Assembly: GCF_003586285.1 (NCBI RefSeq)
Contig: NZ_QUBR01000001.1
Coordinates: 1,853,373-1,917,372 of the forward strand
DNA from: Aeromicrobium endophyticum
GTDB lineage: Bacteria; Actinomycetota; Actinomycetes; Propionibacteriales; Nocardioidaceae
Direction of reading: 5' to 3'
Length of the DNA: 64,000 nt
Both the position numbers and the translations under genes were made by a program. The notes below the pieces were generated by a model, which worked only from the letters and a program-made list of their open reading frames with translations, was not told the DNA's origin and did no database searches. Numbering within the stretch: position 1 is the stretch's first letter; every line of letters begins with the position of its first letter. This document shows positions 1-64,000 of the stretch, one piece after another.

Positions 1-522
1 GGCCCTTCCGCGCGTGCCGCGACAGCCGCCGAAGCAGCCCGGGCCGGCGACGTGGTCGTCCTTGCCGCGCCGTTGAAGGCCGTCAACGACATGCCAGCGG
101 ATGATGTCGCCGGCAAGATCGTCCTCGACACGAACAACTACATGCCATGGCGGGACGGTTTCATACCAGGTGTCAGCACCGGTGAGGTCACGGTGCACGA
201 GCTGAGGCAGCAGCAGCTGCCTCGGTCGATGATCGTCAAGGCCTTCACGCACATCCAGGCGCCGACCCTGCTGCGCACCGCCCGCCCGGTCGGCGCGGAG
301 AACCGCCTGGCCCTGACCCTCTCGAGCGACTTTCCGGCGGCCGCCGCCTTCGTCGCGCGGTTCTACGACGAGATCGGTTACGACCCCTACGACAACAGCC
401 CATTGAGCGAGTCCTGGCGGGACGGACCGGGTACGCCCGTGTGGCAGCAGTCGTTGAGCGGCGGGCAGACCCTTGCTCCGCTCGCCCGCCGACTGGCCGC
501 GGCGACCCGTGCGGTTGATTGA
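1..522 (+). CDS. NADPH-dependent F420 reductase-like protein (5' partial)
   Basis: The frame is open from the first base, so the N-terminus and Rossmann nucleotide loop lie outside the window; about 173 residues remain. The visible part has the hydrophobic VVVLAAP strand and the KIVLDTNNYMPWRDG segment typical of F420-dependent NADP reductases and related NADP-binding oxidoreductases, followed by a small helical C-terminal domain. Enzymes of this family pass hydride between NADPH and F420 or reduce related substrates in the cytoplasm. The true substrate cannot be told from this fragment. It ends 80 bases before the next reading frame. Confidence 0.7.
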   Translation, partial: GPSARAATAAEAARAGDVVVLAAPLKAVNDMPADDVAGKIVLDTNNYMPWRDGFIPGVSTGEVTVHELRQQQLPRSMIVKAFTHIQAPTLLRTARPVGAENRLALTLSSDFPAAAAFVARFYDEIGYDPYDNSPLSESWRDGPGTPVWQQSLSGGQTLAPLARRLAAATRAVD

Positions 523-586
523 CACTCCGTGGAGTGGGTCACATAATCGATTACTGCAACGACAAAAATTTGACGACATCATCAAA
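523..586. promoter_or_regulatory. palindrome-rich promoter region before the SDR gene
   Basis: An unusually AT-rich gap. It holds a perfect palindrome CACTCCGTGGAGTG at 523-536, a perfect TAATCGATTA at 544-553 and an imperfect one, TTTGACGACATCATCAAA, at 569-586 (7 of 9 pairs). The last contains TTGACG, which could act as a -35 box. These look like operators rather than a terminator because the first has no usable loop. The regulator is not identified. Confidence 0.4.
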
Positions 587-602
587 TAACACGAGGTGCG
601 AC

Positions 603-668
603 GTGAACGAGACAATCGGCAGCAGCGACATCGGCATGGAAGACGCGGCGGGGAGCGTGCGGTCGTGA
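603..668 (+). CDS. possible 21-residue leader peptide
   Basis: A GTG codon at 603 sits 8 bases after a GAGG ribosome site (593-596 region) and opens a 21-codon frame ending at TGA 666-668. That stop overlaps the GTG start of the dehydrogenase at 665 (GTGA), so translation of the short frame would couple to the enzyme. The peptide (MNETIGSSDIGMEDAAGSVRS) matches no family I know and has no run of one amino acid. It may be a real leader, or the remnant 5' end of a gene that lost its frame. The good ribosome site is the main evidence. Confidence 0.4.
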   Translation: MNETIGSSDIGMEDAAGSVRS

Positions 669-1444
669 GCGGCGCGGACGGGCAGTCGTACAGCCTCGCC
701 GGCCGTGCCGTCTTCGTGACGGGAGGTGCGTCGGGCATCGGCGCCGCGACGTGCGAGGTGCTCGCGAGTCACGGCGCATCGATCGCCGTCCTCGACCGAG
801 ATCGGGTCGGCGCGGAGAAGACGGTCGACGCGGTGCGCTCAGCAGGTGGCAACGCCGAGGTGTTCGCCGTGGATCTCACCGATGTCGAAGACATCCGCCG
901 GGGGTTCAAGGACGCCTTCGCGTGGGCCGGTCGGATCGATGGTCTGGTGTGCTCGGCCGGGATCATGGGTGGCCCGCACGGCGTCCGAGAGATCCCGGAC
1001 GACGAGATCGATCTGCTTCACCAGGTGAACGTGCGCGCGAACTTCATCCTCGCGGGGCTTGCCTCGGAGAAGATGATCGAGGCCGCATCGGGGGGACGGA
1101 TGGTGCTGCTGAGCTCGAGCTCGGCGTTCCGGGCGGAGCTCTCGCGTCCCGGCTACTCCACGACGAAGGCGGCCGTCGCGCAGCTGGCCAGGAGCCTGGC
1201 CGGCGAGCTCGGCGTGCACGGGATCAACGTGAATGCTGTCGCGCCCGGTCCCACCCGGACACCGATGGTCCCGATGGACCGCGAGGCGCTGGACGAAGCC
1301 ATGCGCTCCGGTCCGCTGAAGAATCTGACCGGTGCCCCCTCGGAGCCCGTCGACGTCGCCGAGGTCATCACGTTCCTGTGCCTCCCGGCCTCCCGCTCGA
1401 TCACGGGACAGGTCATCCACACGAGCCTCGGCGCCATCGTCTGA
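665..1444 (+). CDS. SDR family NAD(P)-dependent oxidoreductase
   Basis: A classical short-chain dehydrogenase of about 259 residues, oxidising or reducing an alcohol or keto group with NAD(P). The cofactor loop VTGGASGIG is near residue 20, CSAG replaces the usual NNAG, and the catalytic Ser (LSSSSAF), Tyr and Lys (YSTTK) are present; it ends with the usual GQVIHTSLG-like tail. The start is placed at GTG 665, overlapping the stop of a short upstream frame; an upstream frame start at 596 has no ribosome site. A YciI-like gene follows after 26 bases, so the two are probably cotranscribed. Substrate unknown. Confidence 0.85.
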   Translation: MSGADGQSYSLAGRAVFVTGGASGIGAATCEVLASHGASIAVLDRDRVGAEKTVDAVRSAGGNAEVFAVDLTDVEDIRRGFKDAFAWAGRIDGLVCSAGIMGGPHGVREIPDDEIDLLHQVNVRANFILAGLASEKMIEAASGGRMVLLSSSSAFRAELSRPGYSTTKAAVAQLARSLAGELGVHGINVNAVAPGPTRTPMVPMDREALDEAMRSGPLKNLTGAPSEPVDVAEVITFLCLPASRSITGQVIHTSLGAIV

Positions 1445-1470
1445 TCGCAGTCGAGACAGGAGCAAGGTCA

Positions 1471-1803
1471 ATGAGTCTTTTCATGGTGCAGTACGCCTAC
1501 TCGGTGGGCGGAGAAGAGCGGCAGTACGTGCGGCCCAAGCATGCGGGATACCTGGCGAGCCTCGAGGAGTCCGGGGCCCTCGTCCTCAGTGGGCCGTACG
1601 CGGACGGCATGGGGGCGGTGTTCCTGTACAGGGCGGTCGATCGAGAGGCCTGTGAGTCCCTCGTCAGGGCAGATCCTTTCTGGCAGGGCGGGTTCGTCGA
1701 CGAGTGGAGCGTCAGAGAGTTCCTCGTGGGATTCGGGCTCCCGGATGAGACCGATCGCGTCGTCGTGCCGGAGGGCTTCGTGTTCGAGTACCCGGAGACT
1801 TGA
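1471..1803 (+). CDS. YciI family protein
   Basis: 110 residues with the YCII-related fold: an N-terminal FMVQYAY strand, the HAGYL segment with the conserved His, SGPYADGMGAVFLYRA and the VRADPFWQGG motif with the conserved Asp. YciI-like proteins are small ferredoxin-like alpha/beta proteins; some act as dehalogenases or muconolactone-isomerase-like enzymes in aromatic breakdown, and most have no known activity. The ATG at 1471 follows AGGAGCAAGG, a good ribosome site. It lies 26 bases after a dehydrogenase and ahead of a hydrolase with its own promoter, in a catabolic setting. Confidence 0.85.
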   Translation: MSLFMVQYAYSVGGEERQYVRPKHAGYLASLEESGALVLSGPYADGMGAVFLYRAVDREACESLVRADPFWQGGFVDEWSVREFLVGFGLPDETDRVVVPEGFVFEYPET

Positions 1804-1860
1804 GACCCGCGTCGCGCGCCGGTGACGTTCGCACCAGTCGTGAACGCATTCGACGGATTA

Positions 1861-1890
1861 TTGACGAGTGCGTCGAAACCCGAGTAGTAT
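1861..1890 (+). promoter_or_regulatory. promoter for the MBL-fold hydrolase
   Basis: TTGACG at 1861-1866 and TAGTAT at 1885-1890 are separated by 18 bases, a good sigma-70-type promoter. A transcript would start near 1897, about 80 bases before the ATG at 1976. Confidence 0.65.
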
Positions 1891-1975
1891 GACGTGCGTC
1901 ACCACCAGCACGTGGTCCGGCGAGCGACTGCGACTGGCTCGACCACACACTTACGAGGAAGCAAGAGGTACGGCC

Positions 1976-2947
1976 ATGCGGACATGGACTGTCGGCGATT
2001 TCAAGATCAGCGAGATCCACGAGCTGCCTGCGGAGCTGGGTCTGTTCGACGGGTTGATCCCGGAGGCGCCACGCGAAGTGGTCCAGACCATCGACTGGAT
2101 GAGTCCGGACTACGCCAACGAGGCAGGACAGATCCTGGCGGACCTGCACTGCTACGTCGTCGACACGGGCGACCAGAAGATCCTCGTCGACGCAGGCTGT
2201 GGCAACGGCAAGAGCTATCCGACACAGCCGGTGTGGAGCAATCTCGACACGGCATTCCTCGAGCGGCTCTCGGAGGCCGGGTACGAGCGCGATGACATCG
2301 ACCTGATCCTCCTGACCCACGTGCACCTCGACCATGTCGGCTGGTGTGCCGTCCAGGACGAGACCGGGGCCTGGGTTCCCACCTTCCCGAACGCTCGCCT
2401 GGTCGTCGTCGACGCGGAGTGGCAGCGCCACCTCGACCTGATGCTGCCCGACGGGGGCGATGCAATCGCCGAGTCTGCTACGGGCGCGGACGACGGCGAG
2501 GTCGACGTGATCGCTCGCGCGTTCTACGCCGATGCCGAGACCTTCTCGAACCAGGCGAAGCTGGTCCAGAAGGAGTCGCTGCAACCGGTCGTCGACGCAG
2601 GCCTGCTGGAGCTCGTGCCGTCGGGCGCAGAGGTCGCGCCCGGCGTTCGCTACGAGTCCACGCCGGGGCACACGTCCGCCCACCACAGCGTGCGGCTGGA
2701 GTCGGGTGGGGAGCAGGCGTTCATCACGGGTGACTTCATCCACCACCCCATGCAGATCGCCCGGCCCGAGTGGAGCTCGGCGGGCGACTTCGATCCGGAG
2801 ATGTCTGGGCGTACGCGTCGCGCCTTCTTCGAGGCCAGTGCCGGGACCGATCTACTGGTGCTCGGCACGCACTTCACCGGCTCGGGTGCCGGCTACATCG
2901 TTGAGGACGGCGACAACTATCGACTCGTGCAGGAACGACCCGCCTGA
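1976..2947 (+). CDS. MBL-fold metallo-hydrolase (lactonase-like)
   Basis: 323 residues of the metallo-beta-lactamase superfamily. The zinc motif HVHLDH (in LLTHVHLDHVGW) is intact, as are the later HTSAHH and GDFIHH metal-ligand segments and a C-terminal GTHF. The layout (short N-terminal strand, DTGDQKILVDAGCGNG, long insert) resembles the AHL-lactonase/quorum-quenching branch and other lactone or ester hydrolases; the substrate here is unknown. Start ATG 1976 is preceded by AAGAGG; the frame is open 36 codons further up but without a ribosome site. Placed between dehydrogenases and a sugar-type importer, it could open a lactone intermediate, which is inference. Confidence 0.85.
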   Translation: MRTWTVGDFKISEIHELPAELGLFDGLIPEAPREVVQTIDWMSPDYANEAGQILADLHCYVVDTGDQKILVDAGCGNGKSYPTQPVWSNLDTAFLERLSEAGYERDDIDLILLTHVHLDHVGWCAVQDETGAWVPTFPNARLVVVDAEWQRHLDLMLPDGGDAIAESATGADDGEVDVIARAFYADAETFSNQAKLVQKESLQPVVDAGLLELVPSGAEVAPGVRYESTPGHTSAHHSVRLESGGEQAFITGDFIHHPMQIARPEWSSAGDFDPEMSGRTRRAFFEASAGTDLLVLGTHFTGSGAGYIVEDGDNYRLVQERPA

Positions 2948-3036
2948 CAGGAGGCGGTGACGTCGTCACGGCGATGACAGGAAGGGTCGACAGGCACGGT
3001 TGATCCTTCCTGTGCCGGTGACATGGGTGGGGCAGG

Positions 3037-3098
3037 GGCCGCGATGAGCGGGCGTTCTGCGGGCGCAGTGCGCCTGCAGAACGCCCGTCATCGCGGCC
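3037..3098 (+). terminator. large hairpin terminator after the MBL gene
   Basis: Bases 3037-3060 pair with 3076-3098 through a 23-bp stem with a single bulged G, and the loop itself can form a 5-bp GGCGC/GCGCC hairpin. A T-rich stretch (ATTTCTGGTTT) follows. A weaker CAGGAAGG/CCTTCCTG inverted repeat lies just before it, at about 2978-3011. Confidence 0.75.
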
Positions 3099-3143
3099 AT
3101 TTCTGGTTTCCGCGTCTCCTGGCTCGTCCGTCAAAAGTGACCG

Positions 3144-3172
3144 TTGACACACACCGTCGGCGACCCTACTGT
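3144..3172 (+). promoter_or_regulatory. promoter of the ABC importer operon
   Basis: TTGACA at 3144-3149, a 17-base spacer and TACTGT at 3167-3172: close to consensus. The start codon of the binding protein is at 3241. Confidence 0.75.
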
Positions 3173-3240
3173 TTGACACCGCAGTCGAATTTACGACATG
3201 CATGATGATGGCGGTGACGCCCCAACCCTGGAGGTAACAC

Positions 3241-4380
3241 GTGAGCACCAGAAGAATGGCCGGCAGCGTCCGGATGCGACGCCGGCAGCTGGCCGGCGCT
3301 GCAATCGTCGCTCTGGCGCTGGCCATGGCGGCCTGCTCGAGCTCGAGTGATGCAGGTGGCACCGGCTCCTCCTCTGGCGGGGCGACGACGGACGCGATGA
3401 AGCCTGTGGACACCTTCGTCGGGCCGACCGAAGCCTTTGCGCCGGCTGCCAAGAAGCGAGTCATGATCCTGGTCTGCGGCAACTTCGGCTACGGCTGCGT
3501 CCGTCAAGGCGCCGCTGCCAAGGAAGCCGTCCTCAAGCTCGGCTGGACCCCCGAGGTCGTGGACGGGCGCCTGGATCCGACCGTGTGGAACCGAGTGGTC
3601 AAGCAGGCCGTCGACTCGGGCGTCGACGGCATCATCGACGTGGCGTCCGACCCCAACCTCATGGGCGACGCGATGGCCGCCGTGAAGGCGAAGAACGTGC
3701 CCTTCGTCATGCTGGCGCAGACGCCGAAGGACGGGGACGTCGAGGGAGTTACTAGCTGGATCAGCCCGGACGCGGCCAAGGGTGGGCGCGACATGGCTGA
3801 GTGGATCACGAAGGACTCCGGCGGGAAGGCTCACGTCCTCCTGCTCGACCTCCCCGACTACGCCGACATCATGGTGCGCAACGACACCATCGCGAAGCAG
3901 CTGGCCAAGGACTGCAAGGACTGCGTCGTCCGGCGTTCGACGGTGTCGTCGCAGACCGTCGGCACCAGTCTGGCTCCGCTCGTGACCTCGCAGCTGCAGC
4001 AGCACGCCGACGTCGACTACGTGTGGTCGCCGGACGACTCGGTCGCGGACTTCGTCGCCCAGGGAATTCAGCAGGCCAACCGGACCGCCGACGTCAAGCT
4101 CATGGCGACGTCCGGCACGACGCCGAGCTCGGTGGGTCGTCTCAAGGCTGGGACTCAGGCTGCGGACCTGCTCACTCCTGACAACTACGTGGGCTGGCTG
4201 GGCGCCGACACCCTCGCTCGCATCATCGACGGCCAAGAGGTGCAGAAGCTCTGGATCGTGCCGCAGCGTCTGTTCACGGCAGCCAACATCGACGAGGCGC
4301 CGAAGGACATGCAGAAGAACGGCTGGAACACGGAGTTCTCGTACAAGCCGGAGTTCGAGAAGCTCTGGAGCGGAAAGTGA
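3241..4380 (+). CDS. ABC importer substrate-binding lipoprotein (sugar type)
   Basis: 379 residues. An Arg-rich start and a hydrophobic helix end in a lipobox (LAMAAC, Cys about residue 32), so the mature protein is lipid-anchored outside the membrane. The body is a type-1 periplasmic binding fold, with repeated segments such as VDGIIDVASDPNLMGDAMAAVKAKNVPFVML and VDYVWSPDDSVADFVAQGIQQ, like RbsB-type sugar or aromatic-acid binding proteins. GTG 3241 follows GGAGG. The stop overlaps the permease start (GTGA). The ligand is unknown; the surrounding enzymes suggest a cyclic acid, alcohol or sugar-like compound. Confidence 0.88.
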   Translation: MSTRRMAGSVRMRRRQLAGAAIVALALAMAACSSSSDAGGTGSSSGGATTDAMKPVDTFVGPTEAFAPAAKKRVMILVCGNFGYGCVRQGAAAKEAVLKLGWTPEVVDGRLDPTVWNRVVKQAVDSGVDGIIDVASDPNLMGDAMAAVKAKNVPFVMLAQTPKDGDVEGVTSWISPDAAKGGRDMAEWITKDSGGKAHVLLLDLPDYADIMVRNDTIAKQLAKDCKDCVVRRSTVSSQTVGTSLAPLVTSQLQQHADVDYVWSPDDSVADFVAQGIQQANRTADVKLMATSGTTPSSVGRLKAGTQAADLLTPDNYVGWLGADTLARIIDGQEVQKLWIVPQRLFTAANIDEAPKDMQKNGWNTEFSYKPEFEKLWSGK

Positions 4381-5453
4381 GCGGCAACGTCGGCGCTACA
4401 CAGGTCGCCGCGGAGGACACGGGCAGGGCGTCGGTGACCCCCGGCGAGATCGAACCGGCCGCAGCGTCGGAGGGGGTCGTGACCGTGGCGAACCCATCTG
4501 GCGGACGTGTCGTCGGTGCTCTCTCGAAGTTCTCCCTCATCGTCGTGCTGGCCGTGCTGTGGGTGGCGTTCAGCCTGTGGAACCCGTCGGTCTTCGCGAC
4601 GTGGGGCAACGTGCAGGCCATCCTGCTCCAGCAGGCGACCGTCGGACTGCTGGCACTGGCCGTGATGGTGCCCTTGGTCGCCGGACACTACGACCTCTCG
4701 GCAGGCTTCCAGTTCGGCATGGCCCAGAGCCTGTGCGCCGTGCTCGTGCTGAAGGAGGGCTGGAATCCCGTGGTGTCGATCGCCGCGGTGCTCGCCGTCG
4801 GCGCGTTGATCGGCGTGATCAACGGCCAGCTGATCACTCGGCTGGAGCTCCCCTCGTTCACCACGACCTTGGGCACCGGTCTGGTGGTCCTCGGCATCAG
4901 CGAGCTGCTCACCAGCAACCAGGTCATCTCGGGAACGGCCGCCACCTGGTTCCTGGACCTGGGCCGCGGCAAGGTCCTGGGACTTCCCCTGCCCTTCGTC
5001 TACCTGGCGGTCGTGGCGGTCGTGCTGTTCGTCCTGCTCGAGTTGACGGTGTGGGGGCGCCGCGCGTACGCGGTGGGTGCCAACCCGGTCGCTGCCCAGC
5101 TGTCGGGTATCGCGGCTGATCGCCTGGTCCGCCAGTCGTTCGTCACGACCGGAGTGCTGTGCGCCCTGGCGGGGTGCATCTCGGTCACGAGTCTCGGCGG
5201 GTCATCGCCCGTGGTCGGGTTCGGCTCACTGCTACCAGCCTTCGCGGGTGCCTTCCTCGGGGCGACATCCATCCGACCGGGCCGCTACAACGTCGTCGGC
5301 ACCGTGATCGCCGTCTTCGTGATCGGCGTCGGCATCATCGGCCTGCAGCAGAAGGGCGCCCAGATCTACGTCCAGGACCTGTTCAACGGTGGTGCGCTCC
5401 TCGTCGCGGTGATCTTCGCGACGCTGGCCCGCCGACGCCGAGCAAAGGCTTGA
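4377..5453 (+). CDS. ABC importer permease (RbsC/BPD_transp_2 family)
   Basis: 358 residues with a polar N-terminal tail of about 45 residues and roughly ten hydrophobic helices, ending in a short Arg/Lys tail (ARRRRAKA). Segments such as VAGHYDLSAGFQFG, LITRLELPSFTTTLGT and GAFLGATSIRPGRYNVVGT match the ribose/xylose-type permease family that forms a homodimeric membrane channel. It is translationally coupled to the binding protein by a GTGA overlap. A hairpin follows before the ATPase gene, so transport-channel and ATPase levels may differ. Confidence 0.88.
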   Translation: MSGNVGATQVAAEDTGRASVTPGEIEPAAASEGVVTVANPSGGRVVGALSKFSLIVVLAVLWVAFSLWNPSVFATWGNVQAILLQQATVGLLALAVMVPLVAGHYDLSAGFQFGMAQSLCAVLVLKEGWNPVVSIAAVLAVGALIGVINGQLITRLELPSFTTTLGTGLVVLGISELLTSNQVISGTAATWFLDLGRGKVLGLPLPFVYLAVVAVVLFVLLELTVWGRRAYAVGANPVAAQLSGIAADRLVRQSFVTTGVLCALAGCISVTSLGGSSPVVGFGSLLPAFAGAFLGATSIRPGRYNVVGTVIAVFVIGVGIIGLQQKGAQIYVQDLFNGGALLVAVIFATLARRRRAKA

Positions 5454-5473
5454 GTCGTGGGATCGATCCAACC

Positions 5474-5503
5474 GAGGTGGCACGGTCGGGGCCGTGCCAC
5501 CTC
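5474..5503 (+). terminator. hairpin between permease and ATPase genes
   Basis: A perfect 12-bp stem, 5474-5485 (GAGGTGGCACGG) with 5492-5503, around a 6-base loop. It lies inside what should be one operon, so it is more likely an attenuator or mRNA-end stabiliser than a full stop. No T-tract follows. Confidence 0.55.
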
Positions 5504-5611
5504 CGGTCCAGCAGCCCGCCCGCCCAGCGTGGGCGAGCATCCGACGTCTCCAGCGGCCGGCTCCGACCGGCGCCGCTCGAGCACGAGACGACGCTTCCAT
5601 CAGCGTCGAGA

Positions 5612-7189
5612 ATGGCGGCAGACATGTCTGTGGTGAACAAAGAGGGCAGTCCGAGCGGCGAGGCGCCGGCCCTGAGCTTCGTCGATCTGACCAAGAGCTT
5701 CGGATCGGCGCGCGTCCTTCGTGGTGTCTCGTTCGACGTGATGCCCGGCGAGATCCATGCTCTGCTCGGAGCCAACGGAGCGGGCAAGTCGACCCTCATC
5801 AAGATCCTGGCAGGCATCCACCATCAGGACTCCGGTCGCATCCTGGTGCACGGCGACGAGCTGGAGCCGGGGCACGACCCCGGAGCGGCGAAGGATGTCG
5901 GGATCGCCTTCGTGCACCAGGACCTCGGTCTGGTGGAGGACATCAGCGTCGCCGACAATGTCGGACTCCAGATCGGGTTCGAGAAGACGTTCGGTCTCAT
6001 CAGCGTGCGTGACACGTCCCGGCGGGTGGCTCGAGCGCTCGAGACCGTCGGTGCGACCTTCTCGCCGGACAGGTTGGTCAACTCTCTGTCGCGTGACGAA
6101 CAGGTCCTGTGCGCACTCGCCCGGGCGCTCGCGCTCGAGCCGAAGATCGTGGTCCTCGACGAGGTGAGCGCGAGCCTGCCGGCCCCGGAGATGCAACGGC
6201 TCGCCACATCGTTGCGGTCGATGCGGCGGACCGGGGTCGCCTTCATCTACGTCACTCACCGACTCGACGAGCTGGAGAGCCTGGTCGACCGGGTCACTGT
6301 CCTGCGCGATGGCGTGCGTTCCGTGACGGCGCAGGTTGCGGAGCTGACCCACACCGAGCTGGTCCGCCACATCGTCGGATCGGAGCCCGAGGCGGTGCTC
6401 GCGCAGCCGTTGCCCCAGGTAGCGGGCTCTTCGGCAGCTGACGCGGCTCACTTCGTGGTCGACGAGCTGACCACAGCCGACCTGCCGATGCCGATCTCGT
6501 TCGAGGTGAGGGCCGGGGAGGTTCTGGGTGTGTGTGGTCTCGTGGGCAGCGGCACGCGAGAGCTGGCCCAGGTGCTGGCCGGCAACCACCGGCCGACAGG
6601 CGGGGCGGCGATGCTGAAAGGTCGTCCCTTGACACTCGGTCGGCCGGAGAGCCTGATCAAGAGACGGGTCGCCGTCGTGCCAGGCGACCGTCAGCGCGAG
6701 GGGATCATCACGGGACTCGGCATCCGCGAGAACCTGCTGCCGACCCGGCGAGCCTTCGGAGCCTGGACGAAGGCCGGCTTCCTCCGTCCTCGTCGGGAGA
6801 CGGCGGCGGTGGCCGAGATCAGCGAGGTCTTCGCCGTCACGCCTCGGGATCGTCCCGATCGCGTCGTGTCGGAGCTCAGCGGCGGTAACCAGCAGAAGGT
6901 CATCTTCGCTCGCGCCCTGGCCGACCGGCCTGACGTCGCGATCCTGGAGGACCCGACAGCCGGCGTCGACATCGGTTCTCGAGCCGTCCTGTACAGGCTG
7001 ATGCACCAGGCAGCGCGTGCGGGGACGGCTGTCGTCCTCGTCAGCACCGACTTCGAGGAGGTCGCCGCACAGTCGCACCGGGTGCTGGTCATGTCGCACG
7101 GCCGCGTCGTGGCCGAGTTCGGAGCAGAGGACCAGCTGAACGCCGACGTGCTGGCCGAGGCCAGCTACGGGGGACACGTCGTCTCCTAG
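5612..7189 (+). CDS. ABC importer ATP-binding protein (two-domain, RbsA type)
   Basis: About 525 residues with two ATPase halves in one chain, as in RbsA/XylG. The first half has a proper Walker A (GANGAGKST) and Walker B (IVVLDEVSAS), with the signature altered to LSRDEQ. The second half has a degenerate Walker A (GLVGSGTRE), a good signature (LSGGNQQK) and ILEDPTAGVDIGS. The one active and one impaired site is usual in this family. The start is uncertain: ATG 5612 and ATG 5624 both lack a strong ribosome site. It follows the permease by 158 bases containing a hairpin and energises the importer. Confidence 0.87.
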   Translation: MAADMSVVNKEGSPSGEAPALSFVDLTKSFGSARVLRGVSFDVMPGEIHALLGANGAGKSTLIKILAGIHHQDSGRILVHGDELEPGHDPGAAKDVGIAFVHQDLGLVEDISVADNVGLQIGFEKTFGLISVRDTSRRVARALETVGATFSPDRLVNSLSRDEQVLCALARALALEPKIVVLDEVSASLPAPEMQRLATSLRSMRRTGVAFIYVTHRLDELESLVDRVTVLRDGVRSVTAQVAELTHTELVRHIVGSEPEAVLAQPLPQVAGSSAADAAHFVVDELTTADLPMPISFEVRAGEVLGVCGLVGSGTRELAQVLAGNHRPTGGAAMLKGRPLTLGRPESLIKRRVAVVPGDRQREGIITGLGIRENLLPTRRAFGAWTKAGFLRPRRETAAVAEISEVFAVTPRDRPDRVVSELSGGNQQKVIFARALADRPDVAILEDPTAGVDIGSRAVLYRLMHQAARAGTAVVLVSTDFEEVAAQSHRVLVMSHGRVVAEFGAEDQLNADVLAEASYGGHVVS

Positions 7190-7209
7190 CTGCCGCACGA
7201 CAACGAGCG

Positions 7210-7240
7210 GACGCCCGACCGGGATGCCCGGTCGGGCGTC
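7210..7240. terminator. bidirectional terminator between convergent genes
   Basis: A perfect 14-bp stem (7210-7223 with 7227-7240) around a 3-base loop, sitting between the importer ATPase and the convergent dehydrogenase at 7273. Confidence 0.8.
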
Positions 7241-7272
7241 TGCTTGCGCCGTGAGGTGGAGCGCGGTGCTCG

Positions 7273-8016
7273 TTAGAGCAGGATTCCGCCGTCGACCGCG
7301 AAGTCGGTGCCCGTGATGTACGACGACTCGTCAGACGCCAGGAACAACACCATCGTCGCAACCTCGGCCGGATCCCCGAACCGCTTGAGAGGGATGCGCC
7401 CGATTAGGGTCGCTTGGTGCTCCGGCGGGTTCTGCTGGTGCATGGGGGTGTCGATGCACCCCGGGTGCACCACGTTGACCCGGATCCCATCGGATGCCAG
7501 CTCGGCCGCCGCCACCTGCGTCATCCCGCGAAGAGCGAACTTGGTGCCTGAGTAGACGATCAGCCCCCGCTCGCCCTGCAGGGCCGCGCCGGACGCGATG
7601 TTGACGATGCTTCCGCGTCCGGAACGCCGCATCGGCTCGATGACGGCGCGCATGCCCAGCAGCGGGCCTCGCTGGTTGACCCGGACCGAGAGGTCGAAGT
7701 CGTCCCAGGAGAACTCGTCGATGGCGCCCGCCCGGGCTACTCCCGCATTGTTGACGAGCACGTCCACGCGGCCATGGGTCGAGTCGACGTGCCGGACCAG
7801 CTCGGCCCAGTGCGTCTCGTCGCCGACGTCGTGGTGCCGGTACTCAGCTCGGTCCCCGAGAGTCTCGGCCAGCGCCACGCCACGCTCGTCGTCGAGGTCC
7901 GTGAGCACGACGTGCGCCCCCTCGTCGACGAACAACCTGGCCTCGGCGGCGCCCATCCCGCTGGCGGCGCCGGTCACGATGGCGACCTTCCCGTCGAGTC
8001 GCCCGTTGCCGCTCAT
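7273..8016 (-). CDS. SDR family oxidoreductase
   Basis: 247 residues. Cofactor loop VTGAASGMG, NNAG at VLVNNAGVA, catalytic Ser in IVNIASGAA and the YSGTK Tyr/Lys pair, ending DFAVDGGILL: a complete classical dehydrogenase of the 3-oxoacyl reductase/glucose-dehydrogenase type. Start ATG 8014-8016 overlaps the TGA of the upstream mycofactocin-coupled dehydrogenase (ATGA), so the pair is one transcriptional unit read from the promoter at about 8922-8949. Two successive oxidations of an alcohol are plausible but not shown. Confidence 0.85.
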   Translation of the reverse strand: MSGNGRLDGKVAIVTGAASGMGAAEARLFVDEGAHVVLTDLDDERGVALAETLGDRAEYRHHDVGDETHWAELVRHVDSTHGRVDVLVNNAGVARAGAIDEFSWDDFDLSVRVNQRGPLLGMRAVIEPMRRSGRGSIVNIASGAALQGERGLIVYSGTKFALRGMTQVAAAELASDGIRVNVVHPGCIDTPMHQQNPPEHQATLIGRIPLKRFGDPAEVATMVLFLASDESSYITGTDFAVDGGILL

Positions 8017-8864
8017 CGGGCACCGTGCGGGATCGTGAAGGGAGCGAGGGCACCGGCGTCCACCGGGATCGTCGCGCCGGTGATGAAGCGCGCCTCGTCG
8101 GAAGCCAGCCACAGGACGGCGTGGCTGATGTCCACAGGCTCGACCCAGGGCACGTCCAGGATGTGCATCGCCGACATGACTTCGACGACCTGTTCGTCGG
8201 TCGAGTCGGGGTCGCCCGTCCAGGCTGCGCGGATCGCAGGGTTCTGGATCATCGGGGTGTTGACGGTGGTCGAGGCAATGGCGTTGACCCGGATGTCGAA
8301 CGGACCGAGGTCGATGGCACACGCCTTCATCAGACCTGTGACGCCATGCTTCGCGGCCACGTAGTGAGCCATGCCGGGCACGCCGACGAGTCCCGACGTC
8401 GAGGACGTCAGGATGATCGAGCCGCCGCGACCGGCCTCGATCATGAGCGGAGCGACCGCTCGGATCGTGCGCCAGGTGCTGGTCAGGAACCGGTCGATCG
8501 TGTCGGTGAAGCTGTCCTCGCTCATCTCGTACGAGACCCCGGGCGACCCGGCGCCTGCGTTGGCCAGCACGATGTCGATGCTGCCGAGCTCGGCGACTCC
8601 TTGCGCGGCGACCTCGTGCAGTCGGTCGAGATCACGCACGTCAGCCTTCTCGAAGACGATCCGGCGCCCCATCGCCTCGATCTTCGCAACCGTCTCGTCA
8701 CGGTCCGCCATCGTGGCCATCGGGTAGGCGAGACCAGGGATATCCTCCAAGATGTCGAGGGCGATGATGTCCGCCCCCTCCTCGGCCAGCCGAAGTGCAT
8801 GAGCGCGGCCCTGACCGCGCCCTGCTCCCGTGATGAATGCGACTTTCCCGTCGAGACGTCCCAT
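8013..8864 (-). CDS. mycofactocin-coupled SDR family oxidoreductase
   Basis: 283 residues. The loop GAGRGQGRAHALRLAEEGADIIALD is the hallmark of mycofactocin-coupled dehydrogenases, which bind NAD(H) without exchanging it and pass electrons to the peptide-derived cofactor mycofactocin. An insert after the second strand, a catalytic Ser (TSSTSG), and YVAAK for the Tyr/Lys pair are visible. The family usually oxidises secondary alcohols. No mycofactocin maturation gene is in this window, so they must lie elsewhere if the assignment is right. First gene of a two-gene minus-strand operon under a palindromic operator. Confidence 0.85.
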   Translation of the reverse strand: MGRLDGKVAFITGAGRGQGRAHALRLAEEGADIIALDILEDIPGLAYPMATMADRDETVAKIEAMGRRIVFEKADVRDLDRLHEVAAQGVAELGSIDIVLANAGAGSPGVSYEMSEDSFTDTIDRFLTSTWRTIRAVAPLMIEAGRGGSIILTSSTSGLVGVPGMAHYVAAKHGVTGLMKACAIDLGPFDIRVNAIASTTVNTPMIQNPAIRAAWTGDPDSTDEQVVEVMSAMHILDVPWVEPVDISHAVLWLASDEARFITGATIPVDAGALAPFTIPHGAR

Positions 8865-8921
8865 CGTCGATGCTCCTTGCCTAGTAGACGGTCATGGCGC
8901 TCGTGCACCGTGACGTGAGAC

Positions 8922-8954
8922 ACTATAGACACTAGCGTTGAAAGATCAACGCTA
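8922..8954 (-). promoter_or_regulatory. promoter with perfect TetR-type operator
   Basis: On the minus strand TTGATC (8944-8949) and TATAGT (8922-8927), 16 bases apart, drive the two dehydrogenase genes. A perfect inverted repeat with 9-bp arms, TAGCGTTGA and TCAACGCTA around AAGA (8933-8954), overlaps the -35 box, which predicts repression. A related GCGTTGA palindrome lies at 10567-10584 beside the TetR gene. Confidence 0.7.
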
Positions 8955-9018
8955 ACGATGACAAGGATGAGCGGCGTCGCGCCTGGCGGCGCTTGCTCGG
9001 ATCGAAGAGGAGATTCCC

Positions 9019-9717
9019 ATGGCAGATGAGCAGCGGATCGCGGTCGTGACAGGTGGCGCCGGCGTGATCGGGTCGGCCATCGTGGCCGGCCTCAAGGCGT
9101 CAGGGCACCGCACCGTCGTTCTTGACCGAGCGGGTGGCGACGTCGTGTGCGACCTGTCGTCGGAGTCGTCGACCCGAGAGGCTGCGGCGACGGTGCTCGA
9201 GCGACACGGACGCTGCGACGTCCTGGTCAACTGTGCGGGTTACCTGGACTCGATGACGTTGGAGGAGCTCGACCTGAGCCGCTGGCGTGCCCTCATGGCC
9301 GTGAACGTCGAGGCGGGCCTCCTGTTGGCGCAAGCGTTCGTCCCGGGCATGGTGGAGAACGGCTTCGGACGGATCGTCTTCATCTCCTCCGATGGTCAGT
9401 GGGTGCCTCCGACCGCGGACTTCCTGCCCTACGTCACGAGCAAGGCTGCCCTGCTGGGCGCCATGAGGAGCCTTGCGGCGACGTACGGCGGCGACGGCAT
9501 CGCCGTGTCGGCCGTGGCGCCCGGCCTGACCGACAGCCCAGCGGCGCGTGCGGTGATCCAGGAGGGGGCGCTCGACGCGGTCATCGCGACCCAGGCGGTC
9601 AAGCGGAGGCTGGTGCCTGAGGACACCGCGAACACCGTGGCGTTCTTGGCATCCGACGCCGCGGAGGCGTTGACCGGGCAGGTCCTCGTCGTCGACGGTG
9701 GAACCGTCATGCGCTAG
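9019..9717 (+). CDS. SDR family oxidoreductase
   Basis: 232 residues, shorter than its neighbours. VTGGAGVIG cofactor loop, a compact second strand (VVLDRAGGDVVCDL) where Asp suggests NAD preference, NCAG for NNAG, Ser in FISSDG and YVTSK for the catalytic pair. ATG 9019 follows AGAGGAG. It is transcribed away from the mycofactocin-coupled dehydrogenase, sharing the operator-bearing gap, and ends 19 bases before the convergent TetR gene. Substrate unknown. Confidence 0.85.
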   Translation: MADEQRIAVVTGGAGVIGSAIVAGLKASGHRTVVLDRAGGDVVCDLSSESSTREAAATVLERHGRCDVLVNCAGYLDSMTLEELDLSRWRALMAVNVEAGLLLAQAFVPGMVENGFGRIVFISSDGQWVPPTADFLPYVTSKAALLGAMRSLAATYGGDGIAVSAVAPGLTDSPAARAVIQEGALDAVIATQAVKRRLVPEDTANTVAFLASDAAEALTGQVLVVDGGTVMR

Positions 9718-9736
9718 GACCCGAAGAGACCCGCGG

Positions 9737-10489
9737 TCAGGACGAGCGGTCCTGCCCCAGGGTCTGTTCGAGTCGGTCGAGATCCTGCCGAAGGGCGGCG
9801 ATGGCGCGTCGGGGACTCATGGCCTGTCGTTCCGCCAGATCGGACTGCTGCAGGCTTGCCAACGCCATGTCGGCGACCTGGTCGGCGACCGAGTCGATCG
9901 AGTCGCCGCCGGGCTGGAACCACCAGGCGGTCCAGTTCGAGATGCCGAAGACGCTGAGGGCCGCGACCCGAGTATTGACAGGACGCAGCTCGCCCGCTGC
10001 GACGCCTTCCTCGATGACTGCCGCGACCATGTCGGCGGCATCGCGTCGCCCGGCGTTGAACTTCTTGGCGCTGGCAGGCGACAGCTCTGACTCGGACTTG
10101 ACCAGGAGGAGGAACAAGTCGGTGTGCGTCAGGACCCACTTCACGTTCTGTCGCGTGATGGCATGCAACCGCTCGGCAGGACCCAGGTCACTGCGCTTCG
10201 CAATGGCCGCGAGCTCGTGGGCCGGTCCGTTCACGCCCTCGACGATGAGGCGGTCGAGGAGCTCGTCCTTGCTCTTGAAGTAGTAGTAGAGCGCGGGGCG
10301 CTTGAGCCCCATCGACGTGGCGATGTCTTGGAGACTCGTGCCGGAGAACCCGCGTTCGGCGAACAGTCGAGTCGCGTGCTCGAGCACTTCGTTCTCCATC
10401 AGCTGCTTGCGAGGAGTCGCGGCTGCGGCTGTTGGCTGAGCCGCCCGTGGCGTGCTCGGCGTCTTCGGGCGCTGAGAGTCGGATGCCAT
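9737..10489 (-). CDS. TetR/AcrR family transcriptional regulator
   Basis: 250 residues. After a 30-residue Pro/Ala-rich tail comes a TetR DNA-binding domain: ATRLFAERGFSGTSLQDIATSMGLKRPALYYYFKSKDELL, in which the GLKRPALYYYF recognition helix is unmistakable. The all-helical C-terminal domain would bind the effector. The ATG at 10487-10489 is preceded at exactly six bases by TAGGGT, so the mRNA is probably leaderless. It is divergent from the AMP ligase; GCGTTGA-type palindromes in this gap and at 8933-8954 are its likely targets, and an acyl-CoA its likely effector (inference from family members beside CoA ligases). Confidence 0.88.
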   Translation of the reverse strand: MASDSQRPKTPSTPRAAQPTAAAATPRKQLMENEVLEHATRLFAERGFSGTSLQDIATSMGLKRPALYYYFKSKDELLDRLIVEGVNGPAHELAAIAKRSDLGPAERLHAITRQNVKWVLTHTDLFLLLVKSESELSPASAKKFNAGRRDAADMVAAVIEEGVAAGELRPVNTRVAALSVFGISNWTAWWFQPGGDSIDSVADQVADMALASLQQSDLAERQAMSPRRAIAALRQDLDRLEQTLGQDRSS

Positions 10490-10566
10490 GGGGTCACCCT
10501 ACGGTGACGAGGTCCCGCGGTGTCACGGCTGGACAGGGTCATGTGGATCACGTACTATCTACGTCT

Positions 10567-10599
10567 GCGTTGAATAATCATCGCCTGCGTTACAGGCGA
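10567..10599. promoter_or_regulatory. imperfect TetR operator and hairpin before the AMP ligase
   Basis: GCGTTGA-ATAA-TCATCGC at 10567-10584 is an inverted repeat with one mismatch and matches the half-site of the perfect operator at 8933-8954. Overlapping it, TCGCCTG-CGTTA-CAGGCGA (10581-10599) forms a 7-bp hairpin. Both lie 30-60 bases before the ligase start. Confidence 0.55.
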
Positions 10600-10629
10600 C
10601 TGTCTCCCGATCGTGAAGGATGTCCAGAC

Positions 10630-12294
10630 ATGACACGTCGTGTGGATCCGCGAGTCGTCCCGTATCCCCCTGCTCGTGTCGAACGGTACCTGTCCAGCGG
10701 TGTGTGGGACGAGATTCCGCTGGCCCAGAGCTTCCGAGCGGTGGCGGAGCGGTTCGGCCCCCGCACCGCCGTCATCGACGAGAAGGGGTCGGTTACCTAT
10801 CGCGAGCTCGATCTGCGGAGCGACCAGGTGGCGGCAGCGTTCGCGATGGGCGGCCTCGAGCCGGGCGATCCCGTGCTGTTCCAGATCGGCAACAGCATCA
10901 CCAGTGTCGTGGCCTGGTACGCGGTCCTCAAGGCGGGTGGAATTCCGGTTGCCACGTTGGCGGGACACCGTGCGCACGAGATCGGGCACATCTCGAACTT
11001 GGTCGGGGCCGTCGCGCACATCGTCGATGACTCGACGCCGGACCGTTTCGACATGGTCGCCTTCGCCCGTGAGCAAGCCGCCCAGAGCGGGACGCTGCGG
11101 CTGCTCTTCACCGTCGGCAGCGTGCGCGACCCCGAGGCCATCGACGTCGAAGCGATCGAGACGCTCGGCGCCGACGTCGACCGGCAAGGGGCACGCCGGG
11201 TGGTCGACGCCGCGCAGGCAGGGCTTGGGCCCGAGGACGTCGCCGTCTACCAGCTGTCTGGCGGGACCACGGGGGTGCCGAAGGTCATTCCGCGCCTTCA
11301 TGGTGAGTACTGGAACAACGGCCTCGCGTGGGCGACCGCACTGTCCCGGACCGAGGAGAGCGTGACATGCCATGCCGCGCCGCTCATCCACAACGCCGGC
11401 ATCACGTGCGGCCTGCACGGCACGCACTCGGTCGGTGGGTGCATCGTGCTGCCACCGACCGAGCGGTCCACCGCTCTGCGGATGATGGCTGAACACGGTG
11501 TGGACGACACGATCTTCGGCCACGGGATGTTCAACTGGATCCAGTCGGAGGAGTACGAGCCCGCTGCGGCGGCGCTGCGGACCGTGGTCCTGTCCGGCGC
11601 CAAGGTTCCGGAGGAGGTGTTCGCTCGGGTCGAGGGGCTGGGTGCGCGTGCGCTTCAGACGTTCGGGATGGGGGAGGGGATGTTCACCCTCACGCCCTTC
11701 GACGCTCCTCGCGAGCTGCGGAGCACCACGGTCGGCCCGCCACTGGCCGCTGACGACGAGGTCCGCATCCTCGAGCCGGGCGGTGAGCAGGAGGTGAGCG
11801 ACGGCGAGGTCGGAGAGCTCGCGTGCCGCGGGTGGTACACGATTCCTGGCTACTTCAGCTCCGGAGAGCACAACGCGTCGGCCTTCACGGCGGACGGGTT
11901 CTTTCGGACAGGTGACCTCGCCCGGGTGACGGTGCACGACGGCCAGCGCTTCATCTCGATCGAGGGCCGGCTGAAGGACCTCATCAACCGGGGCGGTGAG
12001 AAGATCAACGCCGAGGAGCTCGAGGGTCTTCTGCGCCGGCACCCCCAGGTGCAGGACGCGGCCGTGGTCGCCATGCCCGACAAGGTGCTCGGCGAACGAG
12101 TGTGCGCCTATCTCGTCACGACGGGACCGCGGTTGGACGTACCCGACCTTCAGGAGCACCTCGAGGCCCTCGGCGTGGCCAAGTACAAGTGGCCCGAGCG
12201 GGTGGAGCTGATCGATCAACTGCCGCGGACGCAGGTCGGCAAGATCGACAAGAAGGGTCTTCGGCAACGCGTCGTCGGCGCGTTGCCGGCCTGA
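10630..12294 (+). CDS. EntE-like acyl/aryl adenylate-forming ligase
   Basis: 554 residues of the ANL superfamily; it activates a carboxylic acid as the acyl-AMP and, in a catabolic setting, probably passes it to CoA. Motifs: QLSGGTTGVPKVIPR phosphate loop, GMGEGM (A5), RTGDLA (A7), GRLKDLINRGGEKINAEELE (A8) and the C-terminal QVGKIDKK with the catalytic Lys. The SGGTTG.PK.IPR and NRGGEKI wording is that of 2,3-dihydroxybenzoate-AMP ligases, so an aryl or cyclic acid substrate is likely. No siderophore genes are nearby, arguing against iron uptake. ATG 10630 follows AAGGA; the frame is open about 66 codons upstream without a good start. Confidence 0.83.
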   Translation: MTRRVDPRVVPYPPARVERYLSSGVWDEIPLAQSFRAVAERFGPRTAVIDEKGSVTYRELDLRSDQVAAAFAMGGLEPGDPVLFQIGNSITSVVAWYAVLKAGGIPVATLAGHRAHEIGHISNLVGAVAHIVDDSTPDRFDMVAFAREQAAQSGTLRLLFTVGSVRDPEAIDVEAIETLGADVDRQGARRVVDAAQAGLGPEDVAVYQLSGGTTGVPKVIPRLHGEYWNNGLAWATALSRTEESVTCHAAPLIHNAGITCGLHGTHSVGGCIVLPPTERSTALRMMAEHGVDDTIFGHGMFNWIQSEEYEPAAAALRTVVLSGAKVPEEVFARVEGLGARALQTFGMGEGMFTLTPFDAPRELRSTTVGPPLAADDEVRILEPGGEQEVSDGEVGELACRGWYTIPGYFSSGEHNASAFTADGFFRTGDLARVTVHDGQRFISIEGRLKDLINRGGEKINAEELEGLLRRHPQVQDAAVVAMPDKVLGERVCAYLVTTGPRLDVPDLQEHLEALGVAKYKWPERVELIDQLPRTQVGKIDKKGLRQRVVGALPA

Positions 12295-12300
12295 GACACC

Positions 12301-12768
12301 ATGACGTACGAGCGGGTGTACGCCGAGGACGTCCCGGTCCGCACTGAGATCGAGCTTGGGGAGCACCGCGTCACGCGAGGCGAGATCATCGCGTTCGCGC
12401 GGCAGTGGGATCCCCAGCCTTTCCATGTCGACGAGGAGTTCGCACGCGGCACGGTGTTCGGGGACCTGATCGGCAGTGGTCTGCACACCATGGCGATCTT
12501 CCAGCGTCTGGCAGTGACGCGTCTTTATCGTCACTGGGCCATCATCGCCGGCCGCGCCATCAACGACGTGCGGATGACCCGTCCGTTGAGGCCTGACACG
12601 ACGGTGCGCGCCACCGTGTGGGTGGACTCGGTGGAGCCGGACTCGCCGTCGCGATCGTTGATGCGCAAGACGGGCACGGTGTGGCACGGAGACCACGTGA
12701 TGATGACCATCGGTGTCGAGTCCTACATCGCGCGGCGACTCGGTGACGAGGGGGCGTCGCCGTGTTAG
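12301..12768 (+). CDS. MaoC family (R)-specific enoyl-CoA hydratase-like protein
   Basis: 155 residues with a single hot-dog domain. The hydratase motif (FARQWDPQPFHVDEEFA) holds the catalytic Asp and His, and GDLIGSGLHTMAIFQRL forms the central helix. MaoC enzymes hydrate trans-2-enoyl-CoA. It begins 6 bases after the AMP-ligase stop, so the acid activated by that ligase may be hydrated here as its CoA ester; that link is inference from order and spacing. Confidence 0.83.
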   Translation: MTYERVYAEDVPVRTEIELGEHRVTRGEIIAFARQWDPQPFHVDEEFARGTVFGDLIGSGLHTMAIFQRLAVTRLYRHWAIIAGRAINDVRMTRPLRPDTTVRATVWVDSVEPDSPSRSLMRKTGTVWHGDHVMMTIGVESYIARRLGDEGASPC

Positions 12769-12791
12769 TTGTTGACGATAGTGTTGAACCT

Positions 12792-12820
12792 TTGACTCAG
12801 GCGACAAGGATAGGTATTGT
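12792..12820 (+). promoter_or_regulatory. promoter of the maleate isomerase operon
   Basis: TTGACT at 12792-12797, a 17-base spacer and TATTGT at 12815-12820. The transcript would start about 12827, giving a short leader with AAGGAG at 12835-12840. A GTGTTGA half-site (12781-12787) just upstream resembles the TetR operator half. Confidence 0.72.
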
Positions 12821-12844
12821 CGCGGTAAGACACCAAGGAGAAAC

Positions 12845-13642
12845 ATGACACTCAGGCGAGTGGGACTGATAGTCCCTAGCTCGAACGTGACGGTGGAGAC
12901 CGAGCTCCCGCAGCTCCTGCGCAGGCAGGAGGGGCTCGACGTCAGCTTCCACTCGTCGCGCATGCGGATGACGGCGGTGACGCCGGCGGGACTGGCCGCC
13001 ATGAACGTCCAGCGCGAACGGTGCGTCATGGAAGTTGCCGACGCGGGGCCGGACGTCCTGCTCTATGCCTGCCTGGTCGCACTGATGGCCGGAGAGCACG
13101 AGGAGCACCAGCGTGTCGAGTCGCTGGTCGCCGAGCAGCTGGCCACCGGGCAGTCCCCGACCCTGGTGCGCTCGAGCGCCGGCGCACTCCTGGAGGCGCT
13201 GGAGGCGCTGTCAGTCCGCCGGGTCGCACTGGTCACTCCCTACATGGCGCCACTGGCCCGCAAGGTCGTGGACTACATCGAGCACGAGGGCTTCGAGGTG
13301 GCGGACTACCGCGCGCTCGAGGTCGAGGACAACCATGCTGTCGGGTGCATCGAGGGTTCTCGCGTCATGGCGGCGGCGCGTGAGCTCGACCTCACCGGAG
13401 TGGACGCCGTCGTGCTGTCGGCCTGTGTGCAGATGCCGTCGCTGTCGCTCATCGCCGATGCGGAGCAAGAGCTGGGACTGCCGGTCATCAGCGCCGCGAC
13501 GGCCGGAGCCTTCAGCATCCTGAGGGCTCTCAACCTCCCGGCGGCCGTCGCGAACGCCGGCTCGCTCCTCATGTCCGGCACCGATCTCTACGACAGTGCA
13601 GCCACTGCACACGACAGCATCAACCTGGGGGTAGTCCGATGA
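12845..13642 (+). CDS. maiA: maleate cis-trans isomerase
   Basis: 265 residues of the Asp/Glu racemase superfamily. GLIVPSSNVTVETELPQLL, SFHSSRMRMTAVTP, LLYACLVALMAGEHEEH and VLSACVQMPSLSLI match actinobacterial maleate isomerase closely as I remember it; the two catalytic Cys (in YACL about residue 77 and SACVQMPS about residue 195) are both present. The enzyme turns maleate into fumarate by a covalent Cys adduct, without cofactor. Related enzymes act on methylmaleate-type acids, so a substituted maleate is possible. It opens a four-gene operon in which every junction overlaps. Confidence 0.85.
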   Translation: MTLRRVGLIVPSSNVTVETELPQLLRRQEGLDVSFHSSRMRMTAVTPAGLAAMNVQRERCVMEVADAGPDVLLYACLVALMAGEHEEHQRVESLVAEQLATGQSPTLVRSSAGALLEALEALSVRRVALVTPYMAPLARKVVDYIEHEGFEVADYRALEVEDNHAVGCIEGSRVMAAARELDLTGVDAVVLSACVQMPSLSLIADAEQELGLPVISAATAGAFSILRALNLPAAVANAGSLLMSGTDLYDSAATAHDSINLGVVR

Positions 13643-14283
13643 ACGCTCTGCACGACAAGCATCTCGTCCGCGGCGTCGACCACGCGGCGTTTCCGACCTT
13701 CGATCCCGTCGGCACGGTCAGGTTCTACCGGGACGTCCTCGGCTTCCCGGTGGTCCACTCGATCTGCGCCGCAGGCTGGGGGCCGGAGAAGCACCCGGAC
13801 TTCATCCACTTCTTCTTCGACATCGGCAACGGCGACCGGATCGCCTTCTTCTACTACTTCGGGCTGGAGCCCTTGCCCGGCGGTCGCGGGGACGCCTATG
13901 CACAGTTCGACGACGACGTGCCGGAGTTCTTCCTCGGTTCGCGTCACCTCGCCTTGAGCGTGGAGTCGGAAGACTCGCTGAACGAGTACCAGCGGCGCCT
14001 TGACGACAGCGAGTGGGCCACGGAGATGCGCGTGCAGCACGAGACGATCGAGTCGATCTACACGCATGACCCCAACGGCTACATCGTCGAGATCACCCGT
14101 GCCCTGCGACCGGTCACCCCCCAGGAAGACGTCGACGCGAATCTCACGATCGACGCACTGGTCGATGTGGTGAGCCGCGGCGATGCGAGCATTCACGCTC
14201 TTCTCAACCGCAAGGCCGAGTTGATCGTCGAGCGTTCGGACGACTGGGACACCCTGCTCGCCCAGCCCGAGGCCACCAGCTGA
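13639..14283 (+). CDS. VOC family protein (glyoxalase/extradiol dioxygenase fold)
   Basis: 214 residues. GVDHAAFPTFDPVGTVRFYRDVLGFPVVH gives the first metal-ligand His and the classic first beta-alpha-beta-beta-beta unit; SRHLALSVES supplies a second His and YTHDPNGYIVEITR the terminal Glu, so a two-His/one-Glu site is likely. The last 50 residues (NLTIDALVDVVSRG...) are a helical extension. The family includes dioxygenases, isomerases and lyases; the placement directly after maleate isomerase (ATGA overlap) suggests it makes or handles the maleate-type product. Specific reaction not known. Confidence 0.78.
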   Translation: MNALHDKHLVRGVDHAAFPTFDPVGTVRFYRDVLGFPVVHSICAAGWGPEKHPDFIHFFFDIGNGDRIAFFYYFGLEPLPGGRGDAYAQFDDDVPEFFLGSRHLALSVESEDSLNEYQRRLDDSEWATEMRVQHETIESIYTHDPNGYIVEITRALRPVTPQEDVDANLTIDALVDVVSRGDASIHALLNRKAELIVERSDDWDTLLAQPEATS

Positions 14284-14531
14284 TGGCCTCGGTGTACTTC
14301 CTCGACGTGCCCGAGAACCGTCCTGTCGTCGAGGTCGCCGAGCGCTCGCAGCAGGTGCACGTGACCAAGAACGGGCCCTACTTCGAGATCAGCGCCGCGG
14401 AGCCCTTCGAGATCGACCGCCGGGCCACGGGGGCCCGACACGCTGTCTGGTACAGCTGTGTCGCCGGCATCCGAGGCTTCCGGATCGCGGGGTGGGACAA
14501 GAACTCCCTCCGTTTCGAGATCCAGTCGTGA
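14283..14531 (+). CDS. small unrecognised protein in the maleate operon
   Basis: 82 residues, tied to its neighbours by TGATG and GTGA overlaps, which makes it a real gene. It has no membrane helix or signal peptide and appears mostly beta (VYFLDVP, VHVTKNGPYFEI, HAVWYSCVAGIRGFRIAGWDKNSLRFEI). One Cys and several Tyr/Trp are present but no motif I can name. A small accessory or electron-transfer-free binding subunit of the adjacent VOC protein or hydrolase is possible. I do not recognise a family. Confidence 0.7.
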   Translation: MASVYFLDVPENRPVVEVAERSQQVHVTKNGPYFEISAAEPFEIDRRATGARHAVWYSCVAGIRGFRIAGWDKNSLRFEIQS

Positions 14532-15712
14532 GCGGAGAGGCGACCGCTGCGGTGCGGCTGCGCACTCAGGACGGGGCGTTCGTCAGCGGGCTGCTTCGGA
14601 CGCCCGCCGGCGGTGCAGGCACCGTCGTGAGCATCATGCACCCACGCGAGGACGTGACGCACCACCCGCAGGTCTCCCAGCTCCTCGATCAGGGTTTCGC
14701 GGTGTGGACCCAGGGGACTCGGTCGATGAACAACGACATGCGGCTGCTACACGAACAAGCTGTGCTCGACGTGGCCGCGGGGCAGACGTTCCTGGAGGAA
14801 CAGGACTTCGAGTCCAGGGTGGCTCTGGGGCACTCCGGTGGCGCGACGCTCTTCGCCTTCTACCAGGAGCAGGCGGGCCTGCACGCGGGCGAGCGGCTGA
14901 CATCGGCGCCCGACGGCACGCCGGTCGACCTGGCCGCCGCGCGGATGCCGATGCCGGACGGGTCGATCTTCATGGCCCCGCACCCTGGGCAGGGCGTCCT
15001 GCTGCAGCGCGTCATCGACCCGTCAATCACGGACGAGTCCGATCCGACCTCGGTCGACCCATCCCTTGACGCCTTCGACCCCGCCAACGGGTTCCGCCCT
15101 GCGCCCGACTCCTCGTCGTACGCACCGGAGTTCGTCGAGCGGTACCGCGCGGCGCAGAAGGCTCGTGTCCACCGCCTGGACCGGTTGGCGGCCGAGTCCG
15201 TCGAGGCTACCCGCCATCATCAGGATCTCGCTGCCGAGACGGGCAATGAGGCCCACAGACGGCGGGCGCTCACCCCGGACATCATGATCGTGCACCGCAC
15301 AGATGCCGACCTGCGCTCCCTGGACTTGACCATCGACCCGAATCGTCGTCCCTACGGGTCGCTGTTCGGGCGGCGGCCCGATCTCGGCAACCACGGCTTC
15401 GCGGGGTTCTGCCGCATCACGACCCCCTCGGCGTGGATGTCGACGTGGTCGGCCACGACATCGCGGGCCAACTTCGTGAAGAACGTCAGCGCGGTCGCGT
15501 CTCCGACGCTACTGATCGAGCTGACGGGCGATCAGGCCTGCTTTCCGGCTGACGCCCGACAGATGTACGCCGCGCTGCCCGCGCTGGACAAGAAGCACGT
15601 CCGGGTCGCTGGCACCCACTTCGGGGGGGCTGTCGCGCCGGGCGAGCCCACCGGGACCGAGCTCGCCGCTCAGCAGATCGGTCGATGGCTGAAGGAGCGC
15701 TTCACGGCGTAG
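14528..15712 (+). CDS. alpha/beta hydrolase family protein
   Basis: 394 residues. The nucleophile elbow GHSGGA (about residue 105) fits an alpha/beta hydrolase, GTRSMNNDM lies in the region before it, and AGTHFG near the C-terminus supplies the catalytic His; an acid in LIELTGDQACF is the likely third member. A long middle insert, rich in Arg and Asp, is not typical of small esterases. GTG 14528 overlaps the stop of the 82-residue gene. Last gene of the maleate isomerase operon; it may hydrolyse a ring-opened product or CoA/amide bond, but the substrate is not evident. Confidence 0.75.
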   Translation: MSGEATAAVRLRTQDGAFVSGLLRTPAGGAGTVVSIMHPREDVTHHPQVSQLLDQGFAVWTQGTRSMNNDMRLLHEQAVLDVAAGQTFLEEQDFESRVALGHSGGATLFAFYQEQAGLHAGERLTSAPDGTPVDLAAARMPMPDGSIFMAPHPGQGVLLQRVIDPSITDESDPTSVDPSLDAFDPANGFRPAPDSSSYAPEFVERYRAAQKARVHRLDRLAAESVEATRHHQDLAAETGNEAHRRRALTPDIMIVHRTDADLRSLDLTIDPNRRPYGSLFGRRPDLGNHGFAGFCRITTPSAWMSTWSATTSRANFVKNVSAVASPTLLIELTGDQACFPADARQMYAALPALDKKHVRVAGTHFGGAVAPGEPTGTELAAQQIGRWLKERFTA

Positions 15713-16597
15713 TGCTGACCGTCCGGCCTACGTGTCGGCCAGGAAGCCGTAATCTACGTCGTCTCGTAGAACGTCGTCGGACCCGTCAGCAGGTAGTCGT
15801 GACTCTCTGTGTGCCGACGCGCGGGGCCCGACGCGATCGCCGCGCTTCTGCGCACGCAAGGGTTTGACTCTGTTGACACGGACGGAGTCGCATCGTTCGG
15901 CGGCTGGCCTCGAACTCGGTCGTGCGGTACTCGAAGTGGCGTTCACCCGGGTAACAGGTCAGGTAGAACACATGGTCTGGCGACGGCTGGGTCTGCTGCT
16001 CGACGACGACAATGTCGAGCTCGGGAACAATTTGGTGAGCACTGCGAGCTAGTGGGCGCCCCTTGTCCAGATTTCTTCTCGAACTCGGCTCGTCCGGGCG
16101 TGGCCTCGGCGGCGGCCCTGGGGGCGGTAAGCCATGAGCGGCCGAGGAGGCGGCGTCACGACAGACCATCTCCCGTCGGTCGACCGATCGCGTGAACTGA
16201 GTAGTGGGCACAAGGGGCGCCTGCAACGGCCCGCTCGCGGGAAGGTGCCGGAGTCTGGGATACGCCCGTTCCAGGCTCCGCGCCATCACGTTCCCGGGCT
16301 TGCGCCTCGCGGCGTTCTGTAGAGGCCGGGACAGCCGTTCCCGGTACGCACTGCAATGCCAGTGGTTAGATCGCGTTACTGCAGGTTAGAACAATTGTCC
16401 CCATGTCCCAGAGGCCCGGGCGTGACGGCGGTGATCCGGAGAACCTCCACCGTGCCCTCCAGCGAGTATCGCAGAGCGGTCCGGAGACCCCGGTGCTGCC
16501 TCGGGGGAGTGCACGCGCTGTTCACGAACTGACCGGGCGGAGTCGCTGGCCGCGTGCGACGGTGGACGGGTCCCTCACATCCAGCACCAGGAGCGTC
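15713..16597. other. 885-bp gap without a convincing gene
   Basis: No frame has both a ribosome site and family features. A minus-strand stretch, about 15890-16035, reads like real coding (VVVEQQTQPSPDHVFYLTCY and PGERHFEYRTTEFE, with GC-rich third positions) but lacks a credible start or fold, so it may be a decayed gene end. A 12-bp inverted repeat (16055-16066 with 16210-16221) and short GGTTAGA direct repeats near 16364-16389 are the only other structure seen. The gap separates the catabolic genes from the next group. Confidence 0.5.
16055..16221. repeat. 12-bp inverted repeat pair 143 bases apart
   Basis: GGCGCCCCTTGT at 16055-16066 is the exact reverse complement of ACAAGGGGCGCC at 16210-16221; each copy is preceded by AGTGGGC or a base-shifted overlap of it. 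This could be the ends of a vanished small mobile element or a chance pairing; no flanking target duplication is visible. Confidence 0.4.
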
Positions 16598-17026
16598 ATG
16601 CCCGTCGCCGTGAACGACTACAACCACGTCCGTCTGACCGTCCGCGACATCGAGGTCTCGCGCGCCTTCTACGACTCCGTGTTCGACTTCGACGTGGCCT
16701 TCGAGCTGCCGCCGAACCCCGACGAGGCCACGAAGGATGCGCTCGCCTTCCTGTTCGGCGGCGTCATCTACAGCTTCGGCGGCGGCCTGCTCGGCCTGCG
16801 TCCGGTCGCGCCCGGCGGCGACCACTTCGACGAGGACCGCACGGGCCTCGACCACGTCAGCTTCTCGGTCGCCGACGTCGCGGCCCTGGAGCACGCCGTG
16901 ACGGTGCTCGACGACCTCGGCATCGCGCACGAGGGCATCAAGGACCTCGGCGAGGCGGGCACGGCGATCCTGGAGTTCCGCGATCCCGACAACATCGCCC
17001 TCGAGCTGAGCGCCCCCACCGGCTGA
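16598..17026 (+). CDS. VOC family protein
   Basis: 142 residues: a single glyoxalase-like domain. VNDYNHVRLTVRDIEVSRAFYDSVFDF gives the first His, GLDHVSFSV the second and ILEFRDPDNIALEL the terminal Glu, so a metal site is likely. The start is the ATG at 16598 preceded by AGGAG; the frame runs 65 codons further up without features. It converges on the sensor kinase gene with a 13-base gap. Possible roles run from lyase to antibiotic-binding protein; none can be chosen from sequence. Confidence 0.8.
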   Translation: MPVAVNDYNHVRLTVRDIEVSRAFYDSVFDFDVAFELPPNPDEATKDALAFLFGGVIYSFGGGLLGLRPVAPGGDHFDEDRTGLDHVSFSVADVAALEHAVTVLDDLGIAHEGIKDLGEAGTAILEFRDPDNIALELSAPTG

Positions 17027-17039
17027 TCGGCGGCGTGGC

Positions 17040-18275
17040 TCAGCTCTCGACGCGGCGGCGCGGCCACGGCAGGGCCAGCACCAGCACCGTGTGCGCGATG
17101 TCCTCGACACCGACGAAGCCACCGATCGACTCGGCCTGGTTGGCCGCGGAGGTGAGCTGCTGACCCGCGTCGGCGCGCACGATGCCGGTCGCGAGGGTGC
17201 GGTCGCTCTCGTCGGCGACCCGGATGCGTGCATGCGTGCTGAACCTGGCGGCGTCGATCGTGACGGTGCCCTCGCCGTGCTGCAGGGCGCGTTCGACCAG
17301 GACGTCGAGGATCTGGTCGACCGACGCCCGGTGCAGCGGCAGCGCGATGGCGTCTGACCCGCCGGCCACGACGGAGCGTCCCAGCGCAGCCCCTCGATCG
17401 GACCACCGGGAGGCGGCATCGCCGACGAGCTCGCCGACATCGGTCTGCGTGACGTTGCCGAGGTGACCACGCGCGCCCTGCTCGAGCAGCGAGCTGATGA
17501 CACCGCTCAGCCGATCGACCTCGGTCAGGCTGTGCTGCAGCTCGGCGGCGACGTCGGGCGGCGTCTGTGGCCACAGGGTGAGGTCCTCGAGCGACAGGCG
17601 CAGCGCGGTGATGGGGGTGCGCAGCTCGTGCGAGGCGACGACGGCCAGCTCGCGCTCGCGCTCGACGAGGCTGCCGAGCTGCGAGGCCGCTCGACGCAGG
17701 GCGTTGCCGAGCTCTTCGGCCTCCTTGATCGACGAGTGGTGCACCTCGACGTCGAAATGCCCGTCGCCGATGCGGGTGGCGTCGTCGGCGAGGCGACGGA
17801 ACGGGTGCGCGAGCCGCCGGGCGAGCAGCGAGCCGATGACGGCCGCGACGACGGCGAGGGCCAAGGCCAGCAGCACGAGCGGCAGCAGCGCCCCGGACAC
17901 GCGGTCGGACTGCACCGACGCAGCCTCGGCCACCGTCACGCGGCCGCCGCCCTGCACGCTCCTGCTGGCGCGGAGGTCGCCGTCCTCGGTGCCCGTGACC
18001 GACGCGGCGCCTCCCGACGTGCGCCGGCCGTCGGCGTCGACGAAGGTGACGCGACGGTCGTCGCCGGCCAGCGCGGCGAGAAAGGCCCCGCTGACGGGTT
18101 CGGGTCCGTCCTGGCGGGCGCCGATCGCCACGGCCGAGGCGTCGGCCGACTGCGCGACGCTTCCGCGCTGCTGCTCGCGGACGAGGTCGGCGGTCGAGTA
18201 GGCGCGGACGACGCCGAACACCACGAGGATGCCGACCGTCACCGACATCAGCGTCACGACCAGACGTTCACGCAT
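17040..18275 (-). CDS. membrane sensor histidine kinase with degenerate catalytic domain
   Basis: 411 residues. One helix at residues 5-26, an extracytoplasmic sensor of about 110 residues, a second helix (LLPLVLLALALAVVAAVIGSLL), a HAMP linker and the HisKA box VASHELRTPITALRL with the phospho-accepting His. The ATPase part is unusual: the N-box reads LVERALQHG without the Asn, the G1 box reads VADESDRTL without DxGxG, and no GxGxGL box is seen. It may not bind ATP normally. Start overlaps the response regulator by 8 bases. It ends the Ig-protein operon and probably senses something in or outside the envelope. Confidence 0.82.
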   Translation of the reverse strand: MRERLVVTLMSVTVGILVVFGVVRAYSTADLVREQQRGSVAQSADASAVAIGARQDGPEPVSGAFLAALAGDDRRVTFVDADGRRTSGGAASVTGTEDGDLRASRSVQGGGRVTVAEAASVQSDRVSGALLPLVLLALALAVVAAVIGSLLARRLAHPFRRLADDATRIGDGHFDVEVHHSSIKEAEELGNALRRAASQLGSLVERERELAVVASHELRTPITALRLSLEDLTLWPQTPPDVAAELQHSLTEVDRLSGVISSLLEQGARGHLGNVTQTDVGELVGDAASRWSDRGAALGRSVVAGGSDAIALPLHRASVDQILDVLVERALQHGEGTVTIDAARFSTHARIRVADESDRTLATGIVRADAGQQLTSAANQAESIGGFVGVEDIAHTVLVLALPWPRRRVES

Positions 18276-19008
18276 CCGTGGTGTCGCTCTCCAACCTGAA
18301 CCCGACGCCGCGGACCGTCACGATCCGCACGGGGGCGGCGCTGTCCTCGAGCTTCTGGCGCAGTCGCCCGATCGTCGTGTCGAGCGTCTTGGTGGAGCCG
18401 AACCAGTTCTCGTCCCACACGTCGTCCATGACGCGCTCCCGCGTGAAGACCGCGCCGGCGCTGGAGTGCAGCAGCGCCAGGACGTCGAACTCCTTGGCGG
18501 TCAGCACGAGCTCGGCGGTGCCGATCCAGACGCGGCGTGCCTCGGTGTCGACCGTGAGGCCGTCGGCGGGCGGTGCCGCGGCGGGAGCGGCCGGAGCCGG
18601 AGCCGCCGCGGCCGGGGCGGCATCGGTGGCCGGGGTGGCGGGTGTGGCGCGACGCAGCAGGGCCCGCGTGCGTGCCAGCAGCTCGGCGAGGCCGAAGGGC
18701 TTGGCGAGGTAGTCGTCGGCACCGACGTCGAGCCCCACGACCCGGTCGAGCTCTCCGCCGCGAGCGGTGAGGATCAGCACGCCGCCGACGTATCCGTTGG
18801 CGCGGATGCGGCGACACACCTCGAGGCCGTCGACGTCGGGCAGGCCGAGGTCGAGCAGCACCAGGTCGACGCCGCCGGTCTGGACGCGATCGACGGCCGG
18901 GAGCCCGGCAGCGACCCGCTCGACGACGTAGTCCTCCCGTTCCAGCGTGCGGATGAGGGGCGCGGCGATCTGGTCGTCGTCCTCGACGAGCAGCACGAGG
19001 TGGGGCAT
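18268..19008 (-). CDS. OmpR-family response regulator
   Basis: 246 residues. Receiver domain with acidic pair (VEDDDQ), phospho-acceptor Asp (LVLLDLGLPDVDG), Thr (LTARG) and Lys (AKPFG); then an Ala/Pro-rich linker of about 30 residues, much longer than usual; then a winged helix (LTAKEFDVLALL...GSTKTLDTTIGRLRQKL...VRGVGFRLE). The start is ATG 19006-19008, one base after the upstream TGA, which suits reinitiation; ATG at 19020 is an alternative. It should bind the 11-bp direct repeats found before the Ig-protein and both TasA-like genes and thereby control its own operon. Confidence 0.87.
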   Translation of the reverse strand: MPHLVLLVEDDDQIAAPLIRTLEREDYVVERVAAGLPAVDRVQTGGVDLVLLDLGLPDVDGLEVCRRIRANGYVGGVLILTARGGELDRVVGLDVGADDYLAKPFGLAELLARTRALLRRATPATPATDAAPAAAAPAPAAPAAAPPADGLTVDTEARRVWIGTAELVLTAKEFDVLALLHSSAGAVFTRERVMDDVWDENWFGSTKTLDTTIGRLRQKLEDSAAPVRIVTVRGVGFRLESDTTDA

Positions 19009-19009
19009 C

Positions 19010-19402
19010 TCATGAAGCATACGGTGATCCGAGGTCGGCGTCGGCGGGTCGATCACGGCGGTCGGCCGCGAGCAGACCCATGACGATGCAGGACAGGGCG
19101 AGCGTCACGATCGCCGAGATCCCGACGGGGTGGTGAGGTTGTCCCGGCACGCCGGCCAGCGCCGTCAGCACCACGCTGGCGGCGCACAGCAGCGACAGCG
19201 CCAGCGCGCTCATCCGTGCCTCGAGGTCGTGGTCGCGGTGCAGCTTGACGGTCGTCGCCGCCACGAGCACCAGCACCGTCAGCAGCAGGACGTCGACGTA
19301 CGAGCGGTGGTGGGCCAGGACCAGCCGGGCGAGCAGCGTCAGCGACAGCAGGGTCATCGCGATGGTGGCGAGCCGCTGGCAGCGGTCGTGGTGGCCGGCC
19401 AT
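19010..19402 (-). CDS. small integral membrane protein, four helices
   Basis: 130 residues with four predicted membrane helices (about 10-30, 36-51, 62-84 and 92-112) separated by short charged loops, and a hydrophilic C-terminus (DRRDRPADADLG). ATG 19400-19402 overlaps the stop of the Ig-like protein by one base (TGATG), and its own stop is one base from the response regulator start, so it belongs to that operon. I recognise no family. A partner of the sensor kinase or of secretion is possible. Confidence 0.72.
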   Translation of the reverse strand: MAGHHDRCQRLATIAMTLLSLTLLARLVLAHHRSYVDVLLLTVLVLVAATTVKLHRDHDLEARMSALALSLLCAASVVLTALAGVPGQPHHPVGISAIVTLALSCIVMGLLAADRRDRPADADLGSPYAS

Positions 19403-21201
19403 CAGAAGTCCACGTCCAGGGGGCCGGACTCGGTGACGGCCGCGGTGCTGATCGGGTTGCCGGCGAGGTCGACGATCGTCGAGGCCGGACGCCACACCAT
19501 CGCGGCCGGCGTGGAGTTCTGGATGCCGCTGGCCGACAGGACCTTCATCGTCACGACCGTGCGGGGGACGCCGTCGACCGTGACCGTGGCGGCCGTGATC
19601 GACACGTCGCTCGTGGCGTCGAACAGGAAGGTGTAGTCGGCGCCGAGGTCGACGGTGCCGAGACGGAGACCGGTCGGGGCGGTGACGTCGAGCGTGTCCG
19701 GGCCGAAGAACACCGCGCGCACCCGCATCGTGCCGGACGTCGCCGCGCCGGACCAGCCGCTGTAGATCGAGCTGAGGTCCATCTGCTTGCTGAACGTGTA
19801 GACCACCGTGTCGCCGGCGTCGATCTTGCCCTCGATGCCGCCGTTGGTCGTCTGGATGTCGACGCCCTTGCCGGGCGTCTTGTCGACGATGCGGTTGGTG
19901 ACGACCGTCGACGTGGCGACGATGCCGTCGGTGGTGGTCGCGACGGCCCGCAGGTCGTACGTGCCCTCGGCGACCTGTGTGGTGTCGAACGTGCAGGAGT
20001 ACGGCGAGGAGGTGTCGGTGCAGATGTCGACCCAGCTGTTGGCACCGGCGACCGAGCGCTGGATCTTGACCGAGGCGATCGTGCCCGTCGAGGTCGCGGT
20101 CGCTGCCAGCACCGTTCCGTTGCGCAGGTACGTGCTCGGCGGCGTCAGCGTCACCGATGCCGTCGTGTTCTGCACGGTGCGGTTGGCGACGGTCGCCGAC
20201 GTCGCGGTGTTGCCGGCCTTGTCGGTGGCGACGGCGCGGAAGGAGTAGGTGCCGTTGGGGAGCGTCGCGGTGTCGACCGAGCAGGAGTACGGCGCCGTCG
20301 TGACGGTGCACAGGTCGCTCCAGCTGCCGCCGGTCGACGACTGGATGACGACCGTGGCGATGCCCGAGTGCGTGTCGTTGGCGGTGGCCGTGAACGTCTT
20401 GGTGCCCTTCAGCGGCGTGCCCGGGTCGGTCATCGTCACGGTGGGGGCGAGGTTGTCGATGACGACCTTGCTGACGACGGCCGAGGTGTAGGTGGTGCTG
20501 CCGGCGACTGCGACCGAGCGCAGGTCGTAGGTGCCGTTGGCGAGGGTCGCGGTGTTGACCGAGCAGGTGAAGGGCGAGGCCGCCGCGGTGCACAGCGTGG
20601 TCCAGGTCGTGGTGCCCGTCGGTGCGTACTCCACGCGGACCGTCGGCGTGAGGCCGGCGGCGCCGCTCACGGTGGTCGTGGTGGTGACGGAGCCGCGCAG
20701 GAGGTCGCCGGGCCGGGCCAGCACCACCGTGACGTTGTTGGCGACGGTGGCCGAGACGACCGCGGACGTGGTGGAGTTGGCGGCCCGGTCGACCGCGATC
20801 GCGCGCAGGTCGTAGGCGCCGTCGGTGACCTGCGTGGTGTCCCAGTCGCAGGTGTAGGGCGACGATGAGGTGGTGCACACGCTCGTCCAGTCGGAGGTGC
20901 CGGCTGCGGTGCGCTGGATGGTGACGCTCGCGACGCCCGAGCCGGCGTCGGACGCCGTGGCGGTGATGGTGTCGGTGCCCTTCAGCGGCGAGCCGGGGGC
21001 GGTCACCGCGACGGTGGGGGCGACCCAGTCGGCGGCCGCGCTGACGCTGCCGGTGGCTCCGGTCCGCGCGACGAACGAGGCCGACGACGACCCGGTGAGG
21101 GCGACGGCCGCGACGATGAGCACCAGGCCCACGAGCGCCGACAGCAGCCGGCGGTTCGTCGGCGCTGCCGCGTCGCGGTGGCGGGGGGTCGTCGAGCTCA
21201 T
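19402..21201 (-). CDS. secreted Ig-like repeat protein with SipW-type signal
   Basis: 599 residues. An Arg-containing start and a hydrophobic helix (LLSALVGLVLIVAAVALT) run into SSSASFVARTGATG, resembling signal peptides cut by SipW-type peptidases. Four Ig-like beta repeats of about 95 residues follow (from near residues 68, 165, 260 and 352), each with the PGxxLxG start, a C-x8-C pair such as CTTSSSPYTC, and a G(T/A)Y(D/S)(L/F)R motif. The C-terminal 150 residues form a different beta domain. Probably a surface or matrix adhesin. Start ATG 21199-21201 lies six bases from TACCTT, so the mRNA is likely leaderless. Confidence 0.82.
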   Translation of the reverse strand: MSSTTPRHRDAAAPTNRRLLSALVGLVLIVAAVALTGSSSASFVARTGATGSVSAAADWVAPTVAVTAPGSPLKGTDTITATASDAGSGVASVTIQRTAAGTSDWTSVCTTSSSPYTCDWDTTQVTDGAYDLRAIAVDRAANSTTSAVVSATVANNVTVVLARPGDLLRGSVTTTTTVSGAAGLTPTVRVEYAPTGTTTWTTLCTAAASPFTCSVNTATLANGTYDLRSVAVAGSTTYTSAVVSKVVIDNLAPTVTMTDPGTPLKGTKTFTATANDTHSGIATVVIQSSTGGSWSDLCTVTTAPYSCSVDTATLPNGTYSFRAVATDKAGNTATSATVANRTVQNTTASVTLTPPSTYLRNGTVLAATATSTGTIASVKIQRSVAGANSWVDICTDTSSPYSCTFDTTQVAEGTYDLRAVATTTDGIVATSTVVTNRIVDKTPGKGVDIQTTNGGIEGKIDAGDTVVYTFSKQMDLSSIYSGWSGAATSGTMRVRAVFFGPDTLDVTAPTGLRLGTVDLGADYTFLFDATSDVSITAATVTVDGVPRTVVTMKVLSASGIQNSTPAAMVWRPASTIVDLAGNPISTAAVTESGPLDVDF

Positions 21202-21207
21202 GTATCC

Positions 21208-21251
21208 AAGGTAGGGAGAGCCGATCCACGCGATCTCCACACGATCTCCCC
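21208..21251 (-). promoter_or_regulatory. promoter with three 11-bp direct repeats (Ig-protein operon)
   Basis: On the minus strand three head-to-tail 11-mers, GGGGAGATCGT (21241-21251), GTGGAGATCGC (21230-21240) and GTGGATCGGCT (21219-21229), stop 5 bp before a TACCTT -10 box (21208-21213), itself 6 bases from the ATG. This is OmpR/PhoB-type geometry. Confidence 0.7.
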
Positions 21252-21306
21252 GTCTGTTCCACAACTCGCGAACGTCCGTGGCGTCCGCACGCGCCGGGAA
21301 TGCAGA

Positions 21307-21339
21307 GGTGCCGCCGACCCGGGGGAGGTCGGCGGCACC
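21307..21339 (-). terminator. terminator after the first TasA-like gene
   Basis: Perfect 13-bp stem (21307-21319 with 21327-21339) around a 7-base loop, 35 bases past the stop codon of the minus-strand gene at 21374 and before the repeats of the next promoter. Confidence 0.78.
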
Positions 21340-21373
21340 GTCTGCGCCGGTCCCGAGGGCCGGCAGGTCTGGA

Positions 21374-21901
21374 TTACTGGTTGGTGGTGGTGGCGTCGGC
21401 CTGGACCGAGTCCCACTGGAAGGCGGCCGTGGCGGTCTTGCCCTGGTCGGTGTTCGGGGTGGTCGGGTCGAGCTTGACGCTGAACGTGTAGTCGTTGGCC
21501 ACGCCCGGCGCGACGAGGCCGAGGTCGTTCTTGGCGCCGTCCACGAGCCCGCCGAAGGTGCCGGTGTAGACGACCTTGTTGGTCGTGGTGTTCGTGATCG
21601 TCAGCGACAGGTTCGCGGCGGTGAACGTGTTGGTGGAGGAGGTCTCGGTCAGCGAGAAGGTGGCGGGCAGGCTGCCGGTGTTCTTGATGGTGAGGCTGCC
21701 GTTGACGACGTCGCCGGGCTTGATGTTGGTCAGGTTGAAGACCGCAGCGTTGGCCTTGGAGTTGCTCTGGGTCAGCGTGCCGGAGGTGACCGAGCTGATG
21801 GTGTTGGCGCTGGTGGAGGTGAAGGTGGCTCCCGAGCCGACCGCGATGGCGCCGGCGGCGACGAGGGTGGCGAGGGGGAGGAGGATCTTCTTGGTCTTCA
21901 T
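21374..21901 (-). CDS. TasA/camelysin-like secreted protein (copy 1)
   Basis: 175 residues. A short Lys-rich start (MKTKKILLPL) and hydrophobic helix lead to GSGATFTSTSANT, the SipW-dependent signal pattern. The body is all-beta with IKPGDVVNGSLTIKNTGSLPATFSL, typical of the TasA/CalY (camelysin) family whose members assemble into surface fibres in Bacillus; the C-terminus is AAFQWDSVQADATTTNQ. It has no metallopeptidase HExxH, so a structural role is more likely than proteolysis. It has its own repeat-bearing promoter and terminator, and is a near twin of the gene at 22872-23399. Confidence 0.83.
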   Translation of the reverse strand: MKTKKILLPLATLVAAGAIAVGSGATFTSTSANTISSVTSGTLTQSNSKANAAVFNLTNIKPGDVVNGSLTIKNTGSLPATFSLTETSSTNTFTAANLSLTITNTTTNKVVYTGTFGGLVDGAKNDLGLVAPGVANDYTFSVKLDPTTPNTDQGKTATAAFQWDSVQADATTTNQ

Positions 21902-22036
21902 GGTGGGGCCCTTCGGGTGGTGGGCCGTGGGGCCCGGTGTGGTGTGGAGGAGGTCTGTGGCCGGGAGTGCTCCGCGGCTTGTGACACCAACTTATGGAGC
22001 CGAGATCCACGCGATCTCCCCACGACGTCCCCACGA
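21635..22036. repeat. about 400-bp near-identical duplication, copy A
   Basis: These 402 bases, covering the 5' half of the TasA-like gene and all of its upstream region, match 23133-23534 with four differences that I count by eye. The match stops abruptly inside the 11-bp repeat array at 22036. The very 3' ends of the two genes (about 21374-21426 and 22872-22924) are also nearly identical, while the middle of the coding regions has diverged. Confidence 0.85.
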
Positions 22037-22043
22037 AGTACAC
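21989..22043 (-). promoter_or_regulatory. promoter with 11-bp direct repeats (TasA-like copy 1)
   Basis: Minus-strand units GTGGATCTCGG (22000-22010), GGGGAGATCGC (22011-22021) and GGGGACGTCGT (22022-22032), plus a decayed fourth (22033-22043), end 5 bp from TAAGTT (21989-21994). The leader of about 80 bases contains GGGCCC blocks able to pair around the ribosome site, so translation may also be controlled. Confidence 0.7.
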
Positions 22044-22073
22044 GGTTTGGTGTCGGTTCTGCGGGAGATGCGG

Positions 22074-22213
22074 GAGCGGAGAAACCGCCCTCGAGCGCGA
22101 CAACGTCCCTCGAGCGCAGCAACGCCCCGTGAGCGCAACAACGCCCCTTGAGCTGGTCGAAAGGGCCTTCCGACCAAGCTCACGGGGCGTGTGCGAGCGA
22201 AGAGCTCGAGGGG
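22074..22213. repeat. four 19-bp tandem repeats with inverted partners
   Basis: Units begin at 22074, 22093, 22112 and 22131; the consensus is GAGCGCAACAACGCCCCTC, the first copy being the most decayed. ACGCCCCGTGAGC at 22122-22134 is the reverse complement of 22178-22190, CAACGCCCC is mirrored at 22209-22217, and between them GGTCG...CGACC forms another hairpin. The block lies between sipW (ending here) and the promoter of copy 1, so a complex terminator or a small repetitive element are both possible. Confidence 0.6.
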
Positions 22214-22223
22214 CGTTGCTCCG

Positions 22224-22811
22224 TCAGGCGGTGACGAGCGCCGCGTGGCGCTTCTCGCGGCGCTCGCCGCGTGCCCCGCGCAGACCGCGGGTCAGCTCGA
22301 CGAGGCTGCCGAGGGCGATCAGCGCAGCCGGCACGCCGATGACGATCATGCGCAGCTCGCGGTCGGCCAGGCCGACGAACACCCATCCGACGTGCGGCAC
22401 GGTCGTGCGGACGACGGGCTGCGTCGCCTCGGTGAGGCTGAACTTCCACGGATCGGGATCGGGGTTGGCGTCACCCTTGGTCTGCAGCTGGCGGACGCCG
22501 GTCGGCAGGATCGTGTCGGAGATGACGCGGTGGGTGACCAGGTGGTTCGTGCCGCTGTCGGCGGGCGGCAGGTACGTGATGACGTCGCCGATCTTGACGT
22601 CCTCGACCGGCACGCGCTGCTCGAAGGCGATCGAGCCCTTCTCGAACGTCCCCGACATCGAACCGCCGGTGATGACGTAGCGCTCGAAGCCGAACAGGCT
22701 GGGGGCGAGGTAGGCGACGCCGGCCACGGTCGCCACGATCATGACGATGTTGACCAGCCACGAGCCGGCGCGCGAGGCGACGCTGCGGCGGGGACGAAGG
22801 GTGCGGCTCAT
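22224..22811 (-). CDS. sipW: signal peptidase I, SipW (ER) type
   Basis: 195 residues. After a basic start and a membrane helix (IVMIVATVAGVAYLAP) comes the catalytic Ser motif TGGSMSGTFEKGS; the general base is His (LVTHRVIS) rather than Lys, which marks the SipW/archaeal-eukaryal type; KGDANPDPDPW is the conserved Asp-containing box. A second helix near the C-terminus anchors it (MIVIGVPAALIALGSLVEL). It should remove signals from the TasA-like proteins and the Ig-repeat protein beside it. It lies 60 bases after copy 2 of tasA with a hairpin in between, so expression probably comes by read-through. Confidence 0.88.
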   Translation of the reverse strand: MSRTLRPRRSVASRAGSWLVNIVMIVATVAGVAYLAPSLFGFERYVITGGSMSGTFEKGSIAFEQRVPVEDVKIGDVITYLPPADSGTNHLVTHRVISDTILPTGVRQLQTKGDANPDPDPWKFSLTEATQPVVRTTVPHVGWVFVGLADRELRMIVIGVPAALIALGSLVELTRGLRGARGERREKRHAALVTA

Positions 22812-22841
22812 GATGTCGTCCTTTCGAGACCGGTCATCGAG

Positions 22842-22865
22842 CCGGGGTGCCGGGCGGCACCCCGG
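22842..22865 (-). terminator. hairpin between TasA-like copy 2 and sipW
   Basis: Perfect 10-bp stem CCGGGGTGCC/GGCACCCCGG around GGGC, starting 7 bases past the tasA-like stop. No separate promoter is evident for sipW, so partial read-through would give much structural protein and little peptidase. Confidence 0.7.
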
Positions 22866-22871
22866 AGGGGC

Positions 22872-23399
22872 TTACTGGTTGGTGGTGGTGGCGTCGGCCT
22901 GGACCGAGTCCCACTGGAAGGCGGCCGAGGCGGTCTTGCCCTGGTCGGTGTTGGGCGTCGTGGTGGCCAGCTTGGCGCTGAACGTGTAGACGTTCGACAC
23001 GCCGGGCTCGACGAGGCCGAGCGGGGTCTTGGTGCCGTCGACCAGGTCGCCGAACGTGCCCGACCAGACCTTCGTGCCGGTCGTGGTGTTGGTGATGTCG
23101 AGCGTCAGGTTGGCGGCGGCGAAGCCGTTGACGGAGGAGGTCTCGGTCAGCGAGAAGGTGGCGGGCAGGCTGCCGGTGTTCTTGATGGTGAGGCTGCCGT
23201 TGACGACGTCGCCGGGCTTGATGTTGGTCAGGTTGAAGACTGCGGCGTTGGCCTTGGAGTTGCTGTGCGTCAGCGTGCCGGAGGTGACCGAGCTGATGGT
23301 GTTGGCGCTGGTGGAGGTGAAGGTGGCTCCCGAGCCGACCGCGATGGCGCCGGCGGCGACGAGGGTGGCGAGGGGGAGGAGGATCTTCTTGGTCTTCAT
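22872..23399 (-). CDS. TasA/camelysin-like secreted protein (copy 2)
   Basis: 175 residues, same length as copy 1 and identical to it over about the first 85 residues apart from one position (THSNSK for TQSNSK), and in the last 20. The middle differs (NGFAAANLTLDITNTTTGTKVWSGTFGDLVDG), so the two could form mixed fibres or expose different surfaces. The SipW-type signal (MKTKKILLPL then GSGATFTSTS) is the same. It is followed by an attenuator and sipW, and preceded by four 11-bp repeats. Role as a surface fibre subunit is inferred from the family. Confidence 0.83.
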   Translation of the reverse strand: MKTKKILLPLATLVAAGAIAVGSGATFTSTSANTISSVTSGTLTHSNSKANAAVFNLTNIKPGDVVNGSLTIKNTGSLPATFSLTETSSVNGFAAANLTLDITNTTTGTKVWSGTFGDLVDGTKTPLGLVEPGVSNVYTFSAKLATTTPNTDQGKTASAAFQWDSVQADATTTNQ

Positions 23400-23534
23400 G
23401 GTGGGGCCCTTCGGGTGGTGGGCCGTGGGGCCCGGTGTGGTGTGGAGGAGGTCTGTGGCCGGGAGTGCTCCGCGGCTTGTGACACCAACTTATGGAGCCG
23501 AGATCCACGCGATCTCCCCACGACGTCCCCACGA
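23133..23534. repeat. about 400-bp near-identical duplication, copy B
   Basis: Partner of 21635-22036, offset by 1498 bases in the same orientation. Because the promoter repeats are included, both TasA-like genes received the same control region. The 1.5-kb spacing encloses sipW and one tasA-like copy, so homologous recombination between the copies could delete sipW. Confidence 0.85.
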
Positions 23535-23541
23535 TCTCCAC
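23487..23541 (-). promoter_or_regulatory. promoter with four 11-bp direct repeats (TasA-like copy 2)
   Basis: Minus-strand units GTGGAGATCGT (23531-23541), GGGGACGTCGT (23520-23530), GGGGAGATCGC (23509-23519) and GTGGATCTCGG (23498-23508) lie head to tail, 5 bp from TAAGTT (23487-23492). This is the longest of the three arrays. Confidence 0.72.
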
Positions 23542-23597
23542 ACTTCGGACTCATCTGTCGCGGCGTCGCAGCGTCGCAGCGTCCGGGCCCGGACGCG

Positions 23598-23630
23598 CCA
23601 CGGGCCCGGACCAGTGGTCCGGGCCCGTGG
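23598..23630 (-). terminator. terminator after the GAF histidine kinase
   Basis: A perfect palindrome, 16-bp arms 23598-23613 and 23615-23630 around one G, 20 bases beyond the kinase stop. It may also isolate the tasA promoter from the gene behind it. Confidence 0.78.
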
Positions 23631-23650
23631 GCAGAAGAGGTGCGCGACGT

Positions 23651-24859
23651 CTACAGCGGCAGGTCGAACCAGACGCTGGTGCCGCCCGAGGGGCTGGCGT
23701 CCATCCCGATCGTCCCGTCGTGGGCCTCGACGATGCGGCGAGCCGTCGCCAGCCCGATGCCGTGGCCGATCCGGTCGTGGTCGTCACGCGTGAAGATCTC
23801 GAACATCGACTCGCGCCGGTCCTCGGCCACGCCGATGCCGTTGTCGTCCACGCGGATGCGCCAGTGCCGATCGCGCCGCTCGGCCCGGACCGTCACCTCG
23901 GGACGTTGGTTCGGGCGGGCGAACTTGATGGCGTTGGTCATGAGGTTGAGCAGCACGGAGTAGATCAGGTCGGCATCGCCGACGACCCGGGGCAGCTCGC
24001 CGACCACGATCTGGGCCTCGCTGCGCTGCGACAGCGGAGCGACGTCCTTGAGCACGAGGTCGAGCACGTGCGCGAGGTCGACGTCGGCGTTGCGGGGTCG
24101 TCCGCCCTGCTGCGCGAACGACAGCATCTGCTGGATCATGGCGTCCATGCGGTGACCGGCCTGCTCGACGGCCTCGACCATCTGCGCCACGTCGGCGTCG
24201 CCCTCGATGACGGGCTCGGTGGCCAGCAGCTCGGCGTTGACCAGGATCGCGGTGAGCGGTGTGCGCAGGTCGTGGCTGACCTGGTCGGCGAACTGGCTCA
24301 GGTGCTCGTTCGAGCGACGGAGGTTCTCCTGTGCCCGGGTCAGCTCCTGCAGGGACTCCTCGAGGGCCTGGCTGCGGAACCGCAGCTCGAGCAGGTCCAT
24401 GACCTGCGAGGCCATCACCCCGAGCGCCTGCCGCTGGACCGGGCTGAGCTCGCGCGGCACGAGGTCGAACACGCACAACCGGCCGATCGGCACCCCGTCG
24501 GGCGTGATGATCGGGGCGGACGCGTAGAACCGCACCGAGCCGATCTCGCCGGTGACGAAGGGATTGTGCTTGAACCGCTCGTCGACGCTGGCGTCGGCGA
24601 CCACGATGGCGTCGGGCGCGCCCATCACGATGGCGCACATCGAGTCGTCGCGCGCGCAGACCGAGGGCTCGAAGCCCGCCGCCACGATCTGGTGCTGGGC
24701 GGTGCTGCTGATCAGGTTGATGGCCGCGTGCGGCACGTCGCAGATCTGCGCGATCAGGTCGACCAGCGACTGCAGGTCGCGACCGGGGGTCTGGTCGAGC
24801 GCGCGGTAGCGCTCGAGCTCGTGGTCGACGACCGTCGCGTCGATGACATCCTGCGACAT
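23651..24859 (-). CDS. cytosolic GAF-domain sensor histidine kinase
   Basis: 402 residues with no membrane helix. Residues about 25-165 form a GAF domain (LVDLIAQICDVPHAAINLIS...FYASAPIITPDGVPIGRLCVFD), then a coiled linker, HisKA with VSHDLRTPLTAIL, and a complete HATPase: NLMTNAIKFA, DDNGIGV, GHGIGLATAR and a GGTSVWFDLP end. The GAF has Cys residues (SVCARDDSMCAIVMG) in a place where related proteins bind small ligands or sense redox state. AAGGGG stands before the ATG. No response regulator is adjacent, so its partner is elsewhere; unlike the kinase at 17040 its ATP site is intact. Confidence 0.87.
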   Translation of the reverse strand: MSQDVIDATVVDHELERYRALDQTPGRDLQSLVDLIAQICDVPHAAINLISSTAQHQIVAAGFEPSVCARDDSMCAIVMGAPDAIVVADASVDERFKHNPFVTGEIGSVRFYASAPIITPDGVPIGRLCVFDLVPRELSPVQRQALGVMASQVMDLLELRFRSQALEESLQELTRAQENLRRSNEHLSQFADQVSHDLRTPLTAILVNAELLATEPVIEGDADVAQMVEAVEQAGHRMDAMIQQMLSFAQQGGRPRNADVDLAHVLDLVLKDVAPLSQRSEAQIVVGELPRVVGDADLIYSVLLNLMTNAIKFARPNQRPEVTVRAERRDRHWRIRVDDNGIGVAEDRRESMFEIFTRDDHDRIGHGIGLATARRIVEAHDGTIGMDASPSGGTSVWFDLPL

Positions 24860-24921
24860 GCAATCCCCCCTTGGGACTAAGGTCCCAGTCTCTCACGTGA
24901 TGTGGCTCGTGGGGACCCGAC

Positions 24922-25608
24922 TCAGTACCCGCCGAAGCTGTCGATGCGGATGTCGTCGTGGTCGACGCCCATCGTGTCGAGCAGCGCCTCGGTCGACTCG
25001 ATCATCCCCTCGGCACCCGCGACGTAGTAGTGGTGGGCGTCGTCGGGGATCACGCCGCGCAGCAGCCGCTCGCGGTCCTTGCGCTTGACGCCCTGGGTGA
25101 CGAGGTACTCGACCCGGGCCTCGGGCAGCTCGCTCCGCCATGCGTCGAGCTCGTCCCTGAACAGGAAGTCGTCGGTCGCGTTGAGGTAGACCAGCACCAC
25201 CGATCCCGACCGACGGGCGTCGAGCATCTCCTTGAGCATGCTGCGGAACGGGGCCACGCCCACGCCGCCGGCGATGAGGACGCTGTCGCGGTGCTCGTCG
25301 AGCTGGAACTCGTAGTCGTTGCCGAAGGCCGTGATCCGCATCGTCTCGCCGGGGACGGCTGCTGCCAGGGCCCGCTTGATCTCGCTCTGCCCCTCCTTGA
25401 ACGTGATCATGAGGTCGGGCTCGGTCGGGGACGACGACAGCGAGTACGTCCGGCCGCCGCGCAGCTCGCCGGCGAAGGCGAGGTCGACCCAGTCGCCCGG
25501 CTCGTAGTCGAAGCCGCGGGGACGCTCGAACACGACGCTGAGGTGCTGCGCCGTCTCGGGACGCACGTGCTTGACGGTGAGCTCGATGTCGACCAGCTGA
25601 TGTGCCAC
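24922..25608 (-). CDS. ferredoxin reductase-like FAD/NAD(P)-binding protein
   Basis: 228 residues: an FAD barrel with RTYSLSSSP (the RxYS motif), then a nucleotide-binding half with GGVGVAPFRSML, VYLNATDDFLF and YYVAGAEGMIE, ending FGGY, where the final aromatic residue stacks on the flavin. There is no iron-sulfur domain in the chain, so an external acceptor is needed. GTG 25606-25608 starts the frame; GACACT lies six bases before it, a possible leaderless promoter. The phospholipase D gene is just upstream in the same direction (27 bases), suggesting cotranscription. Confidence 0.85.
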   Translation of the reverse strand: MAHQLVDIELTVKHVRPETAQHLSVVFERPRGFDYEPGDWVDLAFAGELRGGRTYSLSSSPTEPDLMITFKEGQSEIKRALAAAVPGETMRITAFGNDYEFQLDEHRDSVLIAGGVGVAPFRSMLKEMLDARRSGSVVLVYLNATDDFLFRDELDAWRSELPEARVEYLVTQGVKRKDRERLLRGVIPDDAHHYYVAGAEGMIESTEALLDTMGVDHDDIRIDSFGGY

Positions 25609-25635
25609 GCGCCCAGTGTCTCGTGCGTCGGGAGG

Positions 25636-27225
25636 TCAGAACTCCTCGGTGCCCCGCAGGCGCCGCGGGCGGCCGTCGGGGTCGTGCAGCAGCAGGTAGG
25701 GCACCAGTGCGGCGGCGCGCCGGCGGCGGCTCAGCTGCGGCGGGTGCAGCCGGCGAAGGCGCCCGGGTGGGCGCGCGCCCACGCGGCCACCGGCGTGCCA
25801 GGCGTCGAGTCGCTCCGCGCTGGCGACGTAGGCCGCGAACATGTCGCGGGCCTCGGCGCAGTCGTCGAGCGGGTCGTCCTCGTCTCGGTCGAGGTGCTCG
25901 GCGGCGAGCGTCAGGCGCAGCCGTCGCGCGTACCCGTCGGCCGTGCCGGCGGTGTCGACGACGACGGCCGACAGCTCGGAGTCGTGCGTCCACGAGCGAC
26001 GGTTGAAGTTGTCCGAGCCGATCGTCGACCAGACGTCGTCGATGATGCACGTCTTGGCGTGGACGTAGACCGGCGTGCCCTCGTGGTTCTCGATGCCGAA
26101 GACCGCGACGCGGTCGGGCGCGGCCCGCTGCATCTCGAGCATCGCGCGTCGCCGCCCGAGCAGCTGCGCCGTGCGGGACGATCCCTCGAGGTCGGGGTGC
26201 AGGGGCACGACGGCGACGACGTGCAGGTCGTCGTGCTGGCGCAGCGCCTCGGTGAAGACGTCGCCGACGTGCGTGCCCCACAGGTACTGGTCCTCGACGT
26301 ACACGAGGTGTCGGGCCTGCAGCAGGGCCTTGGAGTAGCCCCGCGCGACGCTGCGCTCGCCACCGACGGCGAACTCATAGTCGCGGTCGAGGCGCAGGTC
26401 GGGGTACGTGCGCAGCAGCTGCACGACGTGCGTGCCCCCGGGCACCTCCGGCGGGGGAGGAGCCTGCTCGGGCAGCGGGTCGGGGCTGCGGTCGAGCCGG
26501 TGGACGAGGTCGGACACCAGGTTGATCGGGCTGCGGCTGAGCGGGGTGGGGTCCTCCCACCGCTCGCGGAACACGGTCTCGACGTCGTGCACGGCCGGCC
26601 CGGTGATGGCGGCCTGCACGTCGTGCCACGGCGGTGTCGGCCCGTACTCGTCGGCCATCTCGAGCGCCTGGGGATCGCCGTGGTGATCGCGGTCGTCGCG
26701 GCGGGAGTGGCACAGGTCGATGCCGCCGACGTACGCGATGTCGCGCGAGGGGTCGTCCTGGTGCCGGATCACGACCATCTTCTGGTGGTGCGACCCGCCG
26801 AGACGCACCCGCATGTCGAGCAGCACCTCGGCGCCGCGGGCCTGCAGCTGCTCGCCGAGGTGGCGGTTCTCGCGGGCGGTGAACCCGAACCCCTCCCAGT
26901 GCGAGCGCCAGACCAGCCCGCGCACGTCGACGCCGCGCTCGTCGGCCCGGCCGAGCACCTCGACGACCTCGCTGCCCGGCTCGCCGGTCAGCCGCTCGTC
27001 GGCGTCGCCCTGCCAGTCGGTGAAGAAGATGAGGTCGCCCCGCCGGGTGGCCTCGATGCGCTCGAACAGCTCGGCGAAGTACGTCGCCCCGTGCACGAGG
27101 GGACGGACGAGGTTGCCGCCCGACCAGGCGCGTCCGGGGTGGGCGTCGTCGAGACGCGTGTGCGGGTTGCCGCGCTCGTCGGGCGTCAGCAGCCAGCTCG
27201 TCGGGTCGGGGGCTTCGGCGGTCAC
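25636..27225 (-). CDS. phospholipase D family protein
   Basis: 529 residues with two HKD motifs: HHQKMVVIRHQDD, in which His, Lys and the second-box Asp are present, and VHAKTCIIDDVWSTIGSDNFNRRSW. Both are needed for the phosphatidyl-enzyme mechanism, so the protein should be active as a phospholipase, phosphatidyltransferase (cardiolipin synthase-like) or nuclease. No signal peptide or helix is seen, placing it in the cytoplasm or at the inner membrane face. GTG 27225 is preceded at six bases by CACAGT, a weak leaderless signal. Specific substrate not known. Confidence 0.83.
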   Translation of the reverse strand: MTAEAPDPTSWLLTPDERGNPHTRLDDAHPGRAWSGGNLVRPLVHGATYFAELFERIEATRRGDLIFFTDWQGDADERLTGEPGSEVVEVLGRADERGVDVRGLVWRSHWEGFGFTARENRHLGEQLQARGAEVLLDMRVRLGGSHHQKMVVIRHQDDPSRDIAYVGGIDLCHSRRDDRDHHGDPQALEMADEYGPTPPWHDVQAAITGPAVHDVETVFRERWEDPTPLSRSPINLVSDLVHRLDRSPDPLPEQAPPPPEVPGGTHVVQLLRTYPDLRLDRDYEFAVGGERSVARGYSKALLQARHLVYVEDQYLWGTHVGDVFTEALRQHDDLHVVAVVPLHPDLEGSSRTAQLLGRRRAMLEMQRAAPDRVAVFGIENHEGTPVYVHAKTCIIDDVWSTIGSDNFNRRSWTHDSELSAVVVDTAGTADGYARRLRLTLAAEHLDRDEDDPLDDCAEARDMFAAYVASAERLDAWHAGGRVGARPPGRLRRLHPPQLSRRRRAAALVPYLLLHDPDGRPRRLRGTEEF

Positions 27226-27283
27226 CCGTTCACTGTGCCCTGTGCGCGGTCGCGTGACCGAGCCGGGACGGTGCCCGCGCTCG

Positions 27284-28471
27284 TCAGCGCCTCACGCACG
27301 ACGGGCGACGGATGGTGATCGAGACGGTCTTCGACGCGTTCGGGAGCACCAGCTGCACCCGGGCCTTGAGCGCGCCCTGGCGCTTGGCGATCGAGGACCT
27401 CTTGATGGACCGCGAGAACGGCGCCTTGGTGTCGCGGGCGATCCGCTTGCTGCCGACCCTGAACTCGACGCGGGTGACCGGGGCGCCCCTGGTCTTCACG
27501 CGGACACGGACGCGCGAGCCACGGCACACGGCCTGCGCACGCAGCTTCTTCGCCGACGACGTCAGGCGGGCCCGGTCGGCGGCCTGGCGCTCGGCCTTCC
27601 GCTGGGCCGCGATGGCCTGACGGGCGGAGGCGGCGATCGTCGTGGAGAAGGCCTGCATGCCGATCGCCGTGGGGTGGAACGGGATCGCGCCGTCGAGGCT
27701 CGCGGGGACGACCCCCTCGACCCACCGCTGCCCGGCAGGGGCGCAGGCGGTGTGGTCGATGGCGCCAGGAGTCGTGCGGAGGTCGGCGAACACCGCCCCG
27801 GCGTTGCGCGCGGCCTCGTCCAACACGGTGTTGGTGTGGTCGACCAGCCCCTGCACGTAGTCCGCGTCGTCGGGGGTCACGGGCTGCGTCAAGGGGCACC
27901 CGCCCTTCGGCACGTACAGGCCGTAGCCGACGACGACGATCGCCGCGCGGGGCGACCTGCGCCTGATCTCGGCCAGCGTCGCCGCGAGCTCGGGGCGGAT
28001 GGCATCGATCTTGTCGTGCACGGTGCTGCCGTCGCGCTGCTTGCATCCCGGCACCAGGCAGCCCGTGACGGTGCTGACGATGCCGGCATCGTTGGCGCCG
28101 ATCGGGCCGAGCGTGACGAGGGTCGTGTCGGCGGTCAGCGCGTCGAGCTGCGGTGGCTCCGACTCCTGCGGCTGGGTCATGTTGTCGACCTTGGCGCTGG
28201 AGCACGTGACGTCGGTGAAGGCCTGGACGTTCAGGGCGCCGGCCGTGTAGGTCGCGAGGTTGCGCTCGCTGCGGAAGCACGGGCCGCCCGTGCGCTGCGG
28301 CAGGATGATGGGTCCGGCGGCCGCCGAGTCGCCCAGCGCGACGTACCGCTCGCCGCCGGGGCCGTGGTCGAACACGACGCCGTTCGGAGCGGCGGCGGAC
28401 GCGGCACCGGTCGCCGGCATGACGGCCGCGCCGATCGCGATCGTGACGGCTGCGGCCAGAACTCGTCTCAT
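27284..28471 (-). CDS. secreted SGNH/GDSL hydrolase with C-terminal beta domain
   Basis: 395 residues. Signal peptide MRRVLAAAVTIAIGAAVMPATGAASA; the nucleophile block reads ALGDSAAAG (GDSA rather than GDSL), the oxyanion Asn is in LGPIGANDAG and the catalytic Asp/His pair in DGAIPFHP, so all four SGNH positions are present. Six or more Cys suggest disulfides as in Streptomyces lipases of this fold. The last 80 residues (CRGSRVRVRVKTRGAPVTRVEFRVG...) form a basic beta domain, perhaps for wall or lipid binding. GAGGAG precedes the ATG. A perfect CRP-type site lies upstream. Confidence 0.83.
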   Translation of the reverse strand: MRRVLAAAVTIAIGAAVMPATGAASAAAPNGVVFDHGPGGERYVALGDSAAAGPIILPQRTGGPCFRSERNLATYTAGALNVQAFTDVTCSSAKVDNMTQPQESEPPQLDALTADTTLVTLGPIGANDAGIVSTVTGCLVPGCKQRDGSTVHDKIDAIRPELAATLAEIRRRSPRAAIVVVGYGLYVPKGGCPLTQPVTPDDADYVQGLVDHTNTVLDEAARNAGAVFADLRTTPGAIDHTACAPAGQRWVEGVVPASLDGAIPFHPTAIGMQAFSTTIAASARQAIAAQRKAERQAADRARLTSSAKKLRAQAVCRGSRVRVRVKTRGAPVTRVEFRVGSKRIARDTKAPFSRSIKRSSIAKRQGALKARVQLVLPNASKTVSITIRRPSCVRR

Positions 28472-28512
28472 GCGGGTCTCCTCAGGTGCGACGACACGGT
28501 GTCGCTCCTGGC

Positions 28513-28566
28513 ATGCAAGTCCACCCCGGGACCGGTGTCAAGAGAATCTTGTGACCGGGGTCACAA
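28513..28566 (-). promoter_or_regulatory. promoter and CRP/GlxR-type site for the SGNH hydrolase
   Basis: Minus-strand TTGACA (28536-28541), 17 bases, TTGCAT (28513-28518). Just upstream lies TGTGACCGGGGTCACA (28550-28565), an exact TGTGA-N6-TCACA CRP-family consensus inside an 8-bp-arm palindrome. It is about 50 bases before the likely transcript start, where activators of this family act. Confidence 0.7.
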
Positions 28567-28767
28567 AAGATCCGGCCTCGCTGCTGATGGCAGCCGTGAG
28601 GTCCGGCGGCGAAGCCAGCGTGGTTGCGCCGGGAACCTGTGTGATGCCCGGAGCTGCCCACCCGACGTGTGCCGGTCCTGGCTGTCACGCCGGCACGTCG
28701 GACGGGCGTCGAAGAAGCCGGCGATCGTCCGCGAGCGTCGAGCCCGCCCCAGCCCTACCGTGGACGC

Positions 28768-30207
28768 GTGACCGAGACCGACGCGCCCGAGCTGACCCCC
28801 GAGGAGCGTTCGAGGCGGTGGCACGCGCTGGCGGTGTGCCTGCTCGCGGGAGCGATGACCCTGCTGGACGTCAGCATCGTCAACGTCGCGCTGCCGTCGA
28901 TCCGCGAGGGCCTCGACGCCGGCAACGGGACGATCCAGTGGGTCGTGGCGGGCTACGCGCTCGCCTTCGGCATCGTGCTGGTGCCCGCCGGGCGCCTCGG
29001 CGACGCCCGTAGCCGTCGGTCGGTCTTCATGGCCGGCGTCGCCCTGTTCACGATCGCGAGTGCCGTGTGCGGCGCGGCGCAGGAGCCGCTGTGGATCGCG
29101 GTCGCGCGCGTGGTGCAGGGCATCGGCGGCGGGCTCATCACGCCGCAGGTGTCGGGCTTCATCCAGAACCTGTTCAAGGGGCCCGAGCGGGGTCGGGCGT
29201 TCGGCCTGTTCGGCGCGACCATCGGGGTGTCCACCGCCATCGGGCTGGTGCTCGGCGGGCTGCTGATCCAGCTCGGCGGGCAGGAGTCGGGCTGGCGCCT
29301 GGTCTTCTACGTCAACGTCCCGATCGGCATCCTGCTGCTCGTCCTGGCCCGGCGCTACCTGCCAGTGGCCACGCGCGGCCCCAAGCAGTCGCTCGACCCC
29401 GTCGGCGTGCTGTTGTTCGGCACGGCGATGCTCTTCGTCCTGCTGCCGCTCGTGTCGGGCAGCCAGGACGCCTCGCTGTCGCAGCGTCCGTGGTGGCTGC
29501 TGGGCGTCTCCGCCGTCCTGCTGGCGGCGTTCGTGCTGTGGGAGCGGCGCTGGACGTCGACGGGTCGCGAGACGCTGCTCGACCTCTCGCTCGTGAAGGT
29601 GCGCTCGTTCGTCCTCGGCCTGGGGCTCGGCACCTTCTACTTCGCGGGCTTCACGTCGATCTTCATCGTCCTGACCCTCTACCTGCAGCAGGGGCTGGGG
29701 TACTCGGCGCTGGAGGCCGGCCTCTCGCAGCTGCCGTTCGCGGTGGGATCGGCGACGTCCTCGCTGCTCGGCGGGCGACTCGTCGAACGCCTCGGACGCG
29801 CGCTGGTGGTCACGGGACTGCTGCTGATCAGCGTCGCACTGGTCGCCGTCGATCTTCTCGTGCCTCATCTGACGGGCGACGTGGGCCTCAAGCTCGCGCC
29901 CGTCCTCCTCCTGGCCGGCCTGGGCGGCGGGCTCGTCATCGCGCCCAACATCACGCTGTCGCTCGACGAGGTCGAGCCGGCCCGCGCCGGTGCCGGAGGC
30001 GGGCTGCTGCAGACCGCGCAGCGCGTCGGGTCGGCGATCGGCGTGGCGGTCGTCCTGGCGCTGTTCTTCGAGCGGGTGCGGTCGAGCGACGGCGACTTCG
30101 CCGACGCGCTCTCGTACAGCCTGCACGTCACGATCGCGTTCGTGCTGGTCGCTCTGGCGATGGGGGTGCTCGACCTCGTGCGCCGGGCCCGCGACGCCCG
30201 GTCGTGA
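28768..30207 (+). CDS. MFS transporter, DHA2 (14-helix) type
   Basis: 479 residues, mostly hydrophobic, with about 14 helices. LDVSIVNVALPSI (motif D1), PAGRLGDARSRR (motif A) and GGGLITPQVSGFIQNLF with GATIGVSTAIGLVLGGLL (motif C region of exporters) mark it as a drug:proton antiporter of the EmrB/QacA family. GTG 28768 follows TACCGT by six bases, so the mRNA should be leaderless; a longer frame to 28669 lacks a ribosome site. It is divergent from the SGNH hydrolase. Likely exports toxic or secreted small molecules. Confidence 0.87.
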   Translation: MTETDAPELTPEERSRRWHALAVCLLAGAMTLLDVSIVNVALPSIREGLDAGNGTIQWVVAGYALAFGIVLVPAGRLGDARSRRSVFMAGVALFTIASAVCGAAQEPLWIAVARVVQGIGGGLITPQVSGFIQNLFKGPERGRAFGLFGATIGVSTAIGLVLGGLLIQLGGQESGWRLVFYVNVPIGILLLVLARRYLPVATRGPKQSLDPVGVLLFGTAMLFVLLPLVSGSQDASLSQRPWWLLGVSAVLLAAFVLWERRWTSTGRETLLDLSLVKVRSFVLGLGLGTFYFAGFTSIFIVLTLYLQQGLGYSALEAGLSQLPFAVGSATSSLLGGRLVERLGRALVVTGLLLISVALVAVDLLVPHLTGDVGLKLAPVLLLAGLGGGLVIAPNITLSLDEVEPARAGAGGGLLQTAQRVGSAIGVAVVLALFFERVRSSDGDFADALSYSLHVTIAFVLVALAMGVLDLVRRARDARS

Positions 30208-30378
30208 CGGGCGCGACAGGGCCACGACAGGGGCTGTGACGAGCGACAAGGGGATAGTGCTGCGCGGACGTGGAGGCACCGGTTAGCCTCGTACCCGGGG
30301 GACACACCATGCCTGCTGCGCCCGCGGTGCGGCAGAGGTGGACAGCCGTAGACGAGACCGAACCCTGGAGTGCGCACC

Positions 30379-30531
30379 ATGCCCGAGCCCTTGGACAGTC
30401 GCCTGCGCGACGACCAGGCGCTCGACGAGATCGAGCTGACGAGCCGCCTGATCATCGCCGCCTCGGCCAAGGACTGCCCGCTCTCCCAGAGCGAGGTCGA
30501 CGAGATCCTGGGCATCGCCACGTCCCAGTGA
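30379..30531 (+). CDS. small conserved-looking protein (50 residues)
   Basis: MPEPLDSRLRDDQALDEIEL opens a 50-residue acidic, probably helical protein, with CPLSQSEVDEILGI near the end resembling a small helix-turn-helix-sized bundle. GGAG lies 8 bases before the ATG and the codons have GC-rich third positions, so it is likely real. It is upstream of the DUF47-pit pair but separated by a promoter, so the link to phosphate is not certain. A promoter-like TTAGCCT lies about 95 bases upstream. Function unknown. Confidence 0.68.
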   Translation: MPEPLDSRLRDDQALDEIELTSRLIIAASAKDCPLSQSEVDEILGIATSQ

Positions 30532-30551
30532 ACGCCCGGTGACACCCGCGA

Positions 30552-30582
30552 TTGACACCGGTGAACGACGTGCCTCTAGCAT
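30552..30582 (+). promoter_or_regulatory. promoter of DUF47-pit
   Basis: TTGACA at 30552-30557 and TAGCAT at 30577-30582 with a long 19-base spacer. Minus-strand GTTCAC-type blocks lie around it at 11-bp multiples (about 30529-30569), loosely like a PHO box in reverse orientation. Confidence 0.5.
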
Positions 30583-30617
30583 GGGCGTGCCCTACTCAGC
30601 ATTGACAGGAGCTAGTC

Positions 30618-31235
30618 GTGCGTTTTCGCATCCGACCAGTTGAGACATCCTTCTACGACTTGTTCACCGAGATGGCGAACCACCTCGTCGAGGGCGCGAA
30701 TCTGCTGGCGCAGATGCTCGACTCGAGCACCGACAAGAAGGCTCTCGGTGAACAGATGCGAGAGGCCGAGCACCAGGCCGACGAGACGACCCACAAGATC
30801 GTCAAGCGGGCCAACTCGACGTTCATCACGCCCTTCGACCGCGAGGACATCTACCGCCTCGCGAGCAGCCTCGACGACGTCATGGACTTCATGGAGGAGA
30901 CCGTCGACCTCGTGGGCCTCTACGAGCTCGGCGACCTGCCGGCCGACTTCGCCCCGCAGGTCGAGGTGCTGCAGCGTGCCACCCAGCTGACGGCCGAGGC
31001 CATGCCGCGGCTGCGCACCATGAAGGACCTCGACGAGTACTGGATCGAGATCAACCGCCTCGAGAACCAGGGCGACCGCTCGTACCGCCGCATCGTGGCC
31101 CACCTGTTCGGCGGCAGCTACAAGTCGCTCGAGGTGCTCAAGCTCAAGGACGTCGTCGACTCGCTCGAGCACGCGATCGACGCCCTCGAGTCGGTCGCGA
31201 ACACGGTGGAGCAGATCGCCGTCAAGGAGTCCTGA
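30618..31235 (+). CDS. DUF47 family phosphate-transport accessory protein (PhoU-like)
   Basis: 205 residues, all helical, with repeated acidic metal-binding patterns E-x3-D/E (ANLLAQMLDSS, EAEHQADETTHKI, RLASSLDDVMDFMEETVDL) typical of the PhoU/DUF47 fold. These proteins accompany Pit transporters and are thought to restrain or gate phosphate uptake. GTG 30618 follows AGGAG. The stop is 2 bases from the pit start, so the pair is one operon. Confidence 0.88.
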   Translation: MRFRIRPVETSFYDLFTEMANHLVEGANLLAQMLDSSTDKKALGEQMREAEHQADETTHKIVKRANSTFITPFDREDIYRLASSLDDVMDFMEETVDLVGLYELGDLPADFAPQVEVLQRATQLTAEAMPRLRTMKDLDEYWIEINRLENQGDRSYRRIVAHLFGGSYKSLEVLKLKDVVDSLEHAIDALESVANTVEQIAVKES

Positions 31236-31237
31236 GG

Positions 31238-32266
31238 GTGGACCTCGTCCTCGTCCTGGTGATCGCCACCGTCGCGATCGCCCTGTTCTTCGACTACACC
31301 AACGGCTTCCACGACGCCGCCAACGCGATCGCGACCTCGGTCTCGACCCGCGCCCTGACCCCCCGCATCGCCCTGACGATGGCCGGCATCCTCAACTTCG
31401 TCGGCGCCCTCCTCGGCGTCGGCGTGGCCAAGACGATCAAGGACATCCTCAGCGGTTTCGACAACATCACGGCCCAGAGCCAGTCGCACGCGCTCACCGT
31501 CGTGCTGAGCGCCCTGGTGGGCGCGATCGTCTGGAACCTCATCACCTGGTACTTCGGCATCCCGTCGTCGTCGTCGCACGCGCTGATCGGCGGCCTCATC
31601 GGCGTCGGGCTGGCCGCCGGCGTCACGGTCGACTGGGACAAGGTCGTCGACAAGGTCGCCATCCCGATGGTGCTGAGCCCCGCGCTCGGCTTCGGCGGCG
31701 CCTTCATCATCATGACGACGATCATGTGGCTGTTCCGGCGCGCCAACCCGCACACCGTCAACCGCGGCTTTCGGCTCTCGCAGACGGTGTCGGCGGCGGC
31801 GCTCTCGCTGGGCCACGGCCTGCAGGACGCGCAGAAGACCATGGGCGTCATCGTGCTCGCGCTGATCGCCGGCGGCTATCACACGTCGGCCAATGACGAC
31901 ATCCCGTTGTGGGTCATCCTGTCGGCCGCCGGCGCGATCTCGCTGGGCACGATGTCCGGCGGCATGCGCATCATGCGCACCATGGGTCGTCGCATCATCG
32001 CGCTCGACCCGCCGCGCGGGTTCGCCGCCGAGTCGACCGCCGCGATCGTGCTCTACGGCATGGCGATCGGCGCCCACGCGCCGGTCTCGACCACCCACAC
32101 CATGACGTCCGCCGTGATGGGCGCGGGCGCCACCAAGCGCTTCAGCGCCGTCCGCTGGGGCGTCGCGCGCGGCATCATCACCGCCTGGGTCATCACGATC
32201 CCGGCCGCTGCCGCCGTCGGCGCCCTGACGTACGTCATCCTGCGGATCTTCATCCCCGGCAACTAG
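31238..32266 (+). CDS. pit: Pit-family inorganic phosphate transporter
   Basis: 342 residues and about ten membrane helices. The two family signatures are plain: FDYTNGFHDAANAIATSVSTRAL near the N-terminus and GHGLQDAQKTMGV in the second half, with SSSSHALIGG and VSTTHTMTSAVMG as the paired serine/threonine loops. It imports metal-phosphate with protons at low affinity and complements the high-affinity Pst system encoded next door on the other strand. Its partner is the DUF47 protein directly upstream. A long palindromic terminator follows. Confidence 0.92.
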   Translation: MDLVLVLVIATVAIALFFDYTNGFHDAANAIATSVSTRALTPRIALTMAGILNFVGALLGVGVAKTIKDILSGFDNITAQSQSHALTVVLSALVGAIVWNLITWYFGIPSSSSHALIGGLIGVGLAAGVTVDWDKVVDKVAIPMVLSPALGFGGAFIIMTTIMWLFRRANPHTVNRGFRLSQTVSAAALSLGHGLQDAQKTMGVIVLALIAGGYHTSANDDIPLWVILSAAGAISLGTMSGGMRIMRTMGRRIIALDPPRGFAAESTAAIVLYGMAIGAHAPVSTTHTMTSAVMGAGATKRFSAVRWGVARGIITAWVITIPAAAAVGALTYVILRIFIPGN

Positions 32267-32331
32267 CGCGCGGCCCCTAGGGAGGCCGCCCGCGGCCGAC
32301 CGTGAGCGGAGCGAAGGGGCTCACCTACGTC

Positions 32332-32368
32332 GAAGGGCTCGGGTGACCAGTGGTCACCCGAGCCCTTC
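32332..32368. terminator. 37-bp palindromic terminator between pit and pstB
   Basis: Two 18-base arms (32332-32349 and 32351-32368) pair perfectly around one G. It serves both convergent operons. The following 90 bases contain simple GCTCGCTCGCTGCGCTCGCT runs with no further gene. Confidence 0.82.
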
Positions 32369-32463
32369 CGCTCACCTGGCTTCGCAGCTGACGCGCTCCG
32401 CGCGTGGAACGCTCACGCTTCGCTAGCCTGGGTTCGGCGCTCGCTCGCTGCGCTCGCTCGACC

Positions 32464-33243
<780 letters not shown>

Positions 33244-33266
33244 GGTGGGTGTCCTTCCTGGACGGT

Positions 33267-34355
33267 TTAGCGCTCGCCCTTGGGCGAGAAGAAGTAGGAG
33301 ACGAGACGGGCGATCAGGTTGAGCAGCATGACGATCAGCAACAGCGTGAGCGCCGCACCCCAGGCGCGGTCGATGCTGAACTCCGGCGGGATGCCCGGGT
33401 TGCGCTGCGATGCGTAGGCGAAGACCGGCAGCGAAGCCATGCGCCCGTCGAACGGGTTGAAGTTCACCGAGTCGGTGGCTCCGGCGATGATCAGCAGAGG
33501 CGCAGTCTCGCCGATCACGCGGGCGATGGCGAGCGTGATGCCCGTGACGATGCCGGCCAGCGCAGTGGGCAGCACGACCTTCGAGACGGTGCGCCACTTG
33601 GGCACGCCGAGTGCGTACGACGCCTCGCGCAGCTCGTTGGGCACAAGCTTCAGCATCTCCTCGGTCGAGCGGACGACGACGGGGATCATCAGCACCGACA
33701 GCGCGACCGATCCGCCGATGCCCATGCGCACGCCCTCGCCGAAGAACAGCACGAACAGGGCGTAGGCGAACAGACCGGCCACGATCGACGGGATACCGGT
33801 CATGACGTCGACGAGGAAGCGGATCCATCGAGACAGCCGGTTTCCCTCGGAGTACTCGACGAGGTAGATCGCGGCGAACAGGCCGATGGGCACCGAGATG
33901 ACCGTCGCGGCACCGGTGATGATCAGGGTGCCGACGAGAGCGTGGTAGATGCCGCCACCCTCACCGACGACGTTGCGCATCGAGAAGGTGAAGAAGTCGA
34001 TGCCCAGGACCTTGGTGCCCTTGCCGATGACGGTCACGAGGATGCTGAACAGGGGGAACATCGCCAGGACGAACGAGGACGTCACCAGCACCGTGACGAG
34101 GCGGTCCGTGGCCTTGCGGCGTCCCTCGACCGCGACCGACCAGACAGGCAGGGCCAGGCTGATCGCGAACACGACCAGGGCGGCGAGCATGAGGTTGACG
34201 CCGGCTGCCAGGTACAGGGCTGCGGCAACGACGACAGCCGCGCCGATGACCAGCAGGGGAGCGCGCTCGGGCAGCTGCCCGCCGTACAGCTCCTTCTGGA
34301 CGTCGACGGCGCCGCGGTTCCCGGGCGACTCGGGGGTCGGGGTCAGGGTCGTCAT
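33267..34355 (-). CDS. pstA: phosphate ABC transporter permease PstA
   Basis: 362 residues. After a cytoplasmic start and extra N-terminal helices comes the PstA core, with the permease motif [31 protein letters not shown] (EAA loop that docks PstB) and IGETAPLL. About 8 membrane helices, two more than the minimal six, as in many actinobacterial PstA proteins. Its ATG 34353-34355 overlaps the pstC stop by one base (TGATG), ensuring equal amounts of the two channel subunits. Confidence 0.93.
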
Positions 34356-35302
34356 CAGTTGGCTCCGGAGAAGTCTTTGCGACGGTCCACGACGGCCCGT
34401 GCGGCGAAGTTGACGAGGAAGGTGATCACGAACAGCACCAGGCCGCTGGCGATCAGCGCGTTGACGGTCTTGCCGCTCGCCTCGCCGAAGCTGAGGGCGA
34501 TGTTGGCGGCGATCGTGCTCGGGTTGGTGCTGCTGATCAGGTTCGCCGTGACGGTGCCCGCACTGACGGACAACACCATCGCGACGGCGAGGGTCTCGCC
34601 GAGGGCGCGGCCGAGGCCCAGCATGGCGGCAGAGACGATGCCCGATCGCGCGTACGGGAAGATCGCCATGCGAGCCATCTCCCACCGGGTGGCGCCCAGG
34701 GCGAGAGCTGCTTCTTCGTGCAGGCGGGGGGTCTGCAGGAAGATCTCGCGGCAGATCGCGGTCATGATCGGCAGGATCATGACGGCCAGGACGATCGAGG
34801 CGGTCATGATCGTGCGGCCAGTGGCCGAGGCCGGGCCGGCGAAGAAGGGGATGAAGCCCAGGTTGCTCTCGAGCCACTGGTAGATGGGCGCCATCTTGGG
34901 CGCGAGGAAGCCGATGCCCCAGAGGCCGTACACGACGCTCGGGACGGCCGCGAGCAGGTCGATCAGGTAGCCGAGCACCTGACCGAGCTTGCGGGGCGAG
35001 TAGTGCGAGATGAACAGCGCGACGCCGATCGCGACGGGGACGGCGATCAGGAGGGCGATGACGGCGGCGAGCAGGGTGCCGTAGACCAAGGGCCACACGT
35101 AGGGCAGGAAGCTCTGGCCGCTCTTGACCTCGTCGGGACTCGCGGTGATGCCCGGGATGCCCTCGATGGTCAGGAACGCGGCGACACCGGCGAGCACGAT
35201 CAGGATGAGGATGCCGGCGCTGGTCGACAGGCCGGAGAAGATGCGATCACCCGGTCGGACGACGGTAGAACGCTTGCGACGGGGTGCCAGCGTGCTGGTC
35301 AC
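34355..35302 (-). CDS. pstC: phosphate ABC transporter permease PstC
   Basis: 315 residues and six main helices. The EAA loop reads LHEEAALALGATRWEMARMAIFPYARSGI, and PSVVYGLWGIGFLAP and GRALGETLAVAMVL are PstC hallmarks. GTG 35300-35302 with GAAAGG about 10 bases before. The gap to pstS holds two strong hairpins, so less permease than binding protein should be made. Confidence 0.93.
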   Translation of the reverse strand: MTSTLAPRRKRSTVVRPGDRIFSGLSTSAGILILIVLAGVAAFLTIEGIPGITASPDEVKSGQSFLPYVWPLVYGTLLAAVIALLIAVPVAIGVALFISHYSPRKLGQVLGYLIDLLAAVPSVVYGLWGIGFLAPKMAPIYQWLESNLGFIPFFAGPASATGRTIMTASIVLAVMILPIMTAICREIFLQTPRLHEEAALALGATRWEMARMAIFPYARSGIVSAAMLGLGRALGETLAVAMVLSVSAGTVTANLISSTNPSTIAANIALSFGEASGKTVNALIASGLVLFVITFLVNFAARAVVDRRKDFSGAN

Positions 35303-35340
35303 AGGCGGTGCCTTTCAGCGAAGGGTACGGACGTGGAAGG

Positions 35341-35410
35341 AGGTGGCTCCGAGGAGCCACCTAGGCGCTCCCCGGGCCGGTCGGAGAAGTATCCGACCAG
35401 CCCGGGGAGC
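35341..35410 (-). terminator. tandem attenuator hairpins between pstS and pstC
   Basis: Hairpin 1, nearest pstS on the minus strand: 35367-35385 pairs with 35392-35410 (18 pairs, one C-A mismatch, loop GAAGTA). Hairpin 2: AGGTGGCTCC/GGAGCCACCT at 35341-35362 with a GA centre. No T-tract follows, so partial termination or mRNA stabilisation is likely. Confidence 0.72.
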
Positions 35411-35416
35411 AGGGGG

Positions 35417-36526
35417 TCAGCCAGCCTTGATCGTCTCGACCGCGGCCTGGACCTTCGAGGCGAAGTCGCCCGAGAGCGGCGCGGAGCCGGCGGTCTTGGC
35501 AGCGGCCTCCTGGCCCTCGGTGCTGGTGACGTAGGTCAGCCAGCCCTTGACGAGGTCAGCCGTGGCGGCGTCCTTCTGCGTCTGGCAGGCGATCTGGTAC
35601 GACGCCAGGACGATGGGGTAGACACCCGACTCGGTCGTCGTGCGGTCGATGTCGACCGCGATGTCGGTCGCGTCGCGACCCTCGACGGGCTTGGCCGTGT
35701 CGAGGACCTTCGCAGCAGCCTCGGGCGTCGGCGCGACGAACTCCTCGCCGACCTTGACGTTGGCCTTGCCGAGCTCGCCGGCCTGGCTCTCGTCGGCGTA
35801 GCCGATGGTGCCGTCGCCGCCGGAGACCGCGGAGATGACGCCCGAGGTGCCCTCGGCAGCCTCGCCGCCCTTCAGGGGCCACGTCTCGACGACGCCGCCG
35901 CTCCAGCCACCCTCGGAGGCCTTGTCGAGGTAGTCGGTGAAGTTCTTGGTGGTGCCCGAGTCGTCCGAGCGGTGGACGGCCGTGATGTTGCTGTCAGGCA
36001 GCGTCGCGTCCGGGTTGTCGGCCTTGATGGCGGCGTCGTTCCACTTGGTGATCTTGCCCTCGAAGATCTGGCCGATCGTCTTGGCCGACAGGTTCAGGTC
36101 GTCGACGCCCTTCAGGTTGTACACGACGGCGATGGGGCTGACGTAGGTCGGGACCTCGACGATGTCGCTGCCGCACTTCTCCTTGGCGCTGGCCAGCTCC
36201 TCGTCCGTCAGGTAGGCGTCGGACCCGGCGAACTGCACGCCGCCCGCGATGAACTGCTCGCGTCCGCCACCCGAGCCGACCGGGTCGTAGTTGACGGTCG
36301 CGTCGGAGTTCGTGGTCTGGAACGCGGCCTTCCAGGCGGCGACGGCGGCTTCCTGGGCGCTCGAACCGGCGCCGTTGAGGGTGCCCGACACCTTCGCGCC
36401 GGAGCCTCCGCCGTTGCCGGCGTCGTCGGAGGAGGAGTCTTCGTTGCCGGCGCCGCAGGCGCTCAGGCCGAGTGCGAGGGCGAGCATGGCGGCCGGAGCG
36501 GCGATGCGCAGGTTCTTGCGGTTCAC
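35417..36526 (-). CDS. pstS: phosphate-binding lipoprotein PstS
   Basis: 369 residues. Signal with lipobox GLSAC (Cys about residue 24) followed by a Ser/Gly/Asp-rich linker, then the binding fold: GAGSSAQ, YDPVGSGGGREQF, FAGSDAYL, VHRSDDSGTTKNFTDYL and GGDGTIGYAD are the phosphate-contact segments of PstS. It captures phosphate outside the membrane for PstCAB. A PHO box lies 70-105 bases upstream, so phosphate starvation should induce it. Confidence 0.95.
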   Translation of the reverse strand: MNRKNLRIAAPAAMLALALGLSACGAGNEDSSSDDAGNGGGSGAKVSGTLNGAGSSAQEAAVAAWKAAFQTTNSDATVNYDPVGSGGGREQFIAGGVQFAGSDAYLTDEELASAKEKCGSDIVEVPTYVSPIAVVYNLKGVDDLNLSAKTIGQIFEGKITKWNDAAIKADNPDATLPDSNITAVHRSDDSGTTKNFTDYLDKASEGGWSGGVVETWPLKGGEAAEGTSGVISAVSGGDGTIGYADESQAGELGKANVKVGEEFVAPTPEAAAKVLDTAKPVEGRDATDIAVDIDRTTTESGVYPIVLASYQIACQTQKDAATADLVKGWLTYVTSTEGQEAAAKTAGSAPLSGDFASKVQAAVETIKAG

Positions 36527-36598
36527 GGGGGTCCCTCTCTGGGATCAGATGATGCGTACTCCGTGAACGTATGGAGCGCAGGTGTATCGATCGGCGCG

Positions 36599-36631
36599 CC
36601 CGAGTGAACACAAGGTGAACGGTGCCGTAAC
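36599..36631 (-). promoter_or_regulatory. PHO box upstream of pstS
   Basis: Minus-strand 11-bp direct repeats GTTCACCTTGT (36610-36620) and GTTCACTCGGG (36599-36609), preceded by a weaker unit GTTACGGCACC (36621-36631). This matches the actinobacterial PhoP repeat (GTTCACC type). Confidence 0.78.
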
Positions 36632-36660
36632 GCTGGGGCGCGTGCCGCGGTTCCTGCCTG

Positions 36661-37548
36661 TCAGGCCAGGCGTTCTGTGGCCTCGATCACGCCGCCGCGG
36701 TGGTGCACGACGACGCCGTCGCCGGGCGCGAGGTCGGCCACCGCCAGGCCGATGGCGTCGAAGATCGACGGCAGGGTCGGTCGGTGGGAGCACAGGGCGA
36801 CGGGTTTCTTGCGATCCATCAAGGTGTCGACCGACCGCCGCACCTGGCTCGCGCGCGTCTGCTCGGAGAGGCGGTCGTCGATCTCGAGGAACGTGCTGAC
36901 CGACTGCGCGTACGGCTCGACGGTCTGGGTGCAGCGCGTGGCGGGGCTGCTGACGACCCGCTGCACGCCATAGGCCTCGAGCACCGGCACCAGCGCGTCG
37001 GCGCGCTTGCGTCCGGTGGGCGTCAGCGGACGAGCGAGGTCGTCGACGTCGGACGACCGGGGCTGGGCCTTGCCGTGCCGCAGCACGACCAGCGTGCGGG
37101 TGCGGTGCGCCTGGCGGGCGTGCAGCTCGCGGAACTCCTCGAGCAGGCCGAGGTCGTGGTGGTACGTCAGCAGTGCGGCCGCCTCGTCGAGGCCGACCCA
37201 ACGGATCTCGTCGACCTCCTTGTTGGGCCGGAAGGGCGTGTCGTCGTCCGGCCCCGTGACGCGCGCGCACCAGTAGGCGACGACCTTGGTGCCGCCGCTG
37301 ATCGGATAGCTGACCTGACGCAGCGGGTGGCCCAGGCGCACGCGCACCCCGGCCTCCTCGCCGATCTCGCGCACCGCGGTCTGCTGCAGGGTCTCGCCGG
37401 GGTCGGTCTTGCCCTTCGGGAACGTCCAGTCGTCGTAGGACGGCCGGTGGACCACCAGCACCTCGACCCGGGGCTCGGGCCGGCGAGGACCGGGTCGCTT
37501 GCGCCACACGACTCCACCCGCAGCCGTCGTCGTCCGTTCACTTGCCAT
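36661..37548 (-). CDS. mutT1: MutT1-type Nudix hydrolase with histidine phosphatase domain
   Basis: 295 residues in two domains. Residues about 8-140 are Nudix with the box GETLQQTAVREIGEEAGV; residues about 155-290 are a histidine phosphatase, starting LVVLRHGKAQ (RHG motif) with the second His in LCSHRPTL. The same fusion in mycobacteria (MutT1) hydrolyses 8-oxo-GTP and diadenosine polyphosphates. As there, it lies close to ppk. It diverges from the next gene by 53 bases and protects the nucleotide pool from oxidised bases. Confidence 0.87.
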   Translation of the reverse strand: MASERTTTAAGGVVWRKRPGPRRPEPRVEVLVVHRPSYDDWTFPKGKTDPGETLQQTAVREIGEEAGVRVRLGHPLRQVSYPISGGTKVVAYWCARVTGPDDDTPFRPNKEVDEIRWVGLDEAAALLTYHHDLGLLEEFRELHARQAHRTRTLVVLRHGKAQPRSSDVDDLARPLTPTGRKRADALVPVLEAYGVQRVVSSPATRCTQTVEPYAQSVSTFLEIDDRLSEQTRASQVRRSVDTLMDRKKPVALCSHRPTLPSIFDAIGLAVADLAPGDGVVVHHRGGVIEATERLA

Positions 37549-37601
37549 GGTGCGTATTGTCCCCTGGGAAGGTGAACGGACGATGTCGAGGGAGGTACGA
37601 C

Positions 37602-38681
37602 GTGCGTCGTCGGTTCGTCGGCCTCGTCCTGGCCCCGCTCGTGGTCGTCGCCCTCGCGCTGGGCGTCGCCTCGTTGGCCTCCGGCCGCGCCGCCGACACC
37701 CGCTCGCCGCTCACGCAGGCGCTCGACGTCATGCCGGACGCCACGCTCGACGCCGGCTTCACCGACTGGCGCTCCGTCCGCGCGCGGCTCGGGGTCGGCC
37801 GGGCCGGCACCACCGCCGCGCGGGCGACGCTCGCTGACGAGGGGTCGCTGCGCGACCTCACGACCCGCTCCGTCCTCGGCGGCCTGGTCGAGGAGATGCA
37901 CGACAAGCTCGGGTGGTCGGCCGCCGACGTCGACTGGGAGGCGTACAGCCGGTCCGGTTCTGGCTCGGCGATGGCCGCCCGGCTGTCGGACGACGTCTCG
38001 CTCGACGAGGTCGAGGACCGGCTCGACCGCCTCGGCTACACCCGCCGCGACGGCCTGTGGATGCTGGCTCCCGACGACGCTGCGGTGCTGAGCCCTCAGG
38101 CGGCCGACACCCTGGCGGTCGTCTCGGTCGTCCGAGACCGGCGGCTCGTCGTCGCCGCCGATCGTCCCGCGCCGGTGCGCGACGTGCTGGCGACCGTGCG
38201 GGGCGACGCGCCCTCGGCGCTCACCAACCGTCCGCTGGCCGACGTCGCGCGGGCCCTCGCCGGCTCCGACACCGCGGTGCTGCAGGGGAGGGCCTTCGGC
38301 TGCCGGGCGACGGCGGTCGACGGCTCCGACCCGACGCTCCGCGCGCAGGCCACCGCGGCCGTCGCCCGGGCCGGCACCCTGACGTCGCCGACGTACACCG
38401 GACGCGGCCTGGTCGACGGCCGACGCGACCAGACCATCCGCTTCGCCGCTGCCTTCGCCTCGCCGGCCGAGGCCGTCGACCAGCTGCGGGTGCGCTCGGC
38501 GCTCACGACCGGCCCCTTCATCGGTCGCACCGGACGCGTCGAGGACACCCTCGACCTGACGGGCGCCTCGGTCGACGGCACCGTCGCGACGCTGCGCTTC
38601 GCCGTCGACCCGGAGCGGGCCGCCTACATGAGCGGCGAGGGGCCTCTGCTGTTCGCCGGCTGCCCCGTGGGCCGGGGCTGA
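37602..38681 (+). CDS. membrane-anchored or secreted protein of unknown function
   Basis: 359 residues. GTG 37602 follows GGGAGG. MRRRFVGLVLAPLVVVALALGVASLASG is a signal anchor; the rest is soluble, rich in Asp, Arg and Ala, with one Cys pair (GCRAT and AGCPVG). No catalytic motif is seen. It lies between mutT1 and convergent ppk. The sequence MPDATLDAGFTDWRSVRARLG suggests a domain found in other actinobacterial exported proteins, but I cannot name it. Confidence 0.8.
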   Translation: MRRRFVGLVLAPLVVVALALGVASLASGRAADTRSPLTQALDVMPDATLDAGFTDWRSVRARLGVGRAGTTAARATLADEGSLRDLTTRSVLGGLVEEMHDKLGWSAADVDWEAYSRSGSGSAMAARLSDDVSLDEVEDRLDRLGYTRRDGLWMLAPDDAAVLSPQAADTLAVVSVVRDRRLVVAADRPAPVRDVLATVRGDAPSALTNRPLADVARALAGSDTAVLQGRAFGCRATAVDGSDPTLRAQATAAVARAGTLTSPTYTGRGLVDGRRDQTIRFAAAFASPAEAVDQLRVRSALTTGPFIGRTGRVEDTLDLTGASVDGTVATLRFAVDPERAAYMSGEGPLLFAGCPVGRG

Positions 38682-38697
38682 GACCGGGCGGACGCCG

Positions 38698-40839
38698 TCA
38701 GGGCTGGCGGGACCGCCGCGACCGAGCACGATCGATCAGCACCGACTGCAGGTTGGAGCTGCCGACGTGGCGGGTCCAGCTGCCGTCGCCGCCCAGGTGC
38801 CACGACGTGGTCTCCGGATCGGCCGACCGCGCGAGCAGGTCGCCGAGTGCCTGCGTGTGCTCGGGGCTCGGCACCCGCACCAGCACCTCGACGCGGCGGT
38901 CGAGGTTGCGGTGCATCAGGTCGGCCGAGCCGATCCACGCCTCCGGGTCGCCCCCGCCGGCGAACCAGTACACGCGGCTGTGCTCGAGGAACCGGCCGAG
39001 GATGCTGCGCACGCGGATGTTCTCGCTGAGCCCCTCGACCCCGGGCCGCAGCGTGCAGATGCCGCGGATGACGAGGTCGACCTCGACGCCCGCGCGGGAC
39101 GCCTCGTAGAGCTTGTCGATGACGGCCTCGTCGACCAGCGAGTTGACCTTGATGCGGATGCTGGCGGCCCGTCCGGCGCGGTGGTGCGCGATCTCGGCGT
39201 CGATGCGCTCGACGATGCCGTCGCGCAGCCCGGCCGGAGCCACCAGCAGCTGCTGGTACGAGAAGTCCTGCGCGAAGCCCGACAGGTTGTTGAACAGATC
39301 GGTCAGGTCGTGGGTGATCGCGGGGTCGGACGTCAGCAGGCCGAAGTCCTCGTACAGCCGGGCGGTCTTGGGGTTGTAGTTGCCGGTGCCGATGTGGGCG
39401 TAGCGGCGCAGGCCGTCGGCCTCGTCGCGCACCACCAGGGCGAGCTTGCAGTGCGTCTTGAGGCCGACGAGGCCGTAGACGACGTGGCAGCCGGCGCGCT
39501 CGAGCTTGCGCGCCCAGCGGATGTTGGCCTGCTCGTCGAACCGGGCCTTGATCTCGACCAGCACCAGCACCTGCTTGCCGGCGCGTGCCGCGTCGACCAG
39601 CGAGTCGATGATCGGCGAGTCGCCCGACGTGCGGTACAGCGTCTGCTTGATGGCCAGCACGTGCGGATCGGCCGCGGCCTGCTCGATGAAGCGCTGGACG
39701 CTCGTCGCGAACGAGTCGTACGGGTGGTGCACCAGCACGTCGCGCTTGCGCAGGGCGCTGAACAGGTCGGCCGGCTTGGCGGTCTCGACCTCGGCGAGAT
39801 GCTGGTGCGTGCCCGGGACGAACGGGTCGTAGCGCAGCTCGGGACGGTCGAGGTCGGCGATCTCGTTGAGGCTGCGCAGGTCGAGGGGACCCTTGAGCCG
39901 GATGACCTCGTCGGCGCGCACGCCGAGCTCGGAGACCAGCAGGTCGAGCACGTCCTCGTCGATCGAGGCCTCGACCTCGAGCCGCACGGGCGGGCCGAAC
40001 TTGCGTCGCAGCAGCTCCTTCTCGAGCGCCTTCAGCAGGTTCTCGGCATCGTCCTCCTCGACCTCGAGGTCCTCGTTGCGGGTGACGCGGAACGCGTGGT
40101 GGGCGATGACCTCCATCCCCGGGAACAGCAGGTCGAGGTGGGCCGCGATGACCTCCTCGAGCGGCACGAAGCGACCCGGGTCGGCCTCCATCCAGCGGTT
40201 GATGATCGGGGGCACCTTGACGCGCGCGAAGTGGTCCTTGCCGGTCGCCGGGTTGCGCATCACGAGCGCCAGGTTGAGCGAGAGCCCCGAGATGTACGGG
40301 AACGGGTGGGCGGGGTCGACAGCCAGCGGGGTCAGCACCGGGAAGACGCGGTCGCGGTAGAGGGCGCTGATCTGCTCCTGCTCCGACGGGCGCAGCGCGT
40401 CCCAGTGCAGCAGCTCGATGCCCTCGGCGGCCAGGGCCGGGACGAGGTGGTCGTGGTACGTCTCGGCGTGTCGCACCATGAGGTCCTGGGTGGCCTCGAG
40501 GCTGCGCGTCAGCACGTTGCGGGGGTTGAGCCCGCTCGCCGACGGCACCGCGACGCCGGCGGCGATGCGGCGCTTGAGGCCGGCGACGCGCACCATGAAG
40601 AACTCGTCGAGGTTGCTGGCGAAGATGGCCAGGAAGCGCACTCGCTCGAGCAGCGGCAGGCTCTCGTCCTGGGCCAGCTCGAGCACGCGGGAGTTGAACG
40701 CGATCCACGACAGCTCGCGGTCGAGGAAGCGGTCGGCGGGCAGGGCGCTCTGCGCCGGGTCGAACGGTGGGTCGACGTCGAACTCGTCGGGGGAGGCCGG
40801 GTCCTCGAGCGCGGCGACCGCCATGTCGTGTGTGTCCAC
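38698..40839 (-). CDS. ppk: polyphosphate kinase 1
   Basis: About 713 residues. [20 protein letters not shown] opens the N domain; the catalytic His is in [15 protein letters not shown] and the second His is in the [16 protein letters not shown] box; [15 protein letters not shown] and [10 protein letters not shown] are further PPK1 hallmarks. The enzyme polymerises the gamma-phosphate of ATP reversibly. GTG 40837-40839 is chosen because a CACTGT box lies exactly six bases before it; ATG 40824 is the alternative. A PHO box overlaps the -35 zone, linking polyphosphate storage to phosphate supply. Confidence 0.93.
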
Positions 40840-40845
40840 ATGTCC

Positions 40846-40878
40846 ACAGTGGCAGATCAAGGTGAACACCGTCTGAAC
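40846..40878 (-). promoter_or_regulatory. PHO box and -10 of ppk
   Basis: Minus-strand GTTCAGACGGT (40868-40878) and GTTCACCTTGA (40857-40867) are 11-bp direct repeats like those before pstS, followed after 5 bases by CACTGT (40846-40851) and, six bases on, by the GTG start. Confidence 0.7.
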
Positions 40879-40915
40879 GAGCGTCCTGGACCGCGCAGGC
40901 CGATAGCGTGTCCGC

Positions 40916-41959
40916 ATGGCTCTCGTACCCGCCGCGATCGGTGCCGTGCGCGGCGCCGCGGCCCGCTCCCTCATGCAGCTCCCGCGCCCGGTGCTGTCCC
41001 GGCTGGCCGGCGCCCCCGTCACGATCGACGGGCGCACGCTCCACCCCGAGATGCAGCTGATGCTCAAGCTGCAGCGCCTCGAGGGACCGGCCGCCGAGTC
41101 GGTGTCGATCAGCCGCGGTCGCAGGATCATCGTGTCGTCGTCACGGCTTGCCGGGGGCAACCAGTCGATCGGCGCGGTGACCGACCGGACGATCGACGGC
41201 CCGGGCGGACCGCTGCGGCTGAGGTTCTACACGCCCCGAGGTCTGTCGGGAAGGTCGCCGGCGCTGGTGTTCTTCCATGGCGGCGGATGGATCTACGGCG
41301 GACTCGAGAGCCACGACGCGACGTGCCGCTTCCTCGCCGAGGAGGCGCAGGTGCGGGTCGTGGCCGTCGACTACCGGCTCGCCCCCGAGGCGCCCTACCC
41401 GGCGGCGGTCGACGACGCCCTGGCGGCGTGGGGCTGGATCGCCGAGCACGCGCAGGGCCTCGCCATCGATCCGGCCCGCATCGCGGTGGGCGGCGACAGC
41501 GCGGGCGGCAACCTGGCGGCCGTGGTCGCGCAGCAGACCGTCGCGACGGGTGGTCCGTCGCCGGCCTTCCAGCTGCTGATCTACCCGGCGACCGACTTCG
41601 CCGAGAAGGCGCCCAGCCGCGCGAGGTACGCCGAGGGCTTCTTCCTGACGCAGGCGTTCATGGACCTGGCCGAGGAGAACTACCTGGTCGGTGGCGAGGA
41701 CCGCACCGATCCGCGCCTGTCCCCGTTGCACGGAGACGTGGAGGGGGTGGCGCCGGCGTACGTCGTCACGGCCGGCTTCGACCCGTTGCTCGACGAGGGC
41801 GATGCCTACGCCGCCAAGCTGCGCGCCGCCGGCGTCCGGGTCGAGCACGTCCGCGAGGACGGGCTGATCCACGGCTTCATCAACATGGTGGGGTTGGGCA
41901 GCGTCGCCCCCAAGGCGTCCCGTCGTGCTGCCGCCGCACTCCAGCGAGGACTCTCCTAG
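40916..41959 (+). CDS. alpha/beta hydrolase, hormone-sensitive lipase type
   Basis: 347 residues. HGGGW oxyanion motif, GDSAGG nucleophile elbow, Asp in [11 protein letters not shown] and His in GLIHGF: a complete HSL-family esterase (LipH/NlhH-like), acting on short-chain esters. The first 90 residues are a cap region. ATG 40916 is six bases after TAGCGT, so a leaderless mRNA, divergent from ppk. Substrate in the cell unknown. Confidence 0.87.
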
Positions 41960-41962
41960 CCC

Positions 41963-42050
41963 CCGCTGACGAGAGACTCGCGCAGCGCCGTCGAGATGGT
42001 CCCGGCGCCCGGAGCCTCTCGTCAGGGGTGCGTATGTCTCTCGTCAGCGG
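41963..42050. repeat. inverted and direct CTCTCGTCAG repeats
   Basis: CCGCTGACGAGAGAC at 41963-41977 pairs with GTCTCTCGTCAGCGG at 42036-42050; a further direct copy of CTCTCGTCAG is at 42016-42025. The right arm lies within the 3' end of mshD. It probably folds as a terminator for the convergent genes, or is a small repeated element. Confidence 0.6.
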
Positions 42051-42864
42051 TCGGGGGCAGGACGTAGAGGGTGTCGCGGGCGTGGTCGACGAAGCCGAGC
42101 TTGCGGTAGACCGCGAGCGCGGGGTCGTTGTCGCCCTCGACGTAGAGGTCGACGACGGGCAGCCCGCGCTCGAACAGGTGCCGGAGCCCGCGCGCGGTCA
42201 GCGCCGTGCCCAGGCCGCCGCCCTGGGCGTCGGGGTCGATGCCGACGACGTAGACCTCGCCGACCGAGTCCTCGACCTTGGTCCAGTGGAAGCCGATCAC
42301 GCGCCCGTCCCGCTCGGCGACGAAGAAGCCGTCGGCGTCGAACCAGTCGGACGCCATGCGGCGCTCCATGTCGGCCCGGTCCATCGCGCCCTGCTCGGGG
42401 TGGTGGGCGAAGGCCCGTGCGTTGACGGCCACGACCTGGTCGACGTCGTCCGGCGTGAACGTGCGCAGCGTGACGCCCTCGGACACGCGTTCGGACGCCG
42501 GGGGACCGTCGAACGTCAGGCGCAGCGCCAGCAGCGTGCGCCCCGCGACGAGCCCGGCGGACGCTGCGAGCGCCTGCGCCGCCGGCAGGTCGCCGTGCGC
42601 CCAGAAGTCGTGCTCGCCGTCGGCCAGCAGCTCGTCGAGGATGCGGCGGCCGATGCCCTCGCGTCGTCGGTCGGGATCGACGACGATCTCGACGGGCGCG
42701 TCACCGGCGGCGTAGGCGGCGGCGATCACGCGACCGTCGGGGTCGGACTGGTGCACGAGCACCCGCGCCCGGACGCGGTCGCGCAGCGCGAAGAGCGTGG
42801 CCTCGTTGAAGGGTGCCACGCCGTCGACGGCGGCGGCGCGGTCGGCGAGCTTGACGAGGCTCAT
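42022..42864 (-). CDS. mshD: mycothiol synthase
   Basis: 280 residues with two GNAT acetyltransferase domains. The C-terminal one has EVYVVGIDPDAQGGGLGTALTARGLRHLF (acetyl-CoA loop) and VDLYVEGDNDPALAVYRKLGF, as in MshD, which adds acetyl-CoA to Cys-GlcN-Ins to finish mycothiol; FHWTKVE is also typical. The N-terminal domain (IVVDPDRRREGIGRRIL) is less conserved. ATG overlaps the accDA-like stop by four bases. The gene identifies the host as a mycothiol producer. Confidence 0.93.
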   Translation of the reverse strand: MSLVKLADRAAAVDGVAPFNEATLFALRDRVRARVLVHQSDPDGRVIAAAYAAGDAPVEIVVDPDRRREGIGRRILDELLADGEHDFWAHGDLPAAQALAASAGLVAGRTLLALRLTFDGPPASERVSEGVTLRTFTPDDVDQVVAVNARAFAHHPEQGAMDRADMERRMASDWFDADGFFVAERDGRVIGFHWTKVEDSVGEVYVVGIDPDAQGGGLGTALTARGLRHLFERGLPVVDLYVEGDNDPALAVYRKLGFVDHARDTLYVLPPTADERHTHP

Positions 42865-44285
42865 CGCGCGACCAGCGCCTCGAGCTGCGCGCCGATCTCG
42901 GCGGCGACGGCCGTGGCCAGGCCCTCGACGGTGTCGCCGGCCGGCTCGGGGACGATGTGGTGCACCGTGCCCGCGGCGTGCAGGTCGTGTGCGGTGACGT
43001 GTTGGTCGTGTGCCATCTGCTCAGCATGGTCGAGGTCGCCGTGGACGATGGCACTGGCCCCTTCGGGCGGCAGCGGCGAGAGCCACGCGTTCTCGGTGGC
43101 GATGACGACGTCGGCCGGCAGGAGGGCCAGGGCGCCGCCGCCGCAGCCCTGCCCCAGCAGGACCGAGACGGTCGGCACCCTCATGGTCGACATCGAGCTG
43201 ACGCAGCGGGCGATCTCGCCGGCGATCGCGCCCTCCTCGGCCTTGGGCGAGAGCTCGGCACCGGGGGTGTCGATGAGCGACACGAGCGGCAGCCGCAGCT
43301 CGTTGGCCAGCCGCATGCCGCGCCGGGCCTCGCGCAGCGCCGCCGGACCCATCGGGGTGAGCCGGGTCTGGGTGGTGCGGTCCTGCCCGATGACGACGCA
43401 CGGCTGGCCGTCGATGCGGGCCAGCGCCACGATCATGGCGGAGTCGCGCTCGCCCCTCTCGGTGCCCTGCAGGCGCACGGTGGCGTCGGAGCCGTAGCGC
43501 AGCACCTCGCGGACGCCGGCACGACGGGGCCCGCGGGTGATCTGGATCGACTGCCACGCCGTCCGCTCGCGCCGCACCTCGGACGTGCGCCGGGTGCGCG
43601 TGCGAGCCGACGGCGGGTCGACGAGCAGACCCAGGGCCCGGTCGACCATGAGCGGCAGCTCGTCGGGCAGGACGACGGCGTCGATGATGCCGCGGTCGGC
43701 GAGGTTCTCGGCGGTCTGGACGCCGGGCGGGAACGGCCTGCCCTCGAGCAGCTCGTAGACCTTGGGGCCGAGGAAGCCGATCAGGGCGCCGGGCTCGGCG
43801 ATCGTGATGTGCGCGAGGGAGCCCCACGAGGCGAAGACGCCGCCGGTGGTGGGGTGCCGCAGGTAGATCAGGTATGGCAGGCCTGCGGCGCGGTGGTCCA
43901 TGATCGCCCGCGTGATGTCGACCATCCGCACGAACGCCGGGGTGCCCTCCTGCATCCGGGTGCCGCCCGATGCTGTGGTGGCGAGCACCGGAAGGCCTTC
44001 GGCGGTGGCTCGGCGCACGGCGGCCACGATGCGTGCGGCGGCGGCCTGCCCGATCGACCCGGCGAGGAAGCGGAACTCGTTGACGACGACGGCCACGGGA
44101 CGGCCGTGCATCAGCCCGCGGCCGGTCAGCACGGACTCGTCGGTGCCGGCCCGCTTCGCGGCTGCCGCGAGCTCCTGCCGGTAGCCGGCGTCGAGCCTCG
44201 AGTGGTCGATCGGCTCGTCCCACGACTCGAACGACCCCTCGTCGAGCACCAGCGCCAGCAGGTCGTGCGCCGTCAGGTGCGCCAC
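42861..44285 (-). CDS. acetyl/acyl-CoA carboxylase carboxyltransferase, fused beta-alpha
   Basis: 474 residues joining both carboxyltransferase halves in one chain, as in mycobacterial AccD3. The beta half has TASGGTRMQEGTPAFVRM and HPTTGGVFASWGSLAHITIAEPGALIGFLGPKV; the alpha half has RLANELRLPLVSLIDTPGAELSPKAEEGAIAGEIARC and LLGQGCGGGALALLPAD. No zinc-finger Cys cluster is present at the N-terminus. GTG 44283-44285 is used; the ribosome site is weak (GGGGCGGG). It supplies malonyl-type CoA with a biotin subunit encoded elsewhere. Confidence 0.87.
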   Translation of the reverse strand: MAHLTAHDLLALVLDEGSFESWDEPIDHSRLDAGYRQELAAAAKRAGTDESVLTGRGLMHGRPVAVVVNEFRFLAGSIGQAAAARIVAAVRRATAEGLPVLATTASGGTRMQEGTPAFVRMVDITRAIMDHRAAGLPYLIYLRHPTTGGVFASWGSLAHITIAEPGALIGFLGPKVYELLEGRPFPPGVQTAENLADRGIIDAVVLPDELPLMVDRALGLLVDPPSARTRTRRTSEVRRERTAWQSIQITRGPRRAGVREVLRYGSDATVRLQGTERGERDSAMIVALARIDGQPCVVIGQDRTTQTRLTPMGPAALREARRGMRLANELRLPLVSLIDTPGAELSPKAEEGAIAGEIARCVSSMSTMRVPTVSVLLGQGCGGGALALLPADVVIATENAWLSPLPPEGASAIVHGDLDHAEQMAHDQHVTAHDLHAAGTVHHIVPEPAGDTVEGLATAVAAEIGAQLEALVAR

Positions 44286-44320
44286 GGACCCGCCCCGCGC
44301 GTGAGGGTCACGAGGGTGTC

Positions 44321-45037
44321 TCAGACCTCGGCGTCGGCCGTCTGGCGCGCGGGCTCGGACGTGGTCGCCACGAAGCGGTAGCCCACGTTGCGCACCGTGC
44401 CGATGAGCGTCTCGTTGTCGGTGCCGAGCTTGGCGCGGAGGCGCCGCACGTGGACGTCGACCGTGCGGGTGCCGCCGAAGTAGTCGTAGCCCCACACCTC
44501 CTGCAGCAGCTGCTGGCGGGTGAACACGCGACCCGGGTGCTGAGCGAGGAACTTGAGGAGCTCGAACTCCTTGAACGTCAGGTCGAGCGTGCGGTTCTCG
44601 AGCTTGGCGGTGTAGGTGGCGTCGTCGACGACCAGTCCGCTGGACGAGATGACGTGGCTCTCGGGGTCGCCGCCGTCGAGCGCGGCCGCGACCCGGCCGA
44701 TGCCGAGGCGCAGGCGGGCTTCGAGCTCGGCGGGGCCAGCCGTGGTGAGGATGACGTCGTCCATGCCCCAGTCGGACGCCGCGACGGCCAGGCCGCCCTC
44801 GGTGAGGATCAGGATGAGGGCGCACTCGATGCCCGTCGTGCGGATGACACGGGTGAGGCTGCGCACCTGGGCGAGGTCGTGGCGCCCGTCGACCAGCACG
44901 GCGTCGCACGGGGGAGCGTCGAGCAGGGCGCTGGCCTCGGCCGGGAGGATCTTGACGTGATGAGGGAGCAGCGCGAGCGCGGGCAGCACCTCGACCGAGG
45001 ACTGGGTGCTCTTGGTGAGCAGGAGCAGATGGGACAT
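44321..45037 (-). CDS. glnR: GlnR-type orphan response regulator
   Basis: 238 residues. [50 protein letters not shown] and [20 protein letters not shown] follow actinobacterial GlnR closely. The receiver lacks the usual acidic pocket, so it is probably not phosphorylated; the winged helix ([37 protein letters not shown]) is standard. GlnR controls nitrogen assimilation. GGAGG precedes ATG 45035-45037. Neighbouring mshD is also beside glnR in mycobacteria. A 41-bp quasi-palindrome lies in the promoter gap. Confidence 0.9.
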
Positions 45038-45085
45038 CGTCGCTACCTCCGGTGCTGCGATTCGTGCGGGGCACAGTGTGCAGTT

Positions 45086-45126
45086 ATGCGTCGAGGCCAT
45101 GGTGAGTCACCGTGGCCTCGTCGCAT
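45086..45126. promoter_or_regulatory. 41-bp quasi-palindrome between glnR and the MoaD-like gene
   Basis: The arms 45086-45105 and 45107-45126 pair at 18 of 20 positions around a central G (inner core GGTGA-G-TCACC, outer ATGCG/CGCAT). It lies 49 bases before glnR and 18 before the divergent gene, so an operator or leader hairpin for one or both is likely. Confidence 0.6.
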
Positions 45127-45143
45127 GGTCGAGAATACGACAT

Positions 45144-45437
45144 GTGACGGATCAATTGCCACGAGGTGACGAGAATGAGAACGACGTCACAGTGCACTAC
45201 TGGGCCGCCGCGAAGGCCGCCGCGGGGCTCGCGGAGGAGCACGTCGACGCCTCCACGCTGGCCGAGCTGCTGGCCGAGATCCACCGTCGTCACGGCCATC
45301 GCGACCGCTTCGACGACGTGATCGACTTCTGCTCGATCCTGGTCGGCGAGGTGCCGGTGGGCGCCAAGGAGCCCGCGGACGTCCGGCTGCCGGCGGGGGT
45401 CAACGTCGAGTTCCTCCCACCGTTCGCGGGCGGCTGA
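45144..45437 (+). CDS. MoaD/ThiS family sulfur-carrier protein
   Basis: 97 residues with a beta-grasp fold (VTVHYWAAAKAAAGLAEEHV...VNVEFLPPFAGG) ending in the diGly tail that is adenylated and thiocarboxylated. Typical MoaD is shorter; here an acidic 15-residue start precedes the fold. It begins at GTG 45144 with GAGAAT seven bases before. The following genes encode thioredoxin, sulfurtransferase and SseC, so a sulfur-transfer role fits. Whether it serves molybdopterin, thiamine or cysteine synthesis is not clear. Confidence 0.83.
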   Translation: MTDQLPRGDENENDVTVHYWAAAKAAAGLAEEHVDASTLAELLAEIHRRHGHRDRFDDVIDFCSILVGEVPVGAKEPADVRLPAGVNVEFLPPFAGG

Positions 45438-45453
45438 GCCGGCGACTGGCATC

Positions 45454-46272
45454 ATGCGTGGGGTGTCACGACTCGGATCCACGCTGCTCGCCCTTGCTCT
45501 GGCGGGCGTCATCACGCTCGCGGCCCACGCCGACGAGCTGATGGTCGCGGCGGTCGTCGTGCTCGTGCAGCTGTTGGTCGCGGCCTCACCGCCGCTGACG
45601 TCGGCCACCGGCGACGTCATCGGGTCCCCGCGCTTCGCCGCTGCCGCGGTCGCGGGCGTCGTCGCCACGGTGCTGACCTACCAGCCCGATCTGCTGCAGG
45701 GGGCCGGGGGCAACTCGGCCGACGTCGTCGGGGCGACCGACACCGGGATGTTCGCCGGGGTGCTGCCGGCGGTCATGGCAGCCGTGTTCGTCGCCCTGGT
45801 GGCGCAGATGCTGCGCAAGGACGGTCGTGGCCAGCTGGTGTCGTCGGTCGGGTACGCCGTGACCCTCGCGGTCGTGGCGGCCTTCGCGGCCGGCTGGCTC
45901 GGGGCGGTTCAGTCGTTGGGCGACGCCGACGTCGTCGCCGTCGGCGCCGCGGGTCTCGGCGCGGGGCTGCTCGTTTGGCTGCTGCCGGTCGACCGGTGGA
46001 TCTGCCTCAGCCTGTCGACGCTCGCGGGCGCGGCCGGCGGTGCCGCGGTCGCCGCCGTCGTCGACGCGGCCATGACGGTGTTCTTCGGCGTGCTGGTCGG
46101 CGCCGGCGCTGCCGTGCTCGCCGTGCTGGGCCAGCTGGTCGGACGCATCATGGTCGGCCCGACCGCCCACCCGGCCGTCGCGTGGGGCTTCCCGGGGGCG
46201 ATGGCGGTGGCGTTCGTCGCCCCGATCGTCTACCTCGGCGGTCAGCTCATCACGGTACCCATGCTGCGCTAG
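45454..46272 (+). CDS. polytopic membrane protein of unknown function
   Basis: 272 residues with about eight hydrophobic helices, very Ala/Val/Gly-rich, and few charged residues (RKDGRGQ, PVDRW). No transport signature. It lies in the place where mycobacteria have a conserved exported or membrane protein next to glnR and the thioredoxin ThiX. ATG 45454 or GTG 45463 are both possible starts. 13 bases before the thioredoxin gene. Confidence 0.8.
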   Translation: MRGVSRLGSTLLALALAGVITLAAHADELMVAAVVVLVQLLVAASPPLTSATGDVIGSPRFAAAAVAGVVATVLTYQPDLLQGAGGNSADVVGATDTGMFAGVLPAVMAAVFVALVAQMLRKDGRGQLVSSVGYAVTLAVVAAFAAGWLGAVQSLGDADVVAVGAAGLGAGLLVWLLPVDRWICLSLSTLAGAAGGAAVAAVVDAAMTVFFGVLVGAGAAVLAVLGQLVGRIMVGPTAHPAVAWGFPGAMAVAFVAPIVYLGGQLITVPMLR

Positions 46273-46285
46273 CTAGGCTTAATGC

Positions 46286-46723
46286 GTGACCGGTCCCGTG
46301 CTGCTCGGCGTCGCCCTCGTGGCGACGGTCGCCGTCGCGCTTCTCATGCGCTGGAAGAACGGCCGGTTCTCCGCCGCGGTGGCGGACGAGGACGACGACA
46401 CGGTCGAGCGGCTCACGGCCGAGCAGATCGGCGCGCCACTCGGTGAGCGGGCCACCTTGGTGCAGTTCTCCAGCGCCTTCTGCAGCCCGTGCCGCGCGAC
46501 CCGCGTCGTGCTGGCCGACGTGGCGGCGTCGGCACCGGGCGTCGTGACGGTCGACATCGACGCCGAGTCGCACCTGCAGCTGGTGCGCGACCTGTCGGTG
46601 ATGCGCACGCCGACCGTGCTGGTGCTCGACGCCGAGGGCGCCGTGACGACCCGCGCCTCGGGTCTGCCCCGTCGCGAGCAGGTGCTGGCGGCCCTCGACC
46701 GGGCCACCGCCGAGCGTCAATAA
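46286..46723 (+). CDS. membrane-anchored thioredoxin-like protein (ThiX type)
   Basis: 145 residues: an N-terminal helix (VLLGVALVATVAVALLM), a linker, then thioredoxin fold with FSSAFCSPCRATR (active-site CSPC rather than CGPC) and the cis-Pro in MRTPTVLVL. Family members reduce disulfides or pass electrons to sulfurtransferases. GTG 46286 lies six bases from TAGGCT, so leaderless. Orientation relative to the membrane is not certain; the charged residues after the helix suggest a cytoplasmic catalytic domain. Confidence 0.85.
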   Translation: MTGPVLLGVALVATVAVALLMRWKNGRFSAAVADEDDDTVERLTAEQIGAPLGERATLVQFSSAFCSPCRATRVVLADVAASAPGVVTVDIDAESHLQLVRDLSVMRTPTVLVLDAEGAVTTRASGLPRREQVLAALDRATAERQ

Positions 46724-46746
46724 CTGCTGCCACCGTTGACAGCGCG

Positions 46747-46815
46747 CCACATGGTGAGACCGGTATCCACATCGTGAGACTCGCGGGTGTCCGGCGAGCA
46801 CGGTGTCCCTAGTCT
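46747..46815 (+). promoter_or_regulatory. direct repeats and -10 box before the leader peptide
   Basis: CCACATGGTGAGAC (46747-46760) and CCACATCGTGAGAC (46767-46780) are 14-bp direct repeats, 13 of 14 identical, with a 20-bp period (two DNA turns). TAGTCT (46810-46815) is the -10 box, six bases before the ATG of the leader peptide. A regulator of sulfur genes may bind the repeats. Confidence 0.6.
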
Positions 46816-46821
46816 GGTGCC

Positions 46822-46902
46822 ATGTTCCGGACGACACACCTGACGCGCCGACGTGCAGTGGACAACTGCCGCACGCGCTCGTCGCTGTGTCGCACGCGCT
46901 GA
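46822..46902 (+). CDS. leaderless cysteine-type attenuation leader peptide
   Basis: 26 codons: MFRTTHLTRRRAV, then DNCRTRSSLCRTR. The LTRRRAV-x-x-CR-x5-LCR pattern is that of actinobacterial leader peptides placed before sulfur genes, where Cys codons sense charged Cys-tRNA. It starts directly at the expected transcript 5' end (TAGTCT, six bases, ATG). About 80 bases separate its stop from the DUF4395 gene, including a GC palindrome GCCCGCCC/GGGCGGGC (46932-46947) able to form the attenuating hairpin. It is too short for usual annotation. Confidence 0.75.
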   Translation: MFRTTHLTRRRAVDNCRTRSSLCRTR

Positions 46903-46981
46903 CCGAACGTCCGTCAGTGCCGCACGCCCCCGCCCGCCCGGGCGGGCCCGTCGTGCCGTCCGTCCCAGTGCAGGAGCATCC

Positions 46982-47422
46982 ATGTCCCAGCCCACCCAGG
47001 TCGACCCACGCGGTCTCCGGGTCGTCGCCGGCCTGACCGCGACGGTCCTGGCGCTGGTGCTGGCGATCCCGTCCGAGCCGGTGCGCATCGTGCTGCTGGG
47101 CGTGCAGGTGGCCGTGTTCGCGATCGCCGCGTTCGTCAGCCTCGGCGCGTCGCCCTGGGCCCTGGTGTTCGCGAAGCTGGTGCGCCCGCGCATCGGCCCG
47201 CCGTCCGAGCTCGAGGACGCCCGTCCTCCGCGGTTCGCGCAGCTGGTCGGCCTCGTGTTCACGAGCGTCGCGCTGGTCTCGCTGCTGGCGGGGGCGACCA
47301 CGGTGGCCCTCGTCGCCACGGCGTTCGCGCTCGTGGCGGCCCTGCTCAACGCCGTCGTGGGCCTGTGCCTGGGCTGCGAGATGTACCTGGCCCTGCGCCG
47401 GCTCACGCCGGCCGGCCCCTGA
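46982..47422 (+). CDS. DUF4395 family membrane protein
   Basis: 146 residues, four helices (about 13-31, 36-53, 80-101, 104-126), with the family features PRGLRVVAGLTATVLAL and NAVVGLCLGCEMYLAL, the latter holding a Cys pair (CLGC) within the membrane edge. DUF4395 proteins occur beside thioredoxins and rhodaneses and may handle sulfur or redox equivalents across the membrane. AGGAG precedes ATG 46982. The leader peptide ahead predicts cysteine-dependent expression. Confidence 0.83.
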   Translation: MSQPTQVDPRGLRVVAGLTATVLALVLAIPSEPVRIVLLGVQVAVFAIAAFVSLGASPWALVFAKLVRPRIGPPSELEDARPPRFAQLVGLVFTSVALVSLLAGATTVALVATAFALVAALLNAVVGLCLGCEMYLALRRLTPAGP

Positions 47423-47498
47423 CCGCACGATCCATCCCCAAGACCGATCCGACCAACCAGACACAACCAACGCCCATCGGGCACAACGGAGGTAACTC

Positions 47499-48347
47499 AT
47501 GAGCCGCGAATCCGCGCTCGTCACTGCAGACTGGGTCGAGGCCAACCTCGACGACCCCAAGGTCGTGCTCGTCGAGGTCGACGAGGACGCCAGCGCATAC
47601 GACACCGGCCACATCCCCGGTGCCATCAAGATCGACTGGAAGAAGGACCTCCAGGACGGTGTGCGCCACGACTTCGTGAGCAAGGAGAAGCTCGAGGCGC
47701 TCCTGTCGTCCAAGGGCATCGCCAACGACGACACCCTCGTGTTCTACGGCGGCAACAACAACTGGTTCGCCGCGTACGCCTACTGGTACCTGGCCTACTA
47801 CGGCCACGAGAACCTGCGCCTGCTCGACGGCGGCCGCAAGAAGTGGGAGCTCGACGCCCGCGAGCTGAGCAAGGACGTCCCCGAGCGTCCGGCCACGACC
47901 TACACGGCCAAGGACGCCGACACCTCGATCCGTGCCTACCGCGACGAGGTCATCGACGCGATCGGCACCAAGAACCTGATCGACGTCCGCAGCCCCGACG
48001 AGTTCGCCGGCCGCCTGCTGGCCCCCGCGCACCTGCCGCAGGAGGCCGCGCAGATCGGCGGTCACATCCCCACGGCCGGCAACGTCCCGTGGAGCAAGGC
48101 CGCGAACGACGACGGCACGTTCAAGAGCGATGACGAGCTCAAGGCGCTGTACGCCGACGCCGGCCTCGACGAGGGCAAGGACACCATCGCGTACTGCCGC
48201 ATCGGCGAGCGCAGCTCGCACACGTGGTTCGTGCTGAAGGAGATCCTGGGCTACGACAACGTCAAGAACTACGACGGATCGTGGAGCGAATACGGCTCGC
48301 TGCGCGGCGTGCCGGTCGCCCTCGGCGACGAGCCGGGTGCTGCCTGA
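47499..48347 (+). CDS. thiosulfate sulfurtransferase (CysA2-like rhodanese)
   Basis: 282 residues with two rhodanese domains. The first lacks Cys at its active loop (FYGGNNNWF), the second has the catalytic loop YCRIGERSSHTWF with the persulfide-forming Cys. IDVRSPDEFAGRL and GGHIPTAGNVPW are typical. Very close in wording to mycobacterial CysA2/CysA3 thiosulfate sulfurtransferases. GGAGG stands before ATG 47499, and its stop overlaps sseC (TGATG), the same pairing as in mycobacteria. Confidence 0.92.
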   Translation: MSRESALVTADWVEANLDDPKVVLVEVDEDASAYDTGHIPGAIKIDWKKDLQDGVRHDFVSKEKLEALLSSKGIANDDTLVFYGGNNNWFAAYAYWYLAYYGHENLRLLDGGRKKWELDARELSKDVPERPATTYTAKDADTSIRAYRDEVIDAIGTKNLIDVRSPDEFAGRLLAPAHLPQEAAQIGGHIPTAGNVPWSKAANDDGTFKSDDELKALYADAGLDEGKDTIAYCRIGERSSHTWFVLKEILGYDNVKNYDGSWSEYGSLRGVPVALGDEPGAA

Positions 48348-48643
48348 TGTGCGGCGCGGTCAAGGGCGGCCCCTCGCTCGAGGGCGTCGACGTCGAGAAC
48401 CAGGCGGTCATCCAGGGCATCGTCACGCGTGACGGCCAGCCCGTCGGCAACGCGTACGTGCGCCTGCTCGACCGCACGGGCGAGTTCACGGCCGAGGTCC
48501 CGACCTCGGCCACCGGCCAGTTCCGCTTCTTCGCCGGTCCCGGCGAGTGGACGCTGCGCACGCTGGCGCCCAAAGCGGTGTCGGTCGACAACGCCGTGAC
48601 GGCTGCCAAGGGCGTCGTCGCCGAGGTCGCGGTCGCCGTCTGA
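48347..48643 (+). CDS. sseC: DUF1416 protein SseC
   Basis: 98 residues; MCGAVKGGPSLEGVDVENQAVIQG at the start and VIQGIVTRDGQPVGNAYVRLLD with a transthyretin-like beta fold are the DUF1416 hallmarks, including the N-terminal Cys-Gly. It always travels with a thiosulfate sulfurtransferase and is thought to take part in sulfur transfer. Start overlaps the sulfurtransferase stop by one base. Confidence 0.92.
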   Translation: MCGAVKGGPSLEGVDVENQAVIQGIVTRDGQPVGNAYVRLLDRTGEFTAEVPTSATGQFRFFAGPGEWTLRTLAPKAVSVDNAVTAAKGVVAEVAVAV

Positions 48644-48799
48644 CGGTTCGCCCATGCTCCGAAGGTCCGTCCGGCACGCCCGGGCGGACCTTCGGTCGTC
48701 TCGGGCACGGACGAAGGCATAACCACCGTCATCGCAGGTCGTTGTAGGGATTGGTGTCGTGCGTCCGCGCGGCAGCGTGACCCGAGCCCGGAGTGCCGC

Positions 48800-49126
48800 A
48801 TGACCCACGTTCGCCTCGCCGTGACCGCCCTGCTCGTCGGCGTGATGCTGGCCGCCACGACCTCCGCCGCCCGGGCGGCCGATCCGTACCCGGTCGCCAC
48901 CCCGACGCCCACGCCGTCCGCGGCTCCGCGTGACGACATCGCGCCCGACGACGGTGCCGCTCCGGACGATCGCGGCAGCCGGCCCGACGACGCCGAGCGG
49001 GCCGACGACAACGGCATCCTGCCCGGCACGGGCGGCGTCAGCGTCTACGTGCTGCTGGCCGCCGGCGTGCTGCTGGTCGTCGGCGGCTCGATCGTCCACT
49101 CGTCACGTCGCCGCACGGCGTCCTGA
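48800..49126 (+). CDS. small LPxTG-type wall-anchored protein
   Basis: 108 residues. Signal peptide (MTHVRLAVTALLVGVMLAATTSAARA), a Pro/Thr/Asp-rich disordered middle of about 45 residues (PTPTPSAAP, DDIAPDDGAAPDD), then the sortase motif LPGTG at about residue 75, a membrane helix (VYVLLAAGVLLVVGGSIV) and a basic tail SSRRRTAS. A sortase would join it to peptidoglycan. The exposed part is too short to be an enzyme; perhaps a spacer or wall-charge protein. DUF4012 gene follows. Confidence 0.8.
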   Translation: MTHVRLAVTALLVGVMLAATTSAARAADPYPVATPTPTPSAAPRDDIAPDDGAAPDDRGSRPDDAERADDNGILPGTGGVSVYVLLAAGVLLVVGGSIVHSSRRRTAS

Positions 49127-49155
49127 GGCGCATCCGGACGCCCGGGAGGTGGACG

Positions 49156-50964
49156 GTGGCACCCACGCCCGACCGCGTGCGCCGGTGGGCGCGGCGACGC
49201 CGTCGCCGGATGGCGAGGTGGCGCCGGCGCCAAGGCACGCCTCGACTGGTCGGCATCGGCGTGGCCGTCGTCGTGACCCTGGGTCTCGTGGTCTTCACCT
49301 ACCAGGCGGTGGGGGCCGCGTCCGACCTCCGTCAGGCGGCGCGGCAGGCGGCCCAGCTGCGTGAGCAGGTCGTCGTCGGCGGCGACGGGGCGAAGGAGAC
49401 CCTGCGGGGGCTGCGCGTGTCGACGTCGTCGGCCGAGTCGCGCACCGACGGCCTGCTGTGGTCGCTCGGCTCGCACCTGCCCGTGCTGGGCGAGAACGTC
49501 AGGGCGGTCCGCACGACGGCGCGTGCGCTCGACCTGGTCGCCCGCGAGGCGCTGCCGCCGGTGGTCGACGTGTCGACGAAGGTCGATCTCGACGTGTTCA
49601 GCCCCCGCGACGGCACGATCGACCTCGCGGACGTCGCCGCCGTCGCCCCCGCCGTCGCGAGGGCCGACACCGCCCTGACCGAGGCCCGCGACGCGCTGGC
49701 CGACGTCGACCCCCAGAGCCTGCTCGCTCCTCTGCGCCGACCGGTGGGCATCATCAAGCAGCAGGTCGCGGGGGCCCAGTCGGCGGCGGCGGCGGGCCAC
49801 GTCGCAGCCCGGCTGATGCCCACGATGCTGGGCGGCGAGGGCACGAGACGCTACCTGCTGCTCATCCAGAACAACGCCGAGGTGCGGGCCAGCGGAGGCA
49901 TCGCCGGCTCGTACGCGATCGTCACCGCCAAGAACGGGCGCCTGTCGATGGGCGAGCAGGGCTCCAACCTCGACCTGGAGCCGTTCGACCGCGGCGTGCT
50001 CCCGATGCGGCCGGACGAGAAGACGGTCTTCACCGACCAGCTGGTCAAGGACCTGCGCGACGTCAACGTGACCCCCGACTTCCCGCGGTCGGGTGAGATC
50101 GCCCGGGCGATGGCCCGCCAGGGGCTCGGCGTCGACGTCGACGGGGTGCTCTCGGTCGATCCCGTCGCGATGAGCCACGTGCTGGCCGGCACCGGTCCGG
50201 TCACGCTCGACGGCAACGTGACCCTCGACCAGGACACCGCGGTCGACCTGCTGCTCAACCGCGTCTACCTCGCCGTGGCCGATCCCGTCGCGCAGGACGA
50301 CTTCTACGCCAGCGCAGCACGCCGTGTGTTCGACGCCGTCACGCAGGGCTCGGCGTCGTCGCGGCCGGTCGTCGCCGGCCTCGTGCGTGCGGCCGAGGAG
50401 AACCGTCTGATGCTCTGGTCGCGGCACCCGGCCGAGCAGGCCGCGATCGCGCCGACCGGCATCTCCGGGGCGTTCCCGGGCGATGCCGGCCCGACGCCGC
50501 ACGTCGGCGTCTACTTCGGCGACACCACCGCGAGCAAGATGGAGTACTACCTCGACGTCACGGTGCGGGCGACGTCGCGACGGTGCCTCGACGGCGGGCG
50601 GCAGCTGCTGACGGTGTCGGCCGACGTCGCCTCGGACGCCCCGAGACGACTGCCTCGCGGCGTCTCGAGCACCGACGCCCGCGTCCCGCTCAGCCAGATG
50701 AGGCTGCTGACGTGGCTCTACGCGCCGCACGGCGGCCGGTTCACCGACATCCGCCTCGACGGCGAGCCGCAGACGATCACCACGGCGGCACTGGGCGGCC
50801 GGGCCGAGACCTCGGTCCCGCTCACGCTCGACCCGGGCGAGCGGCGACGCCTCACCGCGACGATGATCACCGGTCCGGGCCAGGTCGACGACCCCGTCCT
50901 GACGACGACCCCTGGCGTGCGGACGATCCGCAACGACGTCGCGGTTCCGTCGGCGTGCCGCTGA
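49156..50964 (+). CDS. DUF4012 domain membrane-anchored protein
   Basis: 602 residues. A very basic start (RVRRWARRRRRRMARWRRR) and one helix (LVGIGVAVVVTLGLVVFTY) anchor it with the bulk outside. A helical region (about 55-200) precedes the DUF4012 core with YLLLIQNNAEVRASGGIAGSYAIVTAKNG and GVLSVDPVAMSHVLAGTGPV. Family members are common near exopolysaccharide loci and remotely resemble LytR-CpsA-Psr-associated proteins; activity unknown. GTG 49156 follows GGGAGG. It converges on dtd. Confidence 0.85.
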   Translation: MAPTPDRVRRWARRRRRRMARWRRRQGTPRLVGIGVAVVVTLGLVVFTYQAVGAASDLRQAARQAAQLREQVVVGGDGAKETLRGLRVSTSSAESRTDGLLWSLGSHLPVLGENVRAVRTTARALDLVAREALPPVVDVSTKVDLDVFSPRDGTIDLADVAAVAPAVARADTALTEARDALADVDPQSLLAPLRRPVGIIKQQVAGAQSAAAAGHVAARLMPTMLGGEGTRRYLLLIQNNAEVRASGGIAGSYAIVTAKNGRLSMGEQGSNLDLEPFDRGVLPMRPDEKTVFTDQLVKDLRDVNVTPDFPRSGEIARAMARQGLGVDVDGVLSVDPVAMSHVLAGTGPVTLDGNVTLDQDTAVDLLLNRVYLAVADPVAQDDFYASAARRVFDAVTQGSASSRPVVAGLVRAAEENRLMLWSRHPAEQAAIAPTGISGAFPGDAGPTPHVGVYFGDTTASKMEYYLDVTVRATSRRCLDGGRQLLTVSADVASDAPRRLPRGVSSTDARVPLSQMRLLTWLYAPHGGRFTDIRLDGEPQTITTAALGGRAETSVPLTLDPGERRRLTATMITGPGQVDDPVLTTTPGVRTIRNDVAVPSACR

Positions 50965-50967
50965 CGG

Positions 50968-51390
50968 CTACAGGTCGAGCAGCAGGGTCGTGGGGCCGTC
51001 GTTGGTCAGGCTGACGGCCATGTCAGCGCCGAACACGCCGCGCTGCACCGCGACCCCGAGGGTCTGCAGGTGGGCGCAGAACGCCTCGTAGAGCGGTTCG
51101 GCGACGGGCCCGGGCGCGGCGGCGGTCCACGTGGGCCGGCGGCCCTTGCGGGTGTCCCCGTAGAGCGTGAACTGGCTGATCACGAGCACGCCGGCACCCG
51201 TGTCGGCCACCGACGTCTCGTCGCGCAGGATCCGCAGGCCGTGGATCTTGGCGGCGAGGCGCTCGGCGGTGGCGGTCGTGTCGTCGTGCGTCACGCCCAG
51301 CAGCACCACCAGGCCGGTGCCGATCTTGCCGACCGTCCGTCCCTCGACCACGACCCGCGCCTCCGTCACCCGCTGCACGACTGCTCTCAT
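50968..51390 (-). CDS. dtd: D-aminoacyl-tRNA deacylase
   Basis: 140 residues. [17 protein letters not shown], the catalytic [15 protein letters not shown] motif and the NDGPTT box (usual form N-x-GPVT) define DTD, which hydrolyses D-amino acids mischarged on tRNA, and Gly on tRNA-Ala. Start ATG 51388-51390 is six bases from TAGCCT on the minus strand, so leaderless. It diverges from the nitrobindin gene. Confidence 0.93.
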
Positions 51391-51443
51391 GCCTCGAGGC
51401 TAGTGGCGACCGGCAGGCTGGTCCCGATAGGTAGAATCGAGTC

Positions 51444-51938
51444 ATGCCGTTCGAGATCCCCTCCGACCTCCACCCCGACCTGATGCCGGTCGTGTGGCTG
51501 CTCGGCACCTGGCACGGCAACGGGCAGGGCGACTACCCGTCCATCGAGCCGTTCTCGTACGAGCAGGACGTCGTCTTCGCCCACGACACCCGGCCGTTCC
51601 TGCACTACTTCAGCCGCACCTGGATCACCGACGAGGCCGGCGAGCGGGTGCGCCCCGGCGCCCTCGAGACCGGCTTCCTGCGTCCGGCGGGCGACCAGCA
51701 GCTCGAGCTCGTCCTCGCGCACCCCACCGGCTACGCCGAGGTCTGGTACGGCGAGGTCGACGGCCCGCGGGTCACGCTGGCGACCGATCTCGTGGCGCGC
51801 ACGTCGACGGCCAAGGAGTACACGGCCGGCCAACGCATGTACGGCCTGGTCGAGGGAGACCTGATGTACGCCCACGACATGGCCGCCGAGGGCCACGAGA
51901 TGCAGTCGCACCTCTGGGGACGGCTCAAGCGTGTCTGA
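51444..51938 (+). CDS. nitrobindin-like heme-binding beta-barrel protein
   Basis: 164 residues of the DUF1794/FABP-like family. LLGTWHGNGQGDYPSI is the GxWxGxG nitrobindin motif; the distal His ligand region (YAHDMAAEGHEMQSHLWGRLKR) is at the C-terminus. Family members bind ferric heme and turn over peroxynitrite. ATG 51444 lies six bases from TAGAAT, so leaderless. The stop overlaps the ygfZ gene by eight bases. Confidence 0.9.
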   Translation: MPFEIPSDLHPDLMPVVWLLGTWHGNGQGDYPSIEPFSYEQDVVFAHDTRPFLHYFSRTWITDEAGERVRPGALETGFLRPAGDQQLELVLAHPTGYAEVWYGEVDGPRVTLATDLVARTSTAKEYTAGQRMYGLVEGDLMYAHDMAAEGHEMQSHLWGRLKRV

Positions 51939-52878
51939 GGATCGTCGTCCCAGCCCGCTGCTGGGCCTGCCCGGCGCGGTGCCGGGCGACGCTCCTGACG
52001 GCGACGTGGCCGCCCACTACGGTTCCATCTCTGCCGAGCAGCGCCGGCTCGTCGGGGGCGGCACGTTCGTCGACCTGTCGCACCGCGACGTGGTGACGAT
52101 CAGTGGCCCCGACCGGCTCACCTGGCTGAACTCGCTCACCACCCAGCTGCTCGAGGGCCTGGCCCCCGGGGTGCCCACCGAGGTGCTGCTGCTGTCGCCT
52201 CAGGGCCGCATCGAGCACGGCTTCTCCGGGGTCGACGACGGCGAGACGTTCTGGGCGCACACCGAGCAGGGCGCCGGCGCCCCCCTCGTGACGTTCCTCG
52301 AGCGCATGAAGTTCTTCATGCAGGTCACGGTCACCGACGTGAGCGAGACGTTCGCGGTCGTGGGGCTGCCGGGCCTGACCCACGACATCCGGCCCCGCGC
52401 GTCGCTGCTCGACCTGCCCGCCGAGCTCGGCGACCCGGTCGGGCTGTGGGCCTGGGAGGCCCTGCGCATCGAGGCCGGGCGGGTGCGGGTCGGCATCGAC
52501 ACCGACGACCGCACGATCCCCAACGAGGCGGGTCTGCTGGGCGTCGCGGTGCACCTCGACAAGGGCTGCTACCGGGGCCAGGAGACGGTGGCGCGCGTGC
52601 ACACGCTCGGCCGCCCGCCCCGCCGGCTGGTCATGCTGCACCTCGACGGATCGGTCGACCACCTGCCGCCGCACGGTGCCGAGGTCGTCCTCGACGGCAA
52701 GGTCGTCGGCTTCGTCGGCTCGGGCGCCCGCCACCACGAGCTCGGCCCGATCGCCCTGGCCATGGTCAAGCGCAACGTGCCGGTCGACGCCACGCTGCTG
52801 GCCGACGGGGTCGCCGCGGCCCAGCAGGTCCTCGTCGATCCCGAGGCAGGACTGCACGTCCGCCCGGTCCTGTCGTGA
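51931..52878 (+). CDS. ygfZ: folate-binding protein YgfZ
   Basis: 315 residues with a GcvT-like fold and the invariant KGCYRGQETVARV motif containing the conserved Cys. YgfZ uses tetrahydrofolate to help repair or assemble iron-sulfur clusters such as in MiaB. GTG 51931 overlaps nitrobindin, and its own stop overlaps the phosphatase start (GTGA), so three genes form one operon from 51444. Confidence 0.92.
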   Translation: MSEDRRPSPLLGLPGAVPGDAPDGDVAAHYGSISAEQRRLVGGGTFVDLSHRDVVTISGPDRLTWLNSLTTQLLEGLAPGVPTEVLLLSPQGRIEHGFSGVDDGETFWAHTEQGAGAPLVTFLERMKFFMQVTVTDVSETFAVVGLPGLTHDIRPRASLLDLPAELGDPVGLWAWEALRIEAGRVRVGIDTDDRTIPNEAGLLGVAVHLDKGCYRGQETVARVHTLGRPPRRLVMLHLDGSVDHLPPHGAEVVLDGKVVGFVGSGARHHELGPIALAMVKRNVPVDATLLADGVAAAQQVLVDPEAGLHVRPVLS

Positions 52879-53420
52879 CGGGCGGCCGACGCTTCGCGGT
52901 GCTCGCCGTCTGCACGGCCAACATCTGCCGGTCGCCCGTCATGGAGATCCTGCTGCGCGAGCGCCTCGACCGACAGCGGTTCGAGGTCGCGAGCGCCGGT
53001 GTCCGCGGCTGGGACCGCCAGCCGATGGATCCCATGGCCGCTGCGGAGCTGCTGAGGCTCGGCCACGGGTCCGACACGTTCCGCTCCCACCCGATCGACT
53101 CCTACCTCGTCGACTCGGCCGACCTGATCCTCACCGCCACGCGTGAGCACCGGTCCGACGTGCTGGAGACCAACCCCCGGGCGCTGCGCCGCACCTTCAC
53201 GCTGCTCGAGTTCGCGGCGCTGTCGGGGCTGGTCGAGGCGGGCGACCCCCAGTCGCTCGTGTCGCGGGCGGCCCAGCGGCGCAGCCTGGCACCGGCCGAC
53301 GTCGACGTGAGCGATCCCTACCGCCGCGGCCCCGACGTCCACCGGGCGACGGCCGACCAGATCGACGCGGCGGTCGCGACCGTCGCGCAGCGCCTGAACG
53401 CCCTGGTACCCGCCTCGTAG
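52875..53420 (+). CDS. low-molecular-weight protein-tyrosine phosphatase
   Basis: 181 residues. The P-loop VCTANICRSPV (Cys-x5-Arg-Ser) sits near the N-terminus, and the general acid Asp in VSDPYRRG near the C-terminus, both as expected. An insert (RRTFTLLEFAALSGLVEAGDPQSLVSRAAQRR) makes it longer than the 150-residue classical enzymes, a form seen in actinobacterial Wzb-like proteins. It may dephosphorylate an exopolysaccharide kinase. Start is GTG 52875 overlapping ygfZ. Confidence 0.87.
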   Translation: MTGGRRFAVLAVCTANICRSPVMEILLRERLDRQRFEVASAGVRGWDRQPMDPMAAAELLRLGHGSDTFRSHPIDSYLVDSADLILTATREHRSDVLETNPRALRRTFTLLEFAALSGLVEAGDPQSLVSRAAQRRSLAPADVDVSDPYRRGPDVHRATADQIDAAVATVAQRLNALVPAS

Positions 53421-53590
53421 GCCCGGTGTGCCGGCCCAGCACGCGGCGGTGAGGCGCGAAGCACGTCGCGCGGGTTTCTCCGATCGTGGTCGGGACCGAT
53501 ACCGTTGTCCCTGCGCGTGTACTGCCTGTCGACTGTGAGGTTGCACCGGTCCCGGCCGATCCGGTCCGCGTCATCCCCATAGGAGCACCC

Positions 53591-55438
53591 ATGACCACTG
53601 AAGCACCGTCCTCCGAGACGCAGCCCGACTCGACCCCGACCTTCGCCGACCTCGGCCTCGTCGACGTCCTCGTCGACCGCCTCTCGACTCTCGGCTACGA
53701 GACCCCGACGCCGATTCAGGCGCGCGCCATCCCGACCCTGCTCGAGGGCAAGGACGTCGTCGGGCTCGCCCAGACCGGCACCGGCAAGACCGCGGCCTTC
53801 GCACTGCCGATCCTTCAGAAGATCGACCCGAGGAACAGCAAGACCCAGGCCATCGTGCTGGCGCCCACGCGCGAGCTCGCGCTGCAGGTCTGCGAGGCCA
53901 TCACGGCCTACGCCACCGGCATCCCCGGCATCCGGGTGCTGCCCGTCTACGGCGGCCAGGGCTACGGCTTCCAGCTGCAGGGACTGCAGCGCGGCGCGCA
54001 CATCGTCGTGGGTACCCCCGGCCGCGTCATCGACCACCTCGAGCGCGGCAGCCTCGACCTGACGGCGCTCGAGTTCCTCGTGCTCGACGAGGCCGACGAG
54101 ATGCTCAACATGGGCTTCGCCGAGGACGTCGAGCGCATCCTGGCCGACACCCCCGAGTACAAGCAGGTCGCCCTCTTCTCGGCCACGATGCCCAAGATGA
54201 TCCGCAGCCTGGCCAAGAAGTACCTGCACGACCCCGTCGACATCGCGACGCCCAAGGCCACGACGTCGACCGCGACCGTCCGCCAGCGCTGGATCCAGGT
54301 CTCGCACCACCACAAGGTCGACGCCCTCACCCGTCTGCTCGAGGTCGAGACCGGCGACGGCATGATCGTGTTCGTCCGCACGAAGTCGGCCACCGAGGAG
54401 CTCGCCGACAAGCTGCGCACCCGTGGCTACACCGCGGCGGCGCTCAACGGCGACCTCGTGCAGGCCCAGCGCGAGCGCACCGTCTCGCAGCTCAAGAGCG
54501 GCCAGATCGACATCATCGTCGCGACCGACGTCGCAGCGCGCGGTCTTGACGTCGAGCGCATCACGCACGTCGTCAACTACGACATCCCGCACGACACCGA
54601 GGCCTACGTGCACCGCATCGGCCGCACGGGCCGCGCCGGCCGCACCGGCGAGGCGATCCTGTTCGTCACGCCGCGCGAACGTCGCATGCTGTCGGCGATC
54701 GAGAAGGTCTCGGGACGTCCCGTCGAGGAGATGTCGGTGCCGTCGGCCGAAGAGGTCAACGAGCGTCGGGCCGGCCGGTTCGCCCAGGCCATCACGTCGA
54801 GCATGGGCTCGCCGACGTTCCACGCCTTCCGCGCCCTGGTCGAGGAGTACGCCAGCGAGAACGAGGTCTCCATGACCGACGTCGCCGCGGCGCTGGCCGT
54901 CATGAGCCAGACCGACAAGGAGTTCTTCCTGCGGCCCGATCCGCCGAAGGCCGCGCCGCGCGAACGTCCGGCTCGCGCCGAGGGTCCCGATGGACGCAAG
55001 CCCGCGGGCTTCGGCCGCAGCGACCGCCTGCCGGCCGAGGGCGCCGCGGTCTATCGGGTCGCGGTGGGCAAGCGGCACAAGGTCGGCCCGTCGGCGATCG
55101 TCGGCGCGCTCGCCAACGAGGGCAGCCTCAAGCGCTCCGACTTCGGCAAGATCACGATCGGCCAGGACCACACCCTGGTCGAGCTGCCCGCCGACCTGCC
55201 CGACGCCGTGTTCGAGGCCCTGGCGAACACTCGCATCTCGGGCAAGCTGATCGACCTCCAGCGCGACTCGGGGCCGCCGATCCGCCGCACCCGCGAGGAC
55301 CGCAAGCCCTACAAGAAGAGTCACGAGAACCGGCCCTTCCCGTCGAAGTCGTCGAGTCCGTCGAAGTCGTCGGGTCCGTCGAAGTCGTCGGGCCGGGGCG
55401 CATCCGACCGTCCGGAGCGCAAGCCCCGTCACAAGTAG
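53591..55438 (+). CDS. DEAD-box RNA helicase (DeaD/CsdA type)
   Basis: 615 residues. Motifs in order: Q-motif (FADLGL...TPIQ), Walker A AQTGTGKT, PTRELA, TPGR, DEAD, SAT, then the second domain with ATDVAARGLD and HRIGRTGRAG, a linker, a DbpA-like RNA-binding domain (VYRVAVGKRHKVGPSAIVGALAN) and a Ser/Lys-rich disordered tail with PSKSSGPSKSSG repeats. It unwinds structured RNA in ribosome assembly and cold adaptation. AGGAG precedes ATG 53591; a 170-base leader with no other gene separates it from the phosphatase. Confidence 0.93.
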   Translation: MTTEAPSSETQPDSTPTFADLGLVDVLVDRLSTLGYETPTPIQARAIPTLLEGKDVVGLAQTGTGKTAAFALPILQKIDPRNSKTQAIVLAPTRELALQVCEAITAYATGIPGIRVLPVYGGQGYGFQLQGLQRGAHIVVGTPGRVIDHLERGSLDLTALEFLVLDEADEMLNMGFAEDVERILADTPEYKQVALFSATMPKMIRSLAKKYLHDPVDIATPKATTSTATVRQRWIQVSHHHKVDALTRLLEVETGDGMIVFVRTKSATEELADKLRTRGYTAAALNGDLVQAQRERTVSQLKSGQIDIIVATDVAARGLDVERITHVVNYDIPHDTEAYVHRIGRTGRAGRTGEAILFVTPRERRMLSAIEKVSGRPVEEMSVPSAEEVNERRAGRFAQAITSSMGSPTFHAFRALVEEYASENEVSMTDVAAALAVMSQTDKEFFLRPDPPKAAPRERPARAEGPDGRKPAGFGRSDRLPAEGAAVYRVAVGKRHKVGPSAIVGALANEGSLKRSDFGKITIGQDHTLVELPADLPDAVFEALANTRISGKLIDLQRDSGPPIRRTREDRKPYKKSHENRPFPSKSSSPSKSSGPSKSSGRGASDRPERKPRHK

Positions 55439-55439
55439 C

Positions 55440-55459
55440 CACGCACGGGGCCGTGCGTG
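55440..55459 (+). terminator. short hairpin after the helicase
   Basis: CACGCAC (55440-55446) pairs with GTGCGTG (55453-55459) around GGGGCC. Immediately past the helicase stop; TAGACT at 55461-55466 may be the manA -10 box. Confidence 0.55.
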
Positions 55460-55501
55460 CCTAGACTCATCTCGTCCACGACGTCGAACCAGAGGTGAGT
55501 G

Positions 55502-56707
55502 ATGTTCCGGCTCGACAACGCGTCCCGTGCGTACGAGTGGGGCTCGGCGTCCGACATCCCCCGGTTCCTCGGCCGGCGGCCCGACGGCGGACGGCTGGCC
55601 GAGCTGTGGATGGGCACGCACCCGCTGGGCCAGTCGACGGTCCTCGTCGACGATGACGAGCCCGTCCGGCTGTCAGAGGTGTCCGGCGACCTGCCGTTCA
55701 TGCTGAAGATCCTCGCGGCCGATCGTCCGCTGTCGCTGCAGGTGCACCCCAACCTCGCGATGGCCCGGGCCGGCTTCGCCGCCGAGGAGGCGGCAGGGGT
55801 GCCCCTCGACGCGCCGAGCCGCACCTACAAGGACCCCTCCCACAAGCCGGAGATGGCCTACGCCCTCACGACCTTCGACACCTTGGTGGGCTTTCGGCCG
55901 ACGGCCGAGATCCTGCGGGTGCTCCACGGCATCGACACCCCGCTGGCTCGCAGCCTGGCCGCCGAGCTGCACCGTGCTCCGGGCTTTCGCGGCATCGTCA
56001 GCCTCGTCGAGCGCCTGCTGACGACCGGCGTCGAGGACGGCGAGATCGCGGCCGTCGTCGAGGCGTGCCGAGAGCTCGCCGAGGCCGGGGTCGACGTCAA
56101 GCGCGCCTACGCCACGGCCGTCGAGATCGCCGAGTTCTACCCCGACGACATCGGGGTCGTCATCTCGCTGACGCTCAACCGCCTGACGCTGCAACCCGGG
56201 GAGGCGGCCTTCCTGGGAGCCGGCATCATCCACGCGCACCTCAGGGGCATGTGCCTCGAGATCATGGCGGCCTCCGACAACGTCCTGCGGGCCGGCCTCA
56301 CGACCAAGCCCCTCGACCCGCAGGGGCTGGTGCAGTGCCTCGAGGAGGGCATGTCGCGCCTGGCCCGGGTCACTCCCGAGCCGTTCGGCCTGTCCACCGA
56401 CGTGTTCCACGCCGATGTCGACGAGTTCGTCCTGGCGGTCAGCCAGTGCTCGCGCGCCGAGCCGCAGGGGACGTTGCTGCCGCCGGCGCCCCACCGCATC
56501 GTGCTGTGCACCGGGGGAGAGGTCGAGCTGGTCAACGCCGCCGACCAGCGCCTGAAGCTGGCCCGCGGTGACTCGGTCTACGCCGGCCCGGGCGACGGCG
56601 ACCTGCGCGTGCTGGGCACCGGAGAGGTCGCCCAGGCCTACACGCCGGGCGCCGACCGGCCTGTCGGGCGGCTGGTCGACCTCGTGACGCCCTTCGCGGG
56701 TCGCTAG
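55502..56707 (+). CDS. manA: mannose-6-phosphate isomerase, class I
   Basis: 401 residues. MFRLDNASRAYEWGSASDIPRFLG, zinc ligands in LSLQVHPN and KDPSHKPEMAYALT, and the later IIHAHLRGMCLEIMAASDNVLRAGLT block with RAGLT carrying the catalytic Arg. It interconverts fructose-6-P and mannose-6-P, feeding GDP-mannose made by the convergent manC product. ATG 55502 follows AGAGG by six bases. The stop is 1 base from the manC stop on the other strand. Confidence 0.92.
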   Translation: MFRLDNASRAYEWGSASDIPRFLGRRPDGGRLAELWMGTHPLGQSTVLVDDDEPVRLSEVSGDLPFMLKILAADRPLSLQVHPNLAMARAGFAAEEAAGVPLDAPSRTYKDPSHKPEMAYALTTFDTLVGFRPTAEILRVLHGIDTPLARSLAAELHRAPGFRGIVSLVERLLTTGVEDGEIAAVVEACRELAEAGVDVKRAYATAVEIAEFYPDDIGVVISLTLNRLTLQPGEAAFLGAGIIHAHLRGMCLEIMAASDNVLRAGLTTKPLDPQGLVQCLEEGMSRLARVTPEPFGLSTDVFHADVDEFVLAVSQCSRAEPQGTLLPPAPHRIVLCTGGEVELVNAADQRLKLARGDSVYAGPGDGDLRVLGTGEVAQAYTPGADRPVGRLVDLVTPFAGR

Positions 56708-56708
56708 G

Positions 56709-57785
56709 TCAGAGCAGGTCGTCGCGGCCGCGACGGGCGAGCTCGGCGACGACGTCCTTGACCTGTTGGGCGCTGTCGCGGTCGACGACCAGCACGGCGT
56801 CGGACGTGCGCACGACGATGACGTCGTCGAGACCGACGACCGCGATCGCGGTGCCGTCCTCGCTCAGTGCGAGCCCGCTGCCGTCGACCCAGATCGTCTC
56901 GGGCGACGACACGGCGCCGATGTCGCCCAGCGCCGCGAAGTCACCGGCGTCGTCCCAGCGGAACTCGCCCGGCACGACCGCCATCCCGCCCTCGAGCGCG
57001 ACGGGCTCGGCGATCGCGTGGTCGATCGCGATCGTGGTGAGGCTCGGCCAGGTGGCGTCCAGCACCGACTGGCGCTCGGGGGAGGGCCAGGCCGCGGCGA
57101 TCGTCCCGAGCCCGGCGCGGAGACCGGGCTGCAGGCGACCGAGGTGGTTCAGCAGCACGTCGGTGCGGGTCACGAACATCCCGGCGTTCCAGCTGTGGGC
57201 TCCGCCCGACACGTACCGCGCCGCGGTGGCGGCATCGGGCTTCTCGACGAACGACCTGACGGCGCGGGCCGAGCCGGCGCCGTCGACGTCGAGCCGGTCA
57301 CCCGACTCGATGTAGCCGAATCCGGTCGAGGGGCCGGTCGGGGTGATGCCGATCGTGGTCACGAGGCCGCTGCGTGCCACGGCGACCGCCTGGCCGATCG
57401 CCTCGGCGAACGACACCTGGTCGTCGATCACGTGGTCGGCGGCGAAGGAGCCGATGATGGCGCCGGGGTCGGTCGCGTCGATGACGGCGGCGGCCAGGCC
57501 GATCGCCGGCATCGAGTCGCGGGCGGAGGGCTCGACGAACAGGCTGCTCAGCTCGGGCAGCTGCTCGCGGATGGCATCGGCGTGACGCGCGCCCGTCACG
57601 ACGTGGATGCGCTCGGCCGGGATCAGGTCGTTGAGCCGGTCGAAGGTCTGCTGGATCAGCGAGCGGCCCGAGCCGTCGAGGTCGAGCAGGAACTTGGGCC
57701 GCGCCGCTCTCGACAGGGGCCAGAGCCGGGTGCCGGACCCGCCGGCGGGGATGACGGCGTGGAACGACGCGAGAGGATCCGGCAT
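56709..57785 (-). CDS. manC: mannose-1-phosphate guanylyltransferase
   Basis: 358 residues. Nucleotide signature PAGGSGTRLWPLSRAARPKFLL, VEPSARDSMPAIGLAA, GFGYIESGD, FVEKPD and WNAGMFV define GDP-mannose pyrophosphorylase; the C-terminal isomerase domain of bifunctional enzymes is missing, consistent with a separate manA. ATG 57783-57785 is six bases from TAGGAT, hence leaderless. GDP-mannose feeds glycolipid, lipoglycan and protein mannosylation. Confidence 0.92.
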   Translation of the reverse strand: MPDPLASFHAVIPAGGSGTRLWPLSRAARPKFLLDLDGSGRSLIQQTFDRLNDLIPAERIHVVTGARHADAIREQLPELSSLFVEPSARDSMPAIGLAAAVIDATDPGAIIGSFAADHVIDDQVSFAEAIGQAVAVARSGLVTTIGITPTGPSTGFGYIESGDRLDVDGAGSARAVRSFVEKPDAATAARYVSGGAHSWNAGMFVTRTDVLLNHLGRLQPGLRAGLGTIAAAWPSPERQSVLDATWPSLTTIAIDHAIAEPVALEGGMAVVPGEFRWDDAGDFAALGDIGAVSSPETIWVDGSGLALSEDGTAIAVVGLDDVIVVRTSDAVLVVDRDSAQQVKDVVAELARRGRDDLL

Positions 57786-57789
57786 CCGC

Positions 57790-59259
57790 TCATCCTAGGG
57801 GCGAGTCGTCCGCGCCGAGGGGAGTCGTAGGAGTGGCCGGCCCGATCGACTTCCGGGGGGCGTCGAGGGCCACGACGGCACTGACGGCGTTGTGGTCGGA
57901 GACGACGGGCTTGGCGTAGACCGAGCCGTTCATGCGCACCAGCTGCTTCCACGAGTCGACCTCGAACTCGGGCGTCACCCAGATGTGGTCGATGTGGGCC
58001 CCGGACGCCGGGACGGCGGTGCTGAAGGTGTGGCCGGTGTTCATCCGCGTGTTCTCGACGTTGTCGGTGAGCAGCTCGGAGTCGCCGAGGCCCTCGGCGC
58101 GCATCTTGTCGCCGGGCGCGTCCTGGTCGCGGTGGGTGCCGGAGTTGAAGTCGCCGGCGTAGACCATGGGCTTGTCGCTGACGTTGATGCCGCGCATGGT
58201 GCTGAGCATGCGGTCGGTCTCGCGGGCCCGGCGGGCGTTGGCAGCCTTGTCCTTGCCGTTGTCGAGGTGCACGTCGACGTAGTAGAAGATGCGCTTGGTG
58301 GCCTTGACCTTGAACCGCGCCCACGTCGTGTCGCGGCCGTCGCCGATGTCGAAGCTGCCGCCGCCCTGCTGCTCGAACAGCTCGGGACGGTAGAAGATGT
58401 AGCGGGCCTTGGCGCCGCCGCTCGCGCGCACGAAGCCCCGCGCACCGCCCGAGAAGATCGAGTTGGTGACCGCGCCGACGCGCACGCCCCCGGCCTCCTG
58501 CAGACCGAAGATGTCGACCTCGTTGGCGTTCAGGAAGTCGGCCATGATGCGGGCACGGCCCGCGTAGCCGTCGCACTTCTCCGAGCACACGTTCCAGGAG
58601 GCGATCTTGAACGAGGTGTCGCGGACCATGGTCCTGAACGCCACCGGGGCGGAGTACGCACCGACCTGTTCCCCGTTGACGGGACGCACCTTGAGCCAGT
58701 ACTTGGTGTCGGGCTGCAGCCCCTTGCCCACGAACTGGCTGTCGACCGCGGTCGTCCGCACGGCACGGGCCTCCTGGGTGAAGCCTTCGTCGCGCGCGAT
58801 CGCGACGTCGAACTGGCGCGCGTTGTCGACGTCGTCCCAGTCAGCCTTGACCCCACCGGCAGTGGTGGTGACGACGTCGAGCCCCGTGACCTCGCCGGGC
58901 GGCAGGGAGAAACGTCCGGTGCGCGACGAGCGGACCTCGCCCTCGCGGACGGCGTCGACGCGGTAGTAGCGATCGTTGCCGGGTCGAGAGGCGGTCAGGT
59001 CGTCGAGGGTCAGCTGGGTGCCCTTGGCCGGCACGGTGGTGCTGACGGCGGTGCGCAGCGCGCGGTCGTCGCCGACCTTGACGACGTACGAGTCGACGTC
59101 GCCCGCGCCGGCCCAGTCGAGCTGCACGCTGGTGGGCGACAGCGGCTTGGCCGAGACGGCGCGTGGGGCGTCGAGCGGGGCGGGGCCGTCGGGGGGCGCG
59201 GCGTAGGTGAGGGCGAGGCCACCGGCCAGGGCGGCGAGCAGGGCGATGCTGAGCGCCAC
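57790..59259 (-). CDS. secreted endonuclease/exonuclease/phosphatase protein with FN3 domains
   Basis: At least 489 residues: hydrophobic segment, two FN3 domains (about 28-120 and 122-212), then an EEP catalytic domain with NVCSEKC, GLQEAGG, VDVHLDNGK, YAGDFNSGTHR, IDHIWV and SDHNAV, all needed for the metal-dependent phosphoesterase. GTG 59259 is the only ordinary start, yet the open frame continues upstream through GRRRRRDRRRLLIV, exactly the basic region a signal anchor wants, with no ATG, GTG or TTG. A rare start codon or a sequence error is possible. Paralogue of the next gene. Confidence 0.8.
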   Translation of the reverse strand: MALSIALLAALAGGLALTYAAPPDGPAPLDAPRAVSAKPLSPTSVQLDWAGAGDVDSYVVKVGDDRALRTAVSTTVPAKGTQLTLDDLTASRPGNDRYYRVDAVREGEVRSSRTGRFSLPPGEVTGLDVVTTTAGGVKADWDDVDNARQFDVAIARDEGFTQEARAVRTTAVDSQFVGKGLQPDTKYWLKVRPVNGEQVGAYSAPVAFRTMVRDTSFKIASWNVCSEKCDGYAGRARIMADFLNANEVDIFGLQEAGGVRVGAVTNSIFSGGARGFVRASGGAKARYIFYRPELFEQQGGGSFDIGDGRDTTWARFKVKATKRIFYYVDVHLDNGKDKAANARRARETDRMLSTMRGINVSDKPMVYAGDFNSGTHRDQDAPGDKMRAEGLGDSELLTDNVENTRMNTGHTFSTAVPASGAHIDHIWVTPEFEVDSWKQLVRMNGSVYAKPVVSDHNAVSAVVALDAPRKSIGPATPTTPLGADDSPLG

Positions 59260-59418
59260 GATCAGCAGACGCCGCCTGTCACGCCGTCTGCGCCGCCCGG
59301 CGATGCGCCGCGACCCGGTCGGTGGCGGGGGTGAGTCCGCTCGCCGGCGCGGTGGTGCGATCTTTCTTCGGGTGGCGACGGGAGTGCTCCAGGAACAGTC
59401 GGACAGGACGGGGAAATT

Positions 59419-59458
59419 CTACGGGGCACCGCGCGAGAAGACCCGCGATGCCCCGTAG
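59419..59458 (-). terminator. terminator between the two FN3-phosphoesterase genes
   Basis: CTACGGGGCA plus CGCG (59419-59433) pairs with 59444-59458 (14 pairs, one C-A mismatch) around a 10-base loop, followed on the minus strand by AATTTCCCC. It sits right after the stop at 59463. Confidence 0.72.
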
Positions 59459-59462
59459 GAGG

Positions 59463-60710
59463 TCAGCCGATGCGCAGGTCGACCAGCACCGGGCTGTGGT
59501 CGGACCCGATGGGCTGCGCGAGCTTGCCCTTGGCGTCGAGCAGTGCGAAGTTGGACCAGCTGTCGACGCGCACCTTCCACGGGTCGACCCAGACCTTGTC
59601 GATGTGGTTGCCCCACTTGGCGCTGATCACGGGCGTGGTCCTGAAGCTGTTGTAGCTGCTCGTGTGCTGACCGGACAGCTTGCGGGCCATGTCGTAGGCG
59701 TCGTAGTACTTCGAGCCCTGCATGGGCGTGCGGGTCGAGTCGCTGGGCTTGGTCTCGCGGTGCGAGTTGAAGTCGCCGGCGTAGATGACGGGCAGGCCCT
59801 TGGTATTGGTCTGCTTGACCGTCGACAGCATCTGGTAGATCTCGGAGCGGCGGTAGTCGGCGGTGGCCTTGGTCTTGCCGCTGACCAGGTGGACGTCGAC
59901 CATCATGAAGCTGCGCCCCGTGGCGCGCTCGACGAGCTCGGCCCACACGGCGTAACGGCATCCGGCGGCGTGGCGGCCGAGGAAGATCACTCCGGTCGGC
60001 AGGCCGGTCTCGGACGTCAGGCGGCAGCCGGTGGCGGGGTCGAAGGTCGTGCTGGGCGCGGCGCCGGGCGCGAGGTCGAAGCGCGCCGTGTTGTAGAACA
60101 GCCGCTTGGCGCTGTAGTGGACGGCCTGCGCGTAACCGTTGGGGGGGACGCTGAAGCGGCCGGCCTCCTGCGTCGCGACGACGTCGGCACCGGAGGAGGC
60201 CACGCGCTCGAGGACGCTGGACTGGCGCGTGGGCGACCACGGGTACGGCGCGTAGCCCGAGGTGTCGCAGACCTCGCTGCACACGTTGTAGGTCATGACG
60301 CGCAGGCGCATCGCGTTGGCGTCCGTGGTGCCCGGACGCAGGATGGTCGGACGGGCGACCACGCTCGACTTCGAGCCGCGCTTCTTGCCGTTGACCCCGC
60401 GCACCTGGAAGTAGTAGATCTTGCCGCGCGAGAGGCTCTTGATCGTGGACTTGCTCGACTTGGACTTGTAGACCTTCGCCTTCCTCATGGAGCGCGACGT
60501 GGAGACGAAGATCTCGTACTTCTCGGCACGACGTGCGTCCGGCCAGTCGAGCGACAGGCTCGTGCGGTTGCTGCCGGTGTCGTAGCCGCCCTTGACGAAC
60601 GTCACGAGCCCGACCTTGCTGGGCTTCTTGGAGGCGGCGGACGCAGGCTGGGCCTGCAGCCCGGCGAGCACGAGGAAGCCGACCAGGGCGGCGGCGAAGG
60701 ATCTGCGCAT
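59463..60710 (-). CDS. secreted endonuclease/exonuclease/phosphatase protein with one FN3 domain
   Basis: 415 residues. Signal peptide MRRSFAAALVGFLVLAGLQAQPASA, one FN3-like domain rich in Lys/Ser (about 35-130) and an EEP domain with NVCSEVC, ATQEAGRF, VDVHLVSGK, YAGDFNSHRE, IDKVWVD and SDHSPV. All catalytic positions are kept. The NVCSE-x-C disulfide-like element is shared with the downstream paralogue, so the pair arose by duplication, one losing or gaining an FN3 domain. AGAGG precedes ATG 60708-60710. Extracellular DNA, phospholipid or sugar-phosphate cleavage is possible. Confidence 0.85.
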   Translation of the reverse strand: MRRSFAAALVGFLVLAGLQAQPASAASKKPSKVGLVTFVKGGYDTGSNRTSLSLDWPDARRAEKYEIFVSTSRSMRKAKVYKSKSSKSTIKSLSRGKIYYFQVRGVNGKKRGSKSSVVARPTILRPGTTDANAMRLRVMTYNVCSEVCDTSGYAPYPWSPTRQSSVLERVASSGADVVATQEAGRFSVPPNGYAQAVHYSAKRLFYNTARFDLAPGAAPSTTFDPATGCRLTSETGLPTGVIFLGRHAAGCRYAVWAELVERATGRSFMMVDVHLVSGKTKATADYRRSEIYQMLSTVKQTNTKGLPVIYAGDFNSHRETKPSDSTRTPMQGSKYYDAYDMARKLSGQHTSSYNSFRTTPVISAKWGNHIDKVWVDPWKVRVDSWSNFALLDAKGKLAQPIGSDHSPVLVDLRIG

Positions 60711-60941
60711 GGATGAACCTCTAGGTGGTGTCAGCTGATCGTCACGATGCGACAACACGCGTGCTGGTGGCCCCGATGGTGCTGGTGGTCGAGCTGGTGG
60801 CCGTTGCGACATCGCTGCTGACGAGACGTCTCGATCGGTGGGAAGGGACGGTCAAGCGGCCCGAGAGGACCAACCATCCCGTCAGGATAGGCGAGATCCC
60901 GTCATTGTTGAAGCGCAACCGTCCACGCGTAGGCTCCCCCC

Positions 60942-61871
60942 GTGGAGATTCTGGCCGAGGTCGTCCGTTCGGGGCTCGTCGAGAGCCGGCACCGGGGGGT
61001 CGCCGTGCGCGTCGACCCGGACGGTGAGGTGAGCTGGTCGCTCGGCGACCCGGGAACCGTCATCTTCCCGCGGTCGGCCAACAAGCCGCTGCAGGCGATG
61101 GGCATGCTGCGGGCCGGTCTGCCGCTCGACGGACGTCTGCTGGCGCTCGCGTCGGCGAGCCACTCGGGCGAGCCCTTCCACCTCGAGGGCGTGCGTGAGA
61201 TCCTCGGCCTGGCCGGCCTCGACGAGACGGCGCTGCAGACCCCGCCGTCGTACCCGCTCGACCCGCACGTCCACGCCGACCACCTGCGAGCGGGCGGCGT
61301 GCGCGAGCCGATCTACATGGACTGCTCCGGCAAGCACGCCGCGATGCTGCTGACGTGCGCGGTCAACGGCTGGGACAGCACGACCTACCTCGAGCCTGAC
61401 CATCCCCTGCAGCAGCTCGTCACGTCGACGTTCACCGAGCTGACCGACGGGCCGCCGTCCGTCGTCGGCGTTGACGGCTGCGGCGCGCCGCTGCTCGCGA
61501 CGCCGCTGCAGCAGCTGGCGCGCGCGATCTCTCGCATCGTGCAGGAGCCCGCGGGCTCGCACGGCGCCCGTCTGGTCGGTGCCATGCGGGAGCACCCCGA
61601 GTACGTCAGCGGCACGGGCCGGGCCGAGCGGGCGCTCGTGCGAGCACTGCCTGGGCTCGTGGCCAAGTCGGGTGCCGAGAGCGTCTACGTGGTGGGCCTG
61701 ACCGATGGCTCGGCGCTCGCCCTGAAGATCGAGGACGGGGGCGAGCGGCCGCTCTACGCCGTCATGGCACGGATGCTCGAGCTGGCGGGTCTGGACGCCC
61801 CGATCCTGCGCGAGCGGCCGCGCGTGCTGGGCGGCGGTCAGCAGGTCGGAGAGGTGCGCACGACCTTCTGA
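60942..61871 (+). CDS. asparaginase (AnsA / PF06089 type)
   Basis: 309 residues. RSGLVESRHRG, FPRSANKPLQA (the conserved SxxKPxQ), SASHSGEPFH, MDCSGKHAAML and GVDGCGAPL are the motifs of this bacterial L-asparaginase II family, distinct from the EcAII fold. It releases ammonia from asparagine. GTG 60942 is six bases from TAGGCT, so leaderless. No nearby transporter. Confidence 0.9.
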   Translation: MEILAEVVRSGLVESRHRGVAVRVDPDGEVSWSLGDPGTVIFPRSANKPLQAMGMLRAGLPLDGRLLALASASHSGEPFHLEGVREILGLAGLDETALQTPPSYPLDPHVHADHLRAGGVREPIYMDCSGKHAAMLLTCAVNGWDSTTYLEPDHPLQQLVTSTFTELTDGPPSVVGVDGCGAPLLATPLQQLARAISRIVQEPAGSHGARLVGAMREHPEYVSGTGRAERALVRALPGLVAKSGAESVYVVGLTDGSALALKIEDGGERPLYAVMARMLELAGLDAPILRERPRVLGGGQQVGEVRTTF

Positions 61872-61889
61872 CCTGCGGTGATGCGCGGT

Positions 61890-61941
61890 TGTGACCGAGG
61901 TCGCAAGCTGGTCTGCTTGCAATTGCTAACTTTTGCAAGCA
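61890..61941 (+). promoter_or_regulatory. CRP-like site and GCAAGC palindromes before the XRE gene
   Basis: TGTGACCGAGGTCGCA (61890-61905) is one base off the CRP consensus. TGCTTGCAA (61914-61922) and TTGCAAGCA (61933-61941) form a perfect inverted repeat with 10-base spacer overlapping a TAACTT box (61927-61932), the likely site for self-control by the XRE protein. A third GCAAGC is at 61903-61908. Confidence 0.62.
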
Positions 61942-61951
61942 CCATGGAGAC

Positions 61952-62398
61952 ATGGCCAAGCTGAGCATGCACAGGACCGTCGAAGGACTCGGCGACTACC
62001 TGCGCGAGCAGCGTGGCCTGGCGCAGATGTCGCTTCGCCAGCTCTCCGAGCTGACGGACGTGTCGAATCCGTACCTCAGCCAGATCGAGCGCGGACTGCG
62101 TCGCCCGTCGGCAGAGGTTCTGCAGCAGATCGCGAAGGCGCTCAGGATCTCGGCCGAGTCGCTCTACGTGCGGGCCGGCATCCTCGATGCCGACGAGCAC
62201 GGAGCCCGGATGGTCGAGGACGCCATCGCTCTCGACCCCTTGCTCACCGAGCGCCAGAAGGGCGCCCTGCTCGACATCTACCGCTCGTTCGTCGGGACCG
62301 ACCAGGCCACCGACACCGAGCTGGCAACGACCGTGACAGCCGCCAACCACACGGATGCGTCCCGCCCGGGGACCGCACCCACCGAGGAGATCTCATGA
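61952..62398 (+). CDS. XRE family regulator upstream of hbhA
   Basis: 148 residues: helix-turn-helix at about 11-70 (LGDYLREQRGLAQMSLRQLSELTDVSNPYLSQIERGLRRPSAEVLQQIAKAL), then a helical segment (LLTERQKGALLDIYRSFVG) and a disordered tail. In mycobacteria an XRE gene stands before hbhA in the same way. Its ATG is 10 bases after a TGCTTGCAA palindrome. The stop overlaps the hbhA-like start (ATGA). Confidence 0.88.
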   Translation: MAKLSMHRTVEGLGDYLREQRGLAQMSLRQLSELTDVSNPYLSQIERGLRRPSAEVLQQIAKALRISAESLYVRAGILDADEHGARMVEDAIALDPLLTERQKGALLDIYRSFVGTDQATDTELATTVTAANHTDASRPGTAPTEEIS

Positions 62399-63132
62399 CC
62401 ATCACCGACACCATCACGACGCAGGTCAAGGCCATCGTCGACGACGTCCGCGGGCTGCCCGCGACGATCAAGAGCATCGACATCGCCGACCTGCAGAAGC
62501 AGGCGCAGGAGTTCGCCCAGGTCGCCGTCGGCACCGCCACGAGCACCTACGTCGACCTCACCAAGAAGAGCGAGGACCTCGTCTCCCGTGCCAAGGGCCT
62601 GAAGGTCGACGACATCCGCAAGTCGGCCGACGACCTGTTCGACAAGGCCGAGGACAGCGTCGAGGACCTCGTCGAAGAGGCCCAGAAGCGTGCGTTCGAG
62701 TACGTGTCGGTCGCGAAGGCGCAGGTCACCAAGGTGACCTCGAAGGCTCCCACGACCGCCCGCAAGGCCGCCGAGACGGTCGACACCACCGTCAAGCGCA
62801 CGCCCGAGCCGGCCAAGCGGGCCGCCGCGTCGAGCTCCACGACGTCCGCCGCGAAGAAGGCTCCGGCCAAGAAGGCGCCCGCCGCGAAGAAGGCTCCGGC
62901 CAAGAAGGCGCCCGCTGCCAAGAAGGCTCCGGCCAAGAAGGCGCCCGCCGCGAAGAAAGCTCCGGCCAAGAAGGCACCCGCCGCGAAGAAGGCTCCCGCG
63001 ACGTCGACGACGACCGCTGCCAAGAAGGCGCCGGCCAAGACCGCCGCCACGGCCAAGAAGGCCGCCAGCAGCACGACGACCGCCGCGCCGACGGCGTCCG
63101 CGCCCAAGCCCGCGTCGACCGACAACGCCTGA
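62395..63132 (+). CDS. HbhA-like lysine-rich surface or DNA-binding protein
   Basis: 245 residues. The first 130 are an amphipathic coiled coil (VKAIVDDVRGLPATIKSIDIADLQKQAQEFAQ) resembling apolipoprotein-type bundles; the last 100 are an AAKKAPAKKAP repeat domain, four units of 11, plus more Lys/Ala/Pro, like the heparin-binding hemagglutinin of mycobacteria, which binds glycans and sometimes lipid bodies or DNA. There is no signal peptide. GAGGAG precedes ATG 62395, overlapping the XRE stop; DUF2516 follows as in mycobacteria. Confidence 0.85.
   Translation: MTITDTITTQVKAIVDDVRGLPATIKSIDIADLQKQAQEFAQVAVGTATSTYVDLTKKSEDLVSRAKGLKVDDIRKSADDLFDKAEDSVEDLVEEAQKRAFEYVSVAKAQVTKVTSKAPTTARKAAETVDTTVKRTPEPAKRAAASSSTTSAAKKAPAKKAPAAKKAPAKKAPAAKKAPAKKAPAAKKAPAKKAPAAKKAPATSTTTAAKKAPAKTAATAKKAASSTTTAAPTASAPKPASTDNA
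62848..62997 (+). repeat. 33-bp tandem repeat encoding the Lys/Ala/Pro tail
   Basis: Four full units start at 62848, 62881, 62914 and 62947, plus a partial at 62980. Units 1 and 2 are identical; 3 and 4 differ by a few silent bases. Such arrays vary in copy number between strains and would change the number of Lys clusters. Confidence 0.85.
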
Positions 63133-63147
63133 TCGACCGGCACGACC

Positions 63148-63180
63148 CGAGGCGGGCTCCCCAGCGGGGGGCCCGCCTCG
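63148..63180 (+). terminator. terminator of the XRE-hbhA operon
   Basis: CGAGGCGGGC (63148-63157) pairs perfectly with 63171-63180, and CCCC/GGGG extends the stem inside; TCGTT follows. Confidence 0.78.
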
Positions 63181-63203
63181 TCGTTCCCCGGTAGCCTTCG
63201 GTC

Positions 63204-63470
63204 ATGTTCGAGTTCCAAGGTGGCCTGACGCTGGTCCTGACGATCGCGCTGTTCGTGGTCAAGGGATTCGCGCTGGTCGACTGCGTCTCCCGCCGCCCGT
63301 CGCAGCTCGACTCGCTCGACACGCTGCCCAAGCAGACGTGGCTGATCATCCTCGGGCTGGCACTCGTGGCGCACGTCTTCTTCCTGTACCCGCTCAGCAT
63401 CCTCAACCTCGTCGGAACGGTCGCCGCGCTGGTCTACCTGGCCCAGGTGAGGGGCTCGGTCAACCGCTGA
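63204..63470 (+). CDS. DUF2516 family membrane protein
   Basis: 88 residues with two or three helices (LTLVLTIALFVVKGFALVD, TWLIILGLALVAHVFFL, LNLVGTVAALVYLA) and the DUF2516 hallmark DCVSRRP after the first helix. Function unknown; in actinobacteria it follows hbhA. ATG 63204 is six bases from TAGCCT, so it has its own leaderless transcript. Confidence 0.87.
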   Translation: MFEFQGGLTLVLTIALFVVKGFALVDCVSRRPSQLDSLDTLPKQTWLIILGLALVAHVFFLYPLSILNLVGTVAALVYLAQVRGSVNR

Positions 63471-63550
63471 AGTCGCGGTGCGCCCGCGTTGTCACGTAGG
63501 GTCGTGCGTTGCCGTCGAGAAGCGCGCGGCTCAACGATGGGGGACAAGAA

Positions 63551-64000
63551 GTGAGTGAGAACACGCCTACCTGGCGAGAACGCATCGACCCGGTGGTCTT
63601 CTACGTGACCGGGGCCATCGCCATCGCCTTCGTCATCTGGGGCATCGTCAGCACGCCCGGCCTCGGCAAGGCGTCCGGCACGGCCCAGGAGTGGGTGATC
63701 ACCAACACCGGGTGGTTCTTCGTCCTGACGTCCACCTTCTTCGTCATCTTCGTGATCTGGCTCGCAGCCAGCAAGTACGGCCGCATCCCCCTCGGCGACG
63801 ACGACGAGGAGCCCGAGTTCAAGACCGTCTCGTGGATCGCGATGATGTTCAGCGCGGGCATGGGCATCGGCCTGATGTTCTACGGCGTCGCCGAGCCGCT
63901 GTCGCACTTCGTCTCGCCGCCGCCGGGCACGTCCAAGGCCCAGTCCGACGAGGCCTTTCAGACGGCCATGGCGACCACGATGTTCCACTGGGCGCTGCAC
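63551..64000 (+). CDS. BCCT family transporter (3' partial)
   Basis: The frame starts at GTG 63551 after GGGGGACAAGAA and runs off the window; 150 residues are visible. ERIDPVVFYVTGAIAIAFVIWG, FFVLTSTFFVIFVIWLAASKYG and the diagnostic SAGMGIGLMFYGVAEPLSHF identify a betaine/carnitine/choline transporter that imports compatible solutes with sodium or protons. The first three helices are present; the Trp-rich substrate site lies beyond the end. Confidence 0.88.
   Translation, partial: MSENTPTWRERIDPVVFYVTGAIAIAFVIWGIVSTPGLGKASGTAQEWVITNTGWFFVLTSTFFVIFVIWLAASKYGRIPLGDDDEEPEFKTVSWIAMMFSAGMGIGLMFYGVAEPLSHFVSPPPGTSKAQSDEAFQTAMATTMFHWALH

Follow-up and report, generated by a model that had tools for sequence, protein, structure and literature searches.

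A putatively leaderless cysteine leader peptide with a conserved UGU codon ahead of the DUF4395-rhodanese-SseC operon of Aeromicrobium endophyticum

We propose, with fairly high confidence, that a leaderless and ribosome-dependent cysteine attenuator controls the DUF4395-rhodanese-SseC operon of Aeromicrobium endophyticum, and that a single UGU, codon 23 of a short leader ORF, would act as its sensor (Table 1). The proposal comes from a comparative sequence analysis of a 64,000-nucleotide stretch of the genome, running from 1853373 to 1917372 of contig NZ_QUBR01000001.1 and hereafter the window, and of related loci. As to its kind, the element appears to be a known one, a cysteine leader peptide in a split-Cys variant; the fixed single UGU together with the conserved peptide scaffold would be an unexpected refinement.

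Table 1. Features of the leader and the sulfur-gene operon (positions are those of the window)
Feature	Coordinates	Strand	Basis or remark
Operator-like tandem repeat CCACATGGTGAGAC-CGGTA-TCCACATCGTGAGAC, pattern CCACATnnTGRGAC	46747..46780	+	just upstream of the leader promoter
-10 element TAGTCT	46810..46815	+	last base 6 nt before the leader ATG
Leader ORF, 26 codons, ATG to TGA, peptide MFRTTHLTRRRAVDNCRTRSSLCRTR	46822..46902	+	ORF list, profile matches, relatives
Codon 16, first Cys, TGC	46867..46869	+	other residue in some relatives
Codon 23, second Cys, TGT, proposed sensor codon	46888..46890	+	TGT fixed among relatives outside f7
Hairpin P1 enclosing the leader stop codon	46896..46920 (46896-46903 with 46913-46920)	+	complement in the genus, pair changes, fold
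Hairpin P2, GC-rich palindrome	46922..46956	+	folds
Shine-Dalgarno AGGAG of DUF4395	46972..46976	+	sequence
DUF4395 gene, start ATG 46982	46982..47422	+	PF14340, E 8.2e-39
Rhodanese-type sulfurtransferase gene, two rhodanese domains	47499..48347	+	PF00581, E 2.9e-36, two stretches
DUF1416 gene (SseC type)	48347..48643	+	PF07210, E 3.5e-39

The first-pass annotation had read a 26-codon frame at this place, which the ORF coordinates confirm, with Cys only at codons 16 and 23. A thioredoxin-like gene is the upstream neighbour of the leader and, at the other end, the ATG of the DUF1416 gene shares one base (48347) with the stop codon of the sulfurtransferase gene. The leader ORF has no match in Pfam and the locus has none in Rfam, and the closest named relatives at the locus belong to Aeromicrobium, with a top identity of 86 percent in Aeromicrobium sp. 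Root472D3. Judged by the comparison within the window's genus the frame is not a chance one, as the peptide, from the conserved Leu onward, hardly changes between loci while synonymous codons replace one another, giving 30 distinct nucleotide sequences among 34 loci. Codons are numbered here as in the window ORF and scaffold positions are counted from the conserved Leu (codon 7) as position 0, codons 16 and 23 being positions 9 and 16; f-numbers are family labels of the relatives' genomes and L-numbers denote loci.

Relatives were surveyed in three rounds. Round one comprised 181 DUF4395 loci of the window, its genus, order and class, in which the leader was called by a peptide HMM blind to codons and was found at 152 loci; the other 29 fell below the HMM threshold and were dropped, L188 among them being recovered in round two. 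In this first round the leader was present at 151 of the 153 loci with the whole DUF4395-rhodanese-SseC operon compared to 1 of the 28 DUF4395 loci without it, and of the two operon loci lacking a call L188 was later shown to have a leader and L045 reaches the contig end. This close association in silico upholds the earlier assignment of the leader to the DUF4395-sulfurtransferase-SseC genes. Round two, with 44 loci (40 of them new, mostly from other families), gave 32 leaders, the 12 sub-threshold loci being dropped, and round three, a differently named collection in partial overlap with round one, gave leaders at 61 of 80 loci, the remaining 19 being likewise sub-threshold and dropped. L046, whose stop codon is absent from the stretch examined, was left out. 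As the sequences are related, counts across loci are not independent.

The leader frame had also been described as beginning at the predicted transcript start, and in silico the spacing of the -10 element agrees with this description, in the window as well as among relatives. Of 180 distinct upstream regions, 170 have a TANNNT box whose last base is 5-9 nt before the leader start codon, as compared to 6.9 expected from single-base shuffles, and the spacing is 6 or 7 nt in 164 of those 170. Among the third-round leaders the box was found in 29 of the 41 new ones, many of the 12 without it being from Lentzea. On this comparative evidence a leaderless start, with transcription from or next to the AUG, is well supported.

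The identity of codon 23 is the main evidence for our proposal. Outside f7, all of 157 distinct leaders, which carry 22 family labels (two of them for the window's family), encode Cys at this position by TGT. Cys at the codon-16 position is present in 131 of them, 129 times as TGC and twice as TGT, and the other 26 of the 157 have another residue there. The neighbouring DUF4395, rhodanese and SseC genes contain 623 TGC and 29 TGT among 652 Cys codons; measured against the usage of these genes, codon 23 departs by 4.49 bits, followed by Ala12 with 1.97 (GCA) and Arg24 with 1.25. The bias to UGU is not due to context, since in leaders with Cys-Arg at both sites the first is TGC-CGN and the second TGT-CGN in 114 of 115 (the one left has UGU twice), an extra Cys at scaffold position 14, two codons before codon 23, is TGC in 16 of 18, and the wobble bases beside UGU vary, Leu22 being CTG, CTC or TTG and Arg24 any of the four CGN codons. 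The rule was first noticed in rounds one and two, and in round three it holds in 60 of 61 leaders and in 40 of the 41 new distinct ones. It extends to the 30 loci matching the NF042934 profile, some with DUF4395 downstream and several with other genes. Of these loci 27 have a recognisable leader (L239 and L258 are without the motif and L244 is a false match), and UGU stands at the homologous position in all 27. In f7 the codon-23 position is TGT in six of nine leaders and TGC in three (L186, L226 and L228). Retention of UGU across GC-rich families that favour TGC is otherwise hard to explain, which suggests that its identity at codon 23 is under selection. The first-pass annotation had suspected that split Cys codons imply a different sensing pattern, and the comparison does point to one sensor codon, UGU23, rather than to a poly-Cys run. 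UGU is wobble-read by a single tRNA-Cys(GCA), and rare codons sharpen attenuators. Most simply, UGU would be kept as a rare, wobble-read codon, the one most sensitive to falling Cys-tRNA.

Several side observations concern the same codon. The exception of round three, L305, has a shortened leader, LTRRRAVDYCRCDS, that lacks the codon-23 Cys; it comes from a metagenome-assembled genome and may reflect decay or a sequencing error. UGU is kept in the NF042934 leaders L246, L245, L250 and L255 from other families, and the genes after these leaders look by eye like a dicarboxylate-type symporter, a reductase and a flavin reductase. The Arg codon that follows UGU leans to A/T-ending forms (1.25 bits).

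The peptide that leads up to codon 23 is constrained as well. Arg at scaffold position 3 is found in 157 of 157 leaders with six codons in use, and Asp at scaffold position 7 (Asp14) in 157 of 157 with both codons in use, 133 GAC and 24 GAT. Fixed residues written in varying codons indicate selection on the part of the peptide that lies 6 to 16 residues before codon 23, and as these residues would be inside the ribosome tunnel with codon 23 in the A site, a contribution of the nascent chain to the function of the leader is plausible. A stronger version, in which the LTxRRAVDxxR scaffold in the exit tunnel would itself stall the ribosome at codon 23 upon a shortage of Cys-tRNA or a fall in another sulfur signal, with the Cys codon as the trigger and one such codon being enough, is a possibility that we take seriously without favouring it. 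Besides the two fixed residues, it agrees with the occurrence of single-Cys leaders in f21, f12 and f43, also ahead of other operons, and with the retention of the scaffold in the poly-Cys leaders of f7. However, the conservation could also serve early elongation or the RNA, and the preference of the scaffold Ala for GCA (1.97 bits) indicates that part of the constraint is on nucleotides. Of 149 distinct leaders, 88 have the rare codon GCA at this Ala (codon 12, 46855-46857, and its homologues).

The number of Cys codons varies from two to five within the window's genus (NCRTRSSLCR, NCCTSSSLCR, NCCMCSSLCR, NCCTCSALCC). L038, with five, and L014, with four, are both members of this genus in which Cys replaces Arg positions, and their leaders may represent natural intermediates on the way from split to poly-Cys forms.

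Based on these data we propose the following course of events for the attenuator with UGU23 as sensor. Transcription would begin at or beside the AUG, as the promoter comparison supports in silico, and a ribosome would translate the leader immediately. With ample Cys-tRNA the ribosome would pass UGU23 and exit at the UGA 12 nt on, upon which the downstream RNA would adopt a closed form. With scarce Cys-tRNA it would pause once UGU has entered the A site. Its footprint would then span the last codons to the stop codon, and the waiting ribosome would block the closed form, allowing expression of DUF4395-rhodanese-SseC. On comparative grounds the stop region and the Shine-Dalgarno site would pair with each other in the closed form of f21, f19, f12, f17 and some others. 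The partner of the stop codon in the window's genus would rather be a nearby GUCAG, and the output there may be translational or may be Rho-dependent termination in the C-rich gap.

In 136 of 159 leaders UGU and the stop codon are 12 nt apart, a spacing at which a ribosome waiting at UGU would just cover the stop region. The complement of the stop region was sought near the Shine-Dalgarno site and soon after the stop, and compared with dinucleotide shuffles. Near the Shine-Dalgarno site it was present at 51 of 180 loci as compared to 10.4 expected, with 17 of 17 loci in f21, 7 of 7 in f19 and 4 of 4 in f12, and in the rest of the window's family at 7 of 46 as compared to 1.7 expected. Soon after the stop it was present at 31 of 180 loci (15.0 expected), 25 of the 31 being in the window's genus. 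Flanking bases of the pairing change together: UCCUGACG is found with CGUCAGGA (L080 of f21 and L202 of f12), UCCUGAAC with GUUCAGGA (L105 of f12) and UCCUGAU with AUCAGGA (L093 of f19, other f19 loci having G-U there). A ribosome modelled at codon 23 cuts the mean opening cost of the Shine-Dalgarno site by 3.9 kcal/mol in f21, 4.5 in f12, 5.8 in f4 and 2.0 in f19, and one modelled at the first Cys position (codon 16) lowers it by 0.15 kcal/mol or less. Sequestration of the Shine-Dalgarno site by the leader stop region is supported, by comparison and modelling, in f21, f19, f12, f17 and f4.

In the window such a release of the Shine-Dalgarno site is not supported. The opening cost of the site is 3.1 kcal/mol in the free RNA and 4.1 with a ribosome at codon 23, so that this fold test does not tie stalling to Shine-Dalgarno release, and in the window's genus the mean gain in opening is 0.75 kcal/mol, exceeding 1 in 11 of 39 loci. 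Pairing of the leader end with the Shine-Dalgarno region had looked likely by eye in this genus (GCGCUG with CAGYGC, CUGUGU with GCGCAG) and found no support, with duplex-test percentiles of 0.54 and 0.60, the stop complement present at 2 of 39 loci as compared to 3.3 expected, and no footprint-fold gain in the window. The duplex test was at or below chance also in f3, f30, f39, f24, f8, f35, f25, f36 and f23, and at the Kribbella-like loci (f3, 29 tested) neither kind of stop pairing was found. By eye, the gap of several f3 loci (L001-L005, L007, L009 and L010) is different and strongly conserved, with AGGCGGCG directly behind the stop codon, a stretch resembling CGUCGCCU that matches it further along, and CUCC shortly before the Shine-Dalgarno GGAG.

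Two hairpins are predicted in the gap of the window. The first, P1, encloses the leader stop codon, and its core, GUCAG or AUCAG soon after the stop, is present at 25 of 39 genus loci as compared to 4.5 expected. Among 26 motif-bearing loci the base after the stop forms 22 C-G, 2 U-A and 1 U-G pairs with 1 mismatch, and the second base before the stop 14 G-C, 9 G-U and 1 A-U pairs with 2 mismatches; pairs further outward are mostly mismatched, and 13 genus loci are without the motif. The second, P2, is the GC palindrome that had been noted between the leader and DUF4395 and that was recovered here as a GC-rich hairpin. The 97-nt segment between codon 23 and the start of DUF4395, codon 23 included, folds modestly better than chance (z -1.88, 7 of 200 shuffles being as good). 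In the best fold of the window from codon 23, a 4-bp helix, GCAC (46892-46895) with GUGC (46968-46971), closes P1 and P2 and abuts AGGAG; a ribosome at codon 23 would cover this helix, and the opening-cost calculation predicts no release. An earlier comparison of folds, over the stretch from the leader ATG through the first 30 nt of DUF4395, showed small mean shifts. No terminator-like site of the kind that defines a classical terminator-attenuator was found on the + strand at 46600-47600.

A Rho-dependent output, in which Rho would load on the C-rich gap after the ribosome exits at UGA and a ribosome at codon 23 would alter P1 and thereby Rho access, is in our view less likely than not, yet a serious alternative with features of the gap in its favour. 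The C/G ratio of the leader-DUF4395 gap is 2.03 in the genus (37 loci) and above 1 in every family label tested, and as to the excess of C over G, 1.4 percent of 64-nt stretches on the same strand, and 5.2 percent when either strand is counted, match the window gap. Rho has already been proposed (PMC1262725) for leaders of Mycobacterium, Propionibacterium acnes and Bifidobacterium longum. Against this, C-richness is indirect evidence, and in f21, f19 and f12 the pairing of the stop with the Shine-Dalgarno site already gives an output.

That UGU is fixed by RNA pairing and not by decoding is improbable: in the window, UGUGUCG is complementary to CGACACA of the 5' part of the same leader, and at some genus loci CUGUGU can pair with a GCGCAG next to the Shine-Dalgarno site, but no partner common to different families was found, and the wobble bases of Leu22 and Arg24 vary while UGU is constant. 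A reading of the ORF as the gene of a small Cys protein with a metal or redox function, in a non-regulatory RNA, accords with the strong conservation of the peptide but is very improbable, as the number of Cys ranges from one (f21) through two to five (the window's genus) to eight (f7, e.g. L182), the codon is fixed and not the residue alone, and Pfam gives no match.

The attenuator with UGU23 as sensor has a clear kinship with leader peptides already described. The window peptide matches NF042933 (leader_Ms5788A) with 24.5 bits and E 1.6e-5, below the curated cut-off of 45, and NF042934 (cis_reg_atten) with 19.6 bits and E 5e-4, below the curated cut-off of 27; at this level the resemblance to actinobacterial Cys leader peptides remarked upon earlier is borne out. 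In its own genome the window locus is the best match for both profiles, which have one and four additional weak matches, respectively (E 0.03 or worse). The f7 copies occupy the same position before the same operon, e.g. LTKRRAVDLCRVAGCCCCCCSC, and contain up to eight Cys (L182); as L182 reaches 55.4 bits on NF042933, above the cut-off of 45, the f7 leaders would be of the mycobacterial type. In this comparison the window ORF occupies the place of the published poly-Cys leader and lacks the Cys run. Like the Ms5788A family it precedes DUF4395-rhodanese-SseC, has the LTxRRAVD scaffold, as in the f7 copies, and a leaderless start; unlike that family it has no poly-Cys tract and instead two separated Cys codons with one fixed UGU, and Shine-Dalgarno release is unsupported in the window. 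With the NF042934 leaders it shares the L..R..VD..R..S..C layout and the UGU rule, whereas several of those members precede other genes.

The poly-Cys leaderless short ORFs of mycobacteria are attributed to Canestrari et al. 2020 (PMC9031893, PMC9094748, PMC13236596), and a cysteine response is reported for those of M. smegmatis (PMC9031893, PMC13236596). Actinobacterial Cys leader peptides with runs of Cys codons and no conserved terminator were predicted in 2005 (PMC1262725). The cys-operon and cbs leaders of Mycobacterium, P. acnes and B. longum resemble the window leader in being short ORFs with Cys codons near the stop and no conserved terminator, and differ from it in their runs of Cys codons and in the operons downstream (PMC1262725). 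uORFC-8-2 before cysS of Rhodobacterales likewise places Cys codons in a short uORF ahead of a Cys-related gene, but with tandem Cys codons, UGC dominant and a U-run consistent with an intrinsic terminator (PMC8632094). As UGC dominates in this alphaproteobacterial cysS uORF (PMC8632094), UGU is not a general rule of cysteine attenuators. The UGU rule, the single-Cys forms and the stop codon as anti-Shine-Dalgarno are unstated in the literature examined, which consists of parts of these papers and of PMC8079986 and PMC11133741 and has Canestrari et al. 2020 outside it.

The locus may also be under transcriptional control. The tandem pattern upstream of the promoter, with up to 3 mismatches, has its sole match in its own genome at the window locus (46747-46780). 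Related repeats occur across the genus, with 1.50 half-sites per locus as compared to 0.10 expected, and half-sites are enriched also in f3, f21 and f12 and absent from f7, f19 and f17. When up to 1 mismatch is allowed, the single site CCACATnnTGRGAC occurs 24 times in the genome and a reversed control 6 times. The surroundings of 10 of the 24, picked by eye, were inspected, and genes were scanned at four of these (L339, L340, L353 and L357): one site is in the gap separating a sodium:dicarboxylate symporter from a SufS-like cysteine desulfurase, and the others are at the starts of an O-acetylhomoserine/O-acetylserine sulfhydrylase, a threonine synthase and an oligopeptide-type binding protein. 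No recognisable sulfur metabolism was seen near the remaining six inspected sites. As a lead only, the repeat could mark a sulfur regulon and serve as its putative operator.

Runs of hungry codons are the usual explanation of how attenuators work. The UGU leaders suggest that a poly-Cys run is not needed, as one synonymous choice, UGU over UGC, is retained in every counted leader that is not poly-Cys, beside a near-fixed peptide and in GC-rich families. More tentatively, there may be an actinobacterial superfamily of leaderless single-codon Cys sensors, in which the scaffold would hold the ribosome so that the conserved UGU becomes limiting, poly-Cys forms would be derived and amplified, and the output would have been rewired repeatedly, often with the stop codon as anti-Shine-Dalgarno. 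The combination of UGU and scaffold offers an annotation rule for operons that are likely to be controlled by cysteine, and whether a single wobble-read codon sets the sensitivity of an amino-acid sensor, with the nascent chain helping, is a testable question that the UGU leaders pose.
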